38,757 nt of DNA from an uncultured Acidobacteriia bacterium (GTDB lineage: Bacteria; Acidobacteriota; Terriglobia; Bryobacterales; Bryobacteraceae): contig CAIVPR010000012.1 in NCBI GenBank assembly GCA_903907865.1, forward strand, positions 1 through 38,757, in the 5' to 3' direction. Under the pieces are notes generated by a model. The model saw nothing but the letters and a program-made list of their open reading frames with translations, was not told the DNA's origin and did not search any database. The position numbers and the translations under genes were made by a program. Below are positions 1 through 38,757 of this stretch, piece by piece (the stretch's first letter is position 1; each line of letters begins with the position of its first letter).

Positions 1-33
1 CACCCCCCTCACCCCCCTCACCCCCCCCCCCAC

Positions 34-315
34 CTACCCCACCCGCTCCACCTGAATCTCATCCTCCCGCGACCCCGTGCGTGCAATCGCATACGCGCTC
101 TGCATCCGCATCAGCGTATCCATCCTGACGCCAAACGCCTTCTCAATCCGCAAAGCCATTTCACCCGACAGATCCGCCCGTCCATTGAGCACGGTGGAGA
201 GCGCGGTTCTCGAAACCTTGAGGGCCGCGGCGGCAGCCGTCACGGACAGACCCGTGGGCTCGATGATCTCCGTCCGCACGAAATCGCCGGGATGGGGGAG
301 ATTCTTCATTGGCAT
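34..315 (-). CDS. higA: HigA-like antitoxin (XRE-type HTH)
   Basis: A 93-residue DNA-binding protein of the HigA/VapI addiction-module family. It opens with the P-H-P-G-D/E-F-x-R motif typical of HigA (residues 7-14). A helix-turn-helix follows at about residues 24-50, containing the family's 'VSRTALSTVLNGRADLS' stretch. Antitoxins of this family bind and neutralise a HigB ribosome-dependent mRNase and repress their own operon. It lies 18 nt downstream of a HigB-like gene on the same strand, the toxin-first order typical of higBA. Family assignment is firm. Whether the pair is active is open because the toxin's N-terminus is unusual. Confidence 0.88.
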   Translation of the reverse strand: MPMKNLPHPGDFVRTEIIEPTGLSVTAAAAALKVSRTALSTVLNGRADLSGEMALRIEKAFGVRMDTLMRMQSAYAIARTGSREDEIQVERVG

Positions 316-333
316 GGTTTCGGTCCTCGGGTC

Positions 334-633
334 CTAGTGGTAGTCTTCCAAATCCAACTCAAGTATTTCGCGCTCAACCGGGTCAACGCGAAAGGTCAGT
401 CGCTGGTTGGCAGTCACACTCAAACTCCAACAACCCCGGCGGTCGCCGCCCAGCGTGTGGGCCTTCCACGACGACAGGGCTTTCAATTCGTCAATGCTCC
501 CAATGTCACCTACTTGTCGCCGCAAAGCGTGTTGCCGCCGCCGCCCGGCCGGGCATGCCCGCAGATTCCAAGACGTATTTGCGCGTTCACAATACCTCGC
601 TCTTCGAGTGAGAATTTTCCCGCCTGCCGTCAC
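334..633 (-). CDS. higB: HigB-like toxin (RelE/ParE superfamily), divergent or damaged N-terminus
   Basis: A 99-residue reading frame with a GTG start. Its C-terminal half is clearly HigB: a K-x-H-x-L-x-G-D-R-x-G-x-W-S-L-S-V-x-x-N-x-R-L-T-F core and a final L-E-D-Y-H. HigB family members degrade mRNA on the ribosome. The first ~25 residues lack the F-x-H/x-K-G-L start expected of the family. A neighbouring frame over about 590-615 encodes an FSLEERGI-like stretch, so a small frameshift near the start is possible. It sits directly upstream of the antitoxin gene, fitting a higBA operon. Family call is good; functionality is uncertain. Confidence 0.65.
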   Translation of the reverse strand: MTAGGKILTRRARYCERANTSWNLRACPAGRRRQHALRRQVGDIGSIDELKALSSWKAHTLGGDRRGCWSLSVTANQRLTFRVDPVEREILELDLEDYH

Positions 634-653
634 TATATCTGTGGCGGGACTGG

Positions 654-1613
654 ATGCAGGATTACGACGTCACATTAAAGCATGGTCTGACACAGCCGGG
701 CAGCGCACTGTTGGCGGCGCTCACCGGGACGATGATCCTCGTGGAACCCGGAGTGCGCTGGCTCAATGTTGAGTTGCCGAGGGTGAGCAATCCACGGGTG
801 GACCTTCTGGGTGCCCTTCCCGACGGTCGGTTGCTCCACTTTGAATTCCAGAGCCGCAACCAGAAGGATCTGGTGTGGAGCGCAAGAGTCGGTGGACGCG
901 GCGCCAAGGACTAGATGAACCACCCATTCAGCCGCGTCCGCCGGCGTGAACTTGCGCGAGGTCTTCAAAGAATGGGCGAGTATCTGTTCGCCATCTGGCG
1001 CAAGTACGGGCGGATTCCGGCCCAGATCGTGCTCTACGTGGGCGAAGAGCCCATACGAATGGAGTCGGCCGTCCGGGTGGAGGGACTGGATTTCCGGTTC
1101 CACATGGTGGATGTCAGGGAACTGGACGGGGAGGCGTTGCTCGCCAGTCCAAACCTGAGCGACAATGTAATTGCGGTGCTGACCGCACTGGGCGACGCGC
1201 CCGGAACAGTGCGCCGCATCCTGGAACGGATTGTGGCAGCGCCCACTGCGGAACGCAGCGGTGCCCTGATGGAATTGTCCATTCTGGCGGGTTTGCGGAA
1301 GCTAACGGGTGAAGTGAAACAGGAGGCGATGAAGATGCCGGTGACGGAAAACATTTTGGACAACGAGATCTTTGGGGTGCCGTTCCGCCAAGGCCGCGCC
1401 GAGGGCCGGGTGGAAGGGCGCATGGAAGGGCGCATGGAGGGGAGAGTGGAAGGCCTGTTGGAACTCCTGCTGGACCAGATCCAAAACCGCTTCGGGGCGG
1501 TTCCGAAAGGCTTCCGGACACGGCTGGCATCACTGAATTCCGCCCAGTTGCGGGCCGCCGGACTCCGCCTGCTCAACGCCACCACACTGGAAGATCTCTT
1601 CGACCGGCAATAA
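654..1613 (+). pseudogene. Rpn-family recombination-promoting nuclease (PD-(D/E)XK), split by an insertion
   Basis: Two consecutive same-frame pieces, 654-914 and 915-1613, make one Rpn/putative-transposase family protein. The first has the nuclease signature V-D-L-L-G-A-L-P-D-G followed by H-F-E-F-Q-S-R-N (D...E-x-Q of PD-(D/E)XK). The second resumes with R-M-G-E-Y-L-F-A-I-W-R-K-Y-G-R-I-P and ends with a charged G-R-x-E-G repeat and a DUF4351-like tail. Between them, from about 868 to 970, is ~100 bp foreign to the family. It adds an in-frame TAG at 912-914, immediately followed by an ATG. The fold is therefore interrupted just after its catalytic motif. It is probably inactive unless the halves reassemble after reinitiation. 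Confidence 0.75.
868..970. repeat. Intragenic palindromic insertion
   Basis: The stretch separating the two parts of the Rpn gene contains an imperfect inverted repeat. The left arm around 878-902 (gcgcaag..cggtggacgcggc) pairs with the right arm around 932-958 (gccgcgtccgccgg...cttgcgc). The insertion keeps the reading frame, because both gene parts are in the same frame, but it brings a stop codon. Ends are estimated from where family similarity stops and resumes. Confidence 0.55.
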
Positions 1614-2398
1614 TCCCAAGTAACGCAAACCGCCCACTTCGAAGCGCCTTACCCCCTCCCAGACCATGCGCCGCTCCGTCATCAGGAATACCGAACTGCC
1701 AGCGCAGCCTCGTTGCGCGCACCCTCGAAAAACACGCCCCGTGGGCTTTCATTCCCTTCCTTGCGGGCCGGCCCGATAGGGAACAATCTTGCGTGCCGCG
1801 TCGAGCATCCTCTCGACGCATGTGGGCGCCGAATCCAACTGCGGACCAGCGCGATCTGGAGTCACCCTTCGATTGGGCGAACACTCCCTTGCGGTCGTGG
1901 TTCGTGAACACGATGATTCATCCGAGCCGCGACCGCGAGGGAGCGTTTGTTCGCGGAGCAGAAAATGCGCCGCGCACGGCGCCGCCCTTCCTCGAATACT
2001 TCACCGTCAACATCCGCAACCGGAATACGCGGGCGGCGCAATTCCCGTCGCGGTCCGTCCGCCGGTCAACACCACGAGAGCGAACTCGAGACCTCAAATA
2101 GAGCGCTGACAATAATTTACACGACTAGAGGGTGGCTGGCATGGCACCCACGCCCGATTAGGTGCTGCTGCCTCGCAACAACCTGTCCGAATCGCCCCGA
2201 CTCCAGTGCCGGTTCGTCCCCGCGCGCAAAATCCTGAGGTTGTCATTGTGGTCGCCAAGCCGTTGGAAAAAAGGGCCGGTGGCCCGCATTTGACATAACG
2301 CCCAATGAACTAAGCCGCCTCGCGGCGGCCCGGTTGTTTGAAGCGTTTTGACGGCTGGTGGCGCGGGTCGGGTAGCTTGTGGTGGAAAAGGCTCCACC
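1614..2398. other. Gene-free stretch of ~785 bp
   Basis: No convincing coding region was found. It holds copy 1 of the hairpin repeat family (about 1884-1990) and a small perfect hairpin at 1798-1819 (8-bp stem gcgtcgag/ctcgacgc). Just before the integrase is an inverted repeat, tggtgga/tccacca (2380-2386/2393-2399), whose loop holds the AAAGG ribosome-binding site and whose right arm reaches the start codon. Confidence 0.6.
1884..1990. repeat. Dispersed hairpin repeat, copy 1
   Basis: The shared 38-bp core (gattcaNccgagccgcgaccgcgagggagcgtttgttc) is at 1915-1952, with one variant base relative to the other two copies. The upstream arm at 1884-1902 pairs with 1925-1943 (16 of 19 positions plus wobble pairs), so the unit folds into a long stem-loop. 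Weaker similarity to the other copies continues to about 1990. It is intergenic. Confidence 0.8.
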
Positions 2399-3361
2399 AT
2401 GACCCCACTACGCATCCGCATGACCGAGGAACTGCGCCAGCGCAACTACTCGGAAAACACCTCGCCCGCCTACCTGCGCCACGTCGCCGACTTCGCCAAG
2501 CACCATGGCAAGTGCCCCACCCTGCTGGGCCCCGACGACGCCCGGAAATACCTGCTGCACCTCGTCGAAGTCCGCAAGGCCTCCCGCGCCACCCAAGCGC
2601 AGGCGACGGCGGCGCTCCGCTTCCTCTGCTCCACGGTCCTCGACCGCGACTTCATTTCATGGAAGATCCCCTACCCCAAGGGCGAGAAGCGCCTTCCCAC
2701 GGTCCTCGGCCGGGACGAGGTCCGCCGCCTCCTCGACGCGGCCGCCTCACCCAAACACCGGGCAATCCTCGCCACCCTCTACGGCGCGGGGCTCCGGGTC
2801 TCGGAGGCCTGCAGACTCGCCATCCCCGACATCGACAGCGCCCGCATGGTCCTCTACGTCCGGGGCGGGAAGGGGCGCAAGGACCGCGAGGTGATGCTCT
2901 CCCCCGTCCTGCTCGCCACGCTGCGGGACTACTGGAGGCGGCGCAAGCCCACGCGCCTGCTGTTCTCTGGCCACAACCCGGAAAAGCCCATGACCACCAA
3001 GGCTGTCTTCGACGCCGTCCGCAAGGACGCCGCGCGCGCCGTGATCAACCGCCCGGGCTCCCCGCACACCCTCCGCCACAGCTTCGCCACCCACCTGCTG
3101 GAGGCGGGCACGGACCTACGGACGATCCAACTCCTCCTCGGTCACTCCCATATCGACACCACCGCCATCTACCTCCACGTCTCCCGGAACCACCTCCGGA
3201 ACACCGCCAGTCCGCTGGACTCGCTCGCCGCCCCGGACCCGGCCCGCCGTGACCGCGCGGCCCCCGTTCGAGATAGCCGACATCGTCCGCACACACCGGG
3301 GGCAGTACTTCGCGGACGACAGCCATGTCCTCCACCGCGACCAGATCTCTTTCACAGTTGA
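2399..3361 (+). CDS. Tyrosine recombinase/integrase of an IS91-type module
   Basis: A 320-residue site-specific recombinase. It has an N-terminal SAM-like core-binding domain (about residues 5-95) and a C-terminal catalytic domain. All catalytic residues are visible: R133 in GLRVSE, a lysine in GGKGRKDR (158-161), H223 and R226 in HTLRHSFATHL, H249 in LLGHS and the nucleophile Y258. I chose ATG 2399 because AAAGG lies 7 nt upstream. The tail after about residue 282 reads through the start of a transposase gene in another frame. Such integrases commonly precede IS91-family transposases. This copy looks intact, but its transposase partner is cut short. Confidence 0.9.
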   Translation: MTPLRIRMTEELRQRNYSENTSPAYLRHVADFAKHHGKCPTLLGPDDARKYLLHLVEVRKASRATQAQATAALRFLCSTVLDRDFISWKIPYPKGEKRLPTVLGRDEVRRLLDAAASPKHRAILATLYGAGLRVSEACRLAIPDIDSARMVLYVRGGKGRKDREVMLSPVLLATLRDYWRRRKPTRLLFSGHNPEKPMTTKAVFDAVRKDAARAVINRPGSPHTLRHSFATHLLEAGTDLRTIQLLLGHSHIDTTAIYLHVSRNHLRNTASPLDSLAAPDPARRDRAAPVRDSRHRPHTPGAVLRGRQPCPPPRPDLFHS

Positions 3362-3380
3362 AGATCCCCAACCGCCTTAA
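3249..3380 (+). pseudogene. IS91-family transposase, N-terminal remnant
   Basis: A 43-codon frame starting at GTG 3249 overlaps the integrase 3' end. It encodes a P-F-E-I-A-D-I-V-R-T-H-R start, the same opening as the IS91 transposase at 8048 (V-E-A-A-D-I-F-R). The family normally continues through a zinc finger and an HUH nuclease domain. Here similarity is lost by about residue 35 and the frame stops at 3378-3380. I take it as a transposase truncated when the following region joined. Confidence 0.6.
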
Positions 3381-3451
3381 GACCAAATCGCGCGGAGAGG
3401 TCTCAAGCGATCATAAGGCAGCGACCTCCTGCGGGATGTAGAGATTCTCCA

Positions 3452-3478
3452 TCTGATCCGCAATTGGCTGCGATCAGA
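3452..3478 (-). terminator. Hairpin downstream of the RiPP operon
   Basis: The arms tctgatccgca (3452-3462) and tgcgatcaga (3469-3478) pair with one bulge around a 6-nt loop. It begins 66 nt past the stop of the last operon gene. There is no T-run, so its role as a terminator is tentative. Confidence 0.35.
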
Positions 3479-3542
3479 AGCTCGGGACACTCGAACCAGA
3501 CCGAGAGGCAGGGCGGAGGCCCGGTGCACGGGACACCTCGGA

Positions 3543-4376
3543 TCAGCCCCGCAAAACCGCACCAGCCTCGGCAATCAAAAACTCGGTCAAGGGTAGCTGG
3601 CCCCCGCGGGTGAAGCCCGAAAGGGTTGCTTCGATCGGATGCGCCGCCGACCTTGCGTCTCGGTACATTGATTCGAGAACGCTGACGCTCAGCACTCCGT
3701 TCTCGCTTGCTTCTCGAAACCACATTACCGGTAAGGATGTGACCTGACCGGCGATGTCACTGATGAAATCGCTGAGGTCGTGCGACAAACCGCAATAGTT
3801 AATGTAGTTCTTGAAGAACACCACGCAACCGTCGTCCAGCTTTTCCAAGGATTCTGGTGGATAGAAAAGGATTGAACACTTTTTCCAAATGTCGGCTAGC
3901 GCAATGGGCTCTATTGACTCGCGAAGGGCTTGCTCCGACATCACACGGCAGTGCTGCTGAACGCCCCGCGCCACTGGCACCGGCCAATGGCAGTGAACGA
4001 AATCAACCAACCGGGCAAGCGCGAGCAGCGACCGTAGGTGCGCCTCTTTGAGAGGCTCGTGTTGGTCCACGCAGTTGTCGAAGGTCCTCCAAACGCAACA
4101 GCTAAGTAACTCGGCAACCAGCAGCTTTGAATACTGCTTTCGGCCGCTGAATCGGAGAAGTTCGTAGTACGGCACGACATACCGCAGCAGGTGCGTCGAT
4201 ACTTTGGCCGTGATTCCTTCCTCAGACCAGCAAGCCGGCAGGTTCGGGTCGTATGAGAGGATTTCACTAGCAACGTCTTCCAGTACTCTAGGCAGTGCGG
4301 GATCGAGCTCGATCATCTGTCCGTACAGATTCGAGTTGCTCTCGGACACTAGGAAGTCCATCTCATGCCTGCTCAT
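3543..4376 (-). CDS. Helical protein of the RiPP operon, possibly isoprenoid-synthase-like
   Basis: A 277-residue protein, fourth gene of the operon. I chose ATG 4376 because it overlaps the upstream TGA as ATGA, the sign of translational coupling; an upstream start at 4445 is less likely. The sequence is predicted to be nearly all helical, with no signal peptide. Two acidic clusters, D100-N-C-V-D104 and S-H-D200-L-S-D203-F-I-S-D207, sit where class I isoprenoid synthases carry their metal-binding motifs. The spacing is not canonical, so this is a weak resemblance. If true, it would act on a prenyl diphosphate or on the modified peptide. The gene is certain; the function is unknown. Confidence 0.8.
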   Translation of the reverse strand: MSRHEMDFLVSESNSNLYGQMIELDPALPRVLEDVASEILSYDPNLPACWSEEGITAKVSTHLLRYVVPYYELLRFSGRKQYSKLLVAELLSCCVWRTFDNCVDQHEPLKEAHLRSLLALARLVDFVHCHWPVPVARGVQQHCRVMSEQALRESIEPIALADIWKKCSILFYPPESLEKLDDGCVVFFKNYINYCGLSHDLSDFISDIAGQVTSLPVMWFREASENGVLSVSVLESMYRDARSAAHPIEATLSGFTRGGQLPLTEFLIAEAGAVLRG

Positions 4377-5629
4377 CGCGACTCGTTGTTTCTTTTCCAG
4401 CGGTCCCGGTGATCCGCTATGCATGAGTCCGCTACTGATCGCCAAACATCGTATTGCGGGAATCTAGTCACCATTCGGTTCGCCGAATCCAGAGCCTCAC
4501 TCATCTCGTCGACGTACGCGTTGCCGCATTCTGAGAGCTGACCAGACGCGCGCAGAGTGGCCAATGCGACTTCGGATTCTCTAAGCCTTCTCAACAACAT
4601 TGCACCAACCGCCTCACGCTCGTTATCTGAACTCACGGCGGTCCGAAGAGCATTGGAGTAATACGCCGATACACGAGCGAAGGAACTCAGCCCCCTCAAG
4701 ATACCGTCGAGAGGCCGTGGATCGTCACGCCATGGCGATAAGTATGTCGCCTGCTGATGAGTAGGCTTGGAGTTCCAAAAATCAACACCACCTTCGATTG
4801 CGTAAAAGAATTGATGATCTGCTTCATGCACTAAAGTCTCCCCTACAAGGAATGGTGTCAACTCATTGTTCTTGAAGACAACATTCGGTAGACTTCGTGC
4901 GCTAAAGCTCAGGTTCACCGTAACTTCCGTCTGCCTCAGTGGTACGATGTAAGACACGAAGCTGCTCACTAGGTCGCTCGCCGTGTCGTCGCTTTGAATC
5001 AGATCGACAGCGGCTGCAAGCGCAGGCGTCCATCGCTCCGGATCGATGTTAACGTCCCAGGCAATCGAGTATCCGTCCCCGCCAGATTCGGAAAAGCACT
5101 CGAAATACCGATCCACGATCTTGATTGATCGGGCCGATGAGAACCGAGACAGCGCGAACCTTCTGTCGCCGACGACGATGTCGCCACTGTCATGCCGATA
5201 TCGGCAGCGCACTTCTTCGTCGGATGCGAACAATGGGATGGCGGCGTGGAGTCCTGATACGGGAAGAAGAAGCGTCTGTGGCAACGGGGCCGCGAGGGCG
5301 AATTCAAAATCGCAACCGCCCAAGGCAGAGACTGAAAGCCGCATGAGATTGAGGACAGATGTCACTTCACCGAGCTCGGTCCGGCCACTCCCGGCGTAGG
5401 CTAGCTTCAGAGCCAAGCGTCTGAGGTCGTCTATCCAGTGGGAAAACACATGATCGCGACACAGCGAACTCCGAACGGCATCATCCAAGCACATCACGCA
5501 ATCCAGACAATCCTTGGCGACTGCTCCAGCGCGTTCATCGAAGCTGGAAACTAGCACGTGCACATCGGATATGACGTCCAGTCGCTCGCGCATCCACGCG
5601 GTCCGAGCCTGCTGAATTGCTGTAAACAT
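4373..5629 (-). CDS. HExxH-type peptide beta-hydroxylase-like protein
   Basis: A 418-residue protein with H268-E-A-D-H272 in the sequence ETLVHEADHQFFYAIEGG. This is the signature of the HExxH peptide-modification family, often found beside FxsB-type radical SAM enzymes and now named as alpha-ketoglutarate-dependent peptide beta-hydroxylases. The gene begins 17 nt after the radical SAM stop, with GGAG about 10 nt before its ATG, and ends in an ATGA overlap with the next gene. The expected role is oxidation of side chains in the 64-residue precursor. That is inferred from family and context; the target residue cannot be read from sequence. Confidence 0.85.
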   Translation of the reverse strand: MFTAIQQARTAWMRERLDVISDVHVLVSSFDERAGAVAKDCLDCVMCLDDAVRSSLCRDHVFSHWIDDLRRLALKLAYAGSGRTELGEVTSVLNLMRLSVSALGGCDFEFALAAPLPQTLLLPVSGLHAAIPLFASDEEVRCRYRHDSGDIVVGDRRFALSRFSSARSIKIVDRYFECFSESGGDGYSIAWDVNIDPERWTPALAAAVDLIQSDDTASDLVSSFVSYIVPLRQTEVTVNLSFSARSLPNVVFKNNELTPFLVGETLVHEADHQFFYAIEGGVDFWNSKPTHQQATYLSPWRDDPRPLDGILRGLSSFARVSAYYSNALRTAVSSDNEREAVGAMLLRRLRESEVALATLRASGQLSECGNAYVDEMSEALDSANRMVTRFPQYDVWRSVADSCIADHRDRWKRNNESR

Positions 5630-5646
5630 GACGTTTTTCTCCGCCC

Positions 5647-6819
5647 TCAGCTGTTCTTCTTAAAGACGTGCGAGCGCATCAGCCGAAAGAGATACTTCAA
5701 GTCCTCACAATACACCGATGGGTTGATGAATCCATTGAGCGGACTGTATCTATGAGGTAGGTAGCCGCCGCCGCAATGGCTCAAGTGTTCGCATTGACGG
5801 CATGTGTCGCACAGGGAATTGAATCCGGCCATCCGTGAGTAGATTGCCGGATGCAGAACCGCCTCATCAAAGGAATTATTAGCTACATTCAAGTTCAGTA
5901 GCGTGGCTTCACGCCCAACCATTTTCAGCGTGTCCACCGCCTCAATGTCGCCGTTAGTGTCAACGATAACGAAGTCAACGGACTGAGCGCCGATTTCCTC
6001 CGAAGTTGAAATACCCCCCAGCATCAGATTCAGTATTTCCTCAAAATACGGGACTTCTATATGCGAATAGCTTTCGAGCCACAACACAAAGAACTCATGA
6101 AGCCACTTTCCATACGCTTGCTGATCGCCGGCAACTCGAAAAGGCGGTCTATCGTGGTTCGAATCCGGTAACAGGAGGTTGGCGCCCATCACGCCTAATT
6201 CGTCCAGTGCGCGAAGAATCTCGACCGGCTTGTTGCGAAGGTCAACAACGATCAGGATTCCGCCGAGAATTTGCCGGTGCATGGGCGACGACTGTACGAG
6301 ACGGATCGCGCTGGTTACGTCCTCGTACGAGCTTCGTCCGTCGTGATAAACGCGAAATCGGTCGTTGTTGGCTCGAACGCCGTCCAAGCTAATGCCAATG
6401 CGAATCTGGTGTTCGGAAAGAAAATCAATCAGTTCCTGGTCGAGCAGGGTACCGTTCGTTTGCATGCCAAATTTGACTGTGCAGGCGATGGTCGACGAGA
6501 ATATCGTCACATAATGCCTCAGTCTATCGATACCGGCCAACAATGGCTCGCCGCCGTGAAACACAACGCTGACCTCGTTCAGACTGTGCGCGGCGACATG
6601 TTCTTGTATTCGTAGGGCAAGTTGCTGAGCGACTGCAATCTCAAGGAAGTGTGGTTTCGATCTCCAGGATTGATCCGGGCCCTGATAGACATAACAGTAA
6701 CCGCAGTCCAGATTGCAGCGCGACGCCACCTTGACGATGAATGTATAGATCGGCCTCCGGAACTCTAGCGAGGCGTCGTGATCGTAGTTCTCCGGCGTCC
6801 ATCGCAGACTGGTGCGCAT
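5647..6819 (-). CDS. FxsB-like cyclophane-forming radical SAM/SPASM peptide maturase
   Basis: A 390-residue radical SAM enzyme. The [4Fe-4S]-SAM motif is C35-x3-C39-x2-C42 (CNLDCGYCYVY), preceded by the FxsB-like I-V-K-V-A-S-R. The C-terminal SPASM-type cluster has cysteines at about 337, 340, 343, 349 and 361 in the pattern CDTCRQCEHLSHCGGG...NPSVYC. D-Q-S-W after the first motif and Y-F-E-E-I-L-N-L-M-L-G-G also fit FxsB. Such enzymes join an aromatic ring to the beta-carbon of the residue two positions later. I chose ATG 6819; an in-frame TTG at 6867, with AGGAG upstream, is the alternative. It follows the precursor gene and is 17 nt from the hydroxylase gene. Confidence 0.92.
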   Translation of the reverse strand: MRTSLRWTPENYDHDASLEFRRPIYTFIVKVASRCNLDCGYCYVYQGPDQSWRSKPHFLEIAVAQQLALRIQEHVAAHSLNEVSVVFHGGEPLLAGIDRLRHYVTIFSSTIACTVKFGMQTNGTLLDQELIDFLSEHQIRIGISLDGVRANNDRFRVYHDGRSSYEDVTSAIRLVQSSPMHRQILGGILIVVDLRNKPVEILRALDELGVMGANLLLPDSNHDRPPFRVAGDQQAYGKWLHEFFVLWLESYSHIEVPYFEEILNLMLGGISTSEEIGAQSVDFVIVDTNGDIEAVDTLKMVGREATLLNLNVANNSFDEAVLHPAIYSRMAGFNSLCDTCRQCEHLSHCGGGYLPHRYSPLNGFINPSVYCEDLKYLFRLMRSHVFKKNS

Positions 6820-6929
6820 AATGACTTGACCTTCGGAGAAGATTGAAAATTCGGAGCCTAGGTGCAACAGGATCGATACTCCTGCATTCCGCAGGCAACC
6901 GCTGCAATCAGGAGCCTCCTACAGCTGCA

Positions 6930-7124
6930 CTACCAAGTGCTCGAATGCTTCTGGGTGTAACTCGAATGCTTGGTGTAGTGGCTCGTATGGTCCGCCTGAT
7001 CCGCACCTGCCTGGAGCCTCCGAAGCGCTCTCAGCACTGCCGGGTTTTGAGCCAAGGCATCATTCACATGAAGCTCGCCGCCACTCGAGGGCGACATAGC
7101 AACTGGCGTACAAGTGTCTTCCAT
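6930..7124 (-). CDS. RiPP precursor peptide with tandem His-x-Ser units (HxSxx-COOH)
   Basis: A 64-residue peptide. The leader (1-45) includes N-P-A-V-L-R-A-L-R-R-L, similar in style to FxsA leaders. The core is three tandem units: HTSHYTK (46-52), HSSYTQK (53-59) and HSSTW (60-64). Each starts His-x-Ser, with His at 46, 53 and 60, exactly seven apart, and each holds an aromatic residue three or four positions later. The C-terminal five residues are H-S-S-T-W, i.e. FxSxx-COOH with His for Phe. An AGGTGAG Shine-Dalgarno stands 5 nt before ATG 7124, and a promoter lies 48-77 nt upstream. It is the first gene of the operon. Precursor role is inferred from motif, position and promoter. Confidence 0.82.
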   Translation of the reverse strand: MEDTCTPVAMSPSSGGELHVNDALAQNPAVLRALRRLQAGADQADHTSHYTKHSSYTQKHSSTW

Positions 7125-7171
7125 TTCTCACCTACCTAGCAAACAACGTTCCCATAGAATCGGAATGCCCT

Positions 7172-7201
7172 AGTGTACCATCTCCACGAGACGCGTGTCA
7201 A
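7172..7201 (-). promoter_or_regulatory. Promoter of the RiPP operon
   Basis: On the minus strand a perfect -35 TTGACA (7196-7201) is followed by an 18-nt spacer and a -10 TACACT (7172-7177). Transcription would start near 7165, about 40 nt before the precursor ATG at 7124. Confidence 0.65.
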
Positions 7202-7292
7202 TGGCCTGCGTCACGATTTGTCAGCGCAGACTAGAAATATCCGGCTTTGCCTGTGCGTCGCGGGAAGTCGTGGTAGGGTGGACAGGTCCGAA

Positions 7293-8039
7293 CGGGGTCG
7301 CGCCCGGATCAGGTCCGCAGGTGGCAGCTGCACCTCCTCAACGTCCGGCACGCCAGCGCGTCCTCCTACATCCAAGCCGTGTGCGCCCTCCGCTTTTTCT
7401 ACACCAACACGCTCCACAAGCAGGTAGAAATCGACCGCATCCCCATGCCGGGGCACGAGCACAAGCTCCCCCGTGATCCTGAGCCGGGACGAAGTAGAGG
7501 CGCTGCTCGAAGCGCCCAGGAACCTGGGACACCGCGCCATGCTGGCCACCATGCACGCCGCCTTGCTCCGCATATCCGAAGTCGCCGCGCTCAAGGTCCG
7601 CGACCTCGACGGCGACCGCCGCACCATCTCCGTGCGCGAGGGCAATGGCCGCAAGGACCGCCAGGTCATGCTACCCGACCCGCTCCGCGAACTGCTCGCT
7701 GCCTATTGGAAGTGGAAGCACCCTACTGAGTGGCTGTTCCCCGGCAATGTCCCCGGCCAACCAGTCTCCAGCCGGACCACCTTCCGGGCCTGCCGCAGCG
7801 CCGCGCGGAAGGCGGGCCTCGCCAAGCACGTCGACCCGCACTCGGTCCAGCACGCCTTCGCCACCCATCTGCTGGAGGACGGAGTCAACCTGGCCATCAT
7901 CCAAGTACTGCTCTGGCACAAGAGCCTGAAAACAATCGCCCAATACCTCCACGCGGCCGACGCCGCGGTGCTCTCGACCCGGAGTCCGCTGGAATCGCTC
8001 GGCGCGATAGACCTCGTCCGCACGACACCACCCAAGTAG
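7293..8039 (+). pseudogene. Decayed tyrosine recombinase of a second IS91-type module
   Basis: The N-terminal part (from about 7293, D-Q-V-R-R-W-Q-L-H-L-L-N-V-R) and the C-terminal part (7473-8039) are in different frames. The shift falls in a run of five C at about 7469-7472. The left end lacks a start codon, so the gene is also truncated. Catalytic residues are partly lost: the second arginine in H-S-L-R-H is replaced by Q (H-S-V-Q-H), and G is replaced by W in LLWHK, while the first R, the Lys motif GNGRKDR and the Y are kept. It resembles the recombinase at 2399 only moderately, so the two are not recent copies. Confidence 0.82.
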
Positions 8040-8047
8040 GCTGAACG

Positions 8048-9276
8048 GTGAACGGGCGCACCGTGGAAGCCGCAGACATCTTCCGCAAGGGCGAAACGGA
8101 CTTCCTCGCGCAAATGGGGACACACCCTCGACCCGCAGCAAAGAAGAGCCTTCGAGGCCATCCGCGACTGCCGCACGGCCGCGCTCGGAGGCCACAAGGA
8201 CAAGTGCGACGGGTGCGGGTACCGGACTCCGTCCTACAACTCGTGCCGGAACAGACATTGTCCAAAGTGCCAATCACTTTCACGGGCGAGGTGGCTGGAG
8301 GACAGGGCCGCGGAACTGCTGCCTGTGCCGTATTTCCACGTCGTTTTCACGCTTCCGGCCAAGATCGGAGCACTCGCGCTCCAGAACGGGCGCACGGTCT
8401 ACCGCATCCTGTTCCGCGCGGCGTCGGAAACGCTGCTCACCATCGCGGCCGACCAGAAACACCTCGGCGCGTCCGTCGGATTCCTAGCCGTGCTGCCAAC
8501 TGCGAGCGCAGAAGTAGTGCCGTACTTATCCCCGGATGCGCCCGGCATCGGTTTATGCTCCTGGTCAATGGGGCCAGACACTGCAGCTACACCCGCACCT
8601 GCACTGCGTCGTCCCCGGAGGCGGAATCGGACCGGACGGAACGTGGGTGTCCTGCCGGGATTCGTTCTTCCTCCCGGTCCGGGTTCTGGGCCGCGTGTTC
8701 CGGGGCAAGTTCCTGTCATACCTCGGAAAGGCCTTCCGCAAGGGCAAGCTGCAGTTCCACGGCGAAATGGCGGGACTGGCGAAACCGGCGGCGTTCGACG
8801 AACTCCGCCGCGGCGGCGCAAGGACCGAATGGGTTGTATACGCCAAACCGCCGTTCGGCGGGCCGGAACAGGTGCTGAAGTACCTGGCCCGCTACACGCA
8901 CCGGGTGGCCATCTCCAACCGGCGGCTGCTCTCCATGGAGGACGGCAGGACCACGTTCGAATGGAAGGACTACGCCGGGGGCAACAAGACACTGACCATG
9001 ACGCTCGAGACAACGGAGTTCATCCGGCGGTTCCTGCTGCACATCGCGCCAGTCGGGTTCATGCGCGTCCGGCAGTTCGGATTCCTTGCCAACAGGGTGC
9101 GGCGGGAGAGACTGGCGCAATGCCGGAAACTGGTCGGTGCCGTCGCGCCGTCGCGTCTTGAAGGGGAATCGAAAAAGGAACGCGGACTATGCCCGGTCTG
9201 CCGCACCGGCCACATGGTCATCGTCGAGCGGCTGGCACCGGCAGCGCCCCCGCCCGCATACAAGGACTCCCCATGA
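8048..9276 (+). pseudogene. IS91-family transposase, frameshifted and interrupted
   Basis: The pieces together give a full IS91 rolling-circle transposase: an N-terminal E-A-A-D-I-F-R start, a four-Cys zinc finger (C-D-G-C...C-R-N-R-H-C-P-K-C), the HUH motif H-P-H-L-H-C-V-V-P-G-G and the catalytic-Tyr region Y-L-A-R-Y-T-H-R-V-A-I-S-N-R. The frame changes near 8112, consistent with loss of two bases, and again at about 8496-8565, where ~70 bp foreign to the family lies between F-L-A-V-L and the Q-W-G-Q-T-L-Q-L-H-P-H segment. The gene starts 8 nt after the recombinase stop, as in complete modules. It should be inactive. Confidence 0.88.
8496..8565. other. ~70-bp insertion inside the IS91 transposase
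   Basis: Similarity to IS91 transposases stops after F-L-A-V-L (codon ending 8495) and resumes at C-A-A-T-G-G (8566) in a different frame. The intervening segment has no recognised content. The ends are judged by where the family sequence breaks. Confidence 0.5.
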
Positions 9277-9782
9277 AGGAACCCCGACCGGATTCCGCCG
9301 ACCCGTGCAAGCCTTCGTTGAGGCGGAAGGAGATCCCGGCCCACCCGGTGGCCAACGCTCAAAGACCCCTCCGAAACGACGGCCAAACCGATCAAACCCG
9401 CACGGGACCGCCTCCCCCAACCCGATCCTCACGTTGGAAACCGTTCCGCCGGCCGCCCGCCAAGCGCACTCCGTGAACCTGAAAACGATTCAATACCCAT
9501 AGAGCACGGTCCGGCTCAGTTCAATGCATTCTATCCGCAACGCTTCCGGGTCGATTCCATCCCGTCCCCCGGCATCGTGGCCGGAAGCATCGCGGATAGA
9601 ATCCTCTTCATTACCCGCCGAAAGCGGGCGGGGAAGGGCCCCGACGGGGCCGGGTCGCCGGACATAAAGGACGTTATGTTGTATCGCGGGAGCTGTGATA
9701 CCGTCATGTTCGAATGCCGGATTCCTTTTCACAACGCCACGGCCTCGCTGGCCCTCCGTCGGGAACTCTCTTCCGGGATGAG
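9277..9782. other. Gene-free stretch after the IS91 remnant
   Basis: No coding region can be supported. It contains repeat B copy 1 (9496-9640). The part before the repeat is probably the terminal noncoding part of the transposon, but no end sequence was recognised. Confidence 0.5.
9496..9640. repeat. ~145-bp palindromic repeat B, copy 1
   Basis: Closely similar, in the same orientation, to 10528-10674. It contains an inverted repeat of 22 nt: attctatccgcaacgcttccgg (9528-9549) against 9581-9602, matching at 20 of 22 positions. The two copies flank the AbiJ-like gene. Confidence 0.85.
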
Positions 9783-10505
9783 ATGCCGGTGAGCTTCCGC
9801 AGGTTTCTGATTGATCTCCCCCATGCTCACGCTGGCGTCAAGATTCACGAAGTGCACAAAGTGACCTGCGACGTCCTGCAGAAGTGGCCGGACGAACGGT
9901 CGCCCTACTACGACTACAAACCGAACATCCAAAACTGCGAGTGGTTTCACATTTGCGATATCATTGAAGGCCTTTTTACTGTCCTTTACCGCAACCACTC
10001 GTTTCCATATGCGTTCGTCGAAGCGATAAACGATGCCTTTGTCGCACAGAACATTGGCTGGCAACTGAACAACTACGGAAAGGTCGTGACGCGAGGAAAT
10101 GAAGCGTTCGAGGCCACCCTAAAGACTTCCGTCGCAGTATTGGAAACTAACAGCAAGCCAACAGCAGCGGCACACATCATGTCTGCGCTCAGAGCGCTTT
10201 CAACACGGCCAACAGCCGATACAAGCGGCGCGGTGGCACACGCAACCAATGCAGTCGAGTGCGTCTTGGGCCAGATAACCGGTCAAGCCATGACGCTCGG
10301 CAAATATCTAGACAAGCATTCCCGTCTATTTCATCCGGCGCTCAAGAAGGGTCTCGATGGGATCTACGGCTACGCGTCAGATGAAGGAGCCCGTCACGGA
10401 AAAGAGGGCACGCAGCCAACTAGGGAGGACGCAGAATTCGTATTGGCCGTCTGTGCCGCTACCTGCACGCTCCTAATCAGAAAGGAGGAACAGGCTGGGA
10501 AGTGA
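9783..10505 (+). CDS. AbiJ-NTD4/HEPN-like putative abortive-infection protein
   Basis: A 240-residue protein from ATG 9783; the frame is open upstream but that part overlaps sequence near the repeat. The N-terminal half (W-F-H-I-C-D-I-I-E-x-L...F-V-E-A-I-N-D-A-F...I-G-W-Q-L-N-N-Y-G-K-V-V-x-R-G) resembles AbiJ N-terminal domain 4. The C-terminal half (H-A-x-N-A-V-E-C-V-L...L-Y/I-Y-G-Y-A-S-D-E-G-A-R-H-G) resembles the helical HEPN-like C-terminus of such proteins, with R-H as candidate RNase residues. Proteins of this type are linked to phage defence by RNA cleavage. Base composition is visibly more AT-rich than nearby core genes, and direct repeats flank the gene. Family call is moderate. Confidence 0.72.
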   Translation: MPVSFRRFLIDLPHAHAGVKIHEVHKVTCDVLQKWPDERSPYYDYKPNIQNCEWFHICDIIEGLFTVLYRNHSFPYAFVEAINDAFVAQNIGWQLNNYGKVVTRGNEAFEATLKTSVAVLETNSKPTAAAHIMSALRALSTRPTADTSGAVAHATNAVECVLGQITGQAMTLGKYLDKHSRLFHPALKKGLDGIYGYASDEGARHGKEGTQPTREDAEFVLAVCAATCTLLIRKEEQAGK

Positions 10506-10527
10506 ACCGGATTTGCGTCCGATAAAA

Positions 10528-10674
10528 CCCATTGAACACGGTCCGGCTCGTTCAATGCATTCTATCCGCAACGCTTCCGGGTCGGTTCCCTCCCGCCTCC
10601 ACGGCATCGGGGCCGGAAGCATCGCGGATAGAATCCTCTTCACTACCAGCCGAAAGCGCCGAGCAGGGAAGGGC
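10528..10674. repeat. ~145-bp palindromic repeat B, copy 2
   Basis: Direct copy of 9496-9640 with scattered differences. The internal inverted repeat has arms 10559-10580 and 10613-10634. A short outer palindrome, cattgaac/gttcaatg, is intact here but degraded in copy 1. The copy ends in gggaagggctttt. Confidence 0.85.
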
Positions 10675-10786
10675 TTTTCTGGCGAGCTGGTTCCGTGCCT
10701 TATTGGCTGGGTTTGTAGGCAGCTCGCGCCGCTGCCCTCGGCTGGGTCGCTAATGGCTGTCGGACCTGCCGGGATGGTCGCCCCTT

Positions 10787-11107
10787 CTATTTCAGACTTG
10801 CGCCGCATGAGCCACATTGGACCAAGGACCGACGCCTAGACAATACAACGCCTGGCCACGCTAGACAAATGACAAAAGCTGCCGTTACACCAAGCCACGG
10901 CAAGGACAACTCGAGGGCAAGTTTCAGAGGTAAACCGCCGCTTAAAGCTCCCTCAGCCATCCAGAAGCAAAAGGAGCCACCAACTGCTGCCACTGCAATG
11001 AGAAGGAACCCCGCGATGCGAGCGATGAAAGAACGGCCCCGCTCGCTCCGAACGAGAGCTTGAGATCCACAAGAGCTGCAAGAGGCTACGGTACGGGCGC
11101 TGCTCAT
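10787..11107 (-). CDS. Small two-pass membrane protein with flanking CxxC motifs
   Basis: A 106-residue protein. An N-terminal C-S-S-C (residues 10-13) and a C-terminal C-G-S-C (about 98-101) bracket two hydrophobic helices at about 27-50 and 64-90. The cysteine pairs could together form a cytoplasmic zinc ribbon while the helices span the membrane. No named family was recognised, and there is no clear ribosome-binding site before ATG 11107. The balanced topology and paired cysteines argue that it is real. Confidence 0.65.
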   Translation of the reverse strand: MSSARTVASCSSCGSQALVRSERGRSFIARIAGFLLIAVAAVGGSFCFWMAEGALSGGLPLKLALELSLPWLGVTAAFVICLAWPGVVLSRRRSLVQCGSCGASLK

Positions 11108-11402
11108 GGGACGCAGGTTAACACACCATGGCCGACGGTGTTGGCAAGCCGCCTTGCATCGACTTTTACCGCATCACAAAGGATGTTCTTATGCGTTACC
11201 CGGCGCTGAGTCTGGGCTCGTTCCCCGACGCACGACGCCATGGACCGACCGCCCCTCCCGGACTCCATCACCAACCCAAAAAATAAATCCCGTCCCCCTC
11301 CTAACCCCAACATTTAAAACGCCTAACCACCACTCCGCACCCGCCTTCCCACCCGCCCAAGAGTTCGTTTTCCACCCCCTCCATCGCTACAATCAACCCG
11401 CG

Positions 11403-12299
11403 ATGACAACCACGCCCCAAAACACCCACCGCCCCCGCACCGCCAGTGAAAGAAGCGCCGCCCAGATCGCCGCCTCCCGCGCCAACGGTGCCAAATCCCG
11501 CGGCCCCAAGACCCCGGAAGGCAAGGAGATCTCCGCCATGAATGCCCTCCGCCATGGCTGCCTCGCCAAGCTCACCGTCATGAAGGGAGAGGACGAGCGC
11601 GGTTTCATGCAACTCTCGGCCAACCTCATCCACGCCTTCCACCCCACCGACGAGCACGAGTGCAACCTCGTCGAGACCATGCTCATCTGCATGTGGCGCC
11701 GCAACCGCGCCCTCGCAATGGAAACCGCCGGCATGTCCCTCGTCGTCCTCAAACAGGCGGGCATCACCCCTGTGACCCCGGATCCCCTCAACCCGCACGA
11801 TACCTTCTCCGTCGCCTTCAAGGGCTTCATCACCAACCCCGCCGAAAGCCACGCCCTCGAACTCCTCCACCGCTACGAGGCCCGCCACACCCGCGCCTAC
11901 GAACGCGCAGCCAAGAGCCTCGACGCCTACCGCAAAGAGCGCCAAACGAACCCGAGCCCCTACGATCTCCCCGACCCCGAGCCGGACCCGGCACCGGACG
12001 CACCAACAACCCAACCACAAATCCAGCCAAACGAACCCGAGCCCCCTACCCAACCCGATTCACCCGTTGTGGGGCAGCCATTTTTGGCTGCGGCGGCCTT
12101 TCCAGGCAGCCGTGACCGTACATCCGACAGCGCCAGCCCTTCCACTCCCGCGCCAACCCAACCACAAAATCAGCCAAACGAACCCGAGCACCACCCCCGC
12201 CAACCCCTGAACCGCCGCGAGCGCCGCCAGCTCAAATGGCAAAAAGCCCATCCGAAACATGTCCCAACCGCGCCGAATCCACGGAGCCAGCCACGATGA
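11403..12299 (+). CDS. 'ANGAKSRGP' family protein with proline-rich tail
   Basis: A 298-residue hypothetical protein from ATG 11403; the frame is open further upstream, but that part reads as non-protein. The N-terminus holds the conserved S-R-A-N-G-A-K-S-R-G-P-K-T-P-E-G-K stretch followed by N-A-L-R-H-G, which marks a large paralogous family of unknown function common in acidobacteria. A helical middle (about residues 60-175) follows, then a Pro/Asn/Gln/Glu-rich disordered tail. The tail contains two near-identical 35-bp direct repeats (12008-12042 and 12155-12189) separated by a small palindromic element. The basic motif could bind nucleic acid, but no function is known. Confidence 0.78.
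   Translation: MTTTPQNTHRPRTASERSAAQIAASRANGAKSRGPKTPEGKEISAMNALRHGCLAKLTVMKGEDERGFMQLSANLIHAFHPTDEHECNLVETMLICMWRRNRALAMETAGMSLVVLKQAGITPVTPDPLNPHDTFSVAFKGFITNPAESHALELLHRYEARHTRAYERAAKSLDAYRKERQTNPSPYDLPDPEPDPAPDAPTTQPQIQPNEPEPPTQPDSPVVGQPFLAAAAFPGSRDRTSDSASPSTPAPTQPQNQPNEPEHHPRQPLNRRERRQLKWQKAHPKHVPTAPNPRSQPR
12063..12120. repeat. Mini palindromic element within the proline-rich tail
   Basis: A short segment with the perfect hairpin gcagcca-tttt-tggctgc (12074-12091) lies between the two 35-bp direct repeats. It encodes V-V-G-Q-P-F-L-A-A-A-A-F-P-G, unlike the Pro/Gln tail on either side. Boundaries are approximate. Confidence 0.5.
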
Positions 12300-12355
12300 C
12301 GCCTCGTTCTGGCGACAGCGCTCGGATCATTCCGAGGCGCAATTCGGATCTAATT

Positions 12356-12464
12356 GGTCGCGTCGCTCGCTCACCGGTTGATTCAGCCGAGCCGCGACCG
12401 CGAGGGAGCGTTTGTTCAGAGAACCGGAAACCCGCCATCGCGCTACCAACCGCCGTTTCTTACG
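12356..12464. repeat. Dispersed hairpin repeat, copy 2
   Basis: The 38-bp core is at 12380-12417. The upstream arm ggtcgcgtcgctc (12356-12368) pairs with gagccgcgacc of the core, with a 2-nt bulge. After the core, similarity to copy 3 continues with gagaaccg-aaa and ccgccgtttctta. It is intergenic. Confidence 0.75.
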
Positions 12465-12586
12465 TTCACTGCCTTCGAACACTGCAAAGAGCAGCGGTCT
12501 TCGACCGACATGCGGTCTGTCGGGGTGTCGTGTGAGGCCAAGAAACCATTGCTAGGTCCTTACTTTCTTGTCAGGGGGCGGTTGTG

Positions 12587-13042
12587 TCAGCTCCGACGCG
12601 CCCCGAGCATGGTTAGCAGATGATCCAAGGCAATCCTCTCTTTTCGGATTCGCTTCCACGATTCGAACGCTGCGCTGGCAAGCTCTATGCTGCGGATGAC
12701 GTCGGTCCGCGACCAGATTCTGCCGGTGTCGTAGTCGGCAGACTGCCGGTCCTGCTGGAGCTGTGCAAAGGAGTCCACCACAATTTTCAGATCAGCCTCG
12801 GCCGCGATTGTCAGATCCGGCCTGAAACTCGCATCACGCATCTTCTGGTGGCTGAACATTCGGGCGAGCCGTGCCCTCTGGTCCTTCGGCTTCCAGTTCA
12901 AAACAAAATCGGTTGTCAGCAAATGGAAGAGGGCATAGTAGGCGGTCGAAACGGCCCGTCGCTGGCTCGACTGCCTAGGTTTGGTGCCGCCCCTGCTGGC
13001 GAGATGCCTGGCATCCTTGAGCAGATCGTCTGGGAATGCCAT
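12587..13042 (-). CDS. HEPN-domain protein of a two-gene pair
   Basis: A 151-residue helical protein. The stretch S-x-R-R-A-V-S-T-A-Y-Y-A-L-F-H-L-L (about residues 26-42) is typical of HEPN domains. R136-I-A-L-D-H141 near the end fits an R-x4-H RNase motif, although its position is unusual. HEPN proteins often act as RNases in toxin-antitoxin or defence pairs. The gene starts 3 nt after the stop of its partner, so the two are co-translated. HEPN membership is likely; toxicity is inference. Confidence 0.8.
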   Translation of the reverse strand: MAFPDDLLKDARHLASRGGTKPRQSSQRRAVSTAYYALFHLLTTDFVLNWKPKDQRARLARMFSHQKMRDASFRPDLTIAAEADLKIVVDSFAQLQQDRQSADYDTGRIWSRTDVIRSIELASAAFESWKRIRKERIALDHLLTMLGARRS

Positions 13043-13045
13043 CCG

Positions 13046-13357
13046 TTAGGCCCAGGCTTTCTCCCGCAGCACTGCTTGTTCCGAGACAGTTCTAAAGTTG
13101 TGGTACGGGAACAATCCCATGGTCGCGAAGTCGAACCGTTGGCCCAACTGCCCGATCACCGTATTCGCGGTATCCATGAGCCTCCGTGCACCGGCGTCAT
13201 CGGACAAGAGGATGCGGAAGAATATCGCCCAGTCGCCCGACCAGTCGGTTCCGACCTCATAGTTGATTCGCACAACATCGGGCAGAAGCGCCTGCTCGAC
13301 CTCTGCAACCCCAGCTTTGATGTCCGTTTGGTGAACCACCGCGACAGGCACGTACAT
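13046..13357 (-). CDS. Partner of the HEPN protein, family of unknown function
   Basis: A 103-residue protein from ATG 13357, which has AGGA about 10 nt upstream; an open frame reaches 13462 but runs through a hairpin. It shows the conserved I-N-Y-E-V-G-T-D-W-S-G-D-W-A-I-F-F-R-I-L-L-S-D and ends in a F-R-T-V-S-E-Q-A-x-L-R-E-K-A-W-A tail. I recognise this as a small family usually paired with a HEPN protein. An antitoxin role is plausible from the pairing and order, but the biochemistry is unknown. Confidence 0.75.
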   Translation of the reverse strand: MYVPVAVVHQTDIKAGVAEVEQALLPDVVRINYEVGTDWSGDWAIFFRILLSDDAGARRLMDTANTVIGQLGQRFDFATMGLFPYHNFRTVSEQAVLREKAWA

Positions 13358-13425
13358 AGACTCGAATCCTGTTTTCAGCGTACAGCTTTTCCCGTGTTGG
13401 CTGCAAGTCTTACACGATTCCGCTC

Positions 13426-13464
13426 CCATGCTGCGGGGCGTCGTCACGGCACCCCGCAGCATGG
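13426..13464 (-). terminator. Perfect hairpin after the VioB-like gene
   Basis: A 13-bp perfect stem (ccatgctgcgggg/ccccgcagcatgg) with a 13-nt loop lies 8 nt beyond the stop of the leftward VioB-like gene. It lacks a T-run in either direction. Most likely it ends or protects that transcript. Confidence 0.55.
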
Positions 13465-13471
13465 CATGTTT

Positions 13472-16228
13472 CTACGTCAGCGACGTCACCAGCCCGGGGA
13501 TCGGCAATTGGAACACCGGCCCGGCCGTGGTCCCGTCGTTCAGGCCCGACGGCGTCTGCATCAACTGCCGGGCGGCGAGGCTGAGCGAGTACATCAGGCC
13601 GACCGTTTCGTTCAAGCGTTCCGGCTTTCCATTGAACGTCGTGTTCAGTGCGTCCAGCAGCGCTTGGTACGTCTGGGCAAACTGCATGCCAAGGACCTGG
13701 GCCCGAGACCCGGTCGGATACGCCGCCAAGTCGGGGTTGTCCATCATCGGCCAGACGCCGTTGGAATCGAAGGCGATCGGCGCACCGGTGTAGGAGAAGC
13801 CGTCCCTATGGACGACGATCCGTCGCCCCGCCACGATTTCGGAGAACTTGTAGTAGTGCGCCAGTTCCTGGTCGGGGTCATCGGGATTGAGCGGTCCAAC
13901 TCCCTCGCCTTGGAGGATGATTTCGTTGATGGCCCGCGTGGCGTCGGCCAGCGACAGGATCGGGAACGCCTCCCCGTCCACCACTTGGTTCTGCAGGTTG
14001 CCGAAGGGCACGTTCAAATCCTCCAGCGCCTGCAGGATTTCGCCGTAGAACCAGCCGATTGTGAACTTGCTCGCGTCGAAGGGATCGTGCGGTCTCACCG
14101 AGCGGCGAACCGGCTCCGCCGTCTTGGCGGGTTGTTCGATCGACATGAAGCATTCGCGGACTTGATCGATGGAGCAACGGCGCAGGCTGACGGTCAGATC
14201 TCCGCGCAAGCCGCCCGGCAGCGAGCCCGGATAGCCGGGGACGAAGCCAGGCTGGCCGATTTGCGGCTTGCCGCCAATCGCGATCAGGATGTTGGCGACG
14301 AGATGCATGTGCAGCATCTCCTCCATCACGATGCCGCGGATCAACTCCGCCACCTCGCCGTTAAAGCCCGGCTTGATGCTGTAAAGCGCGGTCAGGTAGG
14401 GCGGAATCGTGGAGTGCTCGAGTTCGATGGCCGTTTGCAGGGCGCGCTGCAGATCCTCGACGGAATCGAGATTCATGTAGACCGGGTTGTCGAGCCACAT
14501 GCGGAGCATCTTCAGCTTGGGTGCCGAGAGGTCCCGCGTGACCGGCATGTAGTTCGGGTCGGTCTCCTTGGCGCTGAAGACGCGCTTCAAAGCGCTGCGC
14601 TTGGCCAGCACGCTGGCGTAGTTGCCAAGGTCCACGATCGGCTTCATGATCGGGTAGAGGTTGGCGTATTGCTGGAAGATGGGCTGGACGTGCTCGACCC
14701 AATTGGGCTGATCCGGGATCGCGTACTCGTCGAAAACCAGCGCGTTCAGGATTTGGCTCGGATTTTGGACCGAGCCCGCCGCGGGTGCCGTGGTGCCGAT
14801 GCCGTAGGTGATGCCGTAGACTTGGCCGTCAATGTACACGCGGGGGTTTCCGGGATCGCTGGACGTGACGGTGAGCGTTGCCTTGCCGTTCTGGTCCGTG
14901 GTCAAGGTTGTTGGCGACCATGTCAGCGCCGTTGTCGGGGTGCCGACCGGGGGCCCGGAAACCGGCACTCCCTGGTTGATGAATCCTTCCATCAAGGAAG
15001 GATCGAACGCAAGGCTGATCTGTTGGCCGGGTGCCCGTTCGCCGTACTGGGTGACGTAGAAGTCCACCTGGTGGGAACCCGATTTGGGGTCGCCGGGATT
15101 GAAGCGGTAGACATATTGGTCGGCGCGGATGAACTGGCAGGGTGCCGTGGTTTGCGGGTTGACGGCCGCGTCGGAGGCGATTGTGCTGTAGGGTGCGTTT
15201 CCGGTGGGACTGGCGACCACCAGCAGGGGGTTGACCGTCGAGGCCGTCGCTTGGTCGGCAGTGAGTGCCAGCGACGCGATACCCGCAGTGCTCTGGTACC
15301 AACCGACGTTCGGGTCAGGCAACTGCCCCAAAATCTTCAGGTCGGTACCGACTTGCAGGGCGGCATACACATTGCCTTGGGCAGCCAGCGGTCCCCCCGG
15401 CGACGTAGTGGGTATCGTGTTCCCCAAGTCGACGTAGAGGGTGGACCCGGCCAACTGCGCATAGGCTATTCCGTAGCTCTGGTTGTTGGGCAGCGGCCCG
15501 CCCGCGATCTGCCGCCCCAATACGAAGTGGCTTGGCTCCGTGGGATCCTGCAAGCCGATCGACCCAACCACGCGGCCAAACGTGAACGTGGGCGTGCCGA
15601 CCGTGTCGTTCAGTCCGTCAACGTTGAACTTGATGCTGAGTTGTTCGGGATTGGTCTCCATCAACTCCTTGAGAAACCGAGAACCCGCCGTGTTCGACAA
15701 GTTGAGGTGCTCCAGAACGCTCTGGTAGATGGCTCCAAAGAAGGAATCCGGGTGGCCCGCCGGAAAACGGACCCCGATGTCGGCAAAGGCCGCAGTGTGG
15801 AAATCGCCCTCGATTGTGACTCCGGTCGAGGCACCGCCGACCTTGACGCGGAACCCCCAGATTTCGGAAACCATCTGTTGCTCGGGGTCCAGATCGACCA
15901 GCTTGCCCTCTACGCGGTCTGACGTGGCGTTGATCGGGAGGCCGATAACAGGTTCGGCACTGGCGTCGGATACAGTGGTGCCATCCCGGTATGTGGCCGA
16001 CGTCACCGAGCAGTTGAAGAACCGCCAGGCTCCCGTGCCCTTGGGATTCCACCAACCGTCCTGATGTCCGAGATTTCCGGGAGTTGTAAATCCGTCAGGC
16101 GCCCCCGGAAGGTCGTAATTGGGCTGGAAGGTTTGTGTGTCGAAGTGGGCCGGATCGTTATTGACCGTCGAGACGTCCGCTTGAAACTGTCCTGAAAACA
16201 CAAGTCTGGGGGGAACAAGGTAGCTCAT
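13472..16228 (-). CDS. VioB-like protein (ferritin-like iminophenyl-pyruvate dimer synthase family)
   Basis: A 918-residue protein. The first ~560 residues are beta-rich, starting M-S-Y-L-V-P-P-R-L-V-F-S-G-Q-F-Q-A-D-V-S-T-V-N-N. A helical ferritin-like domain follows, with E-L-E-H-S-T-I-P-P-Y near residue 600 and E-E-M-L-H-M-H near 635, which supply the expected metal ligands. This layout matches VioB/RebD/StaD, haem or metal enzymes that couple oxidised tryptophan units in violacein and rebeccamycin synthesis. AGGA stands 10 nt before the ATG. No VioA, VioE or other pathway gene is adjacent, so the substrate is unlikely to be assumed from the family name. A terminator-like hairpin follows. 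Confidence 0.82.
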   Translation of the reverse strand: MSYLVPPRLVFSGQFQADVSTVNNDPAHFDTQTFQPNYDLPGAPDGFTTPGNLGHQDGWWNPKGTGAWRFFNCSVTSATYRDGTTVSDASAEPVIGLPINATSDRVEGKLVDLDPEQQMVSEIWGFRVKVGGASTGVTIEGDFHTAAFADIGVRFPAGHPDSFFGAIYQSVLEHLNLSNTAGSRFLKELMETNPEQLSIKFNVDGLNDTVGTPTFTFGRVVGSIGLQDPTEPSHFVLGRQIAGGPLPNNQSYGIAYAQLAGSTLYVDLGNTIPTTSPGGPLAAQGNVYAALQVGTDLKILGQLPDPNVGWYQSTAGIASLALTADQATASTVNPLLVVASPTGNAPYSTIASDAAVNPQTTAPCQFIRADQYVYRFNPGDPKSGSHQVDFYVTQYGERAPGQQISLAFDPSLMEGFINQGVPVSGPPVGTPTTALTWSPTTLTTDQNGKATLTVTSSDPGNPRVYIDGQVYGITYGIGTTAPAAGSVQNPSQILNALVFDEYAIPDQPNWVEHVQPIFQQYANLYPIMKPIVDLGNYASVLAKRSALKRVFSAKETDPNYMPVTRDLSAPKLKMLRMWLDNPVYMNLDSVEDLQRALQTAIELEHSTIPPYLTALYSIKPGFNGEVAELIRGIVMEEMLHMHLVANILIAIGGKPQIGQPGFVPGYPGSLPGGLRGDLTVSLRRCSIDQVRECFMSIEQPAKTAEPVRRSVRPHDPFDASKFTIGWFYGEILQALEDLNVPFGNLQNQVVDGEAFPILSLADATRAINEIILQGEGVGPLNPDDPDQELAHYYKFSEIVAGRRIVVHRDGFSYTGAPIAFDSNGVWPMMDNPDLAAYPTGSRAQVLGMQFAQTYQALLDALNTTFNGKPERLNETVGLMYSLSLAARQLMQTPSGLNDGTTAGPVFQLPIPGLVTSLT

Positions 16229-16292
16229 GTTGATCGATTCCTGTCCCGATAAAGATATCCGAAAGCCCCCTGGCTGTCAAGGATATTCCCAT

Positions 16293-16400
16293 GCGGTCGT
16301 GGCTCTGTAACAGGCTGATTCAGCCGAGCCGCGACCGCGAGGGAGCGTTTGTTCGGAGAACCGAAAATGCGCCGCAGCACGGTCAAACTGCCGTTTCTTA
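16293..16400. repeat. Dispersed hairpin repeat, copy 3
   Basis: The 38-bp core is at 16317-16354. The arms gcggtcgtggctc (16293-16305) and gagccgcgaccgc (16326-16338) pair at 12 of 13 positions plus a wobble pair. After the core, gagaaccgaaaatgcgccgc and ccgtttctta are shared with the other copies. It lies between two leftward genes. Confidence 0.85.
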
Positions 16401-16402
16401 GG

Positions 16403-18070
16403 TTAAAACGCCACGTCCAGAACGTGCCGGAACGGAGTCATCCCGGTCAGGTAAACGGAGGTTCCGCCGACCGGGGCCTCGGATCCACGCACCTGCGTCC
16501 AAGTGTGGGGAGCAGGGTCGAGGCCGGGGCCGAAGTGGATTTCGTCGGGTCCAATCCGGTAGGTGGCACGCTTGCCGGTGAGGAGGTGAGTGTCCGCTAT
16601 GCGGGGGAGCGGGGTGCAGCCTTCGAGTTTGCCGCCGGGCCGGAGGCTGATTTCAACGGCGAGGGGAACTCCGGCGGTGCCGCGCGAGTCGATGGTCAGG
16701 GAGAAGCCGCCCTTGTGCTCGCGCACCTCCACCGATTGGGTCAGCTTGCAGATCTGGCTCTGGCGGCGTTCCTTGCGGGTAGTGCCGTAGTTGGCCGTGG
16801 TGATGCGGCGGGGCGGGTCGAACGGTTGGTAGTACGCACCTTCCAAGGACTGCTCCAGCCGATAGCCGCCGGGGATTTTGGTCGCGGTCTGCGGGATGAA
16901 CTGGCCTTGGCCGAAGAACGCCGACGCGAATCGTACTGCTTGGATAACGGCTGCGCCGTTGCGGACCGAGAAGAACCGGCTGTTGCCGGATCCGAGTGAC
17001 AAGGTCGCACTCGCCAAGCCGCGACGCCAGCGCACGATCTGGATCTCGTTGAATTCCTTGACGTAGTCTTCCGGCAATGGCGTGGGCGAGGGTAGCGGCG
17101 ACCGCAGTTCCGGGTATTGCATCGCCAGCGCCAAGGATGCGCCTGTCGGCTCGGCCATCTTGGCCATCGCCGCGTATTTCCCGTTGCCGTCGCGAATGGC
17201 CAGATATTGCAGCGGGAACCAGTAGCGCGTGAGGTCGCCACGGACGTTGCGGTCTTGGCGGCGCGAAACTTCGGTCACGACCTCGCCGTTGGCGTGCAGC
17301 AGGTACTGCATGGCGTCGAGATTGCGGCGCACCGGCTCCAGCAAGTCCCACCGTTGCTGCTTGATCGCGACCGAGGTCAGTGCGCGGTCCACCACGGTGT
17401 TGTAGATGGTGGTGCTGCGCTCGGTGAACTGGCCGTCGGCGTCGATGTCGATGCCCTCGGCGAGCCACTGGTCGATACGGCGGCGGTATCGGGGATCGGG
17501 GAAGACTTCGTCGATGGCGGCAAGGGCCTCGCAGACGACCCAGCGGTGGTTGGGGGTGTGGACGCCACCGACTGCGAGGCCGTTTCCGGCACGCTTGAGC
17601 CAGCGTTCGGGGATCGCGAGGAGATCCTTGCGGTTGCGTAGCTGGGCGATGCGGGCGGCGGAGGCGACGGAGTGGGTGACGAAGCCGGTGTCCGGCGGGG
17701 AGTCGAAGTTGGTGCTGAGCAGGCTGATGTTGCCGTCGGGAAGCTGGACGCGTTCGAGGAAGCCTGCGGCGAGGCGCATCCGGTCCACCAATTCGTTGCG
17801 GCCGTGGTGGCGCGATTGCTCGCAAAGGTAGGCCGCCATGCAGGTTTCGAGGATCGCGCCGCCCGAACCGGCCATGTGGATGCCGAATTCGTCGGGGTAG
17901 CCGCCGCGGTGGGGGCTTGCCGGGTCGGTGACCTGTGTGCGGAGCAGGCGCTCGACGGCGTCGTCGTGGCGGCGGACGAGTTCGTTGGGGTAGGACTCGG
18001 TCGCCGATTGGAGCTCTGTTGCCACGCCGAGGACCGTGGCTGTGGAGGTGAGGATCTCGCGGCGGGTCAT
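16403..18070 (-). CDS. Exported protein of unknown function, probable alpha-toroid with beta-sandwich
   Basis: A 555-residue protein with a short twin-arginine-like start (M-T-R-R-E-I-L-T-S-T-A-T-V-L-G) suggesting export. The middle is a run of amphipathic helices with repeated W, H and R residues (about 40-380), followed by a beta-rich C-terminal third. The layout recalls polysaccharide lyases and heparinase-II-like enzymes, but no catalytic motif was recognised, so the function is left open. GGAGG stands 10 nt before ATG 18070. It starts 15 nt after the spermidine-synthase fusion and probably shares its transcript. Confidence 0.8.
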   Translation of the reverse strand: MTRREILTSTATVLGVATELQSATESYPNELVRRHDDAVERLLRTQVTDPASPHRGGYPDEFGIHMAGSGGAILETCMAAYLCEQSRHHGRNELVDRMRLAAGFLERVQLPDGNISLLSTNFDSPPDTGFVTHSVASAARIAQLRNRKDLLAIPERWLKRAGNGLAVGGVHTPNHRWVVCEALAAIDEVFPDPRYRRRIDQWLAEGIDIDADGQFTERSTTIYNTVVDRALTSVAIKQQRWDLLEPVRRNLDAMQYLLHANGEVVTEVSRRQDRNVRGDLTRYWFPLQYLAIRDGNGKYAAMAKMAEPTGASLALAMQYPELRSPLPSPTPLPEDYVKEFNEIQIVRWRRGLASATLSLGSGNSRFFSVRNGAAVIQAVRFASAFFGQGQFIPQTATKIPGGYRLEQSLEGAYYQPFDPPRRITTANYGTTRKERRQSQICKLTQSVEVREHKGGFSLTIDSRGTAGVPLAVEISLRPGGKLEGCTPLPRIADTHLLTGKRATYRIGPDEIHFGPGLDPAPHTWTQVRGSEAPVGGTSVYLTGMTPFRHVLDVAF

Positions 18071-18085
18071 ATGGATCAGGCCTCC

Positions 18086-20131
18086 TTACTTTAAGATGCT
18101 GAACATGTTCGAGAAATCATCCGTCCACATGCGGAAGCCCGTATGTGGCTGCAAGATACGCCCTTCCTTGAGCAGATCCGGCAACGGCATGGACGGATCC
18201 ACCAGGAGCGCCCAGCTGGATGCGTTGCAAAGTTCGTCGTCCTCGTACGGCGTGAGGTCGAAGACCAGCGGCTTCTTGTGGAAATAGGTTGCGGCGCGTT
18301 CCATCACCGGTTCGAGGTCCAGATAGCGGTTGGAGATGTTCACGGCCAGCATCCCGCCGGGCTTGATGTGCTGGAAGTAGCTCGCGAAGGCTTCGCGGGT
18401 GATCAGGTGGACCGGGACGGAGTCTCCGGAAAAGGCGTCCATCACGAGGAGGTCGAACTTGTCCGAAGGGCTCGAGACCGGCTCTCGCTCCAGCACCAGT
18501 CGGCCGTCGCCGATGGATACCTCGGTCTTGGCGGGAGTGTCGCTCAGGTAGGTAAAGTAGGTGCGGGCGAAATCCAGCACCAGCGGGTTGATTTCGTAGA
18601 TCTTGAAGGTGTCGCCGGCTCTGCCGTACGGGGCGAGCGCGCCCGCGCCCAGTCCGAGGATGGCCACGCGCCAAGGTACTCCCGCCGGACGCGACCTCAT
18701 GGCGTGCCCGATGCCGCTCTCCGCGCAGAAATACGCGACGGGCGTGCGACGCAGGGTCGGGTCGAGCATCTGGATGCCGTGGTTGATGCGGCCGTGGAGA
18801 AGTTTGCGGTCGGCGTCGGAATCGGTTTCGGGATTGCCCTCGTCTTCCACGCGCAGTTCGCCGTAGAAGTTGCGGGCGATGGCGCGGTACCCCGTGACCG
18901 TGTTCTTCGTGATCATCGTGACTGTCACGACGTATCCGAGGAGCCCGGCAAGCAGCAGGGCCTTGAACGCCGGGTGCGGGTTTTCGCGGAACAGGAGCAA
19001 TACGGCCAGAGCCGCCAGAGCCGCCAGTCCGATGGGGAACTCGTAGTAGGCGTTGAAAATGTGGGGCGCGAGCAGCCCGACAAACAGTCCGCCGACCGCG
19101 CCGCCTACCGAAACCATCACGTAGAACTGCGTCAACCGACTGGGGTGCGGCTTGAGGCGGACCAGTTCGCCGTGGCAGACCATGCAGCAGATGAAGAGCG
19201 AGAGCAGGATCAAGGTGATCGTCGGCCCCATCTGCAGGCGCATCGACTTGGGCCAAAGGAAATACGCGAACCCGCAGAGCGCGGCGAGCAGAAGGGGGAA
19301 AAAGACCTTGCGGTTGTAGTATTTCGTCGATTCGAAACAGAGGATGAAGGTTAGCAGGTAGGCGGCGAGCGGGAGGACCCAGAGGAACGGGATCGCCGCG
19401 ACGTCCTGCGTGAGGAACGTCGTGACCGAGATCAGGAGGGTGGACGCGATGGCGGCCAGTCCAACCCAGAGCAGTTGCAGTCCGAGCGTCGGGGCTTCGC
19501 CCTGTTTGGCAATCCGGACTTCGGTGCCGTGGGAGCGCGCCGCCATCCACGCGGTGGTGGAGCAGAGGATCGCGAAGACCACGTAGGTTCCGGACCACAC
19601 GTAGCTCTGCATCTTGACCGAGAGGTTCGGCTCGATCAGGAAGGGATACGAGAGCAGCGCCAGCATCGAGGCGAGGTTGGAGAGGGCGAACAGGCGGTAG
19701 GGGACGGTTCCGGCCCGGCGCGCGTACCACGATTGCAGCAGCGGGCTGGTGGTCGAGAGGATCATGTACGGCAGGCCGATGGTGACGGTCAGCAGGCCGA
19801 GGATGAGGAAGGTGGGGTTGCTGTCGGCGGTCGGCTTCCACGACGGGTTCGGCATCACGGGCAGGATGGCGAGGCTGACGACCAGAAGCAGGGTGTGGAC
19901 CGTGGCCTGGCGGGTGCCGGGCATTTCATGGAGCCAGTGTGCGTACACATATCCCGCCAGCAGCACGAGCTGGAAGAACAGCATGCACGTGCTCCAAACG
20001 GCCGACGTGCCGCCGAACCACGGCAGGATCATCTTGGCGATGATCGGCTGGACCTGGAACAGGAGGAACGCGGAAACGAAGACAGTGAGGGCGTAGAGGT
20101 AGGCGTCCCAGCGGGCGCGAGTGCTTTCCAT
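18086..20131 (-). CDS. Membrane-fused spermidine-synthase-like protein
   Basis: A 681-residue fusion. The first ~420 residues form about a dozen hydrophobic helices starting Y-A-L-T-V-F-V-S-A-F-L-L-F-Q-V-Q-P-I-I-A-K-M-I-L-P-W-F-G-G. The last ~200 form a Rossmann-type aminopropyltransferase/methyltransferase-like domain with G-L-G-A-G-A-L-A-P-Y-G, Y-E-I-N-P, G-D-G-R and V-M-D-A-F-S-G-D-S-V-P. Proteins of this 'fused MFS/spermidine synthase' type are common in acidobacteria, and their substrate is not established. The gene starts 10 nt after the oxyR stop, so it may be co-transcribed with the regulator. Confidence 0.88.
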   Translation of the reverse strand: MESTRARWDAYLYALTVFVSAFLLFQVQPIIAKMILPWFGGTSAVWSTCMLFFQLVLLAGYVYAHWLHEMPGTRQATVHTLLLVVSLAILPVMPNPSWKPTADSNPTFLILGLLTVTIGLPYMILSTTSPLLQSWYARRAGTVPYRLFALSNLASMLALLSYPFLIEPNLSVKMQSYVWSGTYVVFAILCSTTAWMAARSHGTEVRIAKQGEAPTLGLQLLWVGLAAIASTLLISVTTFLTQDVAAIPFLWVLPLAAYLLTFILCFESTKYYNRKVFFPLLLAALCGFAYFLWPKSMRLQMGPTITLILLSLFICCMVCHGELVRLKPHPSRLTQFYVMVSVGGAVGGLFVGLLAPHIFNAYYEFPIGLAALAALAVLLLFRENPHPAFKALLLAGLLGYVVTVTMITKNTVTGYRAIARNFYGELRVEDEGNPETDSDADRKLLHGRINHGIQMLDPTLRRTPVAYFCAESGIGHAMRSRPAGVPWRVAILGLGAGALAPYGRAGDTFKIYEINPLVLDFARTYFTYLSDTPAKTEVSIGDGRLVLEREPVSSPSDKFDLLVMDAFSGDSVPVHLITREAFASYFQHIKPGGMLAVNISNRYLDLEPVMERAATYFHKKPLVFDLTPYEDDELCNASSWALLVDPSMPLPDLLKEGRILQPHTGFRMWTDDFSNMFSILK

Positions 20132-20141
20132 GCGGTTTCTG

Positions 20142-21104
20142 TTAGTTTAACCGGCACGCGGCAGGTTGCTCGGAATCGGTCGGCTTCGGCCCCTTCCGGC
20201 TCTCGGCCGCCGTCTTCAAATGGCCCGTGAACGCCTCGAGGCTCTTTGACAGGTACCGGCGCTCCAGCCGGATATAGCCGATGCGGCGGCTTGCCTTCGG
20301 CTCGATCGCGACCAGACTGCATCCGGTGCTGAGGGCCCGCGACATTTCAGGCACGATGCTCACGCCCAGTCCGGCCCGAATGAGCTCGAACATGGTCAGG
20401 ATCTGATCGACCTCGAACTGTCCAGAGAAGCGGGCACGGGCGCGGTCGCAAACCGCCAGGGTTTCGGCGCGCAGGCAGTGGCCGTCCTTAAGGATGAGGA
20501 GACGCTCCGCCGAAATCCGTCGCAGATCGGCCTTCGCCGCGGCGGCAAGCGTGTGGCTCTCGGGCACCGCGAGGTAGAGGGGATCGCGGAACAGCTCCTT
20601 CATCACAATCCCGGCTCCTTCGACCGGCAGACTCACCAGGGCGACGTCGATCAAGCCCTCCAAGACCTGCTCGACCAGTTCGGAGGTCATGCCTTCGCGG
20701 ACATGGAGGTCCACATCGGGATACGTGTCGATGAAGTTTCTCAAGATTGGGGCCAAAAAGTAGGGCAGAATTGTCGGGATCGCGCCTACGCGCAGCGGGC
20801 CGCGGACGCCCTCGCGCGCGCGCTCGAACTGCTCCGGCAAGGCCGCCGCATCCTCGACCAGTGCCTGCGCCTTGCCGAGGATCGCTTCGCCCAAGGGCGT
20901 CAGTTCGATCCTGCGACTGAGCCGTTCAAAGAGGGGGGCGCCCAGGCCCTGTTCCAGCTTGGCGATCTGCTCCGACAGAGAGGGCTGGCTGATGCCCAGA
21001 TCGTCGGCCGCGCGGGTAAAGCTCCCGCTGCGCGCAAGTGCGCAGAAATACTCAAGTTGCCGGAGGTCGAAGCCGCGGATGCGTGTCCGCTGTGTGATAG
21101 GCAT
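20142..21104 (-). CDS. oxyR: OxyR, peroxide-sensing LysR-type regulator
   Basis: A 320-residue LysR-type protein. The winged helix-turn-helix is at about residues 14-72 ([11 protein letters not shown]...[13 protein letters not shown]). The effector domain carries D-G-H-C210-L-R-A-E-T-L-A-V-C219, the two cysteines that in OxyR form the H2O2-driven disulfide. It is divergent from katG. A four-part OxyR site overlaps its own start codon, so OxyR probably represses itself while activating katG. There is no other usable start downstream before the HTH. Confidence 0.93.
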
Positions 21105-21133
21105 ATCCGATTACTGCCATAGTCTCACTAGGA
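21097..21133 (+). promoter_or_regulatory. OxyR operator between oxyR and katG
   Basis: ATAG (21097-21100), CGAT (21108-21111), ATAG (21119-21122) and AGGA (21130-21133) are separated by exactly 7 nt each. This is the OxyR arrangement ATAG-N7-CTAT-N7-ATAG-N7-CTAT with both ATAG elements perfect. The site ends at the base before the katG -35 and covers the oxyR start codon. Confidence 0.7.
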
Positions 21134-21162
21134 TTGACCTATGTCAAGAAGAAGCCTACACT
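21134..21162 (+). promoter_or_regulatory. katG promoter
   Basis: -35 TTGACC (21134-21139), a 17-nt spacer and -10 TACACT (21157-21162). The expected transcription start, about 7 nt on, coincides with the katG ATG at 21169. No Shine-Dalgarno precedes that ATG, so the mRNA may be leaderless. Confidence 0.65.
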
Positions 21163-21168
21163 CAAACC

Positions 21169-23385
<2,217 letters not shown>

Positions 23386-23400
23386 AAAGTCGGAGGCTTC

Positions 23401-23529
23401 CTAAGATCCCCCGCGCTCCGGGCCCCACTCCTCCAGCGGGTCCGGACGCGGGCCTTCCTCGCGGCTCTCCCGCTTCTCCTGCTCGATCCGCTTCCTCAGT
23501 TCCTCGCGCTCTTCTCGACCATCGGCCAT
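23401..23529 (-). CDS. Possible 42-residue highly charged protein
   Basis: ATG 23529 is preceded by GAGG 4 nt upstream. The 42 codons give an almost uninterrupted Glu/Arg/Lys-rich sequence starting M-A-D-G-R-E-E-R-E-E-L and ending E-E-W-G-P-E-R-G-G-S. The first 25 residues would form one charged helix. It is antisense to the space between katG and the peptidase gene. No family was recognised. The good ribosome-binding site is the main support. Confidence 0.4.
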   Translation of the reverse strand: MADGREEREELRKRIEQEKRESREEGPRPDPLEEWGPERGGS

Positions 23530-23558
23530 AACCTCATTCTAGTGCGACAATACATCGC

Positions 23559-24947
23559 ATGCGAATCCTAACCGCCCTTGCGTTTGCCACCGCCCTCGTC
23601 GCAGCCGACAACATGCCGCCCGAAAACGAGCGCGCGCTGGCCCGCCAGATCTATAAGGAGATGGTGGAGGTGCAGTCGGGCTTCACCACGGGCACCACGA
23701 CTCCCATCGCGGAATCCGTTGCGGCGCGATTCCGGGCCGCCGGATTCCCCGCCGCCGACATCTTCGTGGGCGGCGTGATCCCGCGCAAGGCGAACGTCGT
23801 CGTCCGTTATCGCGGGACCGGCGTCAGGAAGCCGATCCTGCTGGTGGCCCACATCGACGTGGTCGAGGCCAAGCGCGAGGACTGGACCACGGACCCCTTC
23901 GTCTTCCTTGAAAAGGATGGGTATTTCTACGGTCGCGGCACCGCCGACGACAAGGCCCAGGCCGCCGTCTGGGTGGCGACCCTGCTGCGGCTCAAGCGCG
24001 AAGGCTACAAGCCGGACCGCGACCTCATCCTCGCTCTCACGGCGGACGAGGAGGGCGGCGGACCCTACAACGGCGTCGACTGGCTGCTGCAGAAGCACCG
24101 CGACCTGATCGAGTCCGAATTCGCCCTGAACGAAGGCGCGCGCGGCATGCTGGTGGACGGCAAGAAGGTGGAGCACGACATCGGCCTGGCCGAAAAGCAG
24201 TTCGTGAACCTGCGTCTGGAGGTGCGGAACAAGGGTGGCCACAGTGCGCGTCCCGTCCCCGACAACGCGATCTACCACCTGGCGGGCGCGCTCTACAGGC
24301 TCTCGACTTTCGAGTTCGGCTTCCACCTGACCGATATCACTCGGGCCTACTTCCAGAAGATGGGCCAAATGGAGAGCGGGGCCTTCGCAAAGGATTTGGC
24401 TGGCGTCGCGGCGGGCGACGAGGCTGCGATGAAGCGGGTCGCGGCGGCGTCGGCACCGCTGAACGCGATGATGCGGACCACGTGCGTCGCGACGATGCTC
24501 GAAGGCGGACACGCCACCAACGCCCTGCCGCAACTGGCTGCAGCGAATGTGAACTGCCGGTTGCTGCCGGATGACAACATCGAGCGGGTCATCGCGGAGT
24601 TCACGAAGGTGATCCACGACGATCAGGTCAAGATCACGGTGTCGGTCAATGAGGGCGCGAGTCCGTCGTCGCCGCTGCGCACCGATGTGCTGAAGGCGTT
24701 CGACCGCATCACGGACACGATGTGGCCCGGCGTGGTGACGGTGCCGACGATGGCGGTGGGAGGGTCGGACGGCCGCTATCTGCGGCTGGCGGGTATTCCT
24801 ACCTACGGGGTACAGGGGTTCTTCATCGACCGCGACGACGTCCGGGCGCACGGGCGGGACGAACGAATGCTGGTGAAGTCGTTCTACGAGGGACAGACGT
24901 TCCTGTACGAGTTCGTGAAGGCGCTGTCGGGGGCTACGCGGCAATAA
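23559..24947 (+). CDS. Exported M20-family metallopeptidase
   Basis: A 462-residue zinc peptidase of the M20 family with a short signal peptide (M-R-I-L-T-A-L-A-F-A-T-A-L-V-A-A). The metal and catalytic motifs are L-L-V-A-H-I-D-V-V, Y-G-R-G-T-A-D-D-K and A-D-E-E-G-G-G, with a C-terminal H-G-R-D-E-R. The dimerisation ('lid') domain lies in the middle, beginning near N-K-G-G-H-S-A-R-P. Members hydrolyse peptides, dipeptides or acylated amino acids. Being exported, this one probably works in the periplasm on nutrients. The exact substrate cannot be read. Confidence 0.93.
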   Translation: MRILTALAFATALVAADNMPPENERALARQIYKEMVEVQSGFTTGTTTPIAESVAARFRAAGFPAADIFVGGVIPRKANVVVRYRGTGVRKPILLVAHIDVVEAKREDWTTDPFVFLEKDGYFYGRGTADDKAQAAVWVATLLRLKREGYKPDRDLILALTADEEGGGPYNGVDWLLQKHRDLIESEFALNEGARGMLVDGKKVEHDIGLAEKQFVNLRLEVRNKGGHSARPVPDNAIYHLAGALYRLSTFEFGFHLTDITRAYFQKMGQMESGAFAKDLAGVAAGDEAAMKRVAAASAPLNAMMRTTCVATMLEGGHATNALPQLAAANVNCRLLPDDNIERVIAEFTKVIHDDQVKITVSVNEGASPSSPLRTDVLKAFDRITDTMWPGVVTVPTMAVGGSDGRYLRLAGIPTYGVQGFFIDRDDVRAHGRDERMLVKSFYEGQTFLYEFVKALSGATRQ

Positions 24948-24972
24948 AGGGCAGCCCCACAACAATTTCGAG

Positions 24973-26535
24973 CTATTTCTTGAGACCGAAGCAGTACAGC
25001 ATGCCGTCGAACGTCCCGATATAAACCCGGCCGTTCGCCACAGAAATTCCGCTCCAGTGGTTCCACGACTTGATCTGGTCCCCGCTGGACCACAGTTCCG
25101 CGCCCGTCTGCGCGTCCAGCGCAAAGAGGGTCGCGTGGGTCGAACCCGGAATGCGGCGCTCGGGGGTGTCCTCCAAGCCGCTTTCGGGATAGGCCTGTTC
25201 GGTATCCTCGCCGTTGGCATAGCCGAAAACCACGCCGTTCGCGATGACCGGCGGCTCGCCGTGGTTCATGTCGCGCGAAATCCACGCCGGAGCTAGCGAC
25301 AGCTTACCGCCTTTGTCCTCCAACTTGAAGGCCGCCAAGCCGCCGTATTTCGTCGCGCCGTGCTCGATCGGCACCTTGAACGCGGAGTGCTTGGGTCCCC
25401 AGAACGGCGACAGGATCCAGCGCGTGCCCTTGGAATCCTCCCAGCTCGCCAGCGAACCCCAAATGCCCGCCGACGCGAAGTTCACGTCCTCGTTGCAGAA
25501 AAGCGGGGAGCGATAGAGCGGGCTGCGGTGGTCGTCGCCGCCGATGGCCTTGGTGTCCATCAGATACAAACGGCATTCCTTGCCGCCATCGACCATCAGT
25601 TCGCGGCCCTTGTAGTTGAAGATCACCGGGGTGACCTGCATGTCGAGGTCGCGCTTCACCAGCCATTCGGCGTTCGAGGGGCCGTAGAAGTCGTTCAAAT
25701 CCAGCGCCTTGGTGGTCGGATTCTGTTTCACGCCGATGATGCCGTTGCCGTAGATGCCATTTTCGGGGTCCCAGCGACCGTCGCCGGTGCCGGTGTACAT
25801 GGTGCCGTCCGCCGAAATCGCCGGACCCTGCCGACCCCACATCCCGCCGCCCGCCGGACCCCAGGTCCCGACCTTGTTGGTCGCGAGGTCATATGCGTAG
25901 ACGACGTTCGGATTGCCGCCGCAGCCTTGGGCCGTGTGGGTGTAGAGGACGCCCTTGTACAGATTCAGTCCGTAAGGCTTGCCGTTCGCCGGCATCCATT
26001 TCGAAGGCGGCGCGATGTCCTCGCCGTCTGAGGCGTTGATCTGGTGCAGACGGCCGTCCCAGGAGGCGGCGTAGATGGTGTACTTGCCGGGCGTCGCCGT
26101 CGGGGCGATCACGGGCGTGGCGGTCTGTCCGCCGGGGCAGAGAATGCCCGCGCCGCGCGCACCTGTCGGCGGGGGCGTCCAGGTGTTCTCGAAGTGCTTG
26201 GTCCAGATGGTCTTGCCGGTCTCCACATCGATGGCGAAGAGGTTGTCGTCAACGCCCGCCACGATGGCGACTTCCTTCGGGCCGCTGGACGTGTTCAGTT
26301 TGCCCACGATCAGTGGCGGGAACAGGTTGTGCATCACCTTCGGCTGGCTGGGGAGTTTCGAACTCCACAACAGGGTCATGTTCTTGACCGTCGACGGTGA
26401 GAGGATTTTCTCGTCGCGCTGCCAGTTGGTGCGCTGGACGTCATGCCCGTCGGTGAGCCAGTCGGCGGCTTGGAGGCCGGTGCAAACAGCGGACAGGGCG
26501 GCTGCGGCGAGGAGGATTCTGTGGTGGCGGAGCAT
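24973..26535 (-). CDS. Exported PQQ-type beta-propeller protein
   Basis: A 520-residue protein from ATG 26535. The signal peptide ([23 protein letters not shown]) supports this start over the longer open frame. It contains repeated propeller blades of the kind D-x-x-T-G-x-x-x-W, such as [12 protein letters not shown] and [14 protein letters not shown]-x-G-G segment and Trp-rich repeats resemble PQQ-dependent alcohol dehydrogenases, but no paired catalytic cysteines are evident. It may be a structural or sugar-oxidising paralogue. It is divergent from the related gene at 26656. Confidence 0.85.
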
Positions 26536-26572
26536 GTCTTTAGTGGCTTGCCTGGATTCTGGCTTCGCTTGC

Positions 26573-26601
26573 TTGAAACGATTCACAACGTCTGGTAGTA
26601 T
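26573..26601 (+). promoter_or_regulatory. Promoter for the second propeller gene
   Basis: -35 TTGAAA (26573-26578), a 17-nt spacer and -10 TAGTAT (26596-26601). It lies 54 nt upstream of the ATG at 26656. Confidence 0.45.
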
Positions 26602-26655
26602 ACACCCGAACCGGTATTTCGCAAATCGATGCGGGGTGCCCGAAGGAGTCCGAGT

Positions 26656-28152
26656 ATGACAGTTCGCCGAGTCGCAGCCGTAACTCTCGCCAGCGCATTG
26701 ATTTGCGCCGTTCCCGCGTTTCCCCAAGGACGGGGCGGGGCCGATTGGGCCACCGGAGGCGGCGATGCCCAGCGTTCCGGCTCCGTGCGTACCGATCCCA
26801 AGATCTCGCCCGAGACCATGGCCAAGCCCGGTTTCCAGTTGATGTGGAATGTAAAATTCCGTAACGAAGCACGCCAAGGCGTCGGCTTGACGGAGCCCTC
26901 CCTGATGGACCGCTACATCGGTTACCGCGGCTTCCGTTCCTACGCCTTCATCGGCGGCAGCGGCGACAACGTCTTCGCGCTCGACACCGATCTTGGCCGC
27001 ATCGAATGGCAAAAGCACTTCCCCCTAACGGCACCCGCCGGCACGGTAACCTGCCCCGGCGGCATGACCTCGTCCGTTTCGCGCCCGGTTTCCGCCGCCA
27101 TGGCGAATCCCAACTCGATGTTCGGAGCGGGCGGCGGTGCGGGACCCCGCGGCGGTCCAGCCAAGTCGGGCGTTGGCGAACCGCTCCAGGGTGCAGTCAC
27201 CATCGCGGCCACCCTGGCCCCGGCGGCTGGACGCGCTGGAGCCGGTCCCGGTCGCGGACCTGCCGCCAACCAACAGCAACAGCGCCCCCGGCGGATGCCC
27301 AGCTTCCTGCATGCCCTCTCCAGCGACGGCGCCTTCCACAGCCTCTACATTTCCAACGGCGAGGAGCCCGAGCTTCCCGTGAAGTTCCTGCCCGCCAACA
27401 GCAGGGCGTCGGGTCTGATCATCGTCGACGATGTCGCCTATGCCGTGACGTCCGGCAACTGCGGCGGAGCGCCGAACGGCATTTGGGCGCTCGACATCGC
27501 GTCCAAGGCCGTCGCGTCATTCAAGGGCGACATCGTTGGGGAACCCGCGTTTGGTCCCGACGGGGTCGCCTATGTGGCCACGGCGGGTGGCGACCTGCTC
27601 GCGCTGGAAGCCAAGACCCTCGCCAAGAAGTCCGCCTATTCCGCCGGGCAGCCGTTCGCAACTTCGGCGACCCTCTTCCTGAGCGGCCAAAAGCCAATGG
27701 TAGCGGCCGCCACCAAAGACGGCACGATCCTGGTTCTGGACGCCGGACTCTCCTCCGTTGCTGCCAAGTCCGCTCCCGGCAAGGCCACAGGCGCACTTTC
27801 GACTTGGCAGGATGCGAAGGGCACCCGCTGGATTGCGGCACCCTCCGGCAAGTCGGTCGCAGCATGGAAGCTCAACGGCGCGGCACTGGAAGCTGGCTGG
27901 ACCTCCAAGGAGATCGCTGCCCCGACCGCGGCGGCCATTGTGAACGGCGTGCTCTTCTCAGCAGCGACCGGCGGCACACACGCCACCCTGTACGCGCTTG
28001 ACGCCACCACCGGCAACGAGTTCTGGAACAGTGGTGCCGCCATCAAGGCGAGTGTTGGCGACGGCGGCGGGTTGGCCATCGGGGGCAGCACCGTCTACCT
28101 CGGGACCCGCGACGGCACGATCTGGGCCTTCGGCTTTCCCATCGAACATTAA
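26656..28152 (+). CDS. Exported PQQ-like beta-propeller protein with Gly/Ala-rich insert
   Basis: A 498-residue protein with a signal peptide ([24 protein letters not shown]). AAGGAG 8 nt before ATG 26656 fixes the start. Blades include [12 protein letters not shown] near the N-terminus and [12 protein letters not shown] near the end. Between them is an insert rich in Gly, Ala and Pro (about residues 150-215) that is probably flexible. It matches its divergent neighbour in blade type but not in detail, so they are old paralogues. A role in periplasmic oxidation or complex assembly is a guess. Confidence 0.85.
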
Positions 28153-28212
28153 CGTTCCGTGACGGCAATTCCCCCGGTTGGATGGGTTCCCGACGGCGTG
28201 CCTGTAAACTAG

Positions 28213-29592
<1,380 letters not shown>

Positions 29593-29601
29593 GGCTCGCC
29601 A

Positions 29602-29629
29602 AGGGCACCGGGGCAGAGTCCGGTGCCCT
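29602..29629. terminator. Hairpin between convergent thiC and oxidoreductase genes
   Basis: A perfect 10-bp stem (agggcaccgg/ccggtgccct) with an 8-nt loop lies 10 nt after thiC and 13 nt past the stop of the opposing gene. There is no T-run. It could serve both transcripts. Confidence 0.5.
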
Positions 29630-29641
29630 GCGGTTCCGGTT

Positions 29642-30952
29642 CTACCCCAACCCCTTCACCGACCAACCTGCTCTGTACTTGCGCCGCAGGAATCCGTTTG
29701 CCTCCGGCGAGTTGGTGAACTTCGCCTTCGGTCCGTTCCACTGCAATGTGGTGTTCGGGAATCGCGTCGCCAACGGCCCCAGCAGCACCGATTCCGTCAG
29801 CGCTCCCGAATACTCGAACGGCGTCGACGTCTTTCCGATCCCCAAAACCGCGTCGGCAAACTCGTGGTAGTGGTCCGTGCGCTCGAACGCGGGCATTTGG
29901 TATCCCGAAAAATCCTTTTCGGGGAGCAGCACGGGCATCTTGACGTGCGGCAGCAGCATCTGCCCCTTCGTCCCAATGAAGAGCGAGCCTTGCCCCGGGA
30001 ACTCTACCTTCCCAAGCAGTGCGCGCACCTCGGCCGGAGGAATACGGTCGCCATCGTACCAGGTCACGGGAACGGTCTTGCCTTCGGTGTACGGCGTGGC
30101 CGGGAACACGTAGCGGATCAGGGTGTCCAGCGCCCAGCTTTCCCCGTTCGGCGCGTCCCCCTCGCTGCGGACCGACACCGGCGACCCCAGCTTCAACGCG
30201 CTGAAGACCGGATCGAGGATGTGGCAGCCCATGTCGCCGAACGTGGCCGTGCCGAAATCCAGACGCTTGCGCCAGTTGCCGGGGTGGTAGACCTCGGCGA
30301 TGAAGGGACGAGCCGGGGCAACGCCCAGCCACATGTCCCAGTTGAAGGACGCGGGCACAGCATCGGTACGCGTGGGCAGCTTCTGCTTGTCGCCCCACTT
30401 TTTCTCGCTCCACGTGTGGACTTCCTTGATCTTGCCGATAGCGCCCGATTGGATCACCTGAACAGCGGTCTTGTATTCCTTCCACGAGTGGATCTGGATG
30501 CCCATCTGCGTCGGCAGATTCTTGGCCTTCGCCATGGCCATCATGGTGCGGATTTCGTGGATGTCGTGGGCCAGAGGCTTCTGGACGTAGACGGGCAGGC
30601 CGAGGCGCATGGAACTGATCGCCATCGGGGCGTGCATGAAGTCGGGTGTGCCGACGCAGGCCGCGTCCACTTGGCCCTTCTCCTTGTGCAGCATCTCGCG
30701 CCAGTCTTGGTACAGGCGTGCCTTGGGGTACTTTTGCTTGACTTTGTCGAGCCGCGCCGAATCCACGTCCACCACGCAGGCCAGCACAACCTTGGGGTGC
30801 GTGGCGATCCCGTCCAGCGTGGACCAAGCCATCCCGCCACCACCGAAACTGGCCAGCCGCAACGTGCTGGAGGGCGGTTTCGACAGCAATTCTCTGACAA
30901 AAAACGGGGCCGCGGCAGCGGTGTTGAGGAACGTTCGGCGATTCATGCTCAC
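29642..30952 (-). CDS. Gfo/Idh/MocA-family oxidoreductase, Tat-exported
   Basis: A 436-residue NAD(P)-dependent oxidoreductase. A twin-arginine signal (M-N-R-R-T-F-L-N-T-A-A-A-A) is followed by the Rossmann region with a G-G-G-G-M-A nucleotide loop, C-V-V-D-V-D and the catalytic V-Q-K-P-L-A-H (Lys in the E/Q-K-P motif). A C-terminal alpha/beta domain contains the G-D-M-G-C-H-I-L-D active-site stretch. Such enzymes oxidise sugars or their derivatives, and twin-arginine versions are abundant in acidobacteria. Together with the DUF1080 protein at 34289, thought to act on 3-keto sugars, it could form part of a 3-keto-glycoside route. That link is inference, because the genes are not adjacent. Confidence 0.92.
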   Translation of the reverse strand: MSMNRRTFLNTAAAAPFFVRELLSKPPSSTLRLASFGGGGMAWSTLDGIATHPKVVLACVVDVDSARLDKVKQKYPKARLYQDWREMLHKEKGQVDAACVGTPDFMHAPMAISSMRLGLPVYVQKPLAHDIHEIRTMMAMAKAKNLPTQMGIQIHSWKEYKTAVQVIQSGAIGKIKEVHTWSEKKWGDKQKLPTRTDAVPASFNWDMWLGVAPARPFIAEVYHPGNWRKRLDFGTATFGDMGCHILDPVFSALKLGSPVSVRSEGDAPNGESWALDTLIRYVFPATPYTEGKTVPVTWYDGDRIPPAEVRALLGKVEFPGQGSLFIGTKGQMLLPHVKMPVLLPEKDFSGYQMPAFERTDHYHEFADAVLGIGKTSTPFEYSGALTESVLLGPLATRFPNTTLQWNGPKAKFTNSPEANGFLRRKYRAGWSVKGLG

Positions 30953-30992
30953 CGCAACATTTTAACCCCTCACCACCGCTGCCCGCGCCGTT

Positions 30993-31844
30993 CTATGTCG
31001 AACGCAACCTGATGTTCTTGGCGGCCTTGTATTTGGCCCCCGGCTTCGAGAGTCCACCGTCGATGAAGCTGACCGGGATCTCCACCGAGTACGGCGCTTC
31101 CGAATACGGGACATACTGCAGTTGTTCCCGCAGCCGGTCGTCGATCACGGCGTTCACGTGTACGAAATACACTTCGCCGCTATTGGTTGTGGCGAAGCCG
31201 AAACCCTCGGCCCGCTTGTAGGCGGTCAGAAGGGCCTGCACTTCGTTTACCGAAGGCAACGGCGGAGCCGGTACAGTCGGTGTCGGGCCGGGCATGGCGG
31301 GACCCGGCATCGCCGGAAACGCGCCGTTCCCGAATCGGGCTGCCAATTGTTCCATCTGGAGCGGAGACGCCGGCGTCGGGCGGTTCAACTCCGCCATCGT
31401 CTGCCGGTTGTTCTCCCGGATCGTGTTGATCCGTTCGCCCAAATCGAAATACTCGTACGTGTAGTCCGGATAGATCACAGCGCCCTCGACCTTGACGTCT
31501 GAAAACCGCCTGTCGAACTGATACCCGGCGATCACGTTCAGGACCGCCAGCGCGCCGCCATCTTCAAGATCCAGATTGCTGTTCAACTCCAGATAAAGCG
31601 CCTTCTGTGCTACGTTGCTGTTTCGTTGTGAAGCCTCAAATTCCTGCTGTTTTTCGTAATCGTCTCGTTTTGTGGTGACTTGTACCCCCAGGGAATAGGT
31701 TCCGGGGTTGTCTGGAAATGCTATGACCTTAAAATCGAGTTTGTATTTATGGTCGAGCCGTTGGTCGCGTTGTAGCTTGCACCCGATGGTCTCGAGTTTG
31801 GTACAGATTCGATCCTCGAAGTCGAATCCGCGTTTAAAGTTCAT
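30993..31844 (-). CDS. PD-(D/E)XK-like nuclease fused to a cold-shock-like domain
   Basis: A 283-residue protein. The N-terminal ~130 residues fit a restriction-endonuclease fold, with E10, D37 in K-L-D-F-K-V and the Q55-V-T-T-K59 strand. A proline-rich linker (about 155-198) leads to a C-terminal segment with G-F-G-F at 214-217 and V-Y-F-V-H at 225-229, which are the RNP1-like and RNP2-like motifs of cold-shock domains. GAGGTGG stands 7 nt before ATG 31844. I recognise no named family. A nucleic-acid-processing or defence role is plausible, but each domain call is by motif only. Confidence 0.72.
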   Translation of the reverse strand: MNFKRGFDFEDRICTKLETIGCKLQRDQRLDHKYKLDFKVIAFPDNPGTYSLGVQVTTKRDDYEKQQEFEASQRNSNVAQKALYLELNSNLDLEDGGALAVLNVIAGYQFDRRFSDVKVEGAVIYPDYTYEYFDLGERINTIRENNRQTMAELNRPTPASPLQMEQLAARFGNGAFPAMPGPAMPGPTPTVPAPPLPSVNEVQALLTAYKRAEGFGFATTNSGEVYFVHVNAVIDDRLREQLQYVPYSEAPYSVEIPVSFIDGGLSKPGAKYKAAKNIRLRST

Positions 31845-32158
31845 CGTCGTCCACCTCTACTTGGAATGTTTCTGAAGAAGCTCCTCGTGGCCGCATTCAG
31901 ACCCGGCTGTCCGGGACGAAAGCGCCTGCGGGCCGCTCAACTGATGTGATGTCAAAGAACCATTTCAGACTCGGTCTTATGCAGGGGACGAGGCGCGCCG
32001 GGAATCCGGAACGAGCAAAGAGCGGGGATGCTTTGCGCCATGCCCATCGGCCATGGCCTCCGACACAATACCTACAATCATGTTAACGCGATCCTTACGC
32101 CAGCGGATCACCCATCGCGAGAAAATCGTCCTGCGTCGGCTTCGGTTAGAATTCGGAG
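31845..32158. other. Divergent intergenic stretch
   Basis: No gene is supported. It must hold the promoters of the divergent nuclease-fusion and GlcG-like genes, but no convincing -35/-10 pair or operator was identified. Confidence 0.5.
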
Positions 32159-32575
32159 GTGCGCACTGCCAGAATTCTTAACTATCGGGACGCCTCGCAC
32201 GTGGTCGAGTCCATCCTCGCCGAGGCCGCCAAGATCGCCGACACCGCCGTCATTGCCGTGGTCGACCCCCACGGCGAACCCATCGCCTTCGCCCGCATGG
32301 ACGGCGCTCCCGTCTCATCCATCAAGATCGCCCTCAACAAGGCCTACACGGCGGCGCGCGAGAGAAAATCGACCGAAGACATCGGCAGGAAGGCGCGGGA
32401 CCCGGAGAAGGGCTTCGACATCGCCTACTTCGGCGACGACCGGTTCGTGGGCTGGGGCGGGGGTGTGCCCGTCTGGCGGGGCGGACAAGTGGTCGGTGCG
32501 ATCGCGGTGAGCGGCCTGCCCCAGGTCGAGGACATCAGGCTGGCCACGTGGGCGGCCAGCCTGATTGGGGAGTAA
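32159..32575 (+). CDS. GlcG/HbpS-family protein
   Basis: A 138-residue protein of the GlcG/HbpS (DUF336) family, with A-V-I-A-V-V-D-P-H-G-E-P-I-A-F-A-R-M-D-G-A near residues 28-48 and G-W-G-G-G-V-P-V-W-R-G-G-Q-V-V-G-A-I-A-V-S-G toward the end. HbpS is a haem-binding sensor partner and GlcG sits in glycolate operons; most members have no assigned function. The start is GTG 32159, with GGAG directly before it, so spacing is short and the exact start is uncertain. No signal peptide is seen. Confidence 0.85.
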   Translation: MRTARILNYRDASHVVESILAEAAKIADTAVIAVVDPHGEPIAFARMDGAPVSSIKIALNKAYTAARERKSTEDIGRKARDPEKGFDIAYFGDDRFVGWGGGVPVWRGGQVVGAIAVSGLPQVEDIRLATWAASLIGE

Positions 32576-32578
32576 CGG

Positions 32579-33499
32579 CTACCGGTAACGTCGGCCGTAT
32601 CCGTAGCCGCGGCCGATGACAATCCCGAAGCCGGGGCCGTATGCAGGTCCCCAGTAAGGGTCGTAATACCGCGGGTACGCAAGATACGGATACCCCACAG
32701 CTCGCCGGACAGGCGGGCCCTGGCGTTGCGACAACGCGGGTTGCGCGTAGTCGCGGGAATCGGCGTAGCGGAAGACCTCGGGTGCCCGCGTGGTGTCCAC
32801 GGATAGAGGCGCGTCGAGCCGGAACGTCAGCGTCGTCTCCGGGTAGACTTCGGTCGGGCGTCCGCGCGTCAGCAGCACCCCGGCGATGCCCGCGACAGCG
32901 CCAGCCCCGGCACCGATCGCAGCCCCGCGGCCCCAGTCGGCCCCGGCACCGATCGCGGCGCCTGCGGCGGTAGTCGTCCCAACCGCGGCCACGTCACGGC
33001 CTACGGAGGTTGGTCCCGACCGCTGGACCATCTGCGTCTGGACCGACATTTGCGAGCCGTCCACCAAGGTTAAACCCGCCAATTCGAGTCCGAGCTTCGA
33101 CGTGCCCGCGATCAGTCCGGCCTTTTGGGCTGCCGTGACGCGGCCTGTGATTTGCTCGCCCCGTGCTGCGACCACGATGCCATCCACCACGATCGGCTCC
33201 GCGAGGGTGCCGAAGAAGGCGTCGCCCTGTTGGTTGCGGTCCGAGGTCAGCATCTGGCCCGTGCGGATGGTGATGTAGGTGCCCGGCTTGACCGTCAAGC
33301 GGTCGGGCAGGGGATGTCGGACCGGGGTAGCCTGCCGCTCCGACTGGGTTGCAGCCTGGGCTGGCTCCGCCGGTCCGGTGCCGGCCGAGAACGCAGGAGG
33401 CGGTGGCGGGGCGGGGGATTGGGCTGCCAGCGTCCCCGTTGACGCCAGCATCCCCAGAGTCGTGAATGTGATTGTTGCGATCAGTTGGTGGTGCTTCAT
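32579..33499 (-). CDS. Exported glycine-zipper protein
   Basis: A 306-residue protein from ATG 33499. A signal peptide (M-K-H-H-Q-L-I-A-T-I-T-F-T-T-L-G-M-L-A) favours this start over a longer frame. A Pro/Ala-rich segment follows, then a soluble beta-rich domain (D-R-L-T-V-K-P-G-T-Y-I-T-I-R-T), a Gly/Ala-rich zipper (about 190-230) that could insert in or contact a membrane, and a C-terminus rich in Gly, Tyr, Arg and Pro. The type is widespread in acidobacteria without known function. The location is probably the periplasm or outer membrane. Confidence 0.78.
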   Translation of the reverse strand: MKHHQLIATITFTTLGMLASTGTLAAQSPAPPPPPAFSAGTGPAEPAQAATQSERQATPVRHPLPDRLTVKPGTYITIRTGQMLTSDRNQQGDAFFGTLAEPIVVDGIVVAARGEQITGRVTAAQKAGLIAGTSKLGLELAGLTLVDGSQMSVQTQMVQRSGPTSVGRDVAAVGTTTAAGAAIGAGADWGRGAAIGAGAGAVAGIAGVLLTRGRPTEVYPETTLTFRLDAPLSVDTTRAPEVFRYADSRDYAQPALSQRQGPPVRRAVGYPYLAYPRYYDPYWGPAYGPGFGIVIGRGYGYGRRYR

Positions 33500-34288
33500 G
33501 CCCAAGAAATATGCATGTTCGGTGCCAAAGTTTTTGGGGGCCAAACTATTGAAAACAAAAGGCGACACCGGTACAGGCCCTGGTTGCCGACCACCGCCGT
33601 GGTGGTTTTCAACCAGCCATGCTGACTTGCACCAGTTCCGGTGCACCGCCGAAACAGAATTGCCCGCCACCGGTTTATACACAGGCTTTCCACCGCAGGG
33701 GGCTGCAAGCCTTTGAAAACAGGCCGGAAAAAGTCTGTGGAAAGTGCCATTTTCCCTCTTGACCCGATTCGCGGAAAGCGCCATCATCGGGACAGTTCCA
33801 AGGTTCACGGAACGATTCGTCGGCGGGGACAGACGAGGCTTCGCGCAACTCGGAGGCCGGTACCGGAAGGTGCCGCACGGGCTGCGGGAAGTGCGGAAGT
33901 CCAACACCGGCGGGCATCCCGCGCAAGGAACGCACTTCGCTTGGATCCGAAGGGTTCGAAAGGACGCTACGGGGAGTGGGTGCGGTTTGCGATGCGGGAT
34001 CGCCGGAATCAGCGGGTTTCCACCTGCGGAGATTCCAGACGCGGGGTTGGATGTCGGATCGGTGTCGATTCCGTTCGCTGCGAAAGTGGCTTGCGGGAGC
34101 GGACAAGGATCCGGCAGAGAGCTCCGGCCCGCGTGGTGTTGCAGCCTCCATGCGCTGGCGCGCGGAGACGCGCTGCAAGGTCGCAGGCGGCCAGTTGTCG
34201 GCGGATGGTGCCGTGGACCTTGGGCGTTTTTGTTTCCGTCAACGTTTTCGACGCCAAGTATTTGATAGGCTAGCGTGTGGGAAACCCG
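33500..34288. other. Gene-free stretch of ~790 bp
   Basis: Open frames here lack family motifs and are probably not coding. A small perfect hairpin, ccacc-gccgt-ggtgg, is at about 33591-33605. One exact TTATNCACA sequence is at 33675-33683. No repeat shared with the rest of the window was found. Confidence 0.55.
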
Positions 34289-35233
34289 ATGCGAACCTGT
34301 TCCAAACTCCTCCCGTTTATTGCCCTGCTGGGTGCTTCACCCCTGCTCCGTGCAGCCGATGTCGACTTCAACGGCCGCTGGGACATTCTGCTCCTCGACG
34401 AGAACGCCGACAAGGCTTGGTGGCTGGAAGTCTCCGGTGCCGGAACCCCCGCGATGAAGGGCAAATTCATCGGCTTCCCAGGCGGCGACCTCAACGACAT
34501 CACGGATCTGCGCATCGAGGAGCACCAACTCCTGTTTTCCTTCGAAAACAAGGCGGGCAAGCGCGAGTACTTGGCGATGTATTCGGGGGGGCACCTCGAA
34601 GGCGTGATGATGAGCCAGGGAGGCCGGACCAAGTTCACCGGCTACCGCGCGCCCGTCATCCGCGACCACGACGATGCCACTTGGCTAAAGGCCACACCGC
34701 TGACCCTTTTCAACGGCAAGGATCTGGACGGATGGTCCGGCTTCGGCAACAACAAGGATCTCGGCTGGACCGTCGAAGACGGCGTCCTCAAGAGCACGGG
34801 CCACGCCAAGAACCTCATCACTACAGGCAAGTACTGGAATTTCGTCCTCAAGCTCGAATACAACGTGGCCGAGAAAAGCAACAGCGGCATCGGCCTGCGC
34901 GGACGCTACGAGGTCCAGATCCAGGACGACTTCGGCAAGCCCATCGAATCCCACATCAATGGCGCGGTCTATAGTCGCATCCCTCCGGCAGTGAATGCGG
35001 CCAAGAAGGCGGGCGAGTGGCAGACGGTAGAGATCCGGCTCGTCGGGCGCGACGTTTCCGTCACCCTGAACGGCAAGCCGGTGATCACCAAGAAGCAGAT
35101 CGAAGGCTTGACCGCGATCGCGTTCGACCCGTGGGAGGGCCAGCCGGGCTCCATCGAGCTCCAAGGCGACCACGGCCCGGTCTCCTTCCGCAACATCATC
35201 CTGACTCCCCTCTACCAACCGCAGGCACAATAA
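34289..35233 (+). CDS. DUF1080 (3-keto-disaccharide hydrolase-like) exported protein
   Basis: A 314-residue protein from ATG 34289. A signal peptide (ending near L-L-R-A-A-D) is followed by a lipocalin-like beta-barrel region (about 25-130) and then the DUF1080 domain: L-F-N-G-K-D-L-D-G-W-S-G, F-V-L-K-L-E-Y, N-S-G-I-G-L-R-G-R-Y-E-V-Q-I and F-D-P-W-E-G...G-P-V-S-F-R-N-I. DUF1080 proteins are concanavalin-like, and several hydrolyse 3-keto-glycosides. The next gene starts 3 nt after the stop, so they form an operon. The extra N-terminal barrel is less common. Confidence 0.9.
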   Translation: MRTCSKLLPFIALLGASPLLRAADVDFNGRWDILLLDENADKAWWLEVSGAGTPAMKGKFIGFPGGDLNDITDLRIEEHQLLFSFENKAGKREYLAMYSGGHLEGVMMSQGGRTKFTGYRAPVIRDHDDATWLKATPLTLFNGKDLDGWSGFGNNKDLGWTVEDGVLKSTGHAKNLITTGKYWNFVLKLEYNVAEKSNSGIGLRGRYEVQIQDDFGKPIESHINGAVYSRIPPAVNAAKKAGEWQTVEIRLVGRDVSVTLNGKPVITKKQIEGLTAIAFDPWEGQPGSIELQGDHGPVSFRNIILTPLYQPQAQ

Positions 35234-35235
35234 GG

Positions 35236-36147
35236 ATGGGCCGCGCCCCGAGGCAGTTGAAATTGACAGGCGTGTTCGCCGCGGCCGTGACGCCGTGCCG
35301 TCCCGGAACCCTGGATGCCGACCATGCCGGCCTGCTGGACCTGATGGACTTCCTGGCAGACGGCGGCGTCGACGGCATCTGTCTGATGGGTTCCACGGGC
35401 GAGTTCGTCAACTTTTCCTTCGACGACCGCCAGCGCGCCGTGCACTTGGCGTCCAAGCGCAGTCGTGTTCCCATCGTGGCCGGAGTAGCCCATTCCAGCC
35501 TCACCGGCGCTTTGCGCCTCGCTGCGGAGGCCATCGGGGCTGGTGCCGACGGCCTGCTCCTGATGCCGCCCTATTTCTTCCCCTACGCCCAGCCCGAGAT
35601 CGAGGCGTTCTACCGGGCCTTCATGGCGGAATTGGGGCCGACCGTGCCGGTTCTGCTCTACAACATCCCCCAGTTCACCTCGCCGATCCGCATCGAGACC
35701 GCCGAGCGCCTGCTCGATACGGGCCTGTTCGCGGGCATCAAGGATTCAAGCGGCGATTGGGCCTATTTCGAGCAACTCCTCGCACTGCGCCGCGACCGGG
35801 AATTCGCGCTGTTTGCCGGCAACGACCGCATCGCGCTGCAGGCCCTGCGCGGCGGGGCCGACGGAGTGTTGTCCGGCTGCGCCTCGGCGATTCCCGAGGT
35901 TCTGTCGCAGCTGTGCCGTGCGCACGTGGCTGGCGATGCGGCCTTGGCAGACGCAGTCCATGGCCGGTTGATGGAATTCGTAAACAGGATTGAGCGGTTT
36001 CCGGTTCCGGTCGGGATCAAGCGGGCTGTGCAGTTGCGGCGGCAGAAGTCTGGAGAGCCGTCGGTACCTCTGGGGCCCGAGACGGCGCTTGCGTTGGATG
36101 AATTTGGGTCGTGGTTCGGGGCTTGGATCGCGTCCGCAGCTCGCTGA
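35236..36147 (+). CDS. Dihydrodipicolinate-synthase/N-acetylneuraminate-lyase family aldolase
   Basis: A 303-residue class I aldolase of the DapA superfamily. The Schiff-base lysine is in F-A-G-I-K-D-S-S-G-D, the catalytic tyrosine in L-L-Y-N-I-P-Q-F, and the substrate loop is L-M-G-S-T-G-E-F. Family members join or split pyruvate or related 2-keto acids with an aldehyde. Because it directly follows the DUF1080 gene, with only 2 nt between, it probably serves sugar-acid breakdown rather than lysine synthesis. ATG 35236 lies at the upstream stop, so translation is coupled; a slightly later start is also possible. Confidence 0.9.
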   Translation: MGRAPRQLKLTGVFAAAVTPCRPGTLDADHAGLLDLMDFLADGGVDGICLMGSTGEFVNFSFDDRQRAVHLASKRSRVPIVAGVAHSSLTGALRLAAEAIGAGADGLLLMPPYFFPYAQPEIEAFYRAFMAELGPTVPVLLYNIPQFTSPIRIETAERLLDTGLFAGIKDSSGDWAYFEQLLALRRDREFALFAGNDRIALQALRGGADGVLSGCASAIPEVLSQLCRAHVAGDAALADAVHGRLMEFVNRIERFPVPVGIKRAVQLRRQKSGEPSVPLGPETALALDEFGSWFGAWIASAAR

Positions 36148-36245
36148 ATGTTGGCGGCATCGGATAATATGAGTGCGCCGCTATCAACTCAAATTGCTGT
36201 CAAGAACTAAATTTCCCTTGGAATCAATCACTTGCCCCTTCTCCG

Positions 36246-36272
36246 TTAGCACTCGTCGCCCGAGTGTGCTAA
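36246..36272 (+). promoter_or_regulatory. CIRCE element (HrcA operator)
   Basis: TTAGCACTC (36246-36254), a 9-nt spacer and GTGTGCTAA (36264-36272). The left half is perfect and the right half differs from the consensus GAGTGCTAA at one base. It lies 83 nt before groES. It indicates repression by HrcA with release on heat shock. Confidence 0.88.
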
Positions 36273-36355
36273 TAATAGGACTTGGACCGGCACTCTGATG
36301 GCGCGGTTCCAAGTCTGAAACTGTTCCATTCCATTCCCAGTTGGAGGCAAATCAT

Positions 36356-38316
<1,961 letters not shown>

Positions 38317-38626
38317 ACTTCGGTTTAGTGTGGGAAAAGGAAGGGCCCCGGATTCCGAAAGGAATCCGGGGCCCTTTTTCGCTGTTAGATCCTTTTCGTA
38401 TTGCCGTAGGGCTAGGGACACGCGACTTCCAGTCGCGGCAGGCGACGAAGGCGGCCAAATCCACAGGCATCAAGCCGGAAGGCGTCGGGTTGGCCGCGTA
38501 TCGAGATGGGCTGAGTTGGACTGTTCTGCCGGGTGATACGAAGTTGTTGAGACCACAACCACTCTTTGCGCGGCGGCGCTTCTGGTGAATCTGTTTCTGG
38601 TTTCACTTGCGCAAATCCGTAACAGT
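38317..38626. other. Gene-free stretch between groEL and the IS66 remnant
   Basis: After the groESL terminator there is a small perfect hairpin, cgcgact-tcc-agtcgcg (38421-38437). This sequence resembles a dispersed repeat I associate with such genomes. No gene is supported. Confidence 0.5.
38343..38379 (+). terminator. Rho-independent terminator of groESL
   Basis: A perfect 14-bp stem (gggccccggattcc/ggaatccggggccc) with a GAAA loop and five T residues, starting 27 nt after the groEL stop. Confidence 0.95.
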
Positions 38627-38757
38627 TCAGGCCCGTGGTTTGGCGGGTAGGAGCGAAGGTGCGGGAAGGCCCGCGCGGTGTGAGTGGACAGCCTGTTTGA
38701 GGTAGTCGAGAGGATTGCGGCCTTGGATGCGGCAGGTCTGGGTGGCGGTGAGAAGTC
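38627..38757 (-). mobile_element. IS66-family transposase, C-terminal end (cut by window edge)
   Basis: The minus strand reads 43 codons into a TGA at 38627-38629. It includes T-A-T-Q-T-C-R-I-Q-G-R-N-P-L-D-Y-L and H-R-A-G-L-P-A-P-S-L-L, the typical end of IS66 TnpC-like transposases. The rest of the gene and the upstream orf1/orf2 should lie beyond the right edge. Whether the copy is complete cannot be told. Confidence 0.75.

What the first reader, a model, noticed from the sequence alone, without database searches (positions are those of the whole stretch)
3543..7201. A RiPP-like operon pairing an FxsB-type radical SAM enzyme with an HExxH hydroxylase and a fourth, unknown helical protein
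Seen: a promoter (TTGACA-N18-TACACT), a 64-aa peptide gene, a radical SAM/SPASM gene with FxsB-like motifs, an HExxH gene 17 nt on, then a helical protein joined by ATGA. Known: FxsB-type enzymes form aromatic-to-beta-carbon cyclophanes, and HExxH proteins are peptide beta-hydroxylases often found beside them. Inferred: one pathway makes a cyclised, hydroxylated peptide. The familiar FxsC/FxsT partners are absent and a new component is present, in what looks like an acidobacterium.
Basis: partly seen in the sequence, partly recalled or inferred. Interest (0 to 1): 0.9.

Follow-up and report, generated by a model that had tools for sequence, protein, structure and literature searches.

The report
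Split cyclophane-and-hydroxylation peptide operon, orphan gene
A short stretch of bacterial DNA encodes a small peptide, two enzymes of a known kind that probably cross-link and oxidise it, and a fourth protein without recognisable relatives whose role is unknown.

Summary
The four-gene minus-strand operon is real: peptide 7124-6930, radical SAM/SPASM enzyme 6819-5647, HExxH protein 5629-4373, fourth gene 4376-3543 (ATGA overlap). It is a lower-GC block between two related tyrosine recombinases, so probably acquired. The radical SAM enzyme passes the FxsB-family cut-off, the HExxH protein that of the aKG-HExxH peptide beta-hydroxylases; its model matches solved SjiH and ChlB-HExxH. Nearest characterised kin are ChlB/YhhB, single proteins carrying both domains that cross-link Tyr/His motifs and hydroxylate. 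Here the domains are separate genes, as in at least 13 of 79 related loci, so the enzyme pair is not new. The peptide has a YhhA-like leader stretch and a tandem core YTKHSS-YTQKHSS-TW; a Rhodococcus relative has YDKHTS beside the same pair. Unmatched in my searches are the core, whose likely rings have Ser/Thr in the middle, and the fourth protein: no convincing homologue in 1,436 (overlapping) genome or record look-ups, plasmids, phages, viral contigs, PDB, Pfam, NCBIfam or PADLOC. Its function is undecided. New variant of a known kind.

The parts
7172..7201 (-). Promoter-like site TTGACA-18-TACACT, TG before the second hexamer
   Evidence: 10 of 12 matches; consensus only
6930..7124 (-). 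Precursor peptide, 64 aa: leader with NPAVLRALRRL, core HTS-H-YTKHSS-YTQKHSS-TW
   Evidence: similarity to YhhA leaders and the Rhodococcus DMU1 precursor; no NCBIfam match
5647..6819 (-). FxsB-family radical SAM/SPASM enzyme, predicted cyclophane-forming (ATG start 6819; alternative TTG starts 6867, 6909)
   Evidence: TIGR04269 393.4 bits over cut-off 370; ChlB radical SAM domain 9gm3 E 9.9e-71; conserved CxxxCxxC and C-terminal cysteines
4373..5629 (-). aKG-HExxH peptide hydroxylase (H268 E269 x x H272; PWRDDPRP)
3543..4376 (-). Orphan fourth gene, 277 aa, no transmembrane stretch, start overlapping the HExxH stop (ATGA)
   Evidence: no convincing homologue

Best explanation
A probably acquired RiPP (triceptide-type) operon, a split-gene relative of the fused YhhB/ChlB enzymes. 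The FxsB-family radical SAM enzyme recognises the leader of the 64-aa peptide (around NPAVLRALRRL, inferred) and makes three-residue cyclophanes in the tandem core, most likely Tyr50-Thr-Lys52, His53-Ser-Ser55, Tyr56-Thr-Gln58 and His60-Ser-Ser62 (aromatic carbon of residue i to beta-carbon of residue i+2; 2 Da lost per ring). The separate aKG-HExxH enzyme then oxidises residues in or next to the rings. The fourth protein, made by coupled translation with the HExxH enzyme, is an accessory or tailoring partner or an immunity protein; which is undecided. Shown: gene order, families, modelled HExxH fold, leader/core resemblance. Inferred: all chemistry, ring positions, order of steps, and the fourth protein's involvement.
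Against: No relative of the whole operon was found; the radical SAM enzyme is at most 44% identical to any locus fetched. It fails the YhhB equivalog cut-off (374 against 445). In the same shuffle test four HExxH-bearing loci gave weak or no resemblance (L033 42, L047 136, L133 160, L136 235 of 1000). The core's predicted middle residues are Thr/Ser, not the Asp/His reported for the fused enzyme, so the HExxH step may differ. No protease or transporter in the operon. The fourth gene has no conserved association. Nothing was tested at the bench.
Confidence: 0.72

Rival explanations
1. The fourth gene is an unrelated passenger that only shares the transcript; the functional system is the three-gene peptide/radical SAM/HExxH set.
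For: No homologue beside the 80 related genome loci (tblastn, E up to 1); in all loci held only weak short hits at E 0.002-0.09, one of them (56 residues, E 0.012) at the YhhB locus L049 but out of frame with the annotated gene there. The flanks hold recombinases and a candidate defence gene, a usual place for unrelated cargo.
Against: ATGA overlap with the HExxH stop, same strand, same low-GC block.
Confidence: 0.25
2. The HExxH enzyme does not simply beta-hydroxylate but oxidises Ser/Thr to aldehyde/ketone or cleaves the backbone, giving a carbonyl-bearing or shortened product.
For: Middle residues of the predicted rings are Thr51, Ser54, Thr57, Ser61, which already carry a beta-hydroxyl; PosC, of the same enzyme family, oxidised an engineered Ser by -2 Da and cleaves its substrate at an ARMD motif (PMC12636437, passages).
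Against: No ARMD motif in the peptide; His, Lys and Gln beta-carbons are available for ordinary hydroxylation.
Confidence: 0.25
3. It is a His-Xaa-Ser (Hxs) system, because the core contains three H-x-S triads.
For: HTS at 46, HSS at 53 and 60 (408 of 20,000 shuffles of the 21-residue tail have at least as many).
Against: The radical SAM enzyme scores 70.7 bits against an HxsB cut-off of 370; the peptide matches no NCBIfam model; the operon has one radical SAM gene.
Confidence: 0.03
4. A decayed, non-functional cargo operon stranded between mobile elements.
For: Flanked by recombinase genes, with a Y2 transposase gene on the right; the fourth protein is absent from the 149 other genomes of the order sample apart from chance-level hits.
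Against: All four frames are open and the catalytic motifs of both enzymes are kept.
Confidence: 0.07

Closest known systems
YhhA/YhhB triceptide systems (Rhizobium, Novosphingobium plasmids; NF041707)
   Same: FxsB-like radical SAM plus HExxH; leader NPAxxR...; core begins with Tyr-x-basic followed by His motifs
   Different: YhhB is one fused protein (711-716 aa in the three loci), with GNAT and glycosyltransferase genes downstream; here the domains are separate genes, the core is a tandem YT(Q)KHSS, the fourth gene is unrelated, and the YhhB cut-off is not reached
ChlB / ChlB-HExxH (PDB 9gm3, 8s5f)
   Same: Best solved relative of the radical SAM enzyme; second-best fold match of the HExxH enzyme
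   Different: Fused; the fused enzyme is reported to hydroxylate Asp and His; its precursor was not seen here
SjiH (PDB 22ob, same sequence as 22nu)
   Different: 17% identity; its substrate was not found in the papers held
Rhodococcus sp. DMU1 plasmid cluster (locus L046)
   Same: Same order peptide, radical SAM, HExxH as separate genes; core YDKHTS against YTKHSS
   Different: Single core unit, no fourth gene; 36% identity of the radical SAM enzymes
FxsA/FxsB systems (TIGR04269)
   Same: Radical SAM enzyme passes the FxsB subfamily cut-off
   Different: Peptide lacks an F-x-S motif (motif recalled)
PflC/PosC and BpmH HExxH enzymes (PMC12636437)
   Same: Same HExxH enzyme family (IPR026337 in the paper)
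   Different: PflC/PosC act with an MNIO enzyme, on Gln runs and an ARMD motif

Membership tests
FxsB family (TIGR04269) | Score over curated cut-off 370 bits | tested here: met
   393.4 bits
FxsA/FxsB system | Precursor ending in an F-x-S motif (recalled) | tested here: not met
   Peptide ends KHSSTW and contains no Phe
YhhB equivalog (NF041707) | Score over cut-off 445 bits | tested here: not met
   374 bits
YhhB / ChlB enzymes | Radical SAM and HExxH domains fused in one protein | tested here: not met
   Separate genes 17 nt apart; fused in L049-L051
YhhA precursors | YhhA-like leader and Tyr/His core | tested here: inconclusive
   Leader similar (1, 2 and 12 of 1000 shuffles as good for three YhhA, 42 for a fourth YhhA-like peptide); core differs; no NCBIfam match
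aKG-HExxH peptide beta-hydroxylase (TIGR04267) | Score over cut-off 40 bits and HExxH motif | tested here: met
   78 bits; H, E, H kept in 19 of 19 aligned sequences
aKG-HExxH peptide beta-hydroxylase (TIGR04267) | Fold of ChlB-HExxH / SjiH | tested here: met
Three-residue cyclophane-forming enzyme (triceptide) | C-C link between residue i and i+2 in the product | not testable with these tools
   needs expression and mass spectrometry or NMR
His-Xaa-Ser system (HxsB, TIGR03978) | Radical SAM score over cut-off 370 bits | tested here: not met
   70.7 bits
Class I isoprenoid synthase fold (fourth protein; a recalled likeness) | Match to PF00348, PF00494 or PF19086 | tested here: inconclusive
   Its locus is not among the matches at E up to 10, nor do these families appear; a distant fold relation is not excluded

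The most novel reading that the evidence does not exclude
The tandem core (YTKHSS-YTQKHSS-TW) becomes a chain of up to four neighbouring cyclophanes alternating on Tyr and His, whose ring-internal Ser/Thr are further oxidised by the HExxH enzyme to carbonyls, and a fourth protein of unknown fold then uses or guards them: a new tailoring step in triceptide biosynthesis.
Probability: 0.12. Interest if true: 0.75.

Novelty: new variant of a known kind. Interest (0 to 1): 0.42.

Why it matters
It offers the radical SAM/HExxH pair as two separate, co-encoded genes with a compact, repetitive substrate, convenient for testing the order and site-selectivity of ring formation and oxidation. The core pairs Tyr and His ring motifs with Ser/Thr in between, so it asks whether HExxH enzymes do more than hydroxylate the residues reported so far (Asp, His, Gln in the passages read). 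The fourth protein, unmatched in my searches, may be a new RiPP component.

Tried and rejected
Fourth protein, families: Pfam at E up to 10 gave only Arf 0.24 and FAM209 0.27 (Arf 0.21 for the longer 300-aa reading); NCBIfam none; PADLOC none; PDB sequences best E 1; plasmids none at E up to 1; phages none at E up to 1; viral contigs none (exact-pattern based, finds close relatives only). Whole genomes: 1 of 396 of the phylum, the window itself (300-aa reading, E up to 0.001); order sample 22 of 150 at E up to 1, of which one is the window and the best other has E 0.005 with three stops inside; 2 of 11 genomes or records behind related loci at E up to 0.1, best 0.018 with a stop inside; 0 of 194, 3 of 299 at E 0.001-0.009, 0 of 246, 0 of 140 in four other phyla at E up to 0.01. 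Of the three the best, L212, lies in a protein that looks membrane-bound and the others contain stops. These add to 1,436 look-ups, overlapping; they are samples of their groups, and searches had no positive control.

My impression by eye that the fourth protein resembles class I isoprenoid synthases was recalled; Pfam models did not hit it, and hhalign to ORFs from six isoprenoid-synthase loci gave probabilities of 0.1-0.7%. That last test is weak: only L215 and L218 look correctly read; the ORFs taken from L216, L217, L219 and L220 look wrong. Single-sequence AlphaFold of the fourth protein was poor (pLDDT 42), its fold search meaningless (best E 1.3).

The radical SAM enzyme also matches the PADLOC viperin models (49 and 35 bits, over residues about 30-178); I take this as the shared radical SAM core, since the FxsB score is far higher. 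A structured attenuator between peptide and radical SAM gene: the 121-nt stretch folds no better than shuffles (z 0.08). The first genome-contig scan with the radical SAM protein alone found nothing; the second, with a conserved C-terminal block, kept the best 80 of 185 relatives, so counts from it are biased. HExxH fused 23, adjacent 13, not found near 43, of 79: L143 was dropped as a copy of L043, and the rule was a profile hit within 400 nt; L197 has an HExxH frame beside the enzyme but was counted as 'none', and diverged domains would be missed. L034, L052 and L129 were also left out of the 93-row tree; in it the window is a long branch and its place is not firm. My gene caller missed or misframed genes (for example the window's own HExxH gene), so neighbour lists from it are rough. 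Host phylum not determined.
Full report
Observation. On the minus strand lie a 64-aa peptide (7124-6930), a radical SAM/SPASM gene (5647-6819 from its likely ATG; TTG starts at 6867 and 6909 are possible), an HExxH gene (5629-4373) and a 277-aa gene (4376-3543) whose ATG overlaps the preceding TGA as ATGA. In 1-kb windows GC is 52-57% over the operon and 64-67% in the nearest windows outside it; a second low stretch (56-57%) lies at 9501-11000, so low GC is not unique to the operon. Codon-position GC of the fourth gene resembles that of the radical SAM gene; the HExxH gene is flatter. All four frames are open.

What such pairs do. From passages of PMC11002830: YhhB links Tyr C3 to Arg C-beta and His C2 to Arg C-beta, HaaB links His C2 to Ala C-beta; triceptide links run from residue i to i+2. 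[quoted passage not shown] radical SAM-fused enzymes form the largest cluster of the family; PosC oxidised an engineered Ser by -2 Da and cleaves the backbone. The two primary papers on ChlB are not held.

Is the split arrangement new? No. A scan of genome contigs kept the best 80 of 185 relatives. In 79 of them the HExxH domain was fused in 23, in a separate gene within 400 nt in 13, and not found near in 43 (L143 dropped as a copy of L043; L197, counted among the 43, does have an HExxH frame beside it; diverged domains would be missed). YhhB on three plasmids is fused. The window enzyme is at most 44% identical to any row of the tree, sits on a long branch, and its place near the Yhh group is unsure.

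The peptide. Its leader holds NPAVLRALRRL where YhhA of L049 has NPAIQRLRSRV. Of 1000 shuffles of the window peptide, the numbers scoring as high were 1, 2 and 12 for three YhhA peptides, 42 for a fourth YhhA-like one (L033), 0 for the Rhodococcus DMU1 precursor, 1 for an Acidobacteria MAG precursor (L134), and 56, 136, 160, 235 and 421 for L044, L047, L133, L136 and L043. The Rhodococcus peptide contains YDKHTS where the window has YTKHSS, and is followed by separate radical SAM and HExxH genes. The window core repeats the unit as YTKHSS-YTQKHSS-TW; H-x-S occurs three times (408 of 20,000 shuffles of the tail reach that; a repeated 4-mer arises in 309 of 20,000). By analogy with YhhB the likely rings are Y50-K52, H53-S55, Y56-Q58 and H60-S62; this is inference. 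It has a consequence: the ring-middle residues are Thr, Ser, Thr, Ser, which already carry a beta-hydroxyl, so the HExxH enzyme would act elsewhere (His, Lys, Gln) or do a further oxidation.

The fourth protein. No convincing homologue was found (searches and counts under Tried and rejected). It has no transmembrane stretch (largest 19-residue hydropathy 1.18). At the three YhhA/YhhB plasmid loci the annotated downstream genes are others: GNAT and glycosyltransferase genes at all three and a further hypothetical protein at two (gene tables incomplete). Its role is open: accessory or tailoring partner, immunity protein, or passenger. Coupled translation favours a partner of the HExxH enzyme, weakly.

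Setting. The block lies between two tyrosine recombinases (Pfam Phage_integrase) that share 45% identity over 177 codons (tblastx); the right-hand one is followed by a Y2 transposase, where plasmid matches are annotated as IS91 family transposase. A candidate defence gene lies at 9714-10505 (AbiJ_NTD4; PDC-S32). No exporter or protease is among the operon's four genes; the rest of the window was not screened for them.

Verdict. What remains unmatched is the repetitive Tyr/His core with Ser/Thr in the ring-middle positions and an orphan coupled gene: a new variant of a known kind, of moderate interest.

Noticed in passing
2348-3361, 7473-8039 and 8536-9276, + strand: Two related tyrosine recombinases flank the operon; a Y2 transposase follows the right one. 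A short ORF at 3249-3380 looks by eye like a truncated start of such a transposase, but had no Pfam match.
   Followed up: partly
9714-10505, + strand: Candidate anti-phage defence gene (AbiJ_NTD4 in Pfam; PDC-S32 in PADLOC) close to the RiPP operon; it too lies in a low-GC stretch.
   Followed up: partly
34-315 and 334-633, - strand: HTH_3 protein, by eye of HigA-antitoxin type, beside a small ORF that by eye resembles a HigB-type toxin; only the HTH domain was tested.
   Followed up: no
L046 5640-5837 (Rhodococcus sp. DMU1 plasmid): Likely RiPP precursor annotated as hypothetical protein, core YDKHTSNH, ahead of radical SAM and HExxH genes; no other plasmid record matched it.
   Followed up: partly
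L133 3605-3823 and L134 5616-5804: His/Ser-rich likely precursors (HGSHSS..GHSS; GQHSSHTDHN) near FxsB-like and HExxH genes in a Bacteroidetes MAG and an Acidobacteria MAG; L133 also has a 215-aa gene ahead of the HExxH gene.
   Followed up: partly
L033 7571-8158 and L142 7783-8844: Extra genes beside Yhh-like systems that by eye resemble 2OG-Fe(II) oxygenases; in L033 the gene lies between the radical SAM and HExxH genes.
   Followed up: no
L034 10050-10364: Possible precursor ending PHTSHSDNDGWV downstream of a distant radical SAM/HExxH pair.
   Followed up: no
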